DNA of 64,000 bases, taken from contig JAOMKM010000002.1 of the NCBI GenBank assembly GCA_028351715.1, positions 42,515 to 106,514 of the forward strand. Reading direction: 5' to 3'. Source of the DNA: Methylophilaceae bacterium (GTDB lineage: Bacteria > Pseudomonadota > Gammaproteobacteria > Burkholderiales > Methylophilaceae). Position numbers and translations under genes: made by a program. The notes beneath the pieces are model-generated. The model saw only the letters and a list, made by a program, of their open reading frames with translations, searched no databases and was not told the origin of the DNA. Positions 1 to 64,000 of this stretch are shown here, in pieces (position 1 is the stretch's first letter; every line of letters starts with the position of its first letter).

Positions 1-1503
1 TTAATTTTAATTTTAATACCTGTTTTCAATGCACAAGGTACTAATTTAGTTGAAATTATCTCTTTTTCTGTAATAAAAATTTTATTATTATTATTTATTG
101 TTTTTAAAGCAGGTCAGCCTGTAATGAATTTTTGGTTTGGGATTGTTGCAAAAAATAAATCTAGGGAGCTATTTGTTTTAAATGTGTTAATGATTACCCT
201 TATTTTTGCTTATGTAACTAAGCTAGCCGGACTTTCTTATGCATTAGGAGCTTTTTTAGCTGGGATGTTGATTTCCGAAACTCGATATAGGCACCAAGTT
301 GAATCAGATATAACTTCATTTAGAAATATTTTATTAGGACTATTCTTTATTAGTGTCGGGATGATGTTAAATCTTGATATTTTAAGTAATAATTTTTTAT
401 TAATAATAATCTTATTTTTATGCCTCACACTTTTTAAGGTAGCCCTAATAACTCTACTTACTACTTTGTTTAAATATGAATTGGGAGTTGGTATTAGAAC
501 AGGTGTCATTCTTTCTCAGGCCGGCGAGTTTAGCTTTGTGATATTGGCTCTTGGACAAGAGAGTGGAATTATTTCTGGAGATATTTTACAAATTACATTA
601 TCGGTATGCCTTTTATCTATGTTATTTGCTCCTATACTAATTCCATTTAATGGAAGAATAGCTAGATATATTGCTAAGGGGTATTCAAAGAAAACAGAAA
701 CTCTTATGAAGCAATTAGAAGGTTTAGGCCATGATTTTTCTAATCACGTAATTTTATGCGGATATGGAAGAAGTGGACAATACTTGGGGAGGTTCTTAAA
801 GGAAGAAAACATTAATTATATTGCAATAGATATAGATTTAAATCGTGTAAATGATGCTTCTAATGCTGGAGAGAAGGTAATGTATGGAGATGCAAGCAGA
901 AGAATTGTTTTGAAAGCTGCAGGCATTGAAAGGGCTAAAGCTGTTGTGATTGCATATGCAAATGATAGATCTACTGAAAAAGTATTGAATGTTATTAGAG
1001 AAGCATACCCAAAATTACCTGTTATCGTGAGAACAAAAGATGAATCCTCAGTTGAGGCGCTCCAAAAAGCTGGAGCAACAGATGTTGTTCCAGAAGTTCA
1101 AGAAGGGAGTTTAATGCTTGCATCTCATGCATTAGTAATATTAGGAATTCCATTGAGTAATGTTATAAAGAAAATAAGAGTATTTAGAAGTGAGAGATAT
1201 AAGATGTTTAGAGGTTTTTTTGCTGGTGAAACTGACCTTGATCAAGATAATAATTTACAAGAGCGATTTCAACTTCACTCAATTGAAATAGATAAATATT
1301 TCTTTGTGGTAAATAGGCCTATTAAAAGTATTCCATTAAAAGAATTTAATATTGAAATTCAACATTTAAGAAGACCTAATATGCTTGAGAATATTGAACC
1401 ACGTGAGGATATAGTATTATCATCAGGCGATATAATTGTTATTTTAGGCTTGCAGGCAGACTTAAATATTTTTGAAAAATATGTAATAAATGGAAATAAA
1501 TAG
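1..1503 (+). CDS. Kef-type monovalent cation:proton antiporter with C-terminal RCK/TrkA-N domain (5' truncated by window edge)
   Basis: Frame is open from base 1 through the listed ORF start at 124. Membrane segments with GxFLAGMLISE and QAGEFSFVILALG, then Rossmann NAD-binding HVILCGYGRSGQYLGRFL. Confidence 0.88.
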   Translation, partial: LILILIPVFNAQGTNLVEIISFSVIKILLLLFIVFKAGQPVMNFWFGIVAKNKSRELFVLNVLMITLIFAYVTKLAGLSYALGAFLAGMLISETRYRHQVESDITSFRNILLGLFFISVGMMLNLDILSNNFLLIIILFLCLTLFKVALITLLTTLFKYELGVGIRTGVILSQAGEFSFVILALGQESGIISGDILQITLSVCLLSMLFAPILIPFNGRIARYIAKGYSKKTETLMKQLEGLGHDFSNHVILCGYGRSGQYLGRFLKEENINYIAIDIDLNRVNDASNAGEKVMYGDASRRIVLKAAGIERAKAVVIAYANDRSTEKVLNVIREAYPKLPVIVRTKDESSVEALQKAGATDVVPEVQEGSLMLASHALVILGIPLSNVIKKIRVFRSERYKMFRGFFAGETDLDQDNNLQERFQLHSIEIDKYFFVVNRPIKSIPLKEFNIEIQHLRRPNMLENIEPREDIVLSSGDIIVILGLQADLNIFEKYVINGNK

Positions 1504-2516
1504 TGTCTTTAAAAGTTGCAGTTATAGGCGCTGGTATCGTTGGATGCCTTACAGCAATTAAGCTTCAAGAGTCAGGTTATGATGTGACTATAATTGATAA
1601 AAATGAAATTGGAAAAGAATCAAGCTGGGCAGGGGCAGGTATTTTATTTCCTTTAATGCCTTGGGAGTATGAACCAAGAGTTTTTGAGCTATGTATCTCC
1701 GCTGCAAATTTCTATAAGAATTTTTCATCAAAATTATTTAAGATTACTGGTATTGATTCAGAATTTATTGAATCTGGTTTGTTATGTATTGATCCTCCAG
1801 ATAAAAAAACTATTTTAAATTGGGCAAAAAATAATAATTTAAATTTTAATGAGTGTTCATTTTTAAATTTACCTTCATATTTATTTCCAGGAGTGACTCA
1901 AATTCGCCCCCCAAGATTGATGGAAGCAATTAAATTATTTATGCAAGAAATTGGAATTAATATTAGAGAAAATACAAATTTAATAAAACTAAAAAAAGAA
2001 GGCTATAAAATTGAGAGTTGGCCTACAACAGAAAATGAACAAATTAAAGCTGATATATTTGTTATTACCTCTGGGGCATGGAGTTCAAATTTAGTTATTG
2101 ATCAAGAGGATATTATCTATCCTGTGAGAGGACAAATGATTCAGTATAAAAAAATAGAAGTTAATATGAAACACATTTTATATTCTGATGATTTTTATAT
2201 ATTACAAAGAAAAGACGGAGTAATATTAGCTGGAAGTACCGTGGAGCATGTAGGTTTTGATAAAAATACTGATGCAACTGCATTAAATGAGCTTATGAAA
2301 AAAACTTCAATATTGGTACCAGAACTGAAAGAGATAATGCCTGAAAATCATTGGGCTGGAATTAGGCCAGGTACCAAAGGAAATATTCCGATTATCAAAA
2401 AATCTGAAAATTACGAAAATATCTTCATTAATTCTGGGCATTACCGATATGGATTAACTATGGCTCCGATGTCTGCAGAAGAAATATATAAACTAATATC
2501 AGAATCAATCGAATGA
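1503..2516 (+). CDS. thiO: FAD-dependent glycine/D-amino-acid oxidase, ThiO-like
   Basis: N-terminal FAD motif VAVIGAGIVGCLTAIKL, SSWAGAGILFPL, and C-terminal HYRYGLTMAP typical of ThiO/DAO. GTG start. Confidence 0.8.
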   Translation: MSLKVAVIGAGIVGCLTAIKLQESGYDVTIIDKNEIGKESSWAGAGILFPLMPWEYEPRVFELCISAANFYKNFSSKLFKITGIDSEFIESGLLCIDPPDKKTILNWAKNNNLNFNECSFLNLPSYLFPGVTQIRPPRLMEAIKLFMQEIGINIRENTNLIKLKKEGYKIESWPTTENEQIKADIFVITSGAWSSNLVIDQEDIIYPVRGQMIQYKKIEVNMKHILYSDDFYILQRKDGVILAGSTVEHVGFDKNTDATALNELMKKTSILVPELKEIMPENHWAGIRPGTKGNIPIIKKSENYENIFINSGHYRYGLTMAPMSAEEIYKLISESIE

Positions 2517-3415
2517 AGAAATCTATTACAATTTGGAGGGTTATAGATGGAATTTATGGGCATGAAAAACAAAGTAAGTCCCTTACATCATCACTATCAA
2601 AAATAATAAATACAAAAATAATTGATTTATCAGTAAAAAATTTATGGGTACTCATAGTTAAAAACTATTTTATTAAAAATAAAATAAATAAACCTAAATT
2701 TATAATAGGCGCAGGTCACAAAACCCATATGATAATATTTTTATGTAAGTTAGTATTTGGAGGAAAAACAATACTCATTATGAAACCATCACTACCAATT
2801 AATTGGTTTGATTTATGTTTTATTCCATATCATGACCATGTAAACAACATTGAGAAAAAAAATATAGTTAAAATTTACGGTGCACTAAATAGCCTTAGAA
2901 ATTTAGGAAAACATAACCCTAAAAGGGGCTTAATATTAATTGGAGGTAATTCAAAATACTTTAATTGGGATAATAATAATATTTCTCTGCAAATAAAAAG
3001 TATATGTAAAACATATCCAGATGTTCAATATTATTTAACGACATCAAGAAGGACACCATCGACATTTCTTAAAAGCCTAGTTTCGATGAATATAAAAAAT
3101 ATAGAAATAACTTCATGGTCCGAAGTAGATAATTTATGGATTGAAAAAAGATTGAATGAATGTAAAAAAGTATCGGTAACAATCGATTCAATTTCAATGA
3201 TTTATGAAGCGATATCAGCCGGTGGACAGGTCTCAATAATTGATCTTATTAAAAAGAAGGAAAATAAGATATCTAGAGAGGTAGAAAGATTAATTTCTAA
3301 GAAAATTCTACGGAAAATAGGAAATAATGAAATGAAAGAGCCTAAAATTATTATTAAGGAGTCTGATCGTTGTGCAGTAATTATAAAAAATAAATTCCTT
3401 AAACCTTCATCGTGA
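2513..3415 (+). CDS. ELM1/GtrOC1-like (DUF1022) putative nucleoside-diphosphate-sugar epimerase/glycosyltransferase-fold protein
   Basis: IWRVIDGIYGHEKQSKSL, IGAGHKTH, LILIGG, TTSRRTP and TIDSISMIYEAISAGGQV match the ELM1-like family. 4-nt ATGA overlap with upstream gene. Confidence 0.7.
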   Translation: MKKSITIWRVIDGIYGHEKQSKSLTSSLSKIINTKIIDLSVKNLWVLIVKNYFIKNKINKPKFIIGAGHKTHMIIFLCKLVFGGKTILIMKPSLPINWFDLCFIPYHDHVNNIEKKNIVKIYGALNSLRNLGKHNPKRGLILIGGNSKYFNWDNNNISLQIKSICKTYPDVQYYLTTSRRTPSTFLKSLVSMNIKNIEITSWSEVDNLWIEKRLNECKKVSVTIDSISMIYEAISAGGQVSIIDLIKKKENKISREVERLISKKILRKIGNNEMKEPKIIIKESDRCAVIIKNKFLKPSS

Positions 3416-4539
3416 AAATAAAATCAAAAAAAATAATTGTAGCTCAAGTTCTACCTGAGATTAATTCTGGAGGTGTAGAAAGAGGCACATTAGAACTTGG
3501 AAAATATCTTGTTAAGCATGGTCATAAATCTATAGTTATTTCTGGCGGAGGCAGATTAAAAAACCAATTAAAAAGTGAGGGAAGCAGCCATATTGATTTA
3601 AATGTTGGAAATAAATCGATCCTAATATTTTTTTTGATACCAAAATTAATTTCTATTATAAAAAAAAATAAAATTAATATTATTCATGCTAGATCAAGGC
3701 TGCCGGCATGGATTTGTTATTTTGCAATAAATTTGATGGTAAAAAGTAAACGACCAATATTAATAACAACTATTCATGGGCCCTATTCAATTAACTTTTA
3801 TAGTTCAATTATGACCAAAGGAGACCGAGTTTTTGTAATTTCAAAAATGATCAAAGAATATGCAATCAAAAACTATAATATAAGTAGAGCTAAATTAGTC
3901 CTTAACTATAGGGGGGTTGATTCAAAGGAATTTGTTTTTGGCTATAAACCAAAATTACTATGGAAAAAAGAATGGTTTATGGACTACCCACAGACAAAAG
4001 ACAAAATTATTTTAACATTGCCTGCCAGAATAACTCGTTGGAAAGGCCAGGAAGATTTTATTAAAATGATTTCAAAACTTACTTCAAAAAATATCAATAT
4101 TCATGGGTTATTAGTTGGAGAAGCTAAGGGTAGAAAAGAGAAATATAAATCGCAATTATTAAAACAGATTAAAAAATTAGGAATTGATGAACATATAACA
4201 TTAACTGGCAATAGAACTGATGTGAAGGAAATTATGGCAATAAGTCATATTGTCTATTCCTTATCTAAAGAACCTGAAGCATTTGGAAGAGTTTCACTTG
4301 AGTCAATTAAATTAGGAGTCCCAATTATTGGTTATGATCATGGTGGAGTTGCTGAACAATTGAGGGAGATATTTCCTGAAGGATTAGTCCCTGTTAATGA
4401 CCACAGGAAATTAGCTGACCTATCAGAGAAATGGATTAAAAATCCTCCATTAGTAAAACCGACAAATAAATTTAGCTTAAAATCAATGCTAGATAAAACA
4501 TTAAAAACTTATTTAGACATATTATTAATAAAAAAATGA
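3412..4539 (+). CDS. Glycosyltransferase family 4
   Basis: NSGGVERGTLELGKYL N-terminal motif; C-terminal EPEAFGRVSLESIKLGVPIIGYDHGGVAE. GTG start with GTGA overlap. Confidence 0.85.
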   Translation: MKIKSKKIIVAQVLPEINSGGVERGTLELGKYLVKHGHKSIVISGGGRLKNQLKSEGSSHIDLNVGNKSILIFFLIPKLISIIKKNKINIIHARSRLPAWICYFAINLMVKSKRPILITTIHGPYSINFYSSIMTKGDRVFVISKMIKEYAIKNYNISRAKLVLNYRGVDSKEFVFGYKPKLLWKKEWFMDYPQTKDKIILTLPARITRWKGQEDFIKMISKLTSKNINIHGLLVGEAKGRKEKYKSQLLKQIKKLGIDEHITLTGNRTDVKEIMAISHIVYSLSKEPEAFGRVSLESIKLGVPIIGYDHGGVAEQLREIFPEGLVPVNDHRKLADLSEKWIKNPPLVKPTNKFSLKSMLDKTLKTYLDILLIKK

Positions 4540-5438
4540 TATTCAATAATTATAAAACTGATATTTGGGCAATTGGAGTAGTTAAAATGCCTATTGATAA
4601 ATTTATAAAAACTACTGAAGCTCCAAAAATAAAATGGATTTTTCCTAAGAAAAATTTTACTTTTCTTGCTGACCCTTTTGGTATTTGGAAAGATAATAAG
4701 CTCTATATTTTTTATGAGGGATTTGATTATAGATTTAAAAAAGGAAGAATTGACTGTACAGTTTTAAATAAAAATTTTAAGGAAATTGAGAGTTTTATAG
4801 TTTTAGATGAAAGCTTTCATTTGTCATATCCTTTTATTGTTGAGGATAATAATAGTATTTATATAATTCCGGAATCAAGCAGAGCAGAAAAAACTCTAAT
4901 TTATAAGTTTAAAGAATTTCCTAGAAAGCTTGAGCCAGTAGGGGAGTTGATACCTAACCTTGGTATGGTTGATCCAAGCCTTATTAAATATCAAGGAAAG
5001 TGGTGGTGCTTTTATTCGTTATTTGACAAAAATGACACAGCTAATGGAGATTTACATATTGCATATTCTAAAAATTTACTAGGACCATGGAAAAAGCATC
5101 CTAAAAATCCAGTAATAGTTGACTATGGAAGCTCCAGAATGGGAGGCAAACCTTTTTTATTAAGAGGTGATCTTCATCTGCCAATTCAGGATAGTGAAAC
5201 TACTTATGGGGCAAAATTAAAAATTATAAAAGTTGATTTATTGAATGAGAATAATTTTAAAGGGTCGCTAATAAAAATAATAAATCCTTTTTTCCATAAA
5301 CGCTATAACCAAGGCATTCATACATTATCTGATACAGGATCAGCTACCCTAATCGATTCTAAAAGAATTGATACTTCACCAGTCCGATTTTGGATCAATA
5401 TGCAAAGAAGACTATATAGGGCATTAGGATTAACATGA
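4536..5438 (+). CDS. Five-bladed beta-propeller-like protein of glycan clusters (GH43-like / glucosamine-inositolphosphorylceramide-transferase N-domain-like)
   Basis: FLADPFGIWKDNKLYIFYEGFDY, YPFIVEDNNSIYIIPES, MVDPSLIKYQGKWWCFYS and GKPFLLRGDLHLPIQD repeats. Confidence 0.65.
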   Translation: MIFNNYKTDIWAIGVVKMPIDKFIKTTEAPKIKWIFPKKNFTFLADPFGIWKDNKLYIFYEGFDYRFKKGRIDCTVLNKNFKEIESFIVLDESFHLSYPFIVEDNNSIYIIPESSRAEKTLIYKFKEFPRKLEPVGELIPNLGMVDPSLIKYQGKWWCFYSLFDKNDTANGDLHIAYSKNLLGPWKKHPKNPVIVDYGSSRMGGKPFLLRGDLHLPIQDSETTYGAKLKIIKVDLLNENNFKGSLIKIINPFFHKRYNQGIHTLSDTGSATLIDSKRIDTSPVRFWINMQRRLYRALGLT

Positions 5439-7354
5439 AGATTTTACATATTATGGGTGGAGCAAATGATGGGGGCGCTGAAATATTTTTTGCAGATGCA
5501 TTACTAGCATTAAATAATAAAAAAATTGACCAGCAAGCAATAGTTAATAAATGCTATAAAAAGATAAATCAATTAGATAATCTAAGCATTTCAATTCATC
5601 AGGCGTCGTTTAATAAAATATTTAAATGGGGCACAAAAAAAATAATTGAAAAAGTTGTAGCTGATTTTAAGCCTGATATTATTCATTACTGGATGGGGCG
5701 AGCATCTAGCTTTATGATCAAGGGGCCTCACGTTAATATTGGTTGGCATAGTGGTTATCGAGGAGTTGAGAGGTTTAGAGGATGCGACTTTCATCTAGCC
5801 TTAACTAAAGAATTAAAGGCACATTTAGTGAATCATAAGTTACCAGAAAAAAATATTTTCATATTGCCTATCTATGCCCCTTACCTAAAAGCAGAATCAA
5901 TAAAACGTGAAGTCTTTAATACTCCAATAAAAAGTCCATTATTGCTAACTATGGCAAGGCTCCATCCAGTGAAAGGACTAGATATATTATTAGATGCAAT
6001 GGTTGAAATACCCAAGGCTTATTTATGGATTGCAGGTTCGGGAGAGCTTGAATCTCAACTTAAACAACAAGCAAAGAAATTGGGAATAGAAAATAGAATA
6101 AAATTTTTAGGTTGGAGGGACGATAAGGAAGCACTAATGGCGGCAGCTGATCTTTTTGTCTTCCCCTCAAGAAATGATGCTTTTGGTGCAGTTATGCTTG
6201 AGGCATGGGCACACAAAATCCCATTTATAGCCACAAAAGCTCCTGGACCAAAGGCTTATATAAAGAATAAAATTGATGGGGTGTTAGTAGATATTGATAG
6301 TCCAAAAAAATTAAGCAAAGCAATTAAGATGACAATTAATAATATTCCTTTGCAAAAAAAGTTAATCAAAAACGGATATAAAAGATACCAAAAAGAGTTT
6401 ACTGAAAAAGCCTTTGTTTTGAATGTAACTAATATATATAAAGAAATACTAAATCTCCAGAAAATAATGATTAAAAAAATATTAATAATTAAGCATGGAG
6501 CATTAGGAGACATGATTCAGGCTGATGGGATGATGCAAGATATCCGGAGGACTTACCCTAAAGTAAGAATAATTCTCTTAACAACAAAGTCACACGCAGA
6601 ACTTTATAAACATGCACCTTTCATTGATGAAATTATCATTGATGAGAGAAAGCCATTTTGGAAAGTAAAATCGATTATTGATTTAGCTAGTAAGCTTCTA
6701 GATTTAAATATTGATAAGGTTATTGATCTACAGAACTCCAGAAGAACTAGATATTATAAAAAATTTATACTAAATAAAATTCAATGGAATGATACATCAA
6801 ACATAATTGATGAAGATTCTGGATTTGAGACTCAATTAACTCTATTAAGAAATATGGGAGTAAAGATTAAATTCTCGCAATCTCCAAATATACAATGGAC
6901 AACTAAGAATGTATCAAAGTTATTGGGGAATCAGAATATTAGAAGAAAATTTGTTGTTCTAATACCTGGATCGTCAAAAAAAAATCAAGAAAAAAGATGG
7001 CCTCATTTTCCTTTATTAGAAAAACTATTGATTAAAAATAAAATTTCAGTTCTAACTTTGCTTGGGGATGAAGAGAAAAATTTAGAGTCTAGTTTTCAAG
7101 GCCCTGTTTTAAAAAATTTAAGTTGGTTCGAGCTAGCTGGATGCCTTAATGAGTCATCATTTGTTATTGGAAATGATTCTGGACCAACATTTTTAGCTTC
7201 TTATTTAAACAAAAAAGGATTGGCACTTTTTGGTCCAACAACTTCAGCAAAAGCAACTAGCATATTTATAATTGGATCATTTAAAGCTATTGAGGCTGAT
7301 AATTTAGAAAAATTAAAACCTATTGATGTTTATAACAGCTTTAAGAATTTTTAA
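5435..7354 (+). CDS. Fused GT4 glycosyltransferase (about residues 1-343) + GT9 heptosyltransferase-like (about residues 345-639)
   Basis: N-terminal half: MARLHPVKGLDILLDAM, FPSRNDAFGAVMLEAWAHKIPFIAT (GT4). C-terminal half begins MIKKILIIKHGALGDMIQADGMM and ends FVIGNDSGPTFLASYLNKKGLALFGPT (GT9). Confidence 0.85.
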   Translation: MKILHIMGGANDGGAEIFFADALLALNNKKIDQQAIVNKCYKKINQLDNLSISIHQASFNKIFKWGTKKIIEKVVADFKPDIIHYWMGRASSFMIKGPHVNIGWHSGYRGVERFRGCDFHLALTKELKAHLVNHKLPEKNIFILPIYAPYLKAESIKREVFNTPIKSPLLLTMARLHPVKGLDILLDAMVEIPKAYLWIAGSGELESQLKQQAKKLGIENRIKFLGWRDDKEALMAAADLFVFPSRNDAFGAVMLEAWAHKIPFIATKAPGPKAYIKNKIDGVLVDIDSPKKLSKAIKMTINNIPLQKKLIKNGYKRYQKEFTEKAFVLNVTNIYKEILNLQKIMIKKILIIKHGALGDMIQADGMMQDIRRTYPKVRIILLTTKSHAELYKHAPFIDEIIIDERKPFWKVKSIIDLASKLLDLNIDKVIDLQNSRRTRYYKKFILNKIQWNDTSNIIDEDSGFETQLTLLRNMGVKIKFSQSPNIQWTTKNVSKLLGNQNIRRKFVVLIPGSSKKNQEKRWPHFPLLEKLLIKNKISVLTLLGDEEKNLESSFQGPVLKNLSWFELAGCLNESSFVIGNDSGPTFLASYLNKKGLALFGPTTSAKATSIFIIGSFKAIEADNLEKLKPIDVYNSFKNF

Positions 7355-8555
7355 GAGCAAGTACCCAGCCAGAAAATAGCCAGATAGTTGCGGCTATCCA
7401 GTTATTGAAAAGGCTCATGCCACCAATTAATGGGAAAAATGAAATAAAGAGGAGAGTAAAACCAAAAAAGAAATAGAGCCACTTTTTTTGTGAAAGATGT
7501 TCTTTGAGGGCACTAATACCAATAGAAACAATCATTAAGTAGTATAAGAAAAATCCAACAATACCTGTTTCTGAAAGTAATTCAAATGAAATATTATGAG
7601 GGTGTGCACACACAGACACACCTGTATTTTTAAAATCTTGTGCTATACATTCCAATCTATATTGATGAATCCCAACGCCAAAAATGGGTGATTGCATCCA
7701 GACGTTATATGCACTTTGATAAACTATTCCATAGTCTGAGCTATAAAAGTTACTTAACTTATCTAGTATTCCAATTACCTGTCTTTCAAATATCATTGTA
7801 AAGTTAAATGCTAAAACGGCAACAAAACTAAGAAATACAAAGCAACCTAATGAAATAATTCTTCTATAGTTTGGATATTGAAAATATAGAGCCGCCAAAG
7901 AGAGCATTGAACCCGATAGTGCTAATATTAAAGCCATGCGCTCACCAGTAATGAATACTGTCAAAAGCATTGTTGTAGTAATAATAAGAATTAAAAAAAT
8001 TTTCTTTTTAGGATTATTAAATTGTGAAAAAAGAATTCCAATATAAAATAGAATAAAAGTAAGTCTTGCAAGAAAAATACCAGGAACACTATTGTTTTCT
8101 CTAAATGGCCCAGTTAATCTATCGCCTTGTAAAGGCAGATACCCAAAAATATCTACTCGAAAAAAGTACTGCCACCATGTATCAAACGCAATAAAAATTA
8201 AAGTAACTGCCATTACAGCTAATAGTTTTTTTTGATTAATTTGGGATTTCAAAAGCCAATATGAAAGAGCCATAGCAAATAGCGGCCAGCGAATAAAGGC
8301 TAATGAGTACAAGAGACTTCCTTTGGTATTAATGCTCATAGGGGTATTAATAAACAAAAGATAGCCAACAAAAATTAGTGAGCATAAAAACCATTTCTCA
8401 CCAAGCCATTCCCAATCCTGAAGTTTATAGGATCGGTATAAAAAAATAAGGCCAATACTTACTATCGTAATATCTGCAGCTGATCTTGAGAAGATCAATA
8501 GAATAGGCAGTAAAAAAACAATATTTTTTTCAAATAATTTTAAAAACGAAGACAT
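7341..8555 (-). CDS. O-antigen ligase family (WaaL-like) membrane protein
   Basis: Polytopic protein with GDRLTGPFRENNSVPG, FGVGIHQYR and AHPHNISFELLSETGIVGFFLY, typical of Wzy_C/WaaL. Confidence 0.82.
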   Translation of the reverse strand: MSSFLKLFEKNIVFLLPILLIFSRSAADITIVSIGLIFLYRSYKLQDWEWLGEKWFLCSLIFVGYLLFINTPMSINTKGSLLYSLAFIRWPLFAMALSYWLLKSQINQKKLLAVMAVTLIFIAFDTWWQYFFRVDIFGYLPLQGDRLTGPFRENNSVPGIFLARLTFILFYIGILFSQFNNPKKKIFLILIITTTMLLTVFITGERMALILALSGSMLSLAALYFQYPNYRRIISLGCFVFLSFVAVLAFNFTMIFERQVIGILDKLSNFYSSDYGIVYQSAYNVWMQSPIFGVGIHQYRLECIAQDFKNTGVSVCAHPHNISFELLSETGIVGFFLYYLMIVSIGISALKEHLSQKKWLYFFFGFTLLFISFFPLIGGMSLFNNWIAATIWLFSGWVLALKNS

Positions 8556-8625
8556 GATTATTGGTAGTTTCTTTTAGATTTTGTTTACTATAGATTAATA
8601 TACTACTTTATCCAAAAAAATTATT

Positions 8626-9522
8626 ATGCCAAAAAATATACTACTAGTTTCAGGTGGCGACACAAAATACTTTAATCTTCTTTGCGAGCTATTAAATTCT
8701 ATTAGAAATTTACCTGATGGAGATAGGATAAATTTAGCTTTTCTAGATGGTGGATTAAAAGAAAAAGAAATCAATTTTTTTAAAAAGAATAATGTTAATG
8801 TTGTTGATCCAGGGTGGCGGCATCCAATTGCTGAGAAGAAATGCAAAGGGAGAGATTTTTTAAAAATTAATATTGCAAAATTACATCTAGATAAAATTTT
8901 CCCTGAATATAAAATTATTATTTGGATTGATGGCGATGCCTGGTTACAAAGTACATCTGTAATTAAATTATTTGAATTGGTGGCATTAAAAAAGAAATTG
9001 GCGATAGTTTCGCAAGCAACAAGACTACAAGAAAATCATATTTCTTTCAAAAATGCATTTTTTAATTTTGTAAAGCTAAAAAATATTTTATATAAAAATG
9101 CAGTGCGTTCGGGTCTAAGTAGAAGTATTTGTCTTAATCTCCAAGGTAGACCTACTTTAAATGCAGGTGCTTATGGACTTCATCAATCTTCTGGTCATTG
9201 GGAGAATTTTAGATATTGGCAAGATATCATCCTAAGAAAAGGAAGGCTATTCACCTCCGATCAGCTAGCAATGGGATTAGCTATTTGGCAAGATAATTTA
9301 TCTTATGAGGCATTACCTGATATTTGTAACTACATGGGTCCTTGGCGGTGGTGTAAAAAAAGAAAAATTTTTGTTGATTACTTTGCTCCTTATGATCCAA
9401 TTAGTGTAGTTCACTTGGCGGGCCAAGATAAGATGAGAGCTGACCCAAGTACTAAAATAACAATTATGGATATGAATGATGCCCCAATTCTAAAATCATT
9501 AAGATTTCAAGGGAAATCTTAA
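8626..9522 (+). CDS. GT8-like / GT-A fold glycosyltransferase
   Basis: IIIWIDGDAWLQ (DxD-like), TLNAGAYG, TSDQLAMGLAIW and C-terminal VVHLAGQDKMR are GT8-like features. Confidence 0.6.
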   Translation: MPKNILLVSGGDTKYFNLLCELLNSIRNLPDGDRINLAFLDGGLKEKEINFFKKNNVNVVDPGWRHPIAEKKCKGRDFLKINIAKLHLDKIFPEYKIIIWIDGDAWLQSTSVIKLFELVALKKKLAIVSQATRLQENHISFKNAFFNFVKLKNILYKNAVRSGLSRSICLNLQGRPTLNAGAYGLHQSSGHWENFRYWQDIILRKGRLFTSDQLAMGLAIWQDNLSYEALPDICNYMGPWRWCKKRKIFVDYFAPYDPISVVHLAGQDKMRADPSTKITIMDMNDAPILKSLRFQGKS

Positions 9523-10388
9523 TGATTCAGAGTATCTTAACTGCTCTTATTAAACTAATCCTTAGAATACTTCCTCTATTTATTATTCAATATCTAGGAA
9601 TCCTATTAGGAAAACTTTTTCATTATTTAAGACCAAATATTAGGGCTATGCTTATTAAAAATATCAAAAGTACTGGAATTTTTAAAACTAGCCATACACT
9701 CAATAATGCTATAAATGAAAATATTAATGAGACAGGCAAGACTATTATTGAGAGTTTGGCTATTTGGGCAAATTCTCAAAATAGAGTATTAAAGTGGATA
9801 AAGAATGTTAAAGGTGAAGGGTATATTGAAAAAGCTAAAAAGGTAGGAAAAGGGATAATTTTTTTGACGCCACATATGGGAGCATATGAAATTACTTCAA
9901 TTTATTATGGCTTAAACAATCCCCTTACTATTCTATATAGGCCGCCAAGAAAGAATTGGTTAGTAAAATTTATGAATGAGGGAAGAAAAAAAGGATTTAT
10001 TAAATTAGCCCCAACCAAAAAAACAGGTATTAAAAAAATATTGCTTGCATTAAGAAAGGGAGAGGCTGTAGGTATTCTACCTGATCAAGTAGCTAAAAAA
10101 GGAGAGGGAGAGTGGGCCCCTTTTTTTAATAGACCTGCTTATACAATGAATTTAGCTAGTCGCTTAGCAAAGAAAACAGGCGCTTCAGTCATCATGGTCT
10201 ATGGCGAAAGATTATCGTTAGGCAAAGGCTTTATAATTCACCTAGAGCCTATTAAATTGAAAGATATTAAGGGGCCGAAGGAATTGAATCAGCAATTAGA
10301 AAAACAAATCCTCAAGAATCCAACGCAATACCTTTGGAATTATGATAAACATAAGGGATGCGAATCCCAATTAGATAATGTTGCATAG
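9522..10388 (+). CDS. LpxL/HtrB-family lysophospholipid (lipid A) acyltransferase
   Basis: IFLTPHMGAYEI (HX4E), ILYRPPRKNWL, GEAVGILPDQV, FFNRPAYTMNLASRLA. Confidence 0.88.
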   Translation: MIQSILTALIKLILRILPLFIIQYLGILLGKLFHYLRPNIRAMLIKNIKSTGIFKTSHTLNNAINENINETGKTIIESLAIWANSQNRVLKWIKNVKGEGYIEKAKKVGKGIIFLTPHMGAYEITSIYYGLNNPLTILYRPPRKNWLVKFMNEGRKKGFIKLAPTKKTGIKKILLALRKGEAVGILPDQVAKKGEGEWAPFFNRPAYTMNLASRLAKKTGASVIMVYGERLSLGKGFIIHLEPIKLKDIKGPKELNQQLEKQILKNPTQYLWNYDKHKGCESQLDNVA

Positions 10389-11328
10389 GCTAATGCTTAA
10401 AAAGTCACAGTATTCGCCTGTAAACGTAAAAAAAATTCTTTTTATAACCCTTTCAAATATTGGCGATGCAATTTTAACAACACCTACAATACAAGCGATA
10501 CATCTAAAGTATCCCAATGCTGTTATAGATATTGTCGGGGATGCTCGTTCAAGAATTATATTTCTACATTGTCCCTATATGGGAAAATTTTATGAAAAGA
10601 AAAAACAATCAGGTTGGTTAGGAGTTATTGCTCTCTTGAGAATTCTAAGACGCACAAATTATGATATTGCAATTGATTTAAGATCTGACGGGTTACTTTA
10701 TTTAATTAAAGCCAAATTCAAAATTTTTAAACTTCTAAATAAGTCAACACTATCTATGCATAGTGTAGAAAAGCACTTTTTCTCCTTAAAAGAAATTGTT
10801 AAGCCTACGATTCCTGGTTTAAAAATATGGTTGTCAAAAAAAGAGAAAATGAAAGCAAACAAATTACTTAAAGAATTTAAAAATAAAAAAATATTAGCAC
10901 TTGGACTGGGGGCAAATTATGATGGGAAAATATGGCCTACTTCATCATTTTTAGAACTAGCCAATCAGCTTGAGAAGTATTTTGATTTAATACTATTATT
11001 GGGTAGCAAAGAAGATAATAAGAGATCTTCTGTTTTCATTAAGAACTATTCTGGAGCTGTTATCGATTGTGCAGGCATTTATAGCATACTGGAAACAACA
11101 GCATTATTAGAAAGATCAACTTTTTTTGTTGGTAATGACTCTGGCTTGGGTCATATGGCAAGTGCAGTAAATACACCATCATTTACGGTATTTGGAATTG
11201 GTGAGCCTTGGAGGTATAGACCTTGGGGAAATAAAGCCTTATGGCACCAAGATTCAAATAATAATATTGGAGCTATACCTGGGTCACTTGTGGCTAATGT
11301 AATTATTAAGCAGTTAAAATTAGACTAA
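10378..11328 (+). CDS. Glycosyltransferase family 9 (heptosyltransferase-like)
   Basis: ILFITLSNIGDAILTTPTIQAI, ALGLGANYDGKIWP, FFVGNDSGLGHMASAVNTPSFTVFG. Confidence 0.87.
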   Translation: MLHRLMLKKSQYSPVNVKKILFITLSNIGDAILTTPTIQAIHLKYPNAVIDIVGDARSRIIFLHCPYMGKFYEKKKQSGWLGVIALLRILRRTNYDIAIDLRSDGLLYLIKAKFKIFKLLNKSTLSMHSVEKHFFSLKEIVKPTIPGLKIWLSKKEKMKANKLLKEFKNKKILALGLGANYDGKIWPTSSFLELANQLEKYFDLILLLGSKEDNKRSSVFIKNYSGAVIDCAGIYSILETTALLERSTFFVGNDSGLGHMASAVNTPSFTVFGIGEPWRYRPWGNKALWHQDSNNNIGAIPGSLVANVIIKQLKLD

Positions 11329-11338
11329 ATAAGGTTAT

Positions 11339-11812
11339 TTATATACTTTTTTTCCAGTCGCCAGATTTGCCTCCCTTTTTCCTGATTAAGCTAATATTCT
11401 GAATATTCATTCCTCGGTCCATTGCCTTGCACATATCGTAAATAGTCAATAAACCAACGGAAACTGCTGTTAATGACTCCATTTCCACTCCTGTCTGACC
11501 AGCACATATTGTGGTTGCAATACATTCAACCAATAAATCTTTTTCATGAATCTTAAATTCTATATCAATAGATGTTAAAGCAATTGGATGGCACATTGGA
11601 ATTAGGGAGGAAGTATTCTTCGCTGCTTGGATTGCAGCAATTTTCGCAACCGTTAAAACATCACCTTTTTTATGGCCTTGAGATTTTACAAGCACTAGAG
11701 TCTGACTACTCATGGTAATTTTACCAGAGGCAATAGCCAGTCTTTGTGTTATCTCTTTTTTAGAAATATTAACCATTTTTGCATTTCCATTTCCATCTAT
11801 ATGTGTGAGCAT
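11339..11812 (-). CDS. moaC: Cyclic pyranopterin monophosphate synthase
   Basis: KGDVLTVAKIAAIQAAKNTSSLIPMCHPIALTSIDIEF, GQTGVEMESLTAVSVGLLTIYDMCKA, GGKSGDW. Confidence 0.95.
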   Translation of the reverse strand: MLTHIDGNGNAKMVNISKKEITQRLAIASGKITMSSQTLVLVKSQGHKKGDVLTVAKIAAIQAAKNTSSLIPMCHPIALTSIDIEFKIHEKDLLVECIATTICAGQTGVEMESLTAVSVGLLTIYDMCKAMDRGMNIQNISLIRKKGGKSGDWKKSI

Positions 11813-11866
11813 CTAGTTTATCGCTTTATAATAAATACAATTACTATATTAACGACAATTAAAAAA

Positions 11867-13288
11867 ATGAAAAAGCTTTTATTATTGATTTATTTTTTAA
11901 GCCAAAATTTGATGGCTAATGATTTGCCAGATTTAGGTAGTTATACCGATAGTATTGTTAGCGATGTAGAGGAGGATAAAATCGCCAAACAAATTCTATA
12001 TCAGGTTAATCAAAGTCCTATTGTGGTCCGCGACGTTGAAATTGACGACTATCTTACAGGCTTAGGCCGTCGCTTAATGACTGGAACTTCGATTGCTCAT
12101 CGAAATATAGAATTCTTTATTTTAAATGATTCAACTATCAATGCATTTGCTATGTTGGGTGGCGTAATTGGTGTTCATACAGGTTTATTCTTAGCAGCCA
12201 ATACTGAATCTCAATTGGCTAGTGTATTAGGTCACGAGATTGCTCATCTTTCTCAGAAACATTTACCTCGAATTATTGCCAAACAACAGCGTGATAGTTA
12301 CAAATCATATCTTGCATTAGCATTTGCTTTGTTGTTATCCCGCTCAAACCCAGAGCTAGCATCTGCAACTCAGACCATAGCTAGCGCATCTGCAATTCAA
12401 AACACCCTTGATTTTACAAGAAAACATGAAAAAGAGGCAGATAGAGAGGGGCTTAAAATTTTAGATCGCGCAGGCTTTGATGTAAGAGCCTCTATTGAGT
12501 TTTTTAAAACTATGCAAAAAGGTAACCAATTTAGTGGGGGTACTGCCCCTGCATTCTTAAGGACTCATCCGATCACGAGTGATCGTATTAGCGATATTCA
12601 GGATCGATTAAGTGAATATCCATATAAACAAAGAATAGATTCCGATTATTTCTATTATGTTAAGGGAAAGATAAAAGCATTTCTTGAAGAAGAAAAAACT
12701 ATCATAACTATTCTTGAGAGAAATATTAAAAATAAAACATATATTAATGAAGCTGGAGAAAGATTTGGTTTAGCTTATGCATATTTACGTAACAACATGA
12801 TTCTTAAAGCAAGAAGTGAATTAGAGTATATAAAAAAAGAAAAGACACCTAATGCAATGTTGCTTAATTTAGAGGCAATTATTTTGGTTCAGGAGGGCAA
12901 GCAAAAGGAGGCTACTCAGCTTTATAAAAAAGGATTATTAATGTTTCCAAATCATCGAGCTTTTGTTTATGGTTTAGCCGAACACTATATTAGGTCATCC
13001 AAAATAACTATAGCAATAGATTTATTACAGGATTATTTATTAATCTATCCCAAAGACCCTAATCTTTATGAATTAATGGCAAAAGCACAGGCTGTTAAGG
13101 GAAAAGTTTTATTGCAACATGAGAATTTAGCCGAGGCATTTTATTATCGTTACAATATAAGAGAAGCAATTAGCCTTTTAGATCTTGCTGCGCGTGCACA
13201 GGATGGTAACTTTTATGAAAAGTCTCGAGTAGAATCAAGATTAAAAGAGTTAAAAAAAGAGTGGGAACAATTTAGTAAGGGATTATAA
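11867..13288 (+). CDS. bepA: M48-family periplasmic metalloprotease with TPR region (BepA/YfgC-like)
   Basis: Signal peptide MKKLLLLIYFLSQNLMA; zinc motif VLGHEIAHLSQKH; KHEKEADREGLKIL; C-terminal TPR-like repeats. Start placed at 11867 rather than the longer listed ORF start (11744), which overlaps moaC. Confidence 0.87.
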   Translation: MKKLLLLIYFLSQNLMANDLPDLGSYTDSIVSDVEEDKIAKQILYQVNQSPIVVRDVEIDDYLTGLGRRLMTGTSIAHRNIEFFILNDSTINAFAMLGGVIGVHTGLFLAANTESQLASVLGHEIAHLSQKHLPRIIAKQQRDSYKSYLALAFALLLSRSNPELASATQTIASASAIQNTLDFTRKHEKEADREGLKILDRAGFDVRASIEFFKTMQKGNQFSGGTAPAFLRTHPITSDRISDIQDRLSEYPYKQRIDSDYFYYVKGKIKAFLEEEKTIITILERNIKNKTYINEAGERFGLAYAYLRNNMILKARSELEYIKKEKTPNAMLLNLEAIILVQEGKQKEATQLYKKGLLMFPNHRAFVYGLAEHYIRSSKITIAIDLLQDYLLIYPKDPNLYELMAKAQAVKGKVLLQHENLAEAFYYRYNIREAISLLDLAARAQDGNFYEKSRVESRLKELKKEWEQFSKGL

Positions 13289-13389
13289 TAAGTAAAATAT
13301 ATTATACTAATATCTATAATTAATTATACATATTAAATTTTCCTCCATATACTTATCTTTCTTTTTAAATATTAGATAAGGAATTACTA

Positions 13390-13956
13390 ATGTCTTCATT
13401 AATAAATACGGAAGTTAAGCCATTTTCGGCAACAGCCTTTCATAATGGCAAAGAAGTTGAAGTAACTGAAGCGGACCTAAAGGGTAAATGGTCGGCTGTT
13501 GTTTTTTATCCTGCCGATTTTACATTTGTATGCCCAACAGAGCTTGGTGATATTGCAGATCATTATGACGAGCTTCAAAAAATAGGCGTTGAAGTTTATA
13601 CAGTTTCAACTGACACTCACTTCACTCATAAAGCATGGCATGATGCTTCTGATACGATTAAAAAAATAAAGTTTCCAATGATCGGAGATCCAACAGGAAC
13701 AATGACAAGAAACTTCGATGTAATGATCGAGGAAGCAGGATTAGCTCTTAGAGGTTCATTTATAATTAACCCTGAAGGTATTATAAAGACTGCAGAAGTA
13801 AATGATCTAGGTATTGGTCGATCAGCAACTGATCTTCTTAGAAAAATTCAAGCAGCTCAACACGTAGCAGCAAATCCAAACCAAGCCTGCCCTGCTTCAT
13901 GGAAACCAGGGGAAGAAGCACTTACTCCTTCATTAGACCTAGTTGGAAAAATTTAA
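13390..13956 (+). CDS. ahpC: Alkyl hydroperoxide reductase subunit C (peroxiredoxin)
   Basis: [16 protein letters not shown] peroxidatic Cys motif; C-terminal [13 protein letters not shown]. Confidence 0.96.
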
Positions 13957-13986
13957 ATAATTTATATTTTTTGATAAGAGGTAACG

Positions 13987-14112
13987 ATGAAAATAATTAA
14001 AAAATCCTACATTATTATAATTAATGATGAAGAGAAAAATATGGAAGAAGTTTGTGGTTTAGATAAAAAATGTCAGAAAAGATGGTTGGAAGCTCAATCA
14101 GATTGTATTTGA
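13987..14112 (+). CDS. Small ORF, 41 aa: MKIIKKSYIIIINDEEKNMEEVCGLDKKCQKRWLEAQSDCI
   Basis: Read directly (not in supplied track): AGAGG-type RBS 6-7 nt upstream of ATG, in the ahpC-ahpF gap, followed by a hairpin. Coding status unproven. Confidence 0.45.
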   Translation: MKIIKKSYIIIINDEEKNMEEVCGLDKKCQKRWLEAQSDCI

Positions 14113-14129
14113 ATTACAACTTAATGATG

Positions 14130-14151
14130 TTGGGCCAGAGCCTTGGCCCAA
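14130..14151 (+). terminator. Hairpin TTGGGCCA-GAGCCT-TGGCCCAA between small ORF and ahpF
   Basis: Perfect 8-bp GC-rich stem with 6-nt loop in an AT-rich genome. The following tract (TTCCTAATAATT) is only weakly U-rich, so it may be a terminator/attenuator or an mRNA-stability element. Confidence 0.55.
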
Positions 14152-14178
14152 TTCCTAATAATTATGGATTGATAGTAA

Positions 14179-15729
14179 ATGGCACTTGATACAAAAATAA
14201 AAGAACAATTAAATCAATACCTAACAAAAATTGAATCTGCAGTAGTTATAGACGCGTATGTCAATAAGGAAACTGCATCTACTTCAATGGTAGATTTACT
14301 GAAAGAATTATCAGTCATGTCTGACAAGGTATCATTGAATATTTTTGATGATAGTAATGAGCGAACTCCATCCTTTACAGTAAATAAACCTAATGAATCA
14401 TCTGGTATTCAGTTTGCAGGTATTCCTATGGGTCATGAATTCACATCGCTGGTATTAGCATTATTACAAGTTGGTGGCTATCCAGTGAAGATATCTGATG
14501 AACAGATTGAGCAAATAAAGAATATTGAAGGAGAATTTTTCTTTGAGACATATATTTCTTTAAGTTGCCATAATTGTCCTGACGTAGTTCAGGCACTTAA
14601 TGTTTTATCTTTATTAAATCCTGGGATCAGTCATTGCATGATTGATGGCGCATTATTTCAAGATGAAATAAATACTAAAAAGATTATGTCTGTTCCAACC
14701 ATACATTTAAACGGCAAGGAGTTTGGGCAGGGTCGAATGGACCTTGAGGAAATTATTAATAAAATTGATACAAAAGCTTCAGATAAAGCAGCTAAAAAAC
14801 TTTCAGCTATGAAATCTTTTGATATGCTTATTGTAGGCGGGGGTCCTGCAGGAGCATCAGCTGCTGTGTATGCTGCAAGAAAAGGTATTAGAACAGGTAT
14901 TGTTGCTGAACGCTTTGGTGGGCAGGTTATGGATACCCTTGGCATTGAAAATTTTATTTCAGTTAAGGCTACCGAAGGCCCAAAATTAGTGGCTGCACTA
15001 GAGGAGCATGTTAAAGAATATGAAGTTGATATTATTAACCTCCAGAAGGCTACAAAATTAGTTAAGAATGAGACTTCTCATTATGAAGTTGAACTTGAGA
15101 GCGGAGGAAGGCTTGAAAGCAAATCAATTATTATTGCTACAGGGGCAAGATGGAAAGAGCTGGGAGTTCCAGGCGAAAAAGAATATAAAGGTAAGGGGGT
15201 GGCTTACTGCCCTCATTGTGACGGACCATTATTTAAAGGAAAAAATGTTGCTGTAGTTGGTGGAGGTAATTCAGGAATAGAAGCAGCTATTGATTTGGCT
15301 GGTATAGTTGGTCATGTTACCGTCTTGGAGTTTGCCCCTGAATTGAAAGCTGACCAGGTATTAGTCGATAGATTAGAAACATTAAAAAATATTGATGTCT
15401 TCGTGAATGTTCAGACAAATGAGATATATGGTTCAGATAAAGTTACTCACTTAAGATATATGGAAAGAGCCTCCAAAGAAGAGAAGCAGCTAAATATAGA
15501 GGGAGTATTCATTCAGATTGGTTTAGTGCCGAATACTGATTGGGTAAATGGAACTGTAGATCTAAGTAAATACGGCGAAATTGAGGTTAATAATAATGGA
15601 GCAACATCATTACCAGGAGTATTTGCAGCTGGAGACGTAACTACAGTTCCTTATAAGCAGATTATTATTGCTATGGGAGAAGGTTCAAAAGCTGCGCTTG
15701 GAGCCTTTGATTACTTAATTCGTCATTAG
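14179..15729 (+). CDS. ahpF: Alkyl hydroperoxide reductase subunit F
   Basis: Thioredoxin-like N-domain with [18 protein letters not shown] motif [20 protein letters not shown], redox CPHCDGP, C-terminal [23 protein letters not shown]. Confidence 0.96.
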
Positions 15730-16322
15730 ATAATCGAATTAATCAATTCCTTAAGTAAAGGAATTGTTATAGGCTTTTTCGTTTTTAAAGACCATTCATC
15801 GAGAGCATCTAATGTAGTAATTAAGGATGGTAAATCACGTTTCAAATGTTTCATACAATAAGTAAGAACATTATGATTAAGTGACATTCCCTTCTCTTTT
15901 GTATGATGTTCGAGAGCTAATAATTTTTCATTATCAGTTAACCCTTTTAATTGGTAAACAAGCCCCCAGCTTAGTCTACTAGAAAGATCCTCTCTTAATC
16001 CCATATAGGATGGAGAATTTGATCCTGTAAGTAACATTTTTTTGAGAGTAGCTTTGTGTTGATTATATAAGTTAAAGGTTTCAATTTGACGATCTTCGTT
16101 AAACTTATCAATGTCTTCAATTATAGTTATATTCTGATTAGAAAGAGCTTCACAAATATGAGATTTTCCACTACCTTCTTCTCCCCATAAATAAATAAAT
16201 TGATTATTATCAGAGTAAATAAAATTATTAATAGCTTCGAGGCATTCATAATTATTTCCGACCACAAAATTTTGTAGTGTTTTTTCTGCTGGAGGATGAA
16301 TATTTAGTAAAAGTTGGTCCAT
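15726..16322 (-). CDS. hda: DnaA regulatory inactivator Hda-like (DnaA AAA+ homologue)
   Basis: [74 protein letters not shown]. Confidence 0.85.
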
Positions 16323-16416
16323 AAAGAGAGCTCTAAGATGAAAATAACTATTGGCTGTAAATTAAGTTAAAATTCTATTATACGTAATGTAAAAATTTAT
16401 TCAGAGGATAAATAAT

Positions 16417-17466
16417 TTGTCTCAAAAATCCAAAAAATTAAAATCTATTTCATATAAAGATGCAGGTGTCGATATTAAAGCAGGAGACCAGCTAGTTAAA
16501 AATATCAAGCCTTTTGCAAAAATGACTTCTAGAAAAGAAGTAATGGGTGGTTTAGGTGGGTTTGGTTCAATGTTTGAAATTCCTGAAAAATTTAATAGCC
16601 CAATATTGGTTTCAGGAACAGATGGTGTTGGTACAAAGTTAAAATTAGCGGTTGAACTTAACAATCATGAAACAATAGGACAAGATCTTGTCGCAATGTG
16701 TGTAAATGATATTTTAGTTCAAGGAGCAGAGCCTTTATTCTTTTTAGATTACTTTGCATGCGGGAGTTTAAAGGTATCGACAGCAACTACTGTAATTAAA
16801 GGTATAGCTGATGGATGTCTTCTTGCTGGGTGTTCATTAGTTGGAGGAGAAACAGCAGAAATGCCAGGTATGTATGCAGAAGGGGACTATGACTTGGCAG
16901 GGTTTTGTGTTGGAGCTGTTGAGAAAAATAATATTATAGATGGAGCTGATGTCTCACTCGGTGATTTAATTATTGGATTGGCTTCTTCAGGTGCACATTC
17001 AAATGGATATTCACTAATTAGAAAAATTATAGAAAAGGAAGATATTGATATTAATCAGGAATTTGATGGAAAAACATTAGCTGAAGTATTGATGAAGCCT
17101 ACTAAAATTTATGTCAAATCAATCCTGGAGCTTTTGGGTTCAGTGAAAGTTAATGCGATGGCACATATTACTGGTGGAGGTATAACAGAAAATATTCCTC
17201 GCATTCTACCAACTAATCTAAAAGCAATGTTGAATCGAAAGGCATGGGAATTACCGCGACTATTTAAGTGGCTTAAAGAAAATGGGAATCTTAGCGATCG
17301 TGAACTATACAGAACATTTAATTGCGGTATTGGCATGGCAATTGTTATTAATCCTCTGGATCAAGAACAAACATTAAAAATATTAAATGATTGTGGGGAA
17401 AAGCCTTTCTTGATAGGGGTTGTTACAAATCGAATAAGCGATGAGCCACAGACTGAAATTAACTAG
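16417..17466 (+). CDS. purM: Phosphoribosylformylglycinamidine cyclo-ligase
   Basis: [63 protein letters not shown] start. Confidence 0.96.
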
Positions 17467-18154
17467 ATTTTTATTCTTCCTCATTTTTTTCACTAAATTT
17501 ATTAGTGCTGCACAGGATTTTCCAGATCAATTCTATATGGAGTATGAATTAACTCAAGCAAAAAAAAATATTGGAAATATAACTGTTAAATATAAGTATA
17601 AAAATAAAAATTACTCATTAAATGCAATTACTGAAGGACAGGGAATATTAAGATTGCTTGGTAATAGAGAGCTATATAGTGAAGGGATAATCAACAGCAA
17701 AGGCTTTACACCAAAAATATTTATGTTAAAAAATATCAAGAAGCCAAGAAAGAATATTGTTGCAATATTTCAACCTTCTTCTAAAAAAATAGAGATTAAA
17801 TATAAAGATCAAACGTCACTTCTAGATTTAAAGCCTAGAAATTTAGATTTAGCTATTTATTTATATCAATTTAACTTTGAGAAGAGAAATCAGCCAGAAT
17901 ACAACTTCACTGTCTTAGATGGAAAAAAGATTCGTGATTATGGATATACGAAAATAAGAGATGAAATTATTGAAGTTAATGATAAGCCGATAGCTACAGA
18001 ACTTTATGAGGGTAAAATTGTTGCAAAAGAAAATTCAAAACATTATGTATGGATTTCTAAGGGTAAGTATCGAATTCCACTTAAATTAAAATTGATGACA
18101 AATTTTGGTGTAACAATTGAGCAAAGGATGGTTAAGACAAGTCTGCCATTGTAA
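17441..18154 (+). CDS. DUF3108 domain-containing periplasmic protein
   Basis: Signal peptide, then an [10 protein letters not shown]...[15 protein letters not shown]...W(I)[13 protein letters not shown] pattern. 26-nt overlap with purM. Confidence 0.7.
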
Positions 18155-18159
18155 AATAA

Positions 18160-19218
18160 ATGAAATACTATTACTTAATTATTGCATTAACAATTTCTCT
18201 TTTAGCCCATTTATTTTTTTTTAGTAATATTCATTTTTCTTTTAATAATATAACATCTGACGAACATCTTTTTATTGAGATGATTCCTATACCAGCAAAT
18301 TCAATAAATAATGATTTAAAAAAAATTCATAAAATAAAAAATAATAAAAAACCAATGGAAAGTCAAAGCAAAGTAGAAGACCCCCCATCTAAAATTAGTG
18401 AAAGCTATTTAAAAGAAGAAATAAATAAAACTGAAATTTGTGAGCTTTGCCAGCCTGTTGAAGAAATAATTATTCCAGAAATAGAGAAAGCATATGGAAA
18501 TGAAATCCAATCAATTATGATGCAATACATAGTATTTCATGAATTGCCTCCGAATAAGGGAAATATTAATAACTTTACGTTATTTGGTGATAGAAAAAAT
18601 AAAAATGCTAATGTTAGCAATAGATCAGAGGTAGGGATTCTTAATATCGAATACGTTATCGATAAAAATAGTTACACCATTAAATATGAGGCAAAAGCCA
18701 ATGGTATTACATCATTGATTTATTCAAAATCATTAATTCAAAGAAGTGAAGGAGTGATTAACGAAGATGGAATACGGCCAAACTATTATCTCTATAAATA
18801 TGGAGATAAGCTGAAAAATGAGGCTTTTTTTGATTGGGATACTAAAAAGCTAAAGATTACTCGTCAAAATAAAGAAAATTTTTTTGATCTATCTAACGGG
18901 ACGCAGGACCAACTGAGCTTTATGTTTCAATTTATGTTTTTAAATCCCTTAGACAAAATGCAAATACCAATTACAAATGCAAAAATTTTTAAAACATATA
19001 ACTATCAATACATAAAAGAAGGGCAAATGAAGAGTAATATAGGAAATATAGATTATATTCACGTAGCAAAATTTAATTATCAGGATCCAGAAAGGATCGA
19101 TCTTTGGCTTGCAAAAGACTATGGGTTTCTTCCCTTTAAAGTATCAATAACCGATGAAGATCTAAGCACTATTACCCAAGATATATTTAAAATTCAAGTG
19201 GAAAAAAATGATGAATAA
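18160..19218 (+). CDS. DUF3108 domain protein with N-terminal membrane anchor and extended linker
   Basis: N-terminal TM helix and long charged linker (TonB-like layout), then a region matching the preceding ORF (RSEGVINEDGIRPNYYLYKYGDK...LWLAKDYGFLPFKVSI). Confidence 0.65.
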   Translation: MKYYYLIIALTISLLAHLFFFSNIHFSFNNITSDEHLFIEMIPIPANSINNDLKKIHKIKNNKKPMESQSKVEDPPSKISESYLKEEINKTEICELCQPVEEIIIPEIEKAYGNEIQSIMMQYIVFHELPPNKGNINNFTLFGDRKNKNANVSNRSEVGILNIEYVIDKNSYTIKYEAKANGITSLIYSKSLIQRSEGVINEDGIRPNYYLYKYGDKLKNEAFFDWDTKKLKITRQNKENFFDLSNGTQDQLSFMFQFMFLNPLDKMQIPITNAKIFKTYNYQYIKEGQMKSNIGNIDYIHVAKFNYQDPERIDLWLAKDYGFLPFKVSITDEDLSTITQDIFKIQVEKNDE

Positions 19219-20476
19219 ATTTGTTATATCAACATGTGCAGATATTTTGAAGGAAGTTTTTATTGGAAAAAATCCATCAGATGTTCATCTAAGTTATTTT
19301 TTTAAAAAAAATAGGAGTCTTGGTAGCCACGATAGATCAAATATTGCGGAAATATTTTATGGAGTTATAAGAAATAAAAGATATTTAGAAGAAATAGTTC
19401 AAGATGAAAACCCTAAAAAAATGATCTTAGTCTATTTAATGTTTATGTTAGGGAAAAGTGTACGTGAATTAACTCCCATACTTAATGATTTTGAAGTTGA
19501 ATGGCTACAAAATAAAAAATCAAATAAACAAATAATAAAAAGCTGGCCAGTTAAGTTAAGTCTTCCAGATTGGTTATGGGAAAAATTTATTAAGCAATTT
19601 TCAGAGAAAGATTTAATCATGTTAGCTCAAAGCTTGCTAGTGCCTGCTCAATTGAATCTTCGTGTTAATACACTAAAAGATATATCAAGAGACGAGGTGA
19701 TTAATGAACTGCAAAAATCATTTCCGGAACACGAGAAATTAATATTACCTACTATATATTCCCCAATAGGTATTTCTTTACCCAGAGGAACGGCTATTAA
19801 TAAGCATACATTATTCTTGGATGGTAATATTGAGGTTCAAGATGAAGGTAGCCAAATTCTCTCTTTCCTATTAAGTCCGCGACGTGGACAGATGGTTGCA
19901 GATTTTTGTGCAGGGGCAGGAGGTAAGTCATTGGCTATATCATCCATAATGAAAAATACAGGGCGTGTTTATGCATTTGATATCTCTGAAAGACGTTTGG
20001 CAAATTTAAAGCAAAGACTTAAGAGGTCTAGTGGATCTAATATTATGATGCAGAGAATAGCTAATGAAAATGATCTTAAGATAAAAAGACTAAAAGGAAA
20101 ATTTGATAGAGTTATGGTGGATGCACCATGCACTGGATTAGGCACCTTAAGAAGAAATCCAGATTTAAAGTGGCGTCAAAATCAAAAGTCACTATCTGAA
20201 CTTATTGTTAAGCAAGGAGCAATTCTTAGTTCTGCCTCAACATTATGTAAGAAAGGTGGTTACTTGGTTTATGCTACATGTAGCTTGCTTAATGATGAAA
20301 ATGAAATGATTGTTGAGAAATTTTTAGGCGAGCATAAAGACTTTGCTTCTATCTCTGCCAAAGCTGCTTTAGAGAAACAAGGTATAAAACTAGATTGTGG
20401 TAATTATTTGAAGCTTTTTCCTAATATACATAAAACAGATGGATTTTTTGGGGCTCTCTTAGAGAGAATTGATTAG
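19208..20476 (+). CDS. rsmB: RsmB/NOP-family 16S rRNA (cytosine-C5) methyltransferase
   Basis: VQDEGSQILSFLL, VADFCAGAGGKSLAIS, VMVDAPCTGLGTLRRNPDLKWR, YATCSLLNDENE. Confidence 0.85.
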   Translation: MMNKFVISTCADILKEVFIGKNPSDVHLSYFFKKNRSLGSHDRSNIAEIFYGVIRNKRYLEEIVQDENPKKMILVYLMFMLGKSVRELTPILNDFEVEWLQNKKSNKQIIKSWPVKLSLPDWLWEKFIKQFSEKDLIMLAQSLLVPAQLNLRVNTLKDISRDEVINELQKSFPEHEKLILPTIYSPIGISLPRGTAINKHTLFLDGNIEVQDEGSQILSFLLSPRRGQMVADFCAGAGGKSLAISSIMKNTGRVYAFDISERRLANLKQRLKRSSGSNIMMQRIANENDLKIKRLKGKFDRVMVDAPCTGLGTLRRNPDLKWRQNQKSLSELIVKQGAILSSASTLCKKGGYLVYATCSLLNDENEMIVEKFLGEHKDFASISAKAALEKQGIKLDCGNYLKLFPNIHKTDGFFGALLERID

Positions 20477-21697
20477 ATGAAGAATATAAATAAAATGATT
20501 TTTATATCTGCTGCAATGGGAATATTACTAGGCATATTGATTAAATTTTTTCCTAATTTATTTTTTGTTGATTATCTATTAATGGCAACCGACCTAGTCG
20601 GACAAATTTTCATTAAAAGTTTAAAGATGATATTAGTGCCTCTTGTTTTTTTCTCAATTGTCGTTGGTGTTTCAAACCTTGGAGGAGGTGGAAAATCTAG
20701 CCTAATATGGAAGTCAACTTTTTTATATTTTACGATCACTATGTCAATTGCTATTACCTTGGCACTTGTTGTAATGAATATTGTTCAGCCAGGCGTAGGC
20801 CTAAGTATTGATTCATGGCAATCAATTAATAATAACCTTCCATCAACCATGACTATCTCGCAATTCTTTAAACAGTTTTTATTGAGCTTATTTGAAAATC
20901 CTTTTCACTCACTTGCTTCCGGAAAAATCCTACCGTTGATAGTTTTTTCTATTATTATTGGTATGGCATTAAATGATAGAAAAGGAAGTTTTAAGGCAGC
21001 CAAAGACGTTTTCACTAGTCTTTATGAGGTTATGCTTAAAATTGTTCATTGGTTAATGCTATTTGCTCCATTAGGTGTGTTTGCACTTTTAGTGAATATG
21101 GTTGCAAGCCAAGACACTAGCTTATTTTCTCAGTTAGGAATTTTTATTTTCACTGTAATATTTTTAATTCTATTTCATGGCGTAGTAATTTTGCCTGCTA
21201 TTTTATTTCTCTTAACTAAAATAACGCCTATAAATTTATGGGTAGACGGAAGGCCAGCATTTATTACTGCATTCGCGACTAGTTCCAGCGCAGCGACTCT
21301 CCCAATTACCTTAAGTGTAGCCAATAATAATTTTAAGACTTCTAAAGGGATATCTAATTTTGTACTTCCTTTAGGGGCAACTATGAATATGGATGGGACG
21401 GCATTATATGAAGCAGCAGCAGCATTGTTTATTGCAAACTTAGTTGGAATGGATCTAACTTTAGCTCAGCAACTTATTTTATTCTTTACTGCTATGGTTG
21501 CATCAATTGGAGCACCTGGAATTCCTAGTGCTGGGATGGTAACTATGGCAATGGTTTTACAGGTTTTAGGTTTGCCTTTAGAAGCATTGGCTATACTCCT
21601 TCCAATGGATAGGTTAATCGATACATTTAGGACAACAATTAATGTTGAAGGTGACTTAGTAGGGGCATTAATTGTCGATAAAATTACTAAATCTTAA
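20477..21697 (+). CDS. Dicarboxylate/amino acid:cation symporter (DAACS; GltP/DctA-like)
   Basis: FIKSLKMILVPLVFFSIVVGV, AFATSSSAATLPITLSVA, VLPLGATMNMDGTALYEAAAALFIA, MDRLIDTFRTTINVEGD. Confidence 0.92.
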   Translation: MKNINKMIFISAAMGILLGILIKFFPNLFFVDYLLMATDLVGQIFIKSLKMILVPLVFFSIVVGVSNLGGGGKSSLIWKSTFLYFTITMSIAITLALVVMNIVQPGVGLSIDSWQSINNNLPSTMTISQFFKQFLLSLFENPFHSLASGKILPLIVFSIIIGMALNDRKGSFKAAKDVFTSLYEVMLKIVHWLMLFAPLGVFALLVNMVASQDTSLFSQLGIFIFTVIFLILFHGVVILPAILFLLTKITPINLWVDGRPAFITAFATSSSAATLPITLSVANNNFKTSKGISNFVLPLGATMNMDGTALYEAAAALFIANLVGMDLTLAQQLILFFTAMVASIGAPGIPSAGMVTMAMVLQVLGLPLEALAILLPMDRLIDTFRTTINVEGDLVGALIVDKITKS

Positions 21698-24600
21698 CTT
21701 TCTTCTTCTTCTCAATAAATCCTATAGATAAAGAATAAGCTGAAGGTATTACAATCAAGGTCAGTAATGTAGAAGAAATCATCCCACCAATTACGGCGAT
21801 GGCTAGAGGGCCATTTGATTCAGACCCAGCGCCATAACCCAGGGCGGCCGGCATTAAGGCAAATATCAATGTAAGAGAAGTCATTAGTACGGGTCGAAGG
21901 CGGATGGGACATGCTTCTAATAGTGCTTGATCTGTTTTTTTCCCCATCGCTTTTAACTGATTTGTCATATCCACTAGTAAAATAGAATTTTTTGCAACTA
22001 GCCCAATTAGTAGGACCATACCAATCATCGAATAAATATTGAGACTATTTCCTGTAATCCACAATAAGAATATACCGCCAACTACAGCTAATGGTTGAGC
22101 CAACATAACTATTAATGGCTGAAAAAATGAATTAAATAGGCTTGCCAGGACCATATAAAGTAATATGGTTGCTAGAATAAATACAAAAATTATATTACTC
22201 ATTGTTTTTGCAAATTCCTTAGCTTGACCTTCTAATTGAATTGAATATTCACCTGGAAGTAAATTCTGACTAGTTTGTTTGACTAATGTAACTGCTTCAC
22301 CAAGAGATATTGTTGGATTTGAATAAAAATTTGATGAGTATTGTAAATCTTGTCGCCCCATTACTGCTGGACCAAGTTCCTGATGAAAAGAGGCTATGGT
22401 ATCCAGTCGAACTAATTCTCCAGATTTACTCCTTAAATATATTTTATTTAGATCATTTAATTGTTCAAATGATCCATCTTTTGCTTTTAATCTAATATCA
22501 TACCTTTGGCCATCTCCTGGCTCATCATTAAATCTTGCAACATCTAATCCATTACTTAGAACAGAAATTGCTTCAGCAATATCAGCAGCACTAATTCCAA
22601 AACTAGAAGCTCTATCTCGATCAATATCTAAAATCATTTGAGGAAGATTTAGTTGTAAATTAAGATCAATGCTTCCTAAACCTTCATTTTCTGATAGTTT
22701 TATCAAAAGCTCATCACTTAAGATAGCAACTTTATCAATGCTCGGCCCCGTGATTGAGAATTGTAATTTTTCTGAACGCCTACCGCCGGCAAATGATACG
22801 CCTGAAGGAAAAGCTTTCACTCCAGAGAGTTGATTAAGATCAATTCCCATTTTTTTCATAATGTCAGATTGAGATAGTGAGCGTTTATTTTTTTCTTTTA
22901 ATCTAACGCTAATAAAGCCACTGTTAACTTGTCCTCTACTTCCTAATCCAATCGACGAGAAAACACTGGCAGTGTAGTCATTATATTGATTAATAATTTC
23001 CTCAATCTCTAGTAATTTATTATAGGTATATTCCATATTAGAACCTAAAGGGGTTTTAAATCTAACTGTAAACCGACTCTCATCTTGTTCAGGTACTAAT
23101 GTTTTTTCTACTTTTGAAAAAAGAAGAGTGCTAGCAAGAACTATAATAAGACTAGAAATTAAAACTTTTACTCTATGTGACAGGGACCAAGTTAGAATTT
23201 TCTTGTAATTTCTATCAAGTTTCTCAAAAAAACTATTTAGGCCATTAAGCCAACTAATTTCCCTTTCTTTCATTGCTAAAAATTTTGAGCACAACATTGG
23301 GGTTAATGTTAAAGAAATAATTAATGAGACTAATATCCCAGCTGTAACAACTACTGCAAAGGATTCAAAAAACCGCCCAATGATTCCATCCATAAATATA
23401 ACTGGAGCAAAAATACACACTAATGCTAGTGAGGAGGCTAGAACTGCAAATACCACTTCTTTACTCCCATTGATAGCTGCATTAAAAATATTTTTATCAA
23501 TAGTTTTTTGGTGTCGAAAAATATTTTCAAGGACTACTATTGAGTCATCAACAACTACTCCAATCAAAAGTATCAGAGCAAGTAAGGTCATACTGTTAAA
23601 GGTAAAGCCATAAAAATACATTACTGCAATAGATCCAAGAAGAGAAATTGGGATTGCTATAGCAATAATAAATGTGGATCGAAGAGATTTTAAAAAGAAT
23701 AATACAACTAGAGCTGCTAATAAAGTCCCTTCAAGAATATGGTTCTGTAAAGATTTAACCATAGATTTAATGTAAATTGAATCATCTGTTGATACCTTTA
23801 ACTCTAGACCTGGTGGTAAGCCAGGCCTTATTTGAGTGTCAACCTTTTCTTTAATTTTATTAATAATGTCAACAGTATTAGAATTTGCTACCTTTATAAT
23901 TCCAAGACCAATCGATGGTTTATTATTATGACGAGCCGTCTGTCTGTAATCATCTAAACCATCTTCTACCTCAGCAATATCTTTAATCTTAATTGGCCCA
24001 CCATCCCTATATGTCACAATCATTTCATTTAGATCTTTAATTTTATGGAACTCTAAATCAAGCTTAAACATTTTTTCTGATTGAGCTCTTACAAGAAAAC
24101 CTCCAGGAAGCTGAACATGCTCTTTCTTAAAGGCTAAAATTAAATCGTTAGGAGTTATTTGTAACGCAGACATTTTTTCAGGGAGTAAGTTAATTCTTAT
24201 TGTCCTATCTCTCCTGCCACCTAATGTCACATAGCCAACTCCATCTACAGTTTCTAATTTTTTCTTTAAAATATTATTCGCATATAGATTTAATTGTTGA
24301 ACAGTTCTGTCTCCAGTTAGGCCTAACCACATAATTGCACTTGCATTTGTCTCCACTTTACGTACAACTGGAGGAACAATATCATCAGGTAATCTTCTGG
24401 CTAATCTGCTGACTTTAGATTGAATTTCATTAAATGCAACTTCAATATCCTTATCTAAGTTAAAAGTAATACTTACAACGGAAACACCTGGAGAAGATTC
24501 GGATTTTATAGACTCAATACCTGGAGTTGTGTTGACTGCTTCCTCAATTAGATTTGTAATACTAGCATCAACGATTTCAGGATTAGCCCCTTCTAAGGTA

Positions 24601-24746
24601 GTTGTAACTGTAAGAATTGGAAAATCAATTGTAGGAAACTTATCAATACCAATTTTCTGAAAGCTAATAATTCCCAACAAAACAAATACTGCAGAAATCA
24701 TCCAAGCTAGAACATGTCTTCGAATTGAAATTTCAGGTAATGTCAT
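21687..24746 (-). CDS. RND efflux transporter permease subunit (AcrB/MexF-like)
   Basis: 1019 aa: ISRRHVLAWM-type start, GVVVDDSIVVLENI, FAPVIFMDGIIGRFFESFAVVV, LTPMLCSKFLA, IGLVAKNSILLVD, RLRPVLMTSLTLIFALMPAALGYGAGSE. Confidence 0.95.
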   Translation of the reverse strand: MTLPEISIRRHVLAWMISAVFVLLGIISFQKIGIDKFPTIDFPILTVTTTLEGANPEIVDASITNLIEEAVNTTPGIESIKSESSPGVSVVSITFNLDKDIEVAFNEIQSKVSRLARRLPDDIVPPVVRKVETNASAIMWLGLTGDRTVQQLNLYANNILKKKLETVDGVGYVTLGGRRDRTIRINLLPEKMSALQITPNDLILAFKKEHVQLPGGFLVRAQSEKMFKLDLEFHKIKDLNEMIVTYRDGGPIKIKDIAEVEDGLDDYRQTARHNNKPSIGLGIIKVANSNTVDIINKIKEKVDTQIRPGLPPGLELKVSTDDSIYIKSMVKSLQNHILEGTLLAALVVLFFLKSLRSTFIIAIAIPISLLGSIAVMYFYGFTFNSMTLLALILLIGVVVDDSIVVLENIFRHQKTIDKNIFNAAINGSKEVVFAVLASSLALVCIFAPVIFMDGIIGRFFESFAVVVTAGILVSLIISLTLTPMLCSKFLAMKEREISWLNGLNSFFEKLDRNYKKILTWSLSHRVKVLISSLIIVLASTLLFSKVEKTLVPEQDESRFTVRFKTPLGSNMEYTYNKLLEIEEIINQYNDYTASVFSSIGLGSRGQVNSGFISVRLKEKNKRSLSQSDIMKKMGIDLNQLSGVKAFPSGVSFAGGRRSEKLQFSITGPSIDKVAILSDELLIKLSENEGLGSIDLNLQLNLPQMILDIDRDRASSFGISAADIAEAISVLSNGLDVARFNDEPGDGQRYDIRLKAKDGSFEQLNDLNKIYLRSKSGELVRLDTIASFHQELGPAVMGRQDLQYSSNFYSNPTISLGEAVTLVKQTSQNLLPGEYSIQLEGQAKEFAKTMSNIIFVFILATILLYMVLASLFNSFFQPLIVMLAQPLAVVGGIFLLWITGNSLNIYSMIGMVLLIGLVAKNSILLVDMTNQLKAMGKKTDQALLEACPIRLRPVLMTSLTLIFALMPAALGYGAGSESNGPLAIAVIGGMISSTLLTLIVIPSAYSLSIGFIEKKKKVKI

Positions 24747-24749
24747 GCT

Positions 24750-25820
24750 TTATTGGAATGAAATATTAATGGGAGTTTGATCAGTTAAATATGCTGCACC
24801 GTCAAGTGCAACTACTTCATTTTCTTCTAATCCTGCAAGAATTTCAATAACACCATCTTGGCTAATGCCAATTGTGACTTTGCGCTGCTCAACCTTATCT
24901 TTGTTAACTATATAAACAACTTGTCCAGCTGGTCTCAATACAACACTTTGTTCTGGGACGGAAATGCCCTCCCTAGTTGAAAAAATAACAGTTCCTTTTA
25001 CACTGGCCCCTGGTTGCCACTCAGTCTGACCTTTAATATCAGCTATTATATCTATGGATCTACTATCAGACATTAATTGAGGTTTTAATTCAGCAATCTT
25101 GACTGTAATTTCATTGTCTGAGGTTGGTGTCTTAAGCTTTATAGGAATACCTGGTTTTAATTTTTTGGCTAATTTTTCAGGAAATGGTATGTGCGCGCGA
25201 AGCTTTTTATTGCTAATAATCTGAAATACTGGATCTCCTATTTTTAGAAAATCACCAACAGACGGGATTTGTTTCTCAACTACTCCAGAAATAGGGGCAT
25301 AAATTCTAGTTTTCTCAAGATTAGACTGAGCTATATTTTTTTTTGATCGAGAAATTTCTAGCTCTTCGACTGTTTCATTTTTTTGTGTAATTATTGTATC
25401 AAGAGCATTTGCAGAAATAAATTCTTTATCAACTAAAGTTAAATTTCTTTGGTAAATTTTTTCTTGATTGGTTAGTCGAGCATCAAATTTTCTAACCTCA
25501 GCTTTTGCAAGCGACAGCTGATATTGATAATCTTTTTCTTCTATCTCCGCTAGAAGGGCTCCTTTTTTTATAATAGAACCTGTACGAGCATGTAATCTAA
25601 CTACCTTTCCTGAAATTTCTGTAGCAATAGTTGGGTCAATAATTCCTCTAATTGATCCTATTGCAGACTCTTTATCTTCAAATGTTTTTAATGAGGCTTT
25701 AGCTGTTGTTACATAAATTGCTCGTTTAGTTTTTTCTACTGAAACCTCTTTTTCGCCACAGCCAGCAAGAAATATGCTAAATATAGTTAATATAAATAAA
25801 TATTTAATGCTATTTCTCAT
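24750..25820 (-). CDS. RND efflux periplasmic adaptor (membrane fusion) protein
   Basis: Lipoprotein-like signal (FSIFLAGCGE), IAPISGVVEKQIPSVGDFLKIGDPVFQI-type biotinyl-lipoyl hairpin, VPEQSVVLRPAGQVVYIV. Confidence 0.92.
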   Translation of the reverse strand: MRNSIKYLFILTIFSIFLAGCGEKEVSVEKTKRAIYVTTAKASLKTFEDKESAIGSIRGIIDPTIATEISGKVVRLHARTGSIIKKGALLAEIEEKDYQYQLSLAKAEVRKFDARLTNQEKIYQRNLTLVDKEFISANALDTIITQKNETVEELEISRSKKNIAQSNLEKTRIYAPISGVVEKQIPSVGDFLKIGDPVFQIISNKKLRAHIPFPEKLAKKLKPGIPIKLKTPTSDNEITVKIAELKPQLMSDSRSIDIIADIKGQTEWQPGASVKGTVIFSTREGISVPEQSVVLRPAGQVVYIVNKDKVEQRKVTIGISQDGVIEILAGLEENEVVALDGAAYLTDQTPINISFQ

Positions 25821-26376
25821 GAATTTTTTCCAAATTAATTAAATTCCAATTAAAAAAGGGTCCTGGGTCAGTTTTTCGTTGTGGTGAAATTTGATTGTGA
25901 CCAACAATATCACTAATTGGGTAGTTTTCACATAGACATTTAATGAGGCTCATAAGTTTCATGTATTGATTATTCTCAAATGGCTCATGGTCGGTCCCCT
26001 CTAATTCAATTCCAATAGAAAAATCATTACAGTTACGCTTATTTTTCCATGATGATTTGCCGGCATGCCAAGCTCGATTATTGCATGAAACGAACTGCAA
26101 AATTTCTCCTGACCTCTTAATTAAGAAATGTGATGAAACTTTAAGATCTTTTATAGTTTCAAAATAAGAATGTTTTGTTAAATCTAATTTATTTTGAAAA
26201 AAATTCTCAATATAAGGACCACCAAACTTGTTGGGTGGTAAGCTGATGCTGTGAATGACTATTAAATCAATCTCCATATTTTTTGGCCTATTATCAAAAT
26301 TCGGGGATTGAACCTTTTTTAAATTTTCTATAAAACCTTGATCATTTATTTTAAATAATTTTGAGCATGAGTTCAT
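25810..26376 (-). CDS. ampD: 1,6-anhydro-N-acetylmuramyl-L-alanine amidase
   Basis: LIVIHSISLPPNKFGG, SSHFLIKRSGEILQFV, AWHAGKSSWKNKRNCNDFSIGIELEG, VGHNQISPQRKTDPGPFFNW. Confidence 0.93.
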   Translation of the reverse strand: MNSCSKLFKINDQGFIENLKKVQSPNFDNRPKNMEIDLIVIHSISLPPNKFGGPYIENFFQNKLDLTKHSYFETIKDLKVSSHFLIKRSGEILQFVSCNNRAWHAGKSSWKNKRNCNDFSIGIELEGTDHEPFENNQYMKLMSLIKCLCENYPISDIVGHNQISPQRKTDPGPFFNWNLINLEKIHEK

Positions 26377-26469
26377 ATAGATAGATTATAATTTACTGTT
26401 TTAAATTAGTTCTTATTTTAATCGCTTTTGAAGGCTTAAGCATTAAATTTACTTTATTGGAGAGTTTGA

Positions 26470-26757
26470 ATGGAAAGTGAGATGTTATTTATTGATTATG
26501 TAATATTTGGCATTGTAGATAATGTGGTGATGTTATTGGGCGCTTTTTTTGGTCTCGGATTAGAAAAATACCTACCAAAACGTTTTCAGGTTGGTTTGGG
26601 GGCAGTTATAGGGGCTGGAATAGGAAATGCATTAAGTGATTTTATGGGGGGCATAGCCAGCTTAAATTGGCCATTAGCTTTCGGTACAGGGCTTGGATGT
26701 ATTATTGCATTAGTAATGATACCTGTATTCCACAGAGTTCAAAATTATCGTAAATAA
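26470..26757 (+). CDS. Small conserved-looking membrane protein of unknown function (95 aa)
   Basis: Glycine-rich TM segments FGLGLEKYLPKRFQVGLGAVIGAGIGNALSDFMGG; GGAG-type RBS upstream. Confidence 0.7.
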   Translation: MESEMLFIDYVIFGIVDNVVMLLGAFFGLGLEKYLPKRFQVGLGAVIGAGIGNALSDFMGGIASLNWPLAFGTGLGCIIALVMIPVFHRVQNYRK

Positions 26758-26778
26758 GAAAATTATGGTCTATTTAAA

Positions 26779-27183
26779 TTGAAAATAAATATTATTGGGA
26801 GACTTTATTCGTGTCTGTTTTATGAGGCAATAATTCAAATTGCATTATGGTTTGTTGTTACTTTTTTTGTATTAGCTATACTTAAAGTTGATTTATTTGA
26901 AAGTATGAACTCTCTTCGATTTATTTTATGGACTTCATCAGGGGTATATTTTATTCTTTCATGGTTTTATGGTGGGCAGACATTGGCAATGAAAGCCTGG
27001 AACCTTAAGTTAACCTATCCAGAAGGAAATAGAAATTTTAGTTATTTCTTGTCTCGATATTTTCTTGCATCAATTAGCTTAGCTTTTTTTGGTCTGGGAT
27101 ATCTTTATATTTTTTTTGATAAAAAAAATTGCTATCTACATGATAAGTTTTTAGGCTCTAAAATTATTTATACTCAAATCTAA
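26779..27183 (+). CDS. RDD family membrane protein
   Basis: YGGQTLAMKAWNLKL and KNCYLHDKFLGSKII match the RDD domain. TTG start. Confidence 0.8.
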   Translation: MKINIIGRLYSCLFYEAIIQIALWFVVTFFVLAILKVDLFESMNSLRFILWTSSGVYFILSWFYGGQTLAMKAWNLKLTYPEGNRNFSYFLSRYFLASISLAFFGLGYLYIFFDKKNCYLHDKFLGSKIIYTQI

Positions 27184-28231
27184 TTATTAAATATAGACCA
27201 ATTAATAAAAATATTAATGTTGGAATAAATGCACTTAGATAAGGCGGCCAATCATTCAATAGGCCCAAATGTCTAATCATAGTATTAAAAATTTGATATG
27301 CTATGCCAGTTGAAATTCCAATAAAAATCTTTAAAAATTTTCCACCTGATCGTTCTTGAAGAAATCCAAATGGCACAGCAAAAATAAGCATCACTAAAGG
27401 TATTATTGGGTGAATAATTTTTTCCCACAAAGCAACCTCATATCGTGTTGTTTTTTGATTGTTAATCTTTAAATAGTTAATAAACTTAAATAGATTTAAT
27501 GTGTCCATTTTTTCTGGTGAAATAATAAGCACATTCATCATCTCTGGTCTAATTAGGGATTTCCAATTTCCCTTAACAATTGAAGTTGTTTCAACAATGT
27601 TATTGTTAAATAGTGTTTGGGATATAGACTCTAATTTCCATTGACCATCATCAAAAATTCCCTTTTCAGCGTTAGTGATTGTTCGTAAGTTAAAATCTTT
27701 GTCAAACTCATAAATATGAATATCTCTTAAAGAAGCATCTGGCATAACATTTTCAATATTGACAAAATTATTACCATCTTTAATCCAAAAGCCTGATTTA
27801 AATTCTTGACTTACACTTGAGTCAGTGGCGCTAATTTTTAGTTGTTGTGCATTTTTTTCTGAGCCTGGAGCAATCAAATCACCAATAATTAATGTAAAGA
27901 TCGAAAAAAACACCCCTACATAAATCAAAGAGGCTGCTATCTTTATGATTGAGAGGCCACTAGCTCTCATAACAATTAGTTCTGAATTTTGAGAAAGTTG
28001 CCCAATGGCATACATGCTTCCAATGAGAACGGAAAGGGGAATAATTTCATAGATATGCCCAGGAATACTTAAGATGACGTATACGATAATTTGTGGAAGA
28101 CCATATTTACTTTTACCTAAATCATTAATTTCTTGAAGAAAATCAAAAAATGAGAATAATGCAATCAGCCCAAGCATTATCATAAAAATACTAATAAAAA
28201 ATTCTTTATTAAGGTATCTAGTAAGCATCAT
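27164..28231 (-). CDS. lptG: LPS export ABC transporter permease LptG
   Basis: YLNKEFFISIFMIMLGLIALFSFFD, PGHIYEIIPLSVLIGSMYAIGQLSQNSELIVMRASGLS, IPLVMLIFAVPFGFLQERSGGKF. Confidence 0.93.
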   Translation of the reverse strand: MMLTRYLNKEFFISIFMIMLGLIALFSFFDFLQEINDLGKSKYGLPQIIVYVILSIPGHIYEIIPLSVLIGSMYAIGQLSQNSELIVMRASGLSIIKIAASLIYVGVFFSIFTLIIGDLIAPGSEKNAQQLKISATDSSVSQEFKSGFWIKDGNNFVNIENVMPDASLRDIHIYEFDKDFNLRTITNAEKGIFDDGQWKLESISQTLFNNNIVETTSIVKGNWKSLIRPEMMNVLIISPEKMDTLNLFKFINYLKINNQKTTRYEVALWEKIIHPIIPLVMLIFAVPFGFLQERSGGKFLKIFIGISTGIAYQIFNTMIRHLGLLNDWPPYLSAFIPTLIFLLIGLYLIIRFEYK

Positions 28232-29356
28232 CTATTTTCTTCGCCTTTTTCTGATTTTTTGCGGAAATAGTGGTAGATTAAATGATCTCCTATATAAGAG
28301 GTAAATACCTAAAAAACCAACTACTAGATGAATGGGCCAGTAACCAAACCATATAGAAATTACTCCAGTAGAAACTAGACTATGAGACACACCAAGTAAG
28401 TTGTTATAAATTACAAAGAGTAATAATGCAATCACAATATTCATAGATCTTCCAGTTCTTGGATTAATAAAGCTTAACGATATCGAGAGCAATATAAGCA
28501 TCGCGGCTGATATTGGTAATGAAAGCCTCCACATTAATTCAGCAATATACGGATTACGGTTATCTTTATTCTGAGTCAGCAGTAACTCCATTGTCGATTT
28601 AGCTTCAAGGATTCCAGCACTTGCCCCTACAGCTATTAAGTCAGGTACATCCTTCTCAATTAGAATTCCATATTCACTAAATTTTGTTGTTGAAAATTCA
28701 TTGCTATCAACTTGCCCTTCATATCTTTTTCCATCTTTCATCACGATATAATTCTCACCATTTTTATTTATTACTCTTTTACCTTTACTTGAAACAATAA
28801 CTCCTAGTTTTCCATTTTGTGTCGACTGAACAAAAATATTATTAACACTACTTCCAAGATCACTAAATCCTTCCACATAAAATATACGGTTATTACTTTT
28901 AGATTCCTTAAATGATCCTGGAGCAATGGTTGCTAATTCATCTCTATTTTTTAAGCCACTTTTAAATTCTTCTGATTTTTGAACTGCCCACGGACTTATG
29001 AAGAAAGATAGGGATCCAATTAATATAATAATTGGCAAGCTAAATATTAGGATAGGTTTTACTAAATTATGTAGGCTCAGTCCTGCACTGAACCAAACAA
29101 TCATCTCGCTGTCTCTGTACCAGCGACTTAGCGTTAAAAGAATAGCAAGAAAAATTGTTAGTGATAAAAGAAGGGGAAGATGTTTTAATAAGTTAAAAAC
29201 TAGGATCGTATCTACAGTATCGTTAGGTATAATACCTTTTGCTGCAAGCCGGAAAATATACACTGCTCTTTGGGCTACTACTATCCCAGACAATATTAGA
29301 ATTGTAGATAGTGCAGTAAAAAATAGCTCTCTAGTCAATGATGATTTAAATAGCAT
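28232..29356 (-). CDS. lptF: LPS export ABC transporter permease LptF
   Basis: LFKSSLTRELFFTALSTILIL, RWYRDSEMIVWFSAGLSL, AELMWRLSLPISAAMLILLSISLSFINPRTGRS. Confidence 0.93.
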   Translation of the reverse strand: MLFKSSLTRELFFTALSTILILSGIVVAQRAVYIFRLAAKGIIPNDTVDTILVFNLLKHLPLLLSLTIFLAILLTLSRWYRDSEMIVWFSAGLSLHNLVKPILIFSLPIIILIGSLSFFISPWAVQKSEEFKSGLKNRDELATIAPGSFKESKSNNRIFYVEGFSDLGSSVNNIFVQSTQNGKLGVIVSSKGKRVINKNGENYIVMKDGKRYEGQVDSNEFSTTKFSEYGILIEKDVPDLIAVGASAGILEAKSTMELLLTQNKDNRNPYIAELMWRLSLPISAAMLILLSISLSFINPRTGRSMNIVIALLLFVIYNNLLGVSHSLVSTGVISIWFGYWPIHLVVGFLGIYLLYRRSFNLPLFPQKIRKRRRK

Positions 29357-29395
29357 GGCTAAACAGTAGCTTCATTAATTTTAAGGACATAATAG

Positions 29396-30871
29396 ATGAA
29401 AGTTAATATTAAAACAGATTCAATCACAAAGATATCAAGCGATGTTATCACATTAGGGGTGGACGATAAAAATCAAATCATTGATTCAGCAAAGCTTGAT
29501 AAGAAAACAGTTAAGTATCTTAATAATATTTTGGCGCTGGGAGATATTTCAGAACAGTTAGGCTCTGCTAGGGTTGTTTATGGTGATCATTTTTACCCTA
29601 AAGTGTTATTGATTAGAATAGGCGACCCAAAAAAATTAACCCCCAATCACTTCTATAGTGCAATTTTATCTGTTGCTAACGAATTAAAATCCCTACAATT
29701 TAAAAGTTTATTGATACCTATTAACCAGTTCATAAATGAGTCTTTAAGTTCACTTAAAGTGTCTGAATATTTAGTAAGAGGGCTAATGGATGCATATTAT
29801 GCCGTTAATTCTCTTAAGACACTAAATACAGTAAAGAAGAAAATATTTCAAACTACTATACATTATAAAGGTAGTGATTTAAACCAAGTCAAAATTGGTA
29901 TTAAGCATGGTGCGGCTGTAATGCAGGGTGGAAATCTAACTAAGGATTTAGGTAATTTACCACCAAATATATGTACTCCTAAATACCTTGCTAACGTAGC
30001 TATAAAATTAGGAAAAGAATATAAATTTAAAGTTAGTGTTCTTGATCAGAAAAAAATTGAAAAACTCAAGATGGGTTCTTTTTTAGCGGTAGCCAAAGGC
30101 AGCCGAGAGGAACCTCGCTTTATAATTATGGAGCATAACAAAGGACCCAAGAATCAGAAGCCAATTGTGCTTGTAGGCAAAGGAATAACATTTGACGCGG
30201 GTGGAATTTCTATTAAGCCATCTGCAGACATGGATGAGATGAAATACGATATGGGTGGCGCTGCCTCAGTAATGGGCGTTATGAAAACAGTAGGCACTTT
30301 AAATTTAAAGTTGAATATCATCGCAATTATTCCATCTTGTGAAAATTTACCCGATGGACTAGCAGTAAAACCAGGTGATATCGTCACAAGTATGTCTGGA
30401 CAAACTATTGAAATTTTAAATACAGATGCTGAAGGTAGATTGATACTTTGCGATGCTCTTACATATGCTGAAAGATATAAGCCTGAGATAGTAATTGATA
30501 TTGCAACACTCACGGGTGCTTGTGTTATTGGGTTAGGACACCACGCGACTGGCTTATTTTCAAACCACGACCCGTTAGCTGCAGAGATAGAAGTCGCAGG
30601 CATTAGGGCATTAGATAAGGCCTGGAAGATGCCATTATGGGAAGAATATCAGCCACAACTTAATAGTAATTTTGCAGATATGGCTAATATTGGTGGAAGA
30701 GCTGGTGGAAGTATAACGGCAGCATGTTTCTTATCTCGGTTTGCCAAAAAGTTTAATTGGGCTCATTTAGATATTGCTGGTACAGCCTGGAAGTCAGGCA
30801 AGGAAAAAGGATCAACTGGAAGACCTGTGCCACTTCTAAGCCAATTTTTAATCAAAAGGGCTGGAAAGTAG
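29396..30871 (+). CDS. pepA: Leucyl aminopeptidase (M17)
   Basis: LVGKGITFDAGGISIKPSADMDEMKYDMGGAASV and NTDAEGRLILCDALTYAE signatures. Confidence 0.96.
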   Translation: MKVNIKTDSITKISSDVITLGVDDKNQIIDSAKLDKKTVKYLNNILALGDISEQLGSARVVYGDHFYPKVLLIRIGDPKKLTPNHFYSAILSVANELKSLQFKSLLIPINQFINESLSSLKVSEYLVRGLMDAYYAVNSLKTLNTVKKKIFQTTIHYKGSDLNQVKIGIKHGAAVMQGGNLTKDLGNLPPNICTPKYLANVAIKLGKEYKFKVSVLDQKKIEKLKMGSFLAVAKGSREEPRFIIMEHNKGPKNQKPIVLVGKGITFDAGGISIKPSADMDEMKYDMGGAASVMGVMKTVGTLNLKLNIIAIIPSCENLPDGLAVKPGDIVTSMSGQTIEILNTDAEGRLILCDALTYAERYKPEIVIDIATLTGACVIGLGHHATGLFSNHDPLAAEIEVAGIRALDKAWKMPLWEEYQPQLNSNFADMANIGGRAGGSITAACFLSRFAKKFNWAHLDIAGTAWKSGKEKGSTGRPVPLLSQFLIKRAGK

Positions 30872-30874
30872 CTT

Positions 30875-31303
30875 TTGACGAATGTTCAATTTATTTTTAA
30901 TGTAAAAGATAAATCTATCCTATTACATAATTTACTTTTACAAAACCTACAAAAGAAGAAAGCAAGTTTAGTTTTTTGTAGAGATAAATATGAACTAGAA
31001 ATATTATCTGAAAATTTATGGACTAGTTCAGTAATAAATTTTCTTCCTCATAAGGTAAACGAACCCTACGATAATGAGTTAATTATTTTATCTGATGATA
31101 GGATTGATTGGTTGGATGATACTTTAATAAACTTTTCTGATTCTATGATCGATGGGTTTAATCGTTACTTAAAATTAATTGAGCTGGTTACAGATAGCGA
31201 AGAAACTAAAGAAAAAGCAAGGGATAGATTTAAATTTTATAAAGACTGTGGGTATAAAATAAATTCAGTTGATGAAAAACAATTAAGTGTTAATTTGTTC
31301 TAG
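30875..31303 (+). CDS. holC: DNA polymerase III subunit chi
   Basis: 142 aa directly after pepA (usual location); LWTSSVINFLPH..., RLIELVTDSEETKEKARDRFKFYKDCGY typical of HolC. TTG start. Confidence 0.8.
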   Translation: MTNVQFIFNVKDKSILLHNLLLQNLQKKKASLVFCRDKYELEILSENLWTSSVINFLPHKVNEPYDNELIILSDDRIDWLDDTLINFSDSMIDGFNRYLKLIELVTDSEETKEKARDRFKFYKDCGYKINSVDEKQLSVNLF

Positions 31304-31660
31304 GTAATCTTTTTTTCTTAAAAAGTTATCCCCATTAAATATATCGTTAATTAATATTTCACATATCCATGTCTCATGAGGCTTATCGTTTATCAGTTCA
31401 GGAGTTTTAGTAAGGTCTTGATTGATTCTTAATATTTGTCCATCGACTGGCGCAATAATATCTGAAGCCGTTTTCACCGATTCAATAATTCCCATTGGTT
31501 GATTGGAAAATATTTTTTCATTTGATTTTATATCAATAAATATAATGTCACCTAATAAATCTTGAGCAAAATTGGTTATACCAAGCTGACATTTTTTATC
31601 ATCAATATATTTCAGCCAAACATGTTCTTTGGTATAAAAAAGTTCTTCTAAGTAATCCAT
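31283..31660 (-). CDS. gcvH: Glycine cleavage system H-protein-like lipoyl carrier
   Basis: FYTKEHVWLKY...QLGITNFAQDLLGDIIFIDI...GIIESVKTASDIIAPVDGQILRIN; lipoylation Lys in ESVKTASD. Confidence 0.8.
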   Translation of the reverse strand: MDYLEELFYTKEHVWLKYIDDKKCQLGITNFAQDLLGDIIFIDIKSNEKIFSNQPMGIIESVKTASDIIAPVDGQILRINQDLTKTPELINDKPHETWICEILINDIFNGDNFLRKKDYLEQINT

Positions 31661-31739
31661 AATTTTACTAATTTAAAAAGTGACAATGTAATCTTAATTG
31701 TATATCATCATTCAAGTATATTAAACAAAGGATAAATTA

Positions 31740-32615
31740 GTGAGAAGAACATTAAGTACCTTTCTAATTATTTTTTTATTCTGTATTTCCTCCCAAATAT
31801 ACTCAAAAGAAAAGATTAATGACCCTAAGGTTAGATCATTAAGGGCAATCGTTGTTAATCAGCAAAGTGGCGAGATAATTTATAAAAAAAACTCAAAACA
31901 GAAAGCATCAATTGCATCATTAACTAAATTGATGACTGCTATGGTTATATTAGATTCAGGCTTAGATTTATCGGAGGAAGTACGAATCTCAAAAAAAGAT
32001 ATTGATAAAGTAAAGTGGACTAGATCAAGATTGCCTATTGGATCAACCTTAAGCCGACTCGAGCTATTAAAAGTTGCACTTATATCCTCTGATAACCGTG
32101 CTGCATATGCATTAAGTCGAACCTATCCTTCGGGAAGAAAGGCATTTATTCAGGCTATGAATGTCAAAGCAATCCAGTTAGGAATGGAGAATAGTCAATT
32201 TCGTGACCCAACAGGACTTGATAAAAGAAATATATCTACTGCACAGGATTTAGTAAAAATGGCTCAAGCTGCTTATGAATATAAATTAATCCGCCAAATT
32301 ACTACAACTCCTACCGAGGAAGTTACAATCGGAAAAAGAAATGCCCCATTAGGATTTATGAATACAAATAGATTAGTAAGAAGAGGAGTCTGGGATATTG
32401 GGCTATCAAAAACAGGCTTTATAAGAGAGGCAGGAAGGTGTTTAGTAATGCAAACAACAATAAATAATAAGCCTATTATCATGGTATTTCTTAAATCACA
32501 TGGAAAATATACAAGACTTGGAGATGCCAATAGAGTCAAGAAGTGGATAGAAAAAAATAATTACAAGAAAAACCAAATTACACAATCAGATATTAAACTT
32601 AATCCTCCTTCATAA
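31740..32615 (+). CDS. pbpG: D-alanyl-D-alanine endopeptidase (PBP7/PbpG-like), S11 family
   Basis: SIASLTKLMTAMVILD (SxxK), SSDNRAAYALSRTYPSG (SxN), SKTGFIREAGRCLVM (KTG). Confidence 0.85.
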   Translation: MRRTLSTFLIIFLFCISSQIYSKEKINDPKVRSLRAIVVNQQSGEIIYKKNSKQKASIASLTKLMTAMVILDSGLDLSEEVRISKKDIDKVKWTRSRLPIGSTLSRLELLKVALISSDNRAAYALSRTYPSGRKAFIQAMNVKAIQLGMENSQFRDPTGLDKRNISTAQDLVKMAQAAYEYKLIRQITTTPTEEVTIGKRNAPLGFMNTNRLVRRGVWDIGLSKTGFIREAGRCLVMQTTINNKPIIMVFLKSHGKYTRLGDANRVKKWIEKNNYKKNQITQSDIKLNPPS

Positions 32616-32665
32616 AGTTTTCTCAGGAGTTTTAATTATTGTGTTTAGATTTTTAGGATAATTTT

Positions 32666-35158
32666 CTATGGTTTCTTCTTAGCAGGTTTCTTCTTAGCAG
32701 GTTTCTTCTTAGCAGGTTTCTTCTTTGCAGGTTTCTTCTTTGCTTCTTCCTCAGCTTTCTTTATTAAGAGCTTTAAAGCTTTTTCTAATGAAATAGATTC
32801 AATATCAGTATCTTTTGATAGATTAACTTTGGTGCTATCCATTTGAATATAAAATCCAAACCGGCTTTTATATATATCAATCGAACTTTTTGAGTTTGGA
32901 TTTACCCCAATTTTTCTGAGAGGTTTTAATAGATCAACAGCAAAATCATGAGTAATTTCAAAAATATTTTCTGTCTTTGGTATAGATTTAAATTTCCCAT
33001 TATGATTAACATATGGTCCAAAACGACCAATATTGGCTATAATTTTTTCCCCTGTTTCTGGATGAATTCCCAAGTCTCTTGGTAGGGAGATTAATTGCTT
33101 AGCTATACTTTCATTTAAGTCAGCTAGAGCGACTTCAGGAGGAATAGTAACTCTTTTTGGCTTTAATTTATCTCCATCCTTAGGAAGGCCTAATTGTAAG
33201 TATGGCCCATAGGGACCAATTAATAATAATATGTCTTTTTTAGAGGTTTCATCTTGAGCTATTACTTTTGGTTCTTGAGGTAGCTCGCCATTTGTACTTT
33301 TAGTAAAATCGCAATCAGGATAACCAGAACATGCAATAAAATTACCTCTTTTACCTAACTTTGAAAGCAAAGGTTTCTTGCACTTAGGACAATCCTCCCC
33401 AATTTCTTTTTGAGTAATTTTTGTTCTATCTAGGTCGCTTTTTTCCTTAATTCTCGCAATAAATATATCCCAAAAATCTTTAAGCACAACTAAAGATTTT
33501 TTTTTGTCGGCTGCAATATCATCTAGTTGGGATTCAAGGTTAGCTGTAAAATCATAATCAACATAATTTTCAAAATGTTCTGTTAAAAATTCTATTACAA
33601 CCTTTCCAACATCTGTTGGCATAAATCGTTTTTTTTCTAAAAGAGCGTAGTCTCTTTCTTGTAAGGTTGAGATTATGCTTGCATAAGTTGACGGCCTACC
33701 AATACCATATTCTTCTAATGTTTTTACAAGGCTTGCTTCTGTAAATCTTGGTGGAGGCTCAGTAAAATGTTGTACCCCTAAAATTTTATCTACATCAATT
33801 GAATCACCAACTTCAAGAGGAGGAAGCTTAGACTCATTATCCTCATTATTTTTTGAGTCATCTTCATCTTCCAAATAGACAGACATGAACCCTGAAAATT
33901 TCAATGTTTGCCCAGTTGCTCTAAAAATACTCTCTCCTTTGCCCACCTCTAGATCTACACTTACTGCATCAAATATTGCTGGTGACATCTGGCATGCTAA
34001 CGTTCTTTTCCAAATAATTTCATATAGCTTAAATTGCTGGTCTGATAAAAATTTCTTTAGGTTCTGTGGCGATCTTTCAATATTTGTTGGTCGAATAGCT
34101 TCATGAGCTTCTTGTGCATTTTTAGCTTTTGTTTTGTACCCAATTACTTTTTGGGGGAAATATTCATTAGTGTAATTTGATTCTAGATATTTCCTTATTT
34201 GGCCTGTCGCTTCATTAGATAGACTCATTGAGTCTGTTCTCATATATGTTATTAGGCCAACAGTACCTTCTTCAATGCTAATACCTTCATAGAGCTGCTG
34301 AGCAGTAATCATGGTACTACGAGTAGTGAATCCGAGTTTTCTAACAGCTTCCTGTTGTAGTGTAGATGTTGTAAACGGAGCTGTTGGGTTTCTTACTCTT
34401 TGTTTTTTTTCAACCCTCGACACCCTTACTTTGCCAGAACTTTTAAGTAGTAACTCCCCTACTATTTTTTTTTCTTCTTCTTCAGAGGTGATAGTAAATT
34501 GCTCTAATTTTTCATTATTTAAAATAATTAATTTTGAAGCAATTTTAGCTTTATCTTTTAATGCATCAAGGTGGATACTCCAATACTCTAAACTATCAAA
34601 TTTTTCTATTTCTTTCTCACGCTCAACGATTAATCTAAGTGCAGGGCTTTGAACTCTTCCAGCTGATAGTCCATATCTTATTTTTGACCATAATAATGGA
34701 GAAAGATTAAAACCAATAAGATAGTCTAATGCTTGTCGAGCTTGTTGTGCACTAACAAGTGGCTGGGCAATTTCGCGAGGATTATTTAATGCTTCAATAA
34801 TTGCTGACTTAGTTATTTCACCAAAAATAATTCGACTAATTTTTTTATTACCTATTAATTTTTTTGAGGTTAAAACTTCTGCAATATGCCATGCAATTGC
34901 TTCTCCCTCTCTATCTGGATCTGTAGCTAGTAAGATTTCTCCAGATTTTTTTACTGCGTTTGAAATTGCGTCAATATGTTTTTTATTTCTAGAACCGATC
35001 TCATAGTTCATTTTAAAAGTATCAGTATTTATGCCTTGAGACTTTGGTAATAGATTTCTAATATGACCATACGATGCTAGAACTTGATATTCCTTACCAA
35101 GGTAATTTCCAATTGTTTTTGCTTTTGATGGTGACTCAACAATTAATAGTTTTTGCAT
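32666..35158 (-). CDS. topA: DNA topoisomerase I
   Basis: LLIVESPSKAKTIGNYLGKEYQVLASYGHIR, LATDPDREGEAIAWHI, GLITYMRTDSMSLS, C-terminal zinc fingers and KKPAK tail. Confidence 0.97.
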   Translation of the reverse strand: MQKLLIVESPSKAKTIGNYLGKEYQVLASYGHIRNLLPKSQGINTDTFKMNYEIGSRNKKHIDAISNAVKKSGEILLATDPDREGEAIAWHIAEVLTSKKLIGNKKISRIIFGEITKSAIIEALNNPREIAQPLVSAQQARQALDYLIGFNLSPLLWSKIRYGLSAGRVQSPALRLIVEREKEIEKFDSLEYWSIHLDALKDKAKIASKLIILNNEKLEQFTITSEEEEKKIVGELLLKSSGKVRVSRVEKKQRVRNPTAPFTTSTLQQEAVRKLGFTTRSTMITAQQLYEGISIEEGTVGLITYMRTDSMSLSNEATGQIRKYLESNYTNEYFPQKVIGYKTKAKNAQEAHEAIRPTNIERSPQNLKKFLSDQQFKLYEIIWKRTLACQMSPAIFDAVSVDLEVGKGESIFRATGQTLKFSGFMSVYLEDEDDSKNNEDNESKLPPLEVGDSIDVDKILGVQHFTEPPPRFTEASLVKTLEEYGIGRPSTYASIISTLQERDYALLEKKRFMPTDVGKVVIEFLTEHFENYVDYDFTANLESQLDDIAADKKKSLVVLKDFWDIFIARIKEKSDLDRTKITQKEIGEDCPKCKKPLLSKLGKRGNFIACSGYPDCDFTKSTNGELPQEPKVIAQDETSKKDILLLIGPYGPYLQLGLPKDGDKLKPKRVTIPPEVALADLNESIAKQLISLPRDLGIHPETGEKIIANIGRFGPYVNHNGKFKSIPKTENIFEITHDFAVDLLKPLRKIGVNPNSKSSIDIYKSRFGFYIQMDSTKVNLSKDTDIESISLEKALKLLIKKAEEEAKKKPAKKKPAKKKPAKKKPAKKKP
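32670..32744 (-). repeat. 15-nt tandem repeat x5 encoding the C-terminal (KKPAK)n tail of TopA
   Basis: GGTTTCTTCTTAGCA x3, GGTTTCTTCTTTGCA x1, GGTTTCTTCTTTGCT x1 read directly on the + strand. Confidence 0.95.
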
Positions 35159-35247
35159 GTATAGGTTTTTAACTAGGGTTAAAAACTAGGCATGATATGT
35201 AGAAATTGGAAACTATTCAAGCTAAATAGCATATTAGTGGTAATTTT

Positions 35248-36117
35248 TTATACTTTTTGAGACTGATTAATAAAATTAATAATACTAAATGAATCTATAT
35301 CTTTTTTGAGATTATCTGATAATTTGAGAGATTCAAAATCAAATAAGCTTTTATCTGCTAGGTGAGATAGCTCAATATTAGATATTGCCCCAAAAATATT
35401 ATTGACTCTTCCAGGGTTATTTTTTTCCCAAATACTTAGCATTGATTTAATATTTTCCCTTTCTAGATTTTTTTGTGAGCCACATAAGTCACAGGGAATA
35501 ATAGGAAAATTCATAGCATTAGCATAATTTTTTATATCTTTTTCTTCGCAAAATGAAAGGGGTCGGATAATAATATTTTTTTTGTCATCGGATAGAAGCT
35601 TAGGAGGCATCGATTTCAATTTTGATCCATGAAACATATTTAAGAAAAAAGTTTCAACAATGTCATTCTTATGATGGCCTAAAGCAATTTTGGTCGCGCC
35701 TATCCTTTTGGCAGTCTTATATAAAATTCCCCTTCTTAATCTTGAGCACAAAGAGCAAGTAGTTTTACCTTCAGGAATCTTAGATTTTACAATTGAATAA
35801 GTATCTTCCTTTACAATTTCATATGGAATACCATGATCGATAAAATAGTTTGGTAGAATATCTTGGGGAAAGTTTGGTTGTTTTTGGTCTAAATTGACCG
35901 CAATGATATCAAAGTGGATGGGGGCCTTTTTTTTTAATGCTAATAGCATTGTAAGCATTGTATAAGAATCTTTACCGCCACTAATACAAACCATAACCTG
36001 ATCGCCCTCTTCGATCATATTAAAATGCATAATAGCTTTGCCAGTGAGGCCGATTAATTTTTTTCTTAATTTTAGGAAATTACGGGTAGGTTTTGGGGGA
36101 AGAATTTCTAAATTCAT
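35248..36117 (-). CDS. ttcA: tRNA 2-thiocytidine(32) synthetase TtcA
   Basis: [62 protein letters not shown]. Confidence 0.94.
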
Positions 36118-36119
36118 AA

Positions 36120-36884
36120 TTACCTCCCACCTCCGTCAATATTTATAGTTTCACCTGTAACAAAAGGTGCATTTAATAATAAGAACTCTACTGCTTTTGC
36201 AATATCAGCTGGTTCCCCTAACCTTTTTAGTATTGATTGATTGATAACCTCATCCCGATATTTTTTGTCAAATTCTTGACTATGACGTCCATATTGCGAA
36301 TCCATTTCTGGCCAGATTATAGCTCCAGGCGCAACAGCATTTACTCTAATATCTGGACCTAAATCATTAGCTAAAGATTTTGTTAGATTTTCAAGTCCAG
36401 ATTTTGCAATAGAATAAACTGCATAACCTTTTTTTGGATTCGCAATACGGGCATCTGTAATATTAATAATTGCCCCCTTATTTTTTTTAAGATAAGGATA
36501 GGCGAATTGACTAAGGAATAATGGTGCTTTTAGGTTGGTCGAAATTAGATCTTTCCAGTGCTCTGATGAAATATCTCCAACCTTTGTTGGGTAAAAGCTC
36601 GAAGCATTATTAATCAAGAAATCTATGTTACCAAATGAGCTAATCATTTCTTTGATAATGTACTCATAACTTTCGAACTCTAGAAGATTTGCTTGGACTA
36701 TGCAGGCAGAATCCTCACGAATATTATTCAGTTCTTTTTGAAGAGTAATCGCGTCATCTTTAGAATTTCGATAGTGAATCATAATGTCAATACCTGCATT
36801 ATGTAGATTTCGACATATAGCAGCCCCAATTCTTCTTGAGCCACCAGTAACTAAAGCAAATTTTTTAGAGGACGTCATATTCAT
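36120..36884 (-). CDS. SDR-family oxidoreductase, pteridine reductase-like
   Basis: [33 protein letters not shown] (TGxRRIG), [25 protein letters not shown]. Confidence 0.85.
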
Positions 36885-36990
36885 TAGATTATTAAAGTTA
36901 GTCTATTATAATCTACCTCATGAACAAATTACTCATGCAAACTAAAACAGAAGCTCAAATTCATAATAAATTAGTGATAAAGCTAAAATA

Positions 36991-37671
36991 ATGCTAAAAA
37001 ATACTATCAGGCCTATTCGCAGCTATGTTCTTCGACAAGGAAGGCTAACTAAATATCAATCGGCTGCCCTCGATAAATTTTCAAAAGAATTTGTTATCCC
37101 ATTTGAAAATAAAGAAATTAATTTTGATTCCATTTTTAATGTATCTGAAAATAAAATAATTCTTGAGATAGGTTTTGGAATGGGTGATACAACTGCAAAA
37201 ATTGCTGAAAATTTTAGAGATACTAATTTTATAGGTATCGAAGTTCATTCACCTGGGGTAGGCAATCTACTTAATAGAATTAATGAGAAAGAAATTAAAA
37301 ACTTAAGAATTATTCAGCACGATGCTGTTGAAGTATTAGAGTATATGGTTCCAAATTCTTCACTTGATGGAGTTCATATTTTTTTCCCTGATCCTTGGCA
37401 TAAGAAGAAGCATAATAAGAGAAGGTTGATCCAATCTAATTTTATAGAAAAGATTGGGCATAAAATAAAAAAAAATGGCTATATTCATATCTCTACCGAT
37501 TGGGAGGATTATGCATTGTCGATTATCGATGTATTTAAGTTGACGAATACTTTTAGACTTAAAACAGGAGAGTTCTTTATTAAGCCAGATTACAGACCTA
37601 ATACTAAATACGAGAATCGTGGTATTCGATTAGGGCATCAAGTATGGGATATATTATTTGTTAGGCAATAA
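36991..37671 (+). CDS. trmB: tRNA (guanine-N7-)-methyltransferase
   Basis: RSYVLRQGRLT, LEIGFGMGDTTAKIA, NFIGIEVHSPGVGNLL, FFPDPWHKKKHNKRRLIQ. Confidence 0.95.
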   Translation: MLKNTIRPIRSYVLRQGRLTKYQSAALDKFSKEFVIPFENKEINFDSIFNVSENKIILEIGFGMGDTTAKIAENFRDTNFIGIEVHSPGVGNLLNRINEKEIKNLRIIQHDAVEVLEYMVPNSSLDGVHIFFPDPWHKKKHNKRRLIQSNFIEKIGHKIKKNGYIHISTDWEDYALSIIDVFKLTNTFRLKTGEFFIKPDYRPNTKYENRGIRLGHQVWDILFVRQ

Positions 37672-38268
37672 CCAGGATTGTATTTTACTGTCCGCTTCCT
37701 CTACTCCCTTTTTCTTGAGGCTAGAGAATAATTGGACGGTACATTCAGTTTGATATAAATCACTCCATTGTTCTTTTGTTTCACTTTGAACGTCAGATAA
37801 AGTTCTTAGAGATTTTTCTCGCGACAATTTATCACTTTTAGTTAAAAGTATATGAATAGGCTTCTGCCGAGGAGCAAACCAGTCTAGCATTCTGATATCT
37901 AGTTCTGTGAGTGGTCTACGGATATCCATAACAATAATTAATCCAACTAAACTCTCTCGTTCCTGAAGATATCGAGGTAATGTTTTTTGCCAATGATCTC
38001 TAATAGCTGAAGGAACCTTGGCATATCCGTACCCTGGAAGATCGACGAGTGATTTATCATCATCAATCTTAAAAAAGTTAATTAATTGAGTTCTGCCTGG
38101 CTGCTTACTAACGTAGGCGAGACGATTTTGATTGCTAAGCGTATTAATGGCACTCGATTTTCCAGCATTTGAACGACCAGCAAATGCTATTTCATAGCCC
38201 CCATCCTCTGGCAATTCATTGAAATGATTGGCTGAGATAACAAATTTAGCATTTTGTAGTAAAGCCAT
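37654..38268 (-). CDS. engB: Ribosome biogenesis GTP-binding protein YihA/YsxC/EngB
   Basis: EIAFAGRSNAGKSSAINTL, GRTQLINFF, LVDLPGYGYAKVP, LLTKSDKLSR. Confidence 0.96.
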   Translation of the reverse strand: MALLQNAKFVISANHFNELPEDGGYEIAFAGRSNAGKSSAINTLSNQNRLAYVSKQPGRTQLINFFKIDDDKSLVDLPGYGYAKVPSAIRDHWQKTLPRYLQERESLVGLIIVMDIRRPLTELDIRMLDWFAPRQKPIHILLTKSDKLSREKSLRTLSDVQSETKEQWSDLYQTECTVQLFSSLKKKGVEEADSKIQSWLLPNK

Positions 38269-38354
38269 TTATAAACCCTTTAAAGAAGTAAATGCTATCA
38301 CGTTGAACCTATTTTAGTTAAAATGTCTGATTTTAAAACACAGTAGGAGTTTAA

Positions 38355-38980
38355 ATGTTAATCAAAAACTATTTTTTATTTTTTTAGGCCTAGCGAGCAT
38401 CAGTTTTTCTTTGTTTGCAGAACCACAAAAATACTCAAATCAATATTTGTCAGCAAAAAAAATAGTAAATAATTTATGCATTGCATGTCATGCAATAGAT
38501 GGTAATAGCTCTATTAGTTTGAATCCAAAATTAGCTGGACAACATTCTGCATACATTACAAAGCAACTTATGAATTTTAAAAATGGCTCAAGAGAGAATG
38601 CGGTAATGGCAGGAATGGTAGCAAGCTTAACTGACGATGATATGAAAAATTTAGGCCTCTACTTTTCCCAGCAGAAACCTAAGTTGTCAACGGCGAAAAC
38701 TAATGGAAAGGGATCTTTAGGTGAAAAAATTTATCGCGGTGGTTTATCAGGTAAAGGCGTGCCAGCATGTGCAAGCTGTCATGGCCCTTCTGGGCATGGA
38801 GTTCCTGATATTTACCCTAGACTCAATGGGCAGCATTCGGATTATTCTCTATCACAGTTAAATTTATTTAGATTAGAAAAGCGAGCTAATGATGAAGGGA
38901 TGATGATGAGGACCATTGCTCAAAAGTTAACTGACAAAGAAATGCAGGCAGTATCAGATTATATTCAAGGCTTACAGTAA
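38355..38980 (+). pseudogene. Cytochrome c4-like diheme protein with an apparent frameshift in the signal peptide (T7 run 38379-38385)
   Basis: AGGAG (38345-38349) + ATG 38355 gives MLIKNYFLFF then TAG. Mature part (two CxxCH: CIACH, CASCH) and hydrophobic LGLASISFSLFAEPQK lie in the -1 frame. Restoring one base gives MLIKNYFLFFLGLASISFSLFAE. Listed ORF starts at TTG 38411 and lacks the signal peptide. Confidence 0.8.
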
Positions 38981-39046
38981 ATAGCCTTTAGATTTTCTTA
39001 TAAACATTTACCATTTTATTTAAATTTTTGAAAATATAGGCGACGT

Positions 39047-40999
39047 TTGATAATTAATAACAATAAAAAAATGAGTTTCTCAAAATTGATGAGCTCAATG
39101 AGGTTTGCAATCACAATGTTATCTTTTGTTGGTATTGCTTCGATTATTGGAACAATATTAAAACAAAAACAACCCTATGAAAGTTATATAATTAAGTTTG
39201 GGCAATTTTGGTTTGATATTTTTAGACAACTAGATTTATTTAATGTCTATCAAGCTATATGGTTCTTGATCATCTTAGTCTTTCTGATTGCTTCAACCTC
39301 ATTGTGTGTTATTAGAAATAGTCCTAGCATTCTTAGAGAGTATAAAAAATTTCAGGACCAAATTCGTGAAAAATCTCTTCGCTCCTTTAAGCATTGCTAT
39401 GAAATAAGTGTACCTTCTTTTAATAAATTAGATTTAATCTCTTTATTGGAAAAGAATAATTTTAAAGTTCGTGAGAAAAAAAATAATTCCAGTGATTTGT
39501 TGATCATTGCAAAGAAAGGCAGCTTTCAGAAGCTAGGTTATATATTTACTCATCTTGCTATCATTATAATCAGTGTCGGAGGAATTCTAGACGGTAACTT
39601 AATGTTAAAAACACAGGAATTATTGGGGATTAAGCAAATACAATTGCTAGATTTACCATTATCTGAAATCCCTAGCAAAAGTCGACTAGATTTAAATAAT
39701 TTCTCATATCGGGCTAACGTATTATTATCTGAAGGGGAAAAACAAGATGTTGGAGTCATTCCATCTAAAGATGGTTATTTAATTCAAGAACTACCTTTCT
39801 CTGTTGGACTGAAAGACTTTAATATTGAACATTACTCTTCTGGACAACCAAAATCGTTTGAAAGTGATCTTATTTTGACAAGTAAGTTGACAGGAAAAAT
39901 AAAAGAGCAAAAAATTAGTGTCAATAAGCCAGTTACCTTTGAGGGAGTAACAATCTATCAATCTGACTTTCAAGATGGTGGAACAAAATTAAATATAGTG
40001 ACTACTGACCTTCGGACTAATAATAAATCTCAGCCGATGAAAGCTGAAGTTTTTAAAAGTAACAGTCTGATTTATATGAACCAATCATTTTCTTTTGAAT
40101 TTGAGGACTTTAGACTATTTAATATTTTGGATATTGATAGCTCTCAAAAAAAGAACTCAAAAAACGTAGGGCCAAATTTTACCTATAAAATTAGAAATGA
40201 ATCTGGGCAGGCAAATGAATACCAAACATATCAATTGCCAATGAAGTTGGAGGGAAGATACTTTTTTGTAAGTGGAATGAGGGAAACTCCCCAAGAAGAT
40301 TATAAGTTTCTTAAAATGCCTGCTGATGCTGAGAGAGGTCTTGATGGATTTTTGATTTTTAAGAATTTACTTTTGGATAAAGAAACTATTAAAAGAGCTA
40401 TTAATCAAGTGATCTCGACTTCCAGCTCTAGTAAGAGTGTTAATAGTGGTAACTTAGAGCTAAGCACCTTAAGACTTTTTAAAACTTTCCAGCAGGGAGG
40501 TTATAACGATGTAGCACTCAGTATCGATAAGAATATTCCAATACAAGAGCAAGAATCTGCAGCAAATGCCTATATTAAAATTATTCATTTAGTAACAAAT
40601 CAAGTATTACTTGATTACCAAAAAAATAATACTTCAACTAAATTTTTTGAGCGTGAAGATTTATCATTATTTACTCAGGACGCATTAAATGCCTATAGTG
40701 ATAGTTTTTTTTATGGGACTCCTTTATTTCTTGAATTAAAAGATTTTGAACATGTCCAAGCTAGCGGCTTACAGTTAACAAAATCCCCAGGTAAGTTTTG
40801 GGTTTACTTAGGCTCTATACTGTTAGTAATTGGAATCTTTTGTATGATTTATGTCCAAGAGGTTCGTTTATGGGTTTTAAAAAAGAAAAATAGTAAAAAT
40901 ATTTTATTGACACTAACAACAAATCGTCATCACCTTACTTTCGATAAATATGCAAATGATATAAAAAATAAGATTAATTCATTTAGTAAAAAAGGATAA
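39047..40999 (+). CDS. resB: Cytochrome c biogenesis protein ResB/Ccs1
   Basis: SSMRFAITMLSFVGIASIIGTILKQ, SLCVIRNSP, GVTIYQSDFQDGG, C-terminal TM. Alternative ATG start at 39071 possible. Confidence 0.93.
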   Translation: MIINNNKKMSFSKLMSSMRFAITMLSFVGIASIIGTILKQKQPYESYIIKFGQFWFDIFRQLDLFNVYQAIWFLIILVFLIASTSLCVIRNSPSILREYKKFQDQIREKSLRSFKHCYEISVPSFNKLDLISLLEKNNFKVREKKNNSSDLLIIAKKGSFQKLGYIFTHLAIIIISVGGILDGNLMLKTQELLGIKQIQLLDLPLSEIPSKSRLDLNNFSYRANVLLSEGEKQDVGVIPSKDGYLIQELPFSVGLKDFNIEHYSSGQPKSFESDLILTSKLTGKIKEQKISVNKPVTFEGVTIYQSDFQDGGTKLNIVTTDLRTNNKSQPMKAEVFKSNSLIYMNQSFSFEFEDFRLFNILDIDSSQKKNSKNVGPNFTYKIRNESGQANEYQTYQLPMKLEGRYFFVSGMRETPQEDYKFLKMPADAERGLDGFLIFKNLLLDKETIKRAINQVISTSSSSKSVNSGNLELSTLRLFKTFQQGGYNDVALSIDKNIPIQEQESAANAYIKIIHLVTNQVLLDYQKNNTSTKFFEREDLSLFTQDALNAYSDSFFYGTPLFLELKDFEHVQASGLQLTKSPGKFWVYLGSILLVIGIFCMIYVQEVRLWVLKKKNSKNILLTLTTNRHHLTFDKYANDIKNKINSFSKKG

Positions 41000-41001
41000 G
41001 T

Positions 41002-42111
41002 ATGAAAGACCAAGTGAGTCTTTATAATAAAATTTTTATCGGCGGCCTAACTATTTTAGCCTCCTATGCCCTTCTTCAGTTTCATAATTATATGGATGGC
41101 TATGAGGTTGCTATTTTAATTAGTTCTGTTTTTGCTTTTTCATGGCTAGGATTTTCTTGGCGCAATTTTAAAAGTTACTTCTCAACTATTTTTTTATTAG
41201 CCTTTTTATCAATTTTTCTTTACCAGGGAAATTTATTAATCGTCGAAGAGAATTTCCTCTTAAAATATTTCCTCTCTAGCCAGTCAGCGATTATGTGGAT
41301 GAGTGCGTTGTATCCATTAAGTTTAATTATTTACTGGTTTCATCTTTTTAATTCTCAAGACTTTTCAGGCAAGCTAGCTTCCAGCTTAGTATGGATTGCA
41401 ACGACTCTCGGGACGGCTGGGCTTCTTATTCGCTGGTACGAGTCTTATTTAATTAATATTGATGTCGGACACATTCCAATTAGTAACCTCTATGAAGTGT
41501 TTGTTTTGTTTTGCATTATTACTGCACTAATCTATCTTTACTATGAGGAGAGAATAGGCACAAAAAAGCTCGGTGCCTTTATTTTAATTATTATCAATAT
41601 TGCAGTAGGCTTTTTACTTTGGTATAGCTTTGCAAAAGGCGCGCATGAGATTCAACCTTTAGTTCCTGCGCTGCAGTCATATTGGATGAAGATTCATGTA
41701 CCAGCAAATTTTATTGGTTATGGCGCATTTGCAATTGCGGCGATGGTTTCTGTGGCCTATCTTATTGTAGACAAAGGATGGCTAACTAAATATCTCCCTG
41801 AAAAAGATGTTTTAGATGACTTGACTTACCGTGCGATAGCTATCGGGTTTATATTTTTTACAATTGCGACGATACTCGGTGCAGTATGGGCAGCAGAAGC
41901 ATGGGGCGGTTATTGGTCATGGGACCCTAAAGAAACATGGGCTTTAATAGTATGGTTAAATTATGCAGCTTGGCTTCATTTAAGGCTAATTAAGGGGCTA
42001 AGAGGAAATATACTCGCATGGTGGTCAATTATTGGCCTATTTATTACAGCATTTTGCTTTTTAGGGGTTAATTTATTTTTATCTGGCCTACATTCGTATG
42101 GCGAATTATAA
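41002..42111 (+). CDS. ccsA: Cytochrome c biogenesis protein CcsA/ResC (CcsB)
   Basis: HIPISNLYEVFVLF and WAAEAWGGYWSWDPKETWALIVWLNYAAWLHLRL (WWD domain). Confidence 0.95.
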   Translation: MKDQVSLYNKIFIGGLTILASYALLQFHNYMDGYEVAILISSVFAFSWLGFSWRNFKSYFSTIFLLAFLSIFLYQGNLLIVEENFLLKYFLSSQSAIMWMSALYPLSLIIYWFHLFNSQDFSGKLASSLVWIATTLGTAGLLIRWYESYLINIDVGHIPISNLYEVFVLFCIITALIYLYYEERIGTKKLGAFILIIINIAVGFLLWYSFAKGAHEIQPLVPALQSYWMKIHVPANFIGYGAFAIAAMVSVAYLIVDKGWLTKYLPEKDVLDDLTYRAIAIGFIFFTIATILGAVWAAEAWGGYWSWDPKETWALIVWLNYAAWLHLRLIKGLRGNILAWWSIIGLFITAFCFLGVNLFLSGLHSYGEL

Positions 42112-42175
42112 AAATTTTACTTTTTTAAGTTAGAATTGAGGTTGTGTTAATTATTTTTTAAGATTAAATACAATT

Positions 42176-42970
42176 ATGTCAAACAGTATTATTTCCATCA
42201 AAGATTTAAGTTTTGGTTATGGCGATCGCCTTTTGCACAAAGGAATTGATATGGAATTTCCACGTGGCAAAGTATCAGCCATTATGGGTGGAAGTGGCAG
42301 TGGTAAAACTACTATTCTTAGATTAATAGGTGGACAATTAAAGCCAACTTCCGGTCAGGTCGAGGTTGATGGTACGATCGTTCATAAACAAAATAGAGAT
42401 GGCATTTATCGATTACGTCGAAAAATGGGGATGTTATTTCAGCACGGAGCGCTTTTTAGCGACCTTTCAGTTTTTGAGAATGTCGCATTTCCTATGAGGG
42501 AACATACGAACCTCCCTGAGAATATAATAAAAGATTTAGTTTTATTAAAATTGAATGCTGTAGGTTTGAGGGGAGCGGCATACTTAATGCCCCCTGAATT
42601 ATCAGGAGGTATGGCAAGGCGAGTGGCTTTAGCCAGAGCGATTGCATTGGACCCAGATATTATCATGTACGATGAACCATTCGCTGGCCTTGATCCAATT
42701 TCAATGGCAGTTATATGTGATCTAATTAGATCGTTAAATGATGCGTTAGGAGCTACCTCAATAATAGTAACTCATGATGTCGCGGAAACATTTTCATTTG
42801 CAGACTACATATATTTTGTCGCAGACGGGGTAGTTGCGGCAGAAGGGTCACCAAAACAACTAATGGCATCTAAATTACCTTTTGTTAAGCAATTTATTCA
42901 TGCTGAAAAAGATGGTCCAGTACCCTTTCACTATGATGCCCCAAGTATGAAAGAGGATTTTGCTCTTTGA
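42176..42970 (+). CDS. mlaF: Phospholipid ABC transporter ATP-binding protein MlaF
   Basis: AIMGGSGSGKTTILRLIGGQ, RRKMGMLFQHGALFSDLSVFENVAFP, LSGGMARRVALARAIALDPDIIMYDEPFAGLDPIS. Confidence 0.95.
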   Translation: MSNSIISIKDLSFGYGDRLLHKGIDMEFPRGKVSAIMGGSGSGKTTILRLIGGQLKPTSGQVEVDGTIVHKQNRDGIYRLRRKMGMLFQHGALFSDLSVFENVAFPMREHTNLPENIIKDLVLLKLNAVGLRGAAYLMPPELSGGMARRVALARAIALDPDIIMYDEPFAGLDPISMAVICDLIRSLNDALGATSIIVTHDVAETFSFADYIYFVADGVVAAEGSPKQLMASKLPFVKQFIHAEKDGPVPFHYDAPSMKEDFAL

Positions 42971-43767
42971 ATATAAATACGAAAACTTTATTAAAATTTT
43001 TTGAAAAAATAGGACGTTCTTTTTCAGTTAGAGCCCTTAGATTAGGTGCAGCAACTCGACTTTTCTATCTTATATTAATTTATTCTGCCGATAGTTTTAA
43101 AAGAATTCATCTGACTATCCGTGAAATTTATTTCACAGGGGTTATGTCTTTAGTAATTATAATTGTTTCTGCATTTTTCGTTGGAATGGTGCTTGGCTTG
43201 CAGGGCTACTATACACTTCAAAAATATGGGTCATCTGAGGCAATAGGAGTATTAGTTGCATTATCATTGGTAAGAGAATTAGGTCCTGTCGTTACTGCCC
43301 TTTTATTTGCAGGAAGAGCGGGAACATCTATCACTGCTGAAATAGGACTAATGAAAGCGACAGAACAATTATCAGCTATGGAGATGATGGCAGTAAGTCC
43401 CGTTGCAAGAATTATTGCTCCAAGATTCTGGGCTGGTGTAATTGCAATGCCTATTTTGGCTTCAATTTTCTCAATGGTTGGTGTGTTGGGAGGCTATGTT
43501 GTGGCAGTTCCTATAATTGGTGTTGATGAAGGAGCTTTCTGGTCACAAATGCAAGCGAATGTTGATTTTAGATTTGATATTGTTAATGGGTTAATTAAGA
43601 GTGTGGTATTTGGGATAGCATGTACAATTATTGCACTTTTTGAGGGTTTTGATGCACCTCCAACGGCAGAAGGCGTGAGTCGAGCTACAACGAGAACAGT
43701 TGTTACCTCTTCATTGGCTATTCTGGGGTTAGATTTTGTACTTACATCATTTATGATTAGTGGTTAA
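42967..43767 (+). CDS. mlaE: Phospholipid ABC transporter permease MlaE
   Basis: VGMVLGLQGYYTLQKYG, LVRELGPVVTALLFAGRAGTSITAEIGLMKATEQLSAMEMM. Confidence 0.95.
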   Translation: MNINTKTLLKFFEKIGRSFSVRALRLGAATRLFYLILIYSADSFKRIHLTIREIYFTGVMSLVIIIVSAFFVGMVLGLQGYYTLQKYGSSEAIGVLVALSLVRELGPVVTALLFAGRAGTSITAEIGLMKATEQLSAMEMMAVSPVARIIAPRFWAGVIAMPILASIFSMVGVLGGYVVAVPIIGVDEGAFWSQMQANVDFRFDIVNGLIKSVVFGIACTIIALFEGFDAPPTAEGVSRATTRTVVTSSLAILGLDFVLTSFMISG

Positions 43768-43793
43768 AATAAACCAAGGACTAAAGGATTATT

Positions 43794-44255
43794 ATGGATA
43801 AAATTAAACTTGATGCATGGGTAGGAATATTTGTTGCAATTGGAGTTATTTCATTGCTCGGACTTGCCATGAAGGTTGGAAATTTAACCTCTAATGATAT
43901 TAGGGAAACTTATATGGTGACTGCTAATTTTGAAAATATTGGCGGACTAAAGCCTAGAGCGCCAGTAAAGGGGGCAGGGGTTGTTGTTGGGAGAGTTAAT
44001 TCAATTGTATTTGATACAGAAGCTTATCATGCAATTGTGAGCATTGATATTGATAAGAGATATGTATTCCCTAAAGATACATTTGCCAATATATACACAG
44101 CAGGTTTATTGGGGGAGCAATATATAGGTCTTGAGGCTGGGGGTGAAGAGAAAAATTTAGAACAGGGCGATCGAATTATACAAACCCAAGATGCTGTCGT
44201 ACTAGAAAAGCTTATAAGCCAATTCCTATATACTAAAGCATCAGAGGAGGAATAA
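43794..44255 (+). CDS. mlaD: Outer membrane lipid asymmetry protein MlaD (MCE domain)
   Basis: N-terminal TM, VTANFENIGGLKPRAPVKGAGVVVGRVNSI, TAGLLGEQYIGLEAGG. Confidence 0.95.
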   Translation: MDKIKLDAWVGIFVAIGVISLLGLAMKVGNLTSNDIRETYMVTANFENIGGLKPRAPVKGAGVVVGRVNSIVFDTEAYHAIVSIDIDKRYVFPKDTFANIYTAGLLGEQYIGLEAGGEEKNLEQGDRIIQTQDAVVLEKLISQFLYTKASEEE

Positions 44256-44256
44256 A

Positions 44257-44871
44257 ATGAAATTTATTCCATTAAATAAGTGGATTTTTAGCTTTATAAT
44301 AATCTTATTTTCGACTTTAGTTTTTGCTGGGCTTGCGCCTGATGAATTAGTTAGGAAAACTGCGGATGATGTTATTTCTGCAATAAAGAGTGATAAAGAT
44401 ATTCAGAGTGGAAATAAGCAAAAGATATACCAACTGGCAGAAGAAAAAATATTACCAAGCTTTGACTTTGAAAAAATTTCAAGGTTAGTTTTAGGTAAAG
44501 CATGGCGAAAAGCGACAGACCTACAAAAAAAACAATTTAAAAGTGAATTTAGAAGTCTATTATTAAGAACTTATTCAATAGCTTTATCAAAATACAAAGA
44601 TCAGGGTATTGAAATTAAACCAATGCGTATGAAGCCTACTGACGAGATAGTTACTGTAAAAACAGAAATTGTTCAAGATGGAGCGCAACCAATAAAGGTA
44701 AATTATGCGCTAGCTAAAAATGGAAATACTTGGTTAGTATTTGATATTGTTATTGAGGGGGTAAGTTTGGTAACAAATTACAGAAGCCAATTCTCTAGTG
44801 AAATTAGAAAAGGTGGGATGGATTCACTAAATAAGAAGTTAGCTAAAAAAAATAAGAGTATTAAAGATTGA
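44257..44871 (+). CDS. mlaC: Phospholipid-binding periplasmic protein MlaC
   Basis: ILPSFDFEKISRLVLGKAWRKATDLQKKQFKSEFRSLLLRTY, VFDIVIEGVSLVTNYRSQF. Confidence 0.93.
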   Translation: MKFIPLNKWIFSFIIILFSTLVFAGLAPDELVRKTADDVISAIKSDKDIQSGNKQKIYQLAEEKILPSFDFEKISRLVLGKAWRKATDLQKKQFKSEFRSLLLRTYSIALSKYKDQGIEIKPMRMKPTDEIVTVKTEIVQDGAQPIKVNYALAKNGNTWLVFDIVIEGVSLVTNYRSQFSSEIRKGGMDSLNKKLAKKNKSIKD

Positions 44872-45161
44872 TAGAATTCACAAAGACTGAAAATAATACT
44901 TGGGTGTTAAGAGGTAATTTAACATTTGAAAATATTTCTAAAGTAATCGAGAAAGCTAAGGACTTTAACTGGCAGCATTCTGTTAATCTTGATTTGAGTG
45001 GAGCGGGAGATGTCGATACCTCTCTCTTGGCTCTTATTTTTCATTGGAAGCGATTAGCTAAAGTAAATAAAAAAAATGTTTTTATTTCCGCTGCTCCGGA
45101 AAATCTTATGAAACTTGCTAGGCTCTACGGCGCTGAAGAATTCATTTTAAGTAAAAACTAA
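44868..45161 (+). CDS. mlaB: STAS-domain protein MlaB
   Basis: WVLRGNLTFENISKV, VNLDLSGAGDVDTSLLALIFHW; position in mla operon. Confidence 0.85.
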   Translation: MIEFTKTENNTWVLRGNLTFENISKVIEKAKDFNWQHSVNLDLSGAGDVDTSLLALIFHWKRLAKVNKKNVFISAAPENLMKLARLYGAEEFILSKN

Positions 45162-45206
45162 ATACTCCCATTTTATTTTAAAATTTTAATATAAGAAATA
45201 CATAAT

Positions 45207-46118
45207 ATGAAGCCTGCTATTGTCTATAAAAACGTAAAAAAAAATTACGGATCAGTTAAGGCTGTTAATGGAATATCTTTATCTATCCCACAGGGCGAAT
45301 TTTTTGGGCTATTGGGTCCTAATGGAGCTGGTAAATCGACTATGATAAATATGCTCGGGGGATTAGCAACTCCATCATCAGGGAAAATAGATGTTATGGG
45401 GAGAGATGTTCAAAAAGACTATCAAGAAGCAAGGCATTCGGTTGGAATTGTTCCACAGGAATTAGTTTTCGACCCTTTTTTTAACGTTAGGGAAATGTTG
45501 AGATTCCAAGCAGGTTATTTTGGAAAAGGTAAAGAAAATGATAAGTGGGTAGATGAGGTAATAGATCGCCTAGACCTTAGAGATAAGGCAAATACAAATA
45601 TGAGAGCACTTTCAGGTGGTATGAAGAGGCGGGCGTTAATTGCGCAGGCGCTTGTTCACAGACCACCGGTAATTGTTTTAGATGAGCCAACAGCAGGCGT
45701 TGATGTGGAACTAAGGCAGAAGCTATGGAGCTTTATTAAAGATCTAAATAAAGAAGGTCATACAATTGTTTTAACAACTCACTATTTAGAAGAAGCAGAG
45801 GCATTATGTAATTCTGTGGCAATGCTCAGATTAGGAAAAATTGTGGCTCTTGACACTACTAGAAACCTACTTAAGAAGTTTTCAACAAAAAATTTAATGC
45901 TTCGGCTAAATTTTATGGCTAAGAAAGCGCTGCCCCAGTCAGTAAAAAATTTCTCTTATGTTGAATCGGATGGTGCATTTATTTTTCAATTAAAAAAGAT
46001 TACTGATATTGCAGAAATTACTGAAGCGCTAAAAAAATCTAAAATTGAAATAATTGACATGCAAACAGTAGATACTGATCTTGAGAATGTATTTTTAAAG
46101 TTAACAGGAGCTAAATAA
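45207..46118 (+). CDS. ABC-2 type transporter ATP-binding protein (YadG-like)
   Basis: GLLGPNGAGKSTMINMLGGL, LSGGMKRRALIAQALVHRPPVIVLDEPTAGVDVELR. Confidence 0.92.
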   Translation: MKPAIVYKNVKKNYGSVKAVNGISLSIPQGEFFGLLGPNGAGKSTMINMLGGLATPSSGKIDVMGRDVQKDYQEARHSVGIVPQELVFDPFFNVREMLRFQAGYFGKGKENDKWVDEVIDRLDLRDKANTNMRALSGGMKRRALIAQALVHRPPVIVLDEPTAGVDVELRQKLWSFIKDLNKEGHTIVLTTHYLEEAEALCNSVAMLRLGKIVALDTTRNLLKKFSTKNLMLRLNFMAKKALPQSVKNFSYVESDGAFIFQLKKITDIAEITEALKKSKIEIIDMQTVDTDLENVFLKLTGAK

Positions 46119-46121
46119 AAA

Positions 46122-46898
46122 TTGGTCACTTTAAAAACTCAAATAATAGGAACTTGGACACTTCTTAAGAAAGAATTATTAAGGTTCTGGCGAGTGGCTT
46201 TTCAAACGGTTGCTGCTCCTGTGATTACAGGAATATTATATCTTTTAATATTTTCACATGTTCTTGATAGTCGTCTTGAAGTGTATGAGGGTGTTCCTTA
46301 CGCGGCATTCTTAATTCCTGGATTAATTATGATGTCACTATTACAAAATGCATTCTCGAATAGTTCATCAAGTCTAATTCAAGCAAAAGTAATGGGGAAT
46401 ATTGTTTTTCTTTTATTAACCCCACTAAGTTATCTCCAACTATTTTTTGCATTCTTAGCGGCATCTATTGTTAGAGGTATTTTTGTAGGCTTCTGTATCT
46501 ATTTGATTGCTATTACCTATATTGATTTGCCTATAGAGCATCCTTGGTTTTTATTCTTATTTGCATTGCTTGGAGGTGGACTTATGGGTGCTTTTGGAAT
46601 TATTGCTGGAGTGTGGTGCGATAGATTTGATCAAATGGCAGCATTTGGTAATTTTGTGATTATGCCTTTGTCTATGTTATCTGGAGTTTTTTATTCTATT
46701 CATTCACTACCGGTTTCATGGCAAGGAGTTTCCCAACTAAACCCGTTTTTTTATATGATTGATGGATTTAGGTTTGGTTTCTTTGGGCAATCTGATGTTT
46801 CTCCTTACTTTAGTTTGGGAGTTGTTGCTTTATTTTTTATTGTTTTATCTTTTTTTACTATCAGAATGCTAAAATCTGGCTTTAAATTAAGAAACTAG
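46122..46898 (+). CDS. ABC-2 type transporter permease (YadH-like)
   Basis: TLLKKELLRFWRVAFQTVAAPVITGILYLLIF, FVIMPLSMLSGVFYSIHSLP. Confidence 0.9.
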   Translation: MVTLKTQIIGTWTLLKKELLRFWRVAFQTVAAPVITGILYLLIFSHVLDSRLEVYEGVPYAAFLIPGLIMMSLLQNAFSNSSSSLIQAKVMGNIVFLLLTPLSYLQLFFAFLAASIVRGIFVGFCIYLIAITYIDLPIEHPWFLFLFALLGGGLMGAFGIIAGVWCDRFDQMAAFGNFVIMPLSMLSGVFYSIHSLPVSWQGVSQLNPFFYMIDGFRFGFFGQSDVSPYFSLGVVALFFIVLSFFTIRMLKSGFKLRN

Positions 46899-47144
46899 AT
46901 GATGTCCCCTGAAAAAATTAAGAGTATTATTTCTGAAAATCTTGTCTGTGAATTTATAGAGATCAAAGGAGATGATGGAACTCATTTTGAGGCAATTATA
47001 GTCAGCAAAGAATTTGAAAATATTTCTATGTTAAAACAACATCAACTAGTGTATCGATCTTTGGGTGAAATGATGAAAAAAGATATACATGCTTTATCAA
47101 TTAAAACTTACAAAGTGGATGAATGGAATCAACTAACTAAATAA
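46899..47144 (+). CDS. BolA/IbaG-family protein
   Basis: DDGTHFEAIIVSKEFENISMLKQHQLVYRSLGEMMKKDIHALSIKTYK. Confidence 0.92.
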   Translation: MMSPEKIKSIISENLVCEFIEIKGDDGTHFEAIIVSKEFENISMLKQHQLVYRSLGEMMKKDIHALSIKTYKVDEWNQLTK

Positions 47145-47162
47145 TAGCGGAGACAAAAAACT

Positions 47163-47471
47163 ATGACAATAAATAATAAAATTAAAGAATTAGTAGATGG
47201 AGATTCAGTAGTTCTCTTTATGAAGGGAAATCCAAAGTTCCCTCAGTGTGGATTTTCCAGCGTGGCCTGCCAAATTCTAGATGCATGTGGGGCAACTTAT
47301 AAAACTGTTGATGTATTACAAGACCCTGAGATCAGAGAAGGTATAAAAGTCTATTCTAATTGGCCAACAATTCCTCAATTATATTTAAATGGTGAATTTA
47401 GTGGAGGAGCTGACATAATGAAGGAAATGTATGAGTCTGGAGAGTTAGCTAAGATTGTTTCGAGTAATTAG
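47163..47471 (+). CDS. grxD: Monothiol glutaredoxin (Grx4/GrxD)
   Basis: [24 protein letters not shown] (CGFS), [30 protein letters not shown]. Confidence 0.95.
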
Positions 47472-47473
47472 TC

Positions 47474-48739
47474 TTGGATAGACTTATTGTTCAAGGCCAA
47501 AGAAAATTGTTTGGCGACGTTGTAATTTCAGGCGCAAAAAATGCTGCCTTACCAATCCTTATAAGTTCTTTATTATCTTCGGAGAAATTGGTATTAACTA
47601 ATGTTCCAAAGCTTTTTGATATAAAAACTACAGAAAAGTTACTTCATTTTCTTGGTGTGGAAATAGAAAAAGATAAAAATTCAATAGAATTAAGTGCAAA
47701 AACAATTAATCATATCGATGCTCCATATGATCTAGTAAAAACTATGCGCGCATCAATTCTTGTCCTAGGCCCATTGTTATCTAGATTTAGCAAAGCGCGC
47801 GTTTCACTTCCGGGTGGATGTGCTATAGGCTCTAGGCCGGTGGATATTCATATTCGTGGCTTTGAGGCTATGGGAGCAAAAATTAATATAGATAAAGGCT
47901 ATATTAATGCTAGTACAGAACATTTGCCTGAAGGTAAATTAATTGGGGCTAAGATTAATATGGATCAGGTCACAGTGACAGGAACAGAGAATCTAATGAT
48001 GGCTGCTACTCTAGCCAGAGGAGAAACTATTCTTGAGAATGCAGCGAAAGAACCTGAAGTGATTGATTTAGGTAATTGTTTAATTAAGATGGGAGCTAAG
48101 ATTTTAGGTCTTGGCACAAAAAAAATTACAATCATAGGAGTTGAAAGTTTATTCGGGGCAAATCATAAGGTGATGTTTGATAGGATTGAAGCCGGCACAT
48201 ATTTAGTAGCTGCGGCAATGACTGGAGGAGAAATTTGTTGTCATGGAGTAGAATCAGACAAAATAGAAGCTATTTTGCTAAAGCTCAAGGAAGCTGGTGC
48301 AGAAATAAAGATAGAAGATAAGAAAATTACTATTAAGAGTGACGGCCAATTAAAGGCTGTTAATTTAACAACATCACCATACCCCGGGTTTCCTACTGAT
48401 ATGCAGGCACAGTTTATGGCAATGAATACAGTGGCAAAGGGATCTAGTAAGGTAATAGAAAAAATTTTTGAAAATCGCTTCATGCATGTTCAAGAATTAA
48501 TCAGGATGGGAGCAAATATTGATATAAAAAAAAATACAGCTATTATTAGGGGTGATGATAAATTGAGTGGAGCTAATGTAATGGCAACAGATCTAAGAGC
48601 TTCGGCTTCATTAGTGTTAGCTGCACTCACAGCCAAAGGCGATACAGAAATTGAAAGAATATATCATCTGGATAGAGGATACGAGGGACTTGAAAAAAAG
48701 TTTAATCAAATTGGTGCAAAGATTAAGAGGGTTAAATAG
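47474..48739 (+). CDS. murA: UDP-N-acetylglucosamine 1-carboxyvinyltransferase
   Basis: [54 protein letters not shown] start. Confidence 0.97.
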
Positions 48740-49378
48740 ATGATTACAATCGCTTTGTCGAAAGGAAGAATTTTTACTGAAACAATGCCAATGTTAAATG
48801 CGGCAGGAATTTTTTGTAATGATGATCCAGATAAGTCTAGAAAGTTAGTTTTTGAAACCAATGAAAAGGATATTCGATTAATTATTGTTAGAGCTTCTGA
48901 CGTTCCAACATACGTAGAATGGGGTGGTGCAGATCTTGGGATTGCAGGAAAAGATGTATTAGACGAGTACGAAGGAACGGGTCTATACCAGCCTTTAGAT
49001 TTGAAAATTGGGAAATGTAAGATGATGGTAGCTGCAAAGACAGACTTTAATTATAAAGAGAAAATCTCTGAGCGTGCACATCTGCGCGTTGCAACAAAAT
49101 ATCCTAATGTTGCTAAGGAATTTTTTGGAAAGAAGGGTATTCATATAGACCTTATTAAATTATATGGCTCAATGGAATTAGCACCGATTGTAGGCTTGTC
49201 TGATGTAATTGTAGATTTAGTTAGTACTGGGAAGACATTAGAGGCGAATAATTTGGTTGCTTCAGAGGAAATTAGTGATATTAGTTCAAGGCTAATTGTT
49301 AATAAAGCTTCCTTAAAAATAAACAGAGAAATTCTACAGCCATTGATTGTAAAATTTTCAAATGTTATAACCAAATAA
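48740..49378 (+). CDS. hisG: ATP phosphoribosyltransferase, short form
   Basis: [52 protein letters not shown]. Confidence 0.97.
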
Positions 49379-49382
49379 ACTT

Positions 49383-50684
49383 GTGAATATTAAAAAACTA
49401 AATTCATCTGATGGTAACTTTTATAACGAGTTAAAGTCCTTGTTATTATTTAATGGCGAAGACAATGATGAAATTATTCAAACAACTCAAACTATTTTAA
49501 ATGAAGTCAAAAATTTTGGAGATAAAGCGGTATTAGATTATACAAATAAATATGACCGAGCTGGAGCAAGGAATAATTCAGATTTAGAAATTAACCAAAA
49601 TGAACTAAATGATGCCTTGAATAGAATACCCTCAGAAATTAGATCATGCTTAGAAATTTCTGCAGAAAGAATTAAGGAATATCATCAAAAACAAAAAGCA
49701 GAGTCATGGTCATATAAAGATAAAAAAGGCTCATCATATGGTCAAAAAATATCCCCAATAGACAGATTGGGTCTTTATGTCCCAGGGGGTAAGGCTGCAT
49801 ATCCTTCATCCGTATTAATGAATGCTATCCCAGCAAAAGTTGCAGGGGTTAATGATTTGGTAATGGTGGTACCAACTCCAAATGGGGAAAAAAATGATTT
49901 AGTTCTAGCTGCGGCAAAATTAGCGGGAGTTAATAAAGTTTTTACTATTGGTGGTGCCCAAGCAATTGCAGCATTGGCTTATGGAACGGAAACAATTCCA
50001 AGAGTTGATAAAATTGTTGGACCAGGAAATGCATATGTTTCAGAGGCCAAAAGAATGGTTTTTGGAACGGTTGGTATTGATATGATCGCTGGCCCTTCAG
50101 AAATACTTATTATATGTGATGGTAAGACAGATCCAGATTGGATTGCGATGGATTTATTCTCTCAGGCAGAGCATGACGAGATGGCCCAATCAATTTTAAT
50201 ATCAGCGGATGAGAATTTTTTTGAAAGTGTTTTAAATAGTATGAAAAAATTAATTGAAGAAATGGACCGAAATGATGTAATAGTAACCTCACTAGAAAAT
50301 AGAGGAATATTTATACTTGCAAAAGATTTAGAGGATGCTGCATCTATATCAAATTTCATTGCACCTGAACATTTAGAGTTATCGGTAGATGATCCTGAAA
50401 GTTTACTTTTAAAAATTAAACATGCCGGTGCTATTTTTATGGGTAGGAATACTTGTGAGGCCGTGGGTGATTATTGCGCTGGCCCCAATCATGTATTACC
50501 GACATCTGGAACGGCGAGATTCTCATCTCCATTGGGAGTATATGACTTTCAGAAGAGGTCAAGCTTGATATTCCTATCACCAGAATCAGCAAGTGAACTG
50601 GGAGAAATTGCATCAGTTCTTGCAAATGGTGAAGGGCTTACCGCTCATGCTAGGTCAGCACAATATAGGGTTATAAAAAAATAG
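49383..50684 (+). CDS. hisD: Histidinol dehydrogenase
   Basis: [61 protein letters not shown]. Confidence 0.97.
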
Positions 50685-50687
50685 ATA

Positions 50688-51746
50688 ATGAGCAAATATT
50701 GGAGTGAAGTTGTTCATAAATTAACCCCATATATTCCAGGGGAGCAACCTAAAGAAAATATATCACTAAAGCTAAATACAAATGAAAATCCTTATGGACC
50801 TAGCCAAAAGGTTCTCGATTCAATTTCAGCTGCTAGCAATAATCAGTTAAGACTATACCCGGATCCAGAAAGTGATTTATTAAAATCCACCATATCAAAT
50901 TATTACAATATTCCTATGAATTCAATATTTGTAGGCAATGGATCAGATGAGATACTTGCATTTATTTTTCAAGGTTTTTTTAAGAATAATTTACCAATTC
51001 TGTTTCCAGATATTACGTATAGCTTTTATCCAGCTTACTGCAGTCTTTACGACATAAAATACACAAGAATGCCATTAGATGAAAAATTTAATATTGTTTT
51101 AGAAGATTATTTAATTCCTAATGGAGGCATTATTTTTCCAAACCCAAATGCCCCCACTGGAATTCCTAAGAATTTAGTTGATATTAAAAATCTAGTAAAA
51201 ATAAATCAAGATAGTGTGGTTGTCATTGATGAAGCCTACGTAGATTTTGGGACAGAATCAGCAGTTGAATTAGTAAAACAATATAAAAATTTAGTGATAA
51301 CTCAGTCATTCTCAAAATCAAGGTCATTAGCAGGTATGAGGCTAGGATGTGCTTTTGGTAACGAAGATTTAATTGAAGCACTCAATCGCATTAAAAATAG
51401 TTTTAATTCTTACCCAATTGATCGATTAGCTCAGGTAGCAGGTATTGAGGCAATTAAGGATGAAAATTACTTCAGTGAAACGGGACAAAAAATTATTCAA
51501 GCAAGAAAATTTTTAGAAAAAGAATTACTTTTAATGGGTTTTCAAACCCTACCTTCAGGTGCAAATTTTATTTTCACAAAACATAGATCAAAGGATGCAG
51601 CTATGATTTTTAAAAAACTGAGAGAGTCTGGAGTAATAGTCCGTCACTTTAATGTGCCAGAAAGAATTTCTCAGTATTTAAGGATTACTATTGGCACTCA
51701 AGAGGAAATGAGGAAATTTATTTCTATTTTAAAAATGATAATGTAA
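50688..51746 (+). CDS. hisC: Histidinol-phosphate aminotransferase
   Basis: LNTNENPYGPSQKV, PNPNAPTG, VIDEAYVDFG, QSFSKSRSLAGMRLGCAFG. Confidence 0.96.
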   Translation: MSKYWSEVVHKLTPYIPGEQPKENISLKLNTNENPYGPSQKVLDSISAASNNQLRLYPDPESDLLKSTISNYYNIPMNSIFVGNGSDEILAFIFQGFFKNNLPILFPDITYSFYPAYCSLYDIKYTRMPLDEKFNIVLEDYLIPNGGIIFPNPNAPTGIPKNLVDIKNLVKINQDSVVVIDEAYVDFGTESAVELVKQYKNLVITQSFSKSRSLAGMRLGCAFGNEDLIEALNRIKNSFNSYPIDRLAQVAGIEAIKDENYFSETGQKIIQARKFLEKELLLMGFQTLPSGANFIFTKHRSKDAAMIFKKLRESGVIVRHFNVPERISQYLRITIGTQEEMRKFISILKMIM

Positions 51747-51887
51747 ATGAAAAAAAAATATCTCGATTCAAAATTATGCAAAGTATGCAATAGGCCATTC
51801 ACTTGGAGAAAGAAATGGGAAAAAGTCTGGGATGAAGTTAAGTATTGTTCAGAGCGTTGTAGAAAGTCAAATTACTCAAACTCATGA
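51747..51887 (+). CDS. DUF2256-like small zinc-ribbon protein (46 aa): [46 protein letters not shown]
   Basis: Read directly (not in supplied track): starts immediately after the hisC stop; CxxC...CxxxC with [24 protein letters not shown] matching the DUF2256 consensus as I know it. Confidence 0.88.
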
Positions 51888-51899
51888 TAAAATTAAGGT

Positions 51900-52490
51900 A
51901 TGAAAAGAATAGCCAAAGTTACTAGAAAAACACTCGAAACAAATATCTCAGTTGAGATTAATATTGATGGCTCTGGAAAATCTGATTTAAATTCAGGAAT
52001 TGGTTTCCTAGACCATATGATGGAACAAATTTCACGTCATGGTTTATTTGACCTCACAGTAAAGGCAGAAGGAGATTTGCATATTGATGCTCACCATACT
52101 GTAGAAGATATTGGTATTACGCTAGGACAAGCTTTTTTAAAAGCTATGGGGGATAAATTGGGTATTCGTCGATATGGTCATGCATATGTTCCACTTGATG
52201 AAGCCATGTCAAGAGTTGTACTTGATATCTCAGGAAGACCTGGCCTTGAATTTAATACTGAATTTACAAGAGCAAGAATTGGTGATTTCGATGTTGATCT
52301 TTTCCATGAGTTTTTTCAAGGATTTACTAATCATGCAAATGTAACTCTACATATTGATAATCTCAAGGGTGAAAATTCTCATCATCAGGCAGAAACAATA
52401 TTTAAGGCATTTGGCAGGGCACTAAGAATTGCAGTTGAACATGATGAAAAAATTAAAGGTGAAACCCCATCAACTAAGGGGTCGCTTTAA
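51900..52490 (+). CDS. hisB: Imidazoleglycerol-phosphate dehydratase
   Basis: [23 protein letters not shown]-type motif, [34 protein letters not shown]. Confidence 0.97.
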
Positions 52491-52512
52491 TCTTAATTTA
52501 TTTGATCAATTT

Positions 52513-53124
52513 ATGATTGCAATTATCGACTATGGAATGGGCAACCTCAAATCTGTCCATAATGCATTTAAATTTATAGCCCCACAAATAGAATCTGTTG
52601 TCACAAGTGATCCAATGATTATATCAAAGGCAGAAAGAGTAGTCTTTCCTGGGCAGGGCGCCATGCCCGATTGCATTAGAGAGCTAGATAATAGAGGCCT
52701 TAGAGAAATTGTAATCGAATCAGCAATGAATAAACCTTTTTTGGGGATATGTATTGGGCTTCAGATGTTATTTGATAAAAGTGAAGAGGGTGATGTTAAG
52801 GGTCTAGGAATTCTTGAAGGAAGTGTAAATCGATTTAAGTCATCAAAAAATTTAAAAATTCCACATATGGGATGGAACGAAGTTCATCAAAATGCACCAC
52901 ACCCAGTCTGGAAAAATATTGCCGCCAATGAACGCTTTTATTTTGTTCATAGTTATTATGTTCAAGAACTAGACGCCTCTATAAAAACTGGCTCAGCATA
53001 TTATGGCAACTCATTTACAGCTGCCATTGCATATAAAAATATTTTTGCGGTGCAATTTCATCCTGAAAAAAGTGCTGAATCAGGGTTACAATTATTAAAA
53101 AACTTTATTTCATGGGCATTGTAA
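52513..53124 (+). CDS. hisH: Imidazole glycerol phosphate synthase subunit HisH
   Basis: MIAIIDYGMGNLKSVHNAF, PFLGICIGLQMLFDKSEEG, HPEKSAESGLQLLKNF. Start moved from 52429 to 52513 by homology. Confidence 0.95.
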   Translation: MIAIIDYGMGNLKSVHNAFKFIAPQIESVVTSDPMIISKAERVVFPGQGAMPDCIRELDNRGLREIVIESAMNKPFLGICIGLQMLFDKSEEGDVKGLGILEGSVNRFKSSKNLKIPHMGWNEVHQNAPHPVWKNIAANERFYFVHSYYVQELDASIKTGSAYYGNSFTAAIAYKNIFAVQFHPEKSAESGLQLLKNFISWAL

Positions 53125-53134
53125 TTTCTAAGTT

Positions 53135-53878
53135 ATGTTAATTATTCCAGCAATAGATCTAAAAGATGGCAAGTGCGTTCGCCTTAAACAAGGTCGGATG
53201 GATGAATCAACTATTTTTTCTGAAAATCCTTCTGAGATATCAAGGCAATGGGTTAATCAGGGTGCCAGAAGATTGCATTTAGTAGACTTAGATGGTGCTT
53301 TTGCAGGTAAACCTGTAAATGACAATGCCATTAAATCTATCGTCAGTGAGCTGGGAGGGGAAATACCTATTCAATTAGGTGGCGGTATTCGTAATCTCGA
53401 TACAGTAGAAAGTTTTTTAAATAGCGGGGTTGATTCAATAATTATTGGCACGGCAGCAGTTACTCAACCTGAATTCTTGCAAGAAGCTTGCTTAGCATTT
53501 CCAGGTCAAATTATTGTAGGCCTTGATGCTAAAGATGGCGACGTTGCTATAAATGGTTGGGCTGAATTAACTGGTCATAATGTAATCGATCTTGCTAAAA
53601 AATTTGAAGAATATGGAGCAGAATCAATTATTTATACTGATATAGGTCGTGATGGAATGTTGGGGGGCGTTAATATTGAGGCGACGGTTAGGCTATCTGA
53701 ATCTTTGATAATCCCAGTTATTGCCAGCGGTGGAGTCTCAAACCTTAAAGACATTCAAGATTTATGTGAAGTTTCAAATACTGGTATTCGCGGAGTAATA
53801 ACAGGACGTGCAATTTACGAAGGTACACTTAATTTTAGGGCTGCACAAGAATTAGCTGACAGGCAGACTAGACCATAA
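53135..53878 (+). CDS. hisA: Phosphoribosylformimino-5-aminoimidazole carboxamide ribotide isomerase
   Basis: [44 protein letters not shown]. Confidence 0.97.
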
Positions 53879-54636
53879 TGGGATTAGCAAAAAGAATAAT
53901 TCCATGTTTGGATGTTAATGCTGGAAGAGTTGTCAAAGGAATAAATTTTGTAAGCCTTCAAGATGCTGGAGATCCAGTTGAGATTGCAAGAAGATATGAT
54001 GAAGAAGGTGCTGACGAGCTAACCTTTTTAGATATTACAGCGAGTTCAGACAATCGTGGTTTAATTCTAGATATTATCGAGTCTGTTGCAAAAGAGATAT
54101 TTATACCATTAACGGTTGGTGGAGGAGTTCGATCTCCCGATGATGTTAGACGACTATTAAATGTGGGTGCTGATAAGATTAGTATAAATACTTCAGCAAT
54201 TCTTAATCCAAATCTAGTTGCTGAGGCATCTAGTCGTTTTGGTTCACAATGTATTGTAGTGGCTATTGATGCAAAAAAAGTAGGCAATCATTGGGAGGTA
54301 TTTACTCATGGTGGGAGAAATTCCACTGGTCTAGATGCAGTTGAATGGGCAAAAAAAATGGTCAATCTGGGTGCTGGCGAATTATTATTAACAAGTATGG
54401 ATAGAGATGGTACAAAAATCGGGTTTGATATTGCCTTGACTAAACTAATTTCAGAAGCTGTAGAAGTTCCTATAATTGCTTCTGGGGGAGTTGGAAATCT
54501 CCAACATTTGGTTGATGGCGTATTATTAGGTGGGGCTGATGCTGTATTAGCAGCAAGTATTTTTCACTATGGGGAATTTACTATCCGTGAAGCAAAAGAA
54601 TATATGACTAATAATAACGTGGAAATAAGGCTATGA
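53878..54636 (+). CDS. hisF: Imidazole glycerol phosphate synthase subunit HisF
   Basis: [49 protein letters not shown]. Confidence 0.97.
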
Positions 54637-55037
54637 GTGCATACTTAGGTAGTATTGTTTGGAATAGTGATGGATTAGTGCCAGTGATTGTTCAAGATTT
54701 CCTTACAAATAAGGTCATTATGTTTGCCTGGATGAACAAAGATACATTAAAACAATCCATTAAAGAAAGAAAAGCAATTTATTGGTCGCGTTCAAGAAAA
54801 AAAGTTTGGGTTAAGGGCGAAGAGTCGGGACACACACAATATATACAAGAAATATTATTAGATTGTGATGGCGATGCATTAATTATTAAGGTTAAACAGA
54901 AAGGTGGTATTGCATGTCATACGGGTAGAGAATCTTGTTTTTACAATAAGATTGATATGGAAACTGGTAACTTGACCGAAGTGGAACCAGTAATTAAAGA
55001 CCCAAATGAAATTTATAAGGATAAAAATAATGGATAG
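54633..55037 (+). CDS. hisI: Phosphoribosyl-AMP cyclohydrolase
   Basis: [55 protein letters not shown]. Confidence 0.96.
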
Positions 55038-55350
55038 TTACTTGGAGAATCTTTTGGACACAATTAAATCCAAAAAAAATGATGACCCATCAGTTTCTTA
55101 TACAGCTCAACTTCATTCAAAAGGAATTAATGAGATTTTAAAAAAGATTGGTGAGGAATCATCTGAAACAATTATAGCGGCCAAGGGAAATAATAATAAG
55201 GAATTAATTCATGAAATTGCTGACCTCTGGTTTCACTGTTTGGTATTGTTATCAGAAAAGAATTTAACGGTAAAGGATGTCACAAGAGAATTAAAAAGCA
55301 GAGAAGGTACCTCGGGTATTGAGGAAAAAAATAATAGGAAAATTAAATAA
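55030..55350 (+). CDS. hisE: Phosphoribosyl-ATP diphosphatase
   Basis: ILKKIGEESSETIIAAKGNNNKELIHEIADLWFHCLVLL. Start moved to ATG 55030. Confidence 0.92.
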   Translation: MDSYLENLLDTIKSKKNDDPSVSYTAQLHSKGINEILKKIGEESSETIIAAKGNNNKELIHEIADLWFHCLVLLSEKNLTVKDVTRELKSREGTSGIEEKNNRKIK

Positions 55351-55355
55351 AGACT

Positions 55356-55691
55356 ATGAATGACTGTATTTTCTGCAAAATTATAAATAAAGATATTCCA
55401 GCATCAATTATTTATGAGGATCAAGAGTTTTTAGTTTTTGAAGATATTAAGCCGATTGATAAGGTGCATCTTCTGATTATTCCTAAGATCCATATTGAAA
55501 GTCTTATTGCATGTAATGAAACTAACCAAGAAATGCTCGGAAAAATGTTATTACTTGGAGGTAAGCTTGCAAATCAGTTAGGCTTAAAAGGATATAGAAC
55601 AATGATAAATTCTGGAGCAGAAGGTGGGCAAGAGGTCTTTCATATACATTTTCATGTTTATGGCGGTAGTGATACTTTAGTTAAAATTTAA
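55356..55691 (+). CDS. HIT-family (HinT-like) purine nucleoside phosphoramidase
   Basis: [29 protein letters not shown]-terminal [15 protein letters not shown]. Confidence 0.95.
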
Positions 55692-55704
55692 AAGGAGAAT
55701 AGTT

Positions 55705-55866
55705 ATGCCAGGAATTTGGGAGTTATTGATAATTTTTTTGGTTGTCATAGTTATTTTTGGTTCTGGAAAATTAAGAAATATCGGAAGTGATTTAGGAGGA
55801 GCACTAAGAAGCTTCAAAGAAGGTATGCAAGAAAAAAATAAAAAGAAAGTTTCTAGGAAAAAATAA
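55705..55866 (+). CDS. tatA: Sec-independent translocase subunit TatA (53 aa)
   Basis: Read directly (not in supplied track): [53 protein letters not shown] with AAGGAG RBS; upstream of tatB/tatC. Confidence 0.92.
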
Positions 55867-55870
55867 TTGA

Positions 55871-56092
55871 ATGTTTGATATTTCTTTTTCAGAGTTATTG
55901 ATAGTTATTTTTGCTGCAATACTTATTATCCCGCCAAAAAAGATTCCTATAATAGCAAAGACTTTTGGAAGAACATTAAAAAAATCTAAATCTTTTATGG
56001 CAGATATTAAAGAAGAGATTGAGAGGGAAGGTAAATTTAAGGAGCTAAAAAAAATACAAAAAGAAATAAAAAAGAGATCCATTAAGTCTTGA
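55871..56092 (+). CDS. tatB: Sec-independent translocase subunit TatB (73 aa)
   Basis: MFDISFSELLIVIFAAILIIPPKKIPIIAKTFGRTLKKSKSF; position in tatABC. Confidence 0.85.
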   Translation: MFDISFSELLIVIFAAILIIPPKKIPIIAKTFGRTLKKSKSFMADIKEEIEREGKFKELKKIQKEIKKRSIKS

Positions 56093-56805
56093 ATTTCCCT
56101 CAAGCATTTTCTCATAATTTCAAAGAACTTAGATGGACATTAATAAAATCGTTCTTAATTCTTATTGGAATTTTTCTTTTATTATTTCCTTTCTCAAACG
56201 ATATATATTATCTTTTTGCGAAACCATTATTAATACAAATGCAGTCTATCGATGCTTCAATCATAAGTACAAAACTATCCGCAACTTTTATTGTCCCATT
56301 TAAAATTACCCTATTTTGTGCTTTTATAATTTCACTCCCACCTATTTTCTGGCAAATATGGTTATTTGTCTCTCCGGGCTTGTATAGAAAAGAAAAGTTT
56401 TTTATATTTTGGGCGTTACTAATTAGCTACATTCTATTCATTCTAGGGACTTTATTTGTTTATAGTCTTGTATTTCCAATTATATTTAATTTTTTTATTT
56501 CAATGACTCCAAACGAAGTTGATCTTATGGTTGATATATCAAGCTATTTAGAAATGATTGTTGCATTATTTTTGGCATTTGGATTTGCATTTCAAATTCC
56601 TATTATTCTGGTGACATTGGTAAAGTTTAAATGGGTTAAGCTTAAAAGCATCCAAAAAAATAGACCTTTTTTAATTGTTATAGCATTTATCTTTGGGGCA
56701 ATTTTTACTCCGCCAGATGTTATTTCGCAGATACTCCTGGCATTTCCTATGATATTTTTGTTCGAATTAGGACTCTTGTTTGCAAAAAAAATTACAATTG
56801 ATTAG
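56089..56805 (+). CDS. tatC: Sec-independent translocase subunit TatC
   Basis: KELRWTLIKSFLILIG, PPIFWQIWLFVSPGLYRKEK, FGFAFQIPIILV, IFGAIFTPPDVISQILLAFPMIFLFELGL. TTG start. Confidence 0.95.
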   Translation: MNFPQAFSHNFKELRWTLIKSFLILIGIFLLLFPFSNDIYYLFAKPLLIQMQSIDASIISTKLSATFIVPFKITLFCAFIISLPPIFWQIWLFVSPGLYRKEKFFIFWALLISYILFILGTLFVYSLVFPIIFNFFISMTPNEVDLMVDISSYLEMIVALFLAFGFAFQIPIILVTLVKFKWVKLKSIQKNRPFLIVIAFIFGAIFTPPDVISQILLAFPMIFLFELGLLFAKKITID

Positions 56806-56908
56806 TTTAATGCTATTAGTTTTGTAACTAATTTTGTATAATGCGGTCTACAAATGCACCTGTAAGTAATATTTTAATTCTACTCTCACTAATTTAAACG
56901 GATTTTTC

Positions 56909-57508
56909 ATGGCTGAAGAGAATAAAAAAATCGATCTTAATAGAAGAAAATTCTTATTGACTGCTACTTCTGTAACTGGGGCAATTGGAGTATCGGCTGC
57001 AGGTATTCCTTTTGTTTCTAGCATGCTTCCCAGTGAAAAAGCAAAAGCAGCTGGAGCAGCAGTAGAGGTAGATATTGCTGGAATTAAGCTCGGCGAAATA
57101 AAAACTTCAGAGTGGCGAGGTCAGCCAGTTTGGATTCTAAATCGCTCAGACGCAATGATAAAAAAATTAGATAACAATGAAGAATTAGCTGATCCAGATT
57201 TGAAAGTAGTTTCTCAGCAGCCCAAATATTGTAAGAATAAAACTCGATCTATTAAATCAAATTTACTTGTTATAGTTGGTATATGCACTCATTTGGGGTG
57301 TGCACCAGCACCAAAACTATTACCAAAAGGTGATATGGGAAGTGAATGGGAGGGAGGATTTTTCTGTCCTTGCCATGGCTCAAAATTTGATTTGGCTGGC
57401 AGAGTTTTTAAAGGCTCTCCTGCACCAACAAATTTAGTTGTTCCACCTCACAAATATATAAATGAGCATACTGTTCTAATTGGTGAAGATCCAGAGGGGG
57501 TTGCTTAA
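56909..57508 (+). CDS. petA: Ubiquinol-cytochrome c reductase Rieske iron-sulfur subunit
   Basis: Twin-arginine region [15 protein letters not shown]; [2Fe-2S] motifs CTHLGCAP and CPCHGSKFD. Confidence 0.97.
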
Positions 57509-57509
57509 C

Positions 57510-58805
57510 GTGGAAAAAGAGCCAAATACTACCTCAAACGGAATGCTTGGATGGATTGACGAAAGATTTCCTCTGTCATCGTTTATAAAAAATCATTTAA
57601 CTGGATACTACGCCCCAAAGAATTTTAATTTTTGGTATTTTTTTGGAGCGCTAGCATTATTTGTTTTTGTAATGCAGATATTAACTGGTATCTTTTTGAC
57701 GATGCATTACAAACCATCTGCATCAGAAGCATTTGCTTCTGTTGAATATATAATGAGAGATGTTTCGTTTGGTTGGCTTATTCGGTATATGCATTCAACT
57801 GGATCTTCATTATTTTTTGTAGTGATTTATCTACATATGTTTAGAGGTTTGATGTACGGCTCATATCGTAAACCAAGAGAACTCCTATGGTTATTTGGTG
57901 TATTTATTTTTCTTTTATTAATGGCGGAGGCTTTCTTCGGGTATTTATTACCTTGGGGACAAATGTCTTATTGGGGAGCACAGGTTATCGTTAATTTGTT
58001 TACTTCGGTGCCCTTCATCGGTCCAGATTTGGCAGAGTGGGTTCGAGGCGACTATTTAGTATCAGATGCAACTTTAAATCGTTTTTTTGCTTTTCATGTT
58101 ATTGCTCTACCTTTGGCTTTAGCAGGTTTAATTTTTGGCCATTTGATTGCTCTTCATGAGGTAGGTTCTAATAACCCAGATGGAATAGATATTAAAAGTA
58201 CGAAAGACAAAAAAACAGGTATTCCTTTAGATGGCATTCCCTTTCATCCTTATTATACTGTTAAGGACTTAGTGGGCCTTTCAGTTTTTCTTATAGTCTT
58301 TGCATCAATTATATTTTTTGCTCCAGAAATGGGAGGATATTTCCTTGAAGCAAATAATTTTGTTCCTGCAAACCCACTAGTAACTCCAGATCATATTGCT
58401 CCAGTTTGGTATTTCACTCCCTTTTATTCTATTTTAAGAGCGGTGCCCCCATTATTTAATAGTCAATTCCCGGGTGTAGCTGCTATGGGCTTATCTGTTT
58501 TAATTTTCTTCTTTGTCCCTTGGCTTGATAAAAGTAAAGTAAGGTCAATCCGTTATAAAGGTACTCTTTATAAGAAATGGCTTAGTACTTTTGTTATCAG
58601 CTTTATCGTACTAGGTTATCTTGGAACTGTCCCATCAAATGTATGGGGCCAATTTTATAGTGCTATCCCTATTATTGGGGGAAGCGATGTTGCAACAATT
58701 ATTGCAAGAATATTTACGGTAACCTATTTCTTATTTTTCATTTTAATGCCTATTTATAGCAGAAAAGATATTACAAAAACTGTTCCAAAGAGAGTAAGAA
58801 TGTAA
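57510..58805 (+). CDS. petB: Cytochrome b subunit of the bc1 complex
   Basis: IDERFPLSSFIKNHLTGYYAPKNFNFWYFFGALALFVFVMQILTGIFLTMHY, GYLLPWGQMSYWGAQVI, PEWYF-like APVWYFTPFYSILRAVP. GTG start at 57510 preferred over 57480. Confidence 0.96.
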   Translation: MEKEPNTTSNGMLGWIDERFPLSSFIKNHLTGYYAPKNFNFWYFFGALALFVFVMQILTGIFLTMHYKPSASEAFASVEYIMRDVSFGWLIRYMHSTGSSLFFVVIYLHMFRGLMYGSYRKPRELLWLFGVFIFLLLMAEAFFGYLLPWGQMSYWGAQVIVNLFTSVPFIGPDLAEWVRGDYLVSDATLNRFFAFHVIALPLALAGLIFGHLIALHEVGSNNPDGIDIKSTKDKKTGIPLDGIPFHPYYTVKDLVGLSVFLIVFASIIFFAPEMGGYFLEANNFVPANPLVTPDHIAPVWYFTPFYSILRAVPPLFNSQFPGVAAMGLSVLIFFFVPWLDKSKVRSIRYKGTLYKKWLSTFVISFIVLGYLGTVPSNVWGQFYSAIPIIGGSDVATIIARIFTVTYFLFFILMPIYSRKDITKTVPKRVRM

Positions 58806-59503
58806 TGAAAAATATAATAATCATTTTTGCAATAATTATTTTACCCTCATTCTCATTTGCATCAGAAAGTGTAAAGCTTCAAAAAGCACCAATTGATCTT
58901 GATGATAAAAAATCTTTGCAAAGGGGAGCTAGAAATTTTGTTAATTATTGTTTAAATTGCCATAGTGCAAGCTATATGAGATACAACCGTTTAACTGATA
59001 TTGGCTTGACTGAAGAACTAATTGAAAATAATTTATTATTTACTTCAGATAAGGTGGGGAATCCAATGGCAATTTCTATGAAGTATAGTGATGCCAAAAA
59101 GTGGTTCGGTGCAGCACCTCCAAATTTATCTGTAACTGCAAGGTCTAGGGGGGCAGATTGGATTTATAGCTATCTTAGAAGTTTTTATAAGGACTCATCA
59201 AGAAGTATGGGTTGGAATAATGTAGTTTACAAAAATTCTGCAATGCCACATATATTATGGGAACTTCAAGGTGAACAACATTTAAATCATGATACAAATG
59301 AGCTTAAATTAGCAGTTCCAGGCAAGCTGTCACCCAAAGAGTACAATCAATTTGTGGGTGATATTACAAATTATATGGTATTTATGTCAGAACCAGGACA
59401 ACAAAAGAGAAGGCAAATAGGGTATTATGTGCTCGCTTTTCTTTTCTTACTTTTAGTCTTGACGATTAATCTCAAAAAGGAATATTGGAAAAATATTAAA
59501 TAA
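58805..59503 (+). CDS. petC: Cytochrome c1
   Basis: Signal peptide, RGARNFVNYCLNCHSASYMRYNRL (CxxCH), AAPPNLSVTARSRGADWIYSYLRSFYKD. Confidence 0.96.
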   Translation: MKNIIIIFAIIILPSFSFASESVKLQKAPIDLDDKKSLQRGARNFVNYCLNCHSASYMRYNRLTDIGLTEELIENNLLFTSDKVGNPMAISMKYSDAKKWFGAAPPNLSVTARSRGADWIYSYLRSFYKDSSRSMGWNNVVYKNSAMPHILWELQGEQHLNHDTNELKLAVPGKLSPKEYNQFVGDITNYMVFMSEPGQQKRRQIGYYVLAFLFLLLVLTINLKKEYWKNIK

Positions 59504-59506
59504 ATT

Positions 59507-60106
59507 ATGATGAAACTATACTCAAATTCAATCGATCCATTTAGCCATCGTTGCCGCATTGTCCTTTTTGAAAAAGGTATGGATTTTGAAGTCATCGATG
59601 TAGATTTATCAAATAAACCTGAAGATTTATCAATCTTGAGCCCATATTCTGATTCACCAGTTTTAATAGAACGAGATCTAGTTCTTACGGATGCGAATAT
59701 TATTAACGAATATATTGATGAAAGATTTCCTCATCCACAATTAATGCCAGCAGATCCAGTCATGAGAGCGCGCGCTCGATTATTTCTTAAAGACTTTGAA
59801 AATCAATTATTTATTCATATGAAAGCTCTTGAGTCTAATGAAAAATCAAAAAAAGATGCAGCCCGAAAAGTTGTGACCGAAACATTAATTAAGTTGACTC
59901 CAATTATCTCTAAGCAGGAGTATTTATTGCATGAAGAATATTCAATGTTAGATGTTGCAATGGCTCCTCTTCTTTGGCGAATTGATCATTACGAAATTAA
60001 GTTACCGAATTCTTGTTTGCCGTTACTTAAATATGCAGATAAGATATTTGAGAGGCCTTTATTTGATGAGGCGATGTCTCCAGCAGAGAAAGCTATGAGA
60101 ATATAA
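59507..60106 (+). CDS. sspA: Stringent starvation protein A (GST-fold)
   Basis: LYSNSIDPFSHRCRIVLFEKGMDFEVIDVDL; position before sspB after petABC. Confidence 0.92.
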   Translation: MMKLYSNSIDPFSHRCRIVLFEKGMDFEVIDVDLSNKPEDLSILSPYSDSPVLIERDLVLTDANIINEYIDERFPHPQLMPADPVMRARARLFLKDFENQLFIHMKALESNEKSKKDAARKVVTETLIKLTPIISKQEYLLHEEYSMLDVAMAPLLWRIDHYEIKLPNSCLPLLKYADKIFERPLFDEAMSPAEKAMRI

Positions 60107-60114
60107 AATAGGCT

Positions 60115-60507
60115 ATGTTATCTAATAAGCCATATTTATTAAGGGGTATTTTTGATTGGTGTGTTGATTCTGAATTAACTCCTTATCTTTCTGCAAAAAT
60201 ATTACCTGGAACAAGACCACCAAGGTCTCATAAAAATGCTGAAGAAATTATTTTAAATATTTCCTCGGCAGCAACAACAAAATTAATTATAGATAAAGAT
60301 TTTATTTCTTTTTCTGCCAGGTTTAACGGTATTAATGAAGAGGTTTACATTCCAATGAACTCCATTTCAGGTATTTATGCCAATGAGAATGGAGAGGGCA
60401 TATTTTTTGAAATCAATAAAAAAAAACAAGAATCTTCAAAGAAAAAAGTTTCTTTAGATAAATCAATTAATAAAAATAATCGTTCACACCTAACATTAGT
60501 GAAATAA
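60115..60507 (+). CDS. sspB: ClpXP protease specificity-enhancing factor SspB
   Basis: KPYLLRGIFDWCVDSELTPYL, IVLNISSAATTKLII-type, FNGINEEVYIPMNSISGIYANENGEGIFF. Confidence 0.92.
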   Translation: MLSNKPYLLRGIFDWCVDSELTPYLSAKILPGTRPPRSHKNAEEIILNISSAATTKLIIDKDFISFSARFNGINEEVYIPMNSISGIYANENGEGIFFEINKKKQESSKKKVSLDKSINKNNRSHLTLVK

Positions 60508-60557
60508 AAAACTAGTTCCATTTAAAAAAAATTGATATAGTTACGTTTTTCAAATAT

Positions 60558-60633
60558 GCCCTCTTAGCTCAGTTGGTAGAGCAACGCACTTGTAATGCGT
60601 AGGTCGTCAGTTCGAATCCGACAGAGGGCACCA
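60558..60633 (+). tRNA. tRNA-Thr(TGT)
   Basis: GCCCTCT...AGAGGGCACCA cloverleaf, anticodon loop CTTGTAA, TTCGAAT T-loop, encoded CCA. Confidence 0.95.
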
Positions 60634-60661
60634 TTTCATTAGTATTAACTCATTAATTTGT

Positions 60662-60690
60662 TTGACAAATATAGTAAAATACCCCATAAT
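60662..60690 (+). promoter_or_regulatory. Sigma70-type promoter TTGACA-N17-CATAAT between tRNA-Thr(TGT) and tRNA-Tyr
   Basis: Exact TTGACA (60662-60667) with 17-nt spacer and CATAAT (60685-60690), 14 nt upstream of the tRNA-Tyr 5' end. Confidence 0.75.
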
Positions 60691-60704
60691 TTTGGGTTCG
60701 GTTT

Positions 60705-60789
60705 GGAGGGGTGGCCGAGTGGTTAAAGGCGACGGACTGTAAATCCGTTCTCTCTGAGTACGTAGGTTCGAATCCTACCTCCTCCACCA
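60705..60789 (+). tRNA. tRNA-Tyr(GTA)
   Basis: GGAGGGG...CTCCTCCACCA, long variable arm, anticodon loop CTGTAAA. Confidence 0.95.
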
Positions 60790-60827
60790 AGCTTTACTAC
60801 TTATTTAGAGGGGTTTAGTGTGGATTT

Positions 60828-60903
60828 GCGGGTGTAGCTCAGTTGGTAGAGCATTAGTTTTCCAAACTAAATGTCGCGAGTTCGAACCTCGTCGCCCGCT
60901 CCA
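60828..60903 (+). tRNA. tRNA-Gly(TCC)
   Basis: GCGGGTG...CGCCCGCTCCA, anticodon loop TTTCCAA. Confidence 0.95.
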
Positions 60904-60923
60904 GTATCCAGAGATTTGGATTC

Positions 60924-60998
<75 letters not shown>

Positions 60999-61065
60999 GT
61001 ATTGTGCTGATGGATCAGAATTGGGTTAAAGGTGTTGAGTAAAAGATTTATTAAATAAAAGATTT

Positions 61066-61141
61066 AGGCCAGTAGCTCAATTGGTAGAGTATCGGTCTCC
61101 AAAACCGAGGGTTGGGGGTTCGAAGCCCTCCTGGCCTGCCA
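61066..61141 (+). tRNA. tRNA-Trp(CCA)
   Basis: AGGCCAG...CTGGCCTGCCA, anticodon loop CTCCAAA, just upstream of secE. Confidence 0.95.
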
Positions 61142-61161
61142 TATAAAAGGAAGATGTAGAA

Positions 61162-61506
61162 GTGAATATAAATATTAGATTGACATTATCATTTTTGCTC
61201 TTTGTTGCCGGATTATTAGGTTTCTATCTTCTATCTGCCCAACCAACAGTAGTAAGGTTATTAGTATTATTAGTAGCAACAGGTTTTGCTTTTGGAGTTT
61301 TTTCAAAAACTTCTCAAGGTCAGGAAACTATTAGATTTGTCAATAATGCATTAACTGAGGCTAAAAAAGTTGTGTGGCCAACTAGAAAAGAGACTATTCA
61401 GATGACGTCAGTTGTTCTAGTTTTAGTTGCGATAGCGGCAGTTATACTTGGGTTGGTTGATACTGGGTTTTCGTACATTATAAATTTATTATTGGGGCAG
61501 GGTTAA
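61162..61506 (+). CDS. secE: Preprotein translocase subunit SecE
   Basis: FVNNALTEAKKVVWPTRKETIQMTSVVLVLV. GTG start. Confidence 0.95.
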   Translation: MNINIRLTLSFLLFVAGLLGFYLLSAQPTVVRLLVLLVATGFAFGVFSKTSQGQETIRFVNNALTEAKKVVWPTRKETIQMTSVVLVLVAIAAVILGLVDTGFSYIINLLLGQG

Positions 61507-61509
61507 TTG

Positions 61510-62046
61510 ATGTCAAAGAAATGGTATGCAGTTCAAGCATTTTCAGGTTATGAAAAAATTGTCCATAGAACTTTATTAGAAAGAATAGAGCAATCTACTA
61601 TTGGCGATTTGTTTGGAGATATCCTAGTCCCAGTTGAAGAGGTGATTGAAATGAAATCTGGACAAAAGACTCTTAGTGAAAGAAGGCTATATCCTGGTTA
61701 TGTTCTGGTACAAATGGATATGAATGATGATAGTTGGCATTTGGTTAGAAGTACGCCAAAAGTTACTGCATTTATAGGTGGGTCAGCTCAAAAACCAACG
61801 CCAATAAAAGATAAAGAAGTAGATATTATTTTACAGCGTATGGACGATAGCAAAGTCAACCCAACGCAAAAAATGACTTTTGAAGTGGGCGAATCAATAA
61901 GAGTGATTGATGGGCCATTTAAGGATTTTGCAGGCATGGTTGAAGAAATTAACTATGAAAAAAGTAAGCTTCGTGTTTCAGTAGTAATTTTTGGTCGGGC
62001 AACGCCTGTTGAATTAGAGTTCGGTCAAATAGAAAAAGAAGTTTAA
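61510..62046 (+). CDS. nusG: Transcription termination/antitermination protein NusG
   Basis: [73 protein letters not shown] 61510 preferred. Confidence 0.97.
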
Positions 62047-62103
62047 AACAGCTTGGGAGCTTTTGTAAAAAGCGTTTGAACCAAAATTTAGGAGAAATGG
62101 AAA

Positions 62104-62535
62104 ATGGCAAAGAAAATTGAGGGCTATATTAAGCTCCAAATACCAGCAGGGAAAGCAAATCCTAGCCCACCGGTGGGCCCAGCATTAGGGCAACGTGGCT
62201 TAAATATTATGGATTTTTGTAAAGCATTTAATGCTGCCACACAGAGCGTTGAACCTGGCCTACCAATTCCAGTTGTGATTACAGCATTTTCTGATAAGAG
62301 TTTTACTTTTATCATGAAGACTCCTCCAGCATCTATCTTAATTAAGAAGGCCGCAAAGTTAGATAAAGGATCGCCAGTTCCACATACAGATAAAGTTGGA
62401 AAAATTACTCGTGCCCAGGCCGAAGAAATTGCTAAAACAAAAATGCCAGATTTAACAGCGTCAGATATGGATGCCGCAGTCAGAACGATTGCAGGAAGCG
62501 CCAGAAGTATGGGTATTGACGTGGAGGGCGTATAA
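62104..62535 (+). CDS. rplK: 50S ribosomal protein L11
   Basis: [36 protein letters not shown]. Confidence 0.98.
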
Positions 62536-63228
62536 ATGGCTGCAAGTAAAAGAATGAAAGCCTTATCTTCTCAAGTAGATCGTGACAAACTTTATCTTGT
62601 TGAGGATGGCTTAAAATTAGTCAAAGAAACTGCAAAGGCAAAATTTGATGAATCAGTTGATGCAGCTATAAATCTTGGAATTGATTCAAAAAAATCTGAT
62701 CAATCAATTAGAGGGGCAATAGTTCTTCCAAGTGGGACAGGAAAAACAACTCGAGTGGCAGTATTTGCTCAAGGAGATGCAGCTGAAGCTGCAAAAAAAG
62801 CAGGCGCTGACATTGTTGGTTTTGAAGACCTAGCTGAACAAATTAAAAAAGGTGTAATGGATTTTGATGTCGTTATTGCGACGCCTGACGCTATGAAAGT
62901 TGTAGGTACATTAGGTCAAGTTTTGGGTCCAAGAGGCTTGATGCCAAATCCAAAAGTTGGAACTGTAACGCCTGACCCTGCTAAAGCTGTAGCAAACGCT
63001 AAAGCTGGACAAGTTCAATATAGGACAGATAAAGCTGGTCTTATTCATTGTACTATTGGTCGAGCCTCATTTACGGTAGATCAATTGAAGGCTAATCTTG
63101 CAGCATTAATGGATGCAGTAAATAAAGCAAAGCCTACCGGAACCAAAGGTATTTATATAAAGAAATTATCTGTATCAAGTTCGATGGGTGTTGGTATTCG
63201 TATTGACCAGGTAAATATAGTTAGTTAG
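62536..63228 (+). CDS. rplA: 50S ribosomal protein L1
   Basis: [42 protein letters not shown]. Confidence 0.98.
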
Positions 63229-63463
63229 TTTTTTGAATCTTTTGTGAGTAATTTTTATTGTTACTCACAATGAAAGAGCTTTGGGTTCATTGATATTTTC
63301 TAAATCAATGAAGTTGTCAAAGACCGTAGGTACGTTAGTTTAATTTAGAAACTTAAGCCTACGCAGATGGCGGGTCCCTAAGGGATAGTATCCTGATAGA
63401 GGTCGCCGTTTTTATGTTGGTATTAGTTTACTAATACCTTTTATTTAACGGAAGGAGAAGACC
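63229..63463 (+). promoter_or_regulatory. Ribosomal protein L10 (rplJ) leader region
   Basis: 235-nt intergenic region before rplJ with conserved-looking AAGACCGTAGGTACG...CCTACGCAGATGGCGGGTCCC...GAGGTCGCC elements and several hairpins; the expected place for the L10 autoregulatory leader. Confidence 0.75.
63419..63446 (+). terminator. Intrinsic-terminator-like hairpin upstream of the rplJ RBS
   Basis: GGTATTAG-TTTA-CTAATACC (8-bp perfect stem) directly followed by TTTTATTT. Confidence 0.6.
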
Positions 63464-63985
63464 TTGAGTCTGAATCTTGAAGAAAAAAAAGCAGTAGTTG
63501 CTGAAGTTAGCAAGCAAATTGAAAATGCTCAATCACTAATACTCGCTGAGTACCGTGGTGTTGGCGTTGGAGAAATGACAAATCTAAGAGCTAAAGCCAG
63601 AGAATCTGGTGTTTATCTTAAAGTGCTCAAAAATAGTTTGGTAAAAAGAGCTATTGAGAACACCCCATTCTCTTCTTTATCAGAAGATATGATTGGGCCA
63701 TTAGTTTTTGGTATTTCAGAAGACCCAGTGGCAGCAGCAAAGGTTTTAAGTAATTTTGCTGATGAAAATGATTTGTTTGTTATTAAATCAGGAGCAATGC
63801 CCAATGAAAAGATGGATGTTAGTGCTGTTAAAGCGCTTGCCTCCTTACCAAGTCGAGATGAACTACTTGCAAAATTATTGGGAACAATGCAGGCACCAAT
63901 TGCAAAATTTGTACGCACTCTTAATGAGGTGCCTTCAAAATTTGCTAGAGGTCTTGCTGCAGTTCGTGACCAAAAACCTGCATGA
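63464..63985 (+). CDS. rplJ: 50S ribosomal protein L10
   Basis: [52 protein letters not shown]-like RBS; TTG start. Confidence 0.97.
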
Positions 63986-64000
63986 TTTCAGAAGCGATTA

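Follow-up and report, generated by a model that had tools for sequence, protein, structure and literature searches.

Multi-domain glycosyltransferases of bacteria carry two glycosyltransferase modules in one polypeptide. Separate genes that follow one another in the same direction are most commonly arranged with overlaps of −4 and −1 nt (PMC10666635). For reading-frame transitions that occur as singletons, the GeneTack survey (PMC3711429) gives indel mutations, sequencing errors or neighboring pairs of genes as the cause. Transcription itself introduces indels; in Buchnera the measured rate is about 1e-5 per nucleotide, that of E. coli lies within two-fold of it, and the rate rises exponentially with run length (PMC5574713).

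The locus described here lies in the genome of a marine methylotroph, a Methylophilaceae bacterium, within a stretch of 64,000 nucleotides that was analyzed as a whole and is referred to below as the window. It contains an open reading frame in which a glycosyltransferase of family GT4 continues into one of family GT9, with the following features.

1503 to 5438, forward strand: upstream genes joined by 4-nt overlaps, namely glycine-oxidase-like (named from its sequence), ELM1-like, GT4 and GINT1_N-like; from open reading frames and profiles, syntenic with G028.
5435 to 7354, forward strand: fused GT4-GT9 open reading frame, 639 aa, from the reading frame and profile matches.
5435 to 6463, forward strand: GT4 part, 343 aa, up to the lysine at which, in the alignment, the stand-alone GT4 of G028 and G009 ends; PF00534, 55 to 58% identity to G028, G009 and G018.
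6458 to 6466, forward strand: seam CAG AAA ATA, the sole possible site of the event, frame 0 aligning with relatives up to K343.
6461 to 6464, forward strand: AAAA run named in the initial annotation, among 10,964 A/T runs of length 4 in the genome.
6465 to 6470, forward strand: +1-frame TAA TGA overlapping the GT9 ATG (hidden TAATG and ATGA), read from the sequence, with chance frequencies counted genome-wide.
6467 to 7354, forward strand: GT9 part, whose ATG aligns near the starts of separate GT9 homologues (MIKKILIIKHGALGD); PF01075, 41 to 44% identity to the separate genes of those genomes whose alignments are near-complete.

The fusion reported in the initial annotation is present as described, and the reading frame is free of stops through both halves. 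Residues 157 to 317 match PF00534 (Glycos_transf_1, CAZy GT4) with an E value of 2.6e-37 and 128.4 bits, above the curated cut-off of 26.4, and residues 483 to 605 match PF01075 (Glyco_transf_9, CAZy GT9) with an E value of 1.9e-11 and 44.2 bits, above the cut-off of 22. That both Pfam domains are intact, with no stop across 639 codons, supports a fusion. The predicted product would be a single polypeptide of about 73 kDa that may carry both activities. Among solved structures, none matched both halves of the fused protein, and an AlphaFold model built from 5 sequences was too poor for use (pLDDT 54.5, pTM 0.38).

The GT4 and GT9 genes are separate in every relative from the genus in which they were found, which was the comparison proposed with the initial annotation. 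GT4 orthologues occur in 3 of the 30 other genus genomes (G028, G009 and G018, 55 to 58% identity) and GT9 homologues in 10 of the 30 (34 to 44% identity), and neither gene is fused in any of them. A fusion held in common by a clade and kept by selection would be expected in several independent genomes. The fused architecture was found in 0 of the 30 other genus genomes and in 0 of 369 genomes of the class, and nothing was counted in favor of this reading, which we regard as extremely unlikely. In several of the class genomes the GT4 and GT9 matches adjoin, in different open frames. A wider hunt for GT4-GT9 fusions was equally negative, the matches to both families in nine checked genomes lying in frames of different length; among 399 phylum genomes the best GT9 matches were mostly in stand-alone-sized frames, with a few in longer ones. 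A scan of viral contigs for relatives gave no match. A search with a 16-base junction pattern returned 92 matches, which were taken as chance since the pattern is too short. The same region in two sister assemblies, L159 (G029) and L160 (G013), holds many broken reading frames, as in indel-rich assemblies, and these are poor references for the frame.

The arrangement of the two genes in the relatives locates the event. In G008 and G022, which have a more distant GT4, the GT4/GT9 junction is a 4-nt ATGA overlap, as in a translationally coupled pair. In G018 the overlap with the GT9 start is 28 nt, and the upstream gene keeps the relative frame that it has in G008 and G022; in all three genomes GT4 is directly upstream of GT9 and its reading frame runs past the GT9 start in the +1 frame. 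In G028 and G009 both genes lie in the same frame, and a TAG stands 21 nt before the GT9 ATG. The C terminus of the G028 GT4, ...FVRNILAIYTKILKINE, aligns without gaps with ...FVLNVTNIYKEILNLQK in the window and ends just before the hidden TAA. Up to K343, frame 0 is therefore that of GT4, which places the event within positions 6458 to 6466.

At this seam the initial annotation had pointed to a stop and start concealed in the +1 frame, and the letters bear it out. The AAAA run at 6461 to 6464, directly preceded by a G at 6460, is followed by a +1-frame TAA (6465 to 6467) that overlaps the frame-0 ATG (6467 to 6469), and removal of one A leaves CAG AAA TAA TG. What that account did not include is that the +1 frame continues as TAA TGA, the TGA lying within the ATGA at 6467 to 6470. 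The seam thus hides two overlap styles, one of 1 nt (TAATG) and one of 4 nt (ATGA). Such motifs are frequent by chance in a genome of 33.6% G+C: among the 5,428 in-frame internal ATGs of its open reading frames, 34% carry a hidden ATGA (A after the ATG) and 4.2% carry both motifs. Because 12.4% carry a hidden TAATG (nTA before the ATG), the concealed stop and start is weak evidence of a relic. Homology is better evidence for the origin of the fusion.

Homology makes the one-base origin from a coupled pair plausible, because the GT4 of G028 and G009, the two relatives in the alignment, ends exactly at the +1-frame TAA of the window. The single-base step suggested in the initial annotation is nevertheless not required. 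Since the two genes share a frame in G028 and G009, it would be enough for the stop codon to be lost by substitution (TAG>CAG at 6458, or TAA>AAA at 6461) or for a net 27 nt to be deleted in frame from their layout; counted on the sequences, the conserved F of FVxN is 93 nt from ILIIK in G028 and G009 and 66 nt from it in the window. On the sequences compared, the data favor none of the one-base insertion, the stop-loss substitution and the 27-nt shortening over the others.

The placement of the +1-frame TAA and its overlapping ATG would also suit termination and re-initiation. The initial annotation had raised a slippage-controlled fused/split switch, which would work through slippage at AAAA during transcription or through ribosomal frameshifting there. 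The run is a short A4 and slippage rises exponentially with run length; no corresponding A-run exists in G028, G009, G018, G008 or G022, and the RNA spanning the seam is no more stably folded than its shuffled versions (z-score of −0.01), so that neither a long or conserved slippery run kept in relatives nor a stimulatory fold accompanies the junction. We consider such a switch very unlikely. Rare slippage at AAAA that would yield separate GT4 and GT9 beside the fused protein, and so vary the surface glycan, is more doubtful still.

The more serious alternative is an artefact, also offered in the initial annotation, in which an extra A at 6461 to 6464 joins what in the organism would be two genes with a 1-nt TAATG overlap, like their neighbors. 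With that A removed, GT4 would stop exactly at the GT4 end of G028 and G009, and the junction would again match the overlaps seen elsewhere in the operon. The assembly itself calls for caution: it is a single genome of 873 kb, in 31 contigs and 68% complete. To its joined contigs (872,826 bases, with four small contigs as N) we applied a scan for frameshifts and fusions against the proteins of the one-contig genome G018 and of contig 1 of G028. Homologues were found for 827 of the 885 open reading frames, and the only fusion among these 827 is the present one. A second fusion flag, on a 672-aa reading frame of contig C10, was rejected, this being by its sequence a transketolase that had been paired with a split form from G018. 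A frameshift flag at window positions 51766 to 51930 was a false positive caused by two overlapping genes, and two flags at about 60.7 kb of the window were tRNA genes; apparently five of these, read by eye, cluster between open reading frames at 60559 to 61141 and give false frameshift flags in protein scans.

Two genuine frameshifts emerged from the scan. Both are +1 events in A/T runs and affect genes that the cell should require, and the same searches detected no second copy of either gene. Outside the window, metF (G000:C22:24127-24961; L049 about 4127-4961) is broken by an extra T, with T9 against T8 in G028 and T7 in G018; the break may be an artefact or a genuine loss of the gene, or may make it a candidate for rescue by slippage. 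The other, a PlsC-like acyltransferase (G000:C26:33221-33929; L179 about 13221-13929), has a +1 frameshift in A6, and an internal ATG restart leaves a 190-aa reading frame. No real frameshift was found in contig 1 of G028 or in G018. The assembly therefore contains single-base errors or variants not yet fixed, but they are infrequent and sit in longer runs. As further +1 events in A/T runs of conserved genes they lend weight to the artefact, whereas the A4 of the seam is a poor error site compared with T9 and A6, and one of very many runs of its length. By a crude estimate, well under 0.05 errors would be expected in the last codons of one of the approximately 97 genes in 4-nt or 1-nt overlap pairs. 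The small number of frameshifts together with these low odds favors a real fusion. An error at the seam is not the default expectation, because this is the only fusion among 827 open reading frames and frameshifts are otherwise almost absent from the assembly. The base call is thus likely to be correct, and an artefact is unlikely, although its probability is far from negligible.

The setting of the gene is that of a surface-polysaccharide operon. As noted in the initial annotation, the neighboring junctions are 4-nt overlaps (2513/2516, 3412/3415, 4536/4539 and 5435/5438), and the gene order around the locus is largely conserved with G028. The protein encoded at 4536 to 5438, inside this bacterial glycan operon, matches GINT1_N with an E value of 3.4e-42; GINT1_N is the N-terminal part of plant-type glucosamine inositolphosphorylceramide transferase.

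Taken with the separate genes of the relatives, the locus is probably a young, lineage-specific and ordinary fusion of the GT4 and GT9 genes of this operon. The starting point would have been adjacent co-directional genes for a cell-surface polysaccharide of the lipopolysaccharide core or O-antigen type. A small recent change at the GT4 stop codon would then have joined both into one reading frame in this lineage, whether by insertion of a single base into genes that previously overlapped or by a substitution or deletion that abolished the stop. If expressed, the fused gene would yield a single protein comprising two enzymes, with both halves presumably active in making two steps of the same glycan. 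If real, the gene offers a young natural glycosyltransferase fusion observed soon after it arose, while sister species still have the two genes apart. For annotators, its lesson is that a single base separates one 639-aa protein from two coupled ones; in other respects the case is ordinary.

The predicted protein resembles multi-domain bacterial glycosyltransferases in having two modules in one polypeptide, although the GT4-GT9 pairing occurs in no other genome searched. With translationally coupled −4 and −1 nt pairs (PMC10666635) the likeness lies in the other junctions of the operon and in the hidden TAATG, which has the −1 nt geometry; here, however, the seam frame is open as assembled and the frames are joined, so that no termination and re-initiation would take place at the seam. 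The locus is also like the singletons of the GeneTack survey (PMC3711429), since it is found in a single genome and two separate homologues are joined at the transition. That survey, in contrast, dealt with predicted frameshifts, whereas at this locus one open frame already spans both genes.
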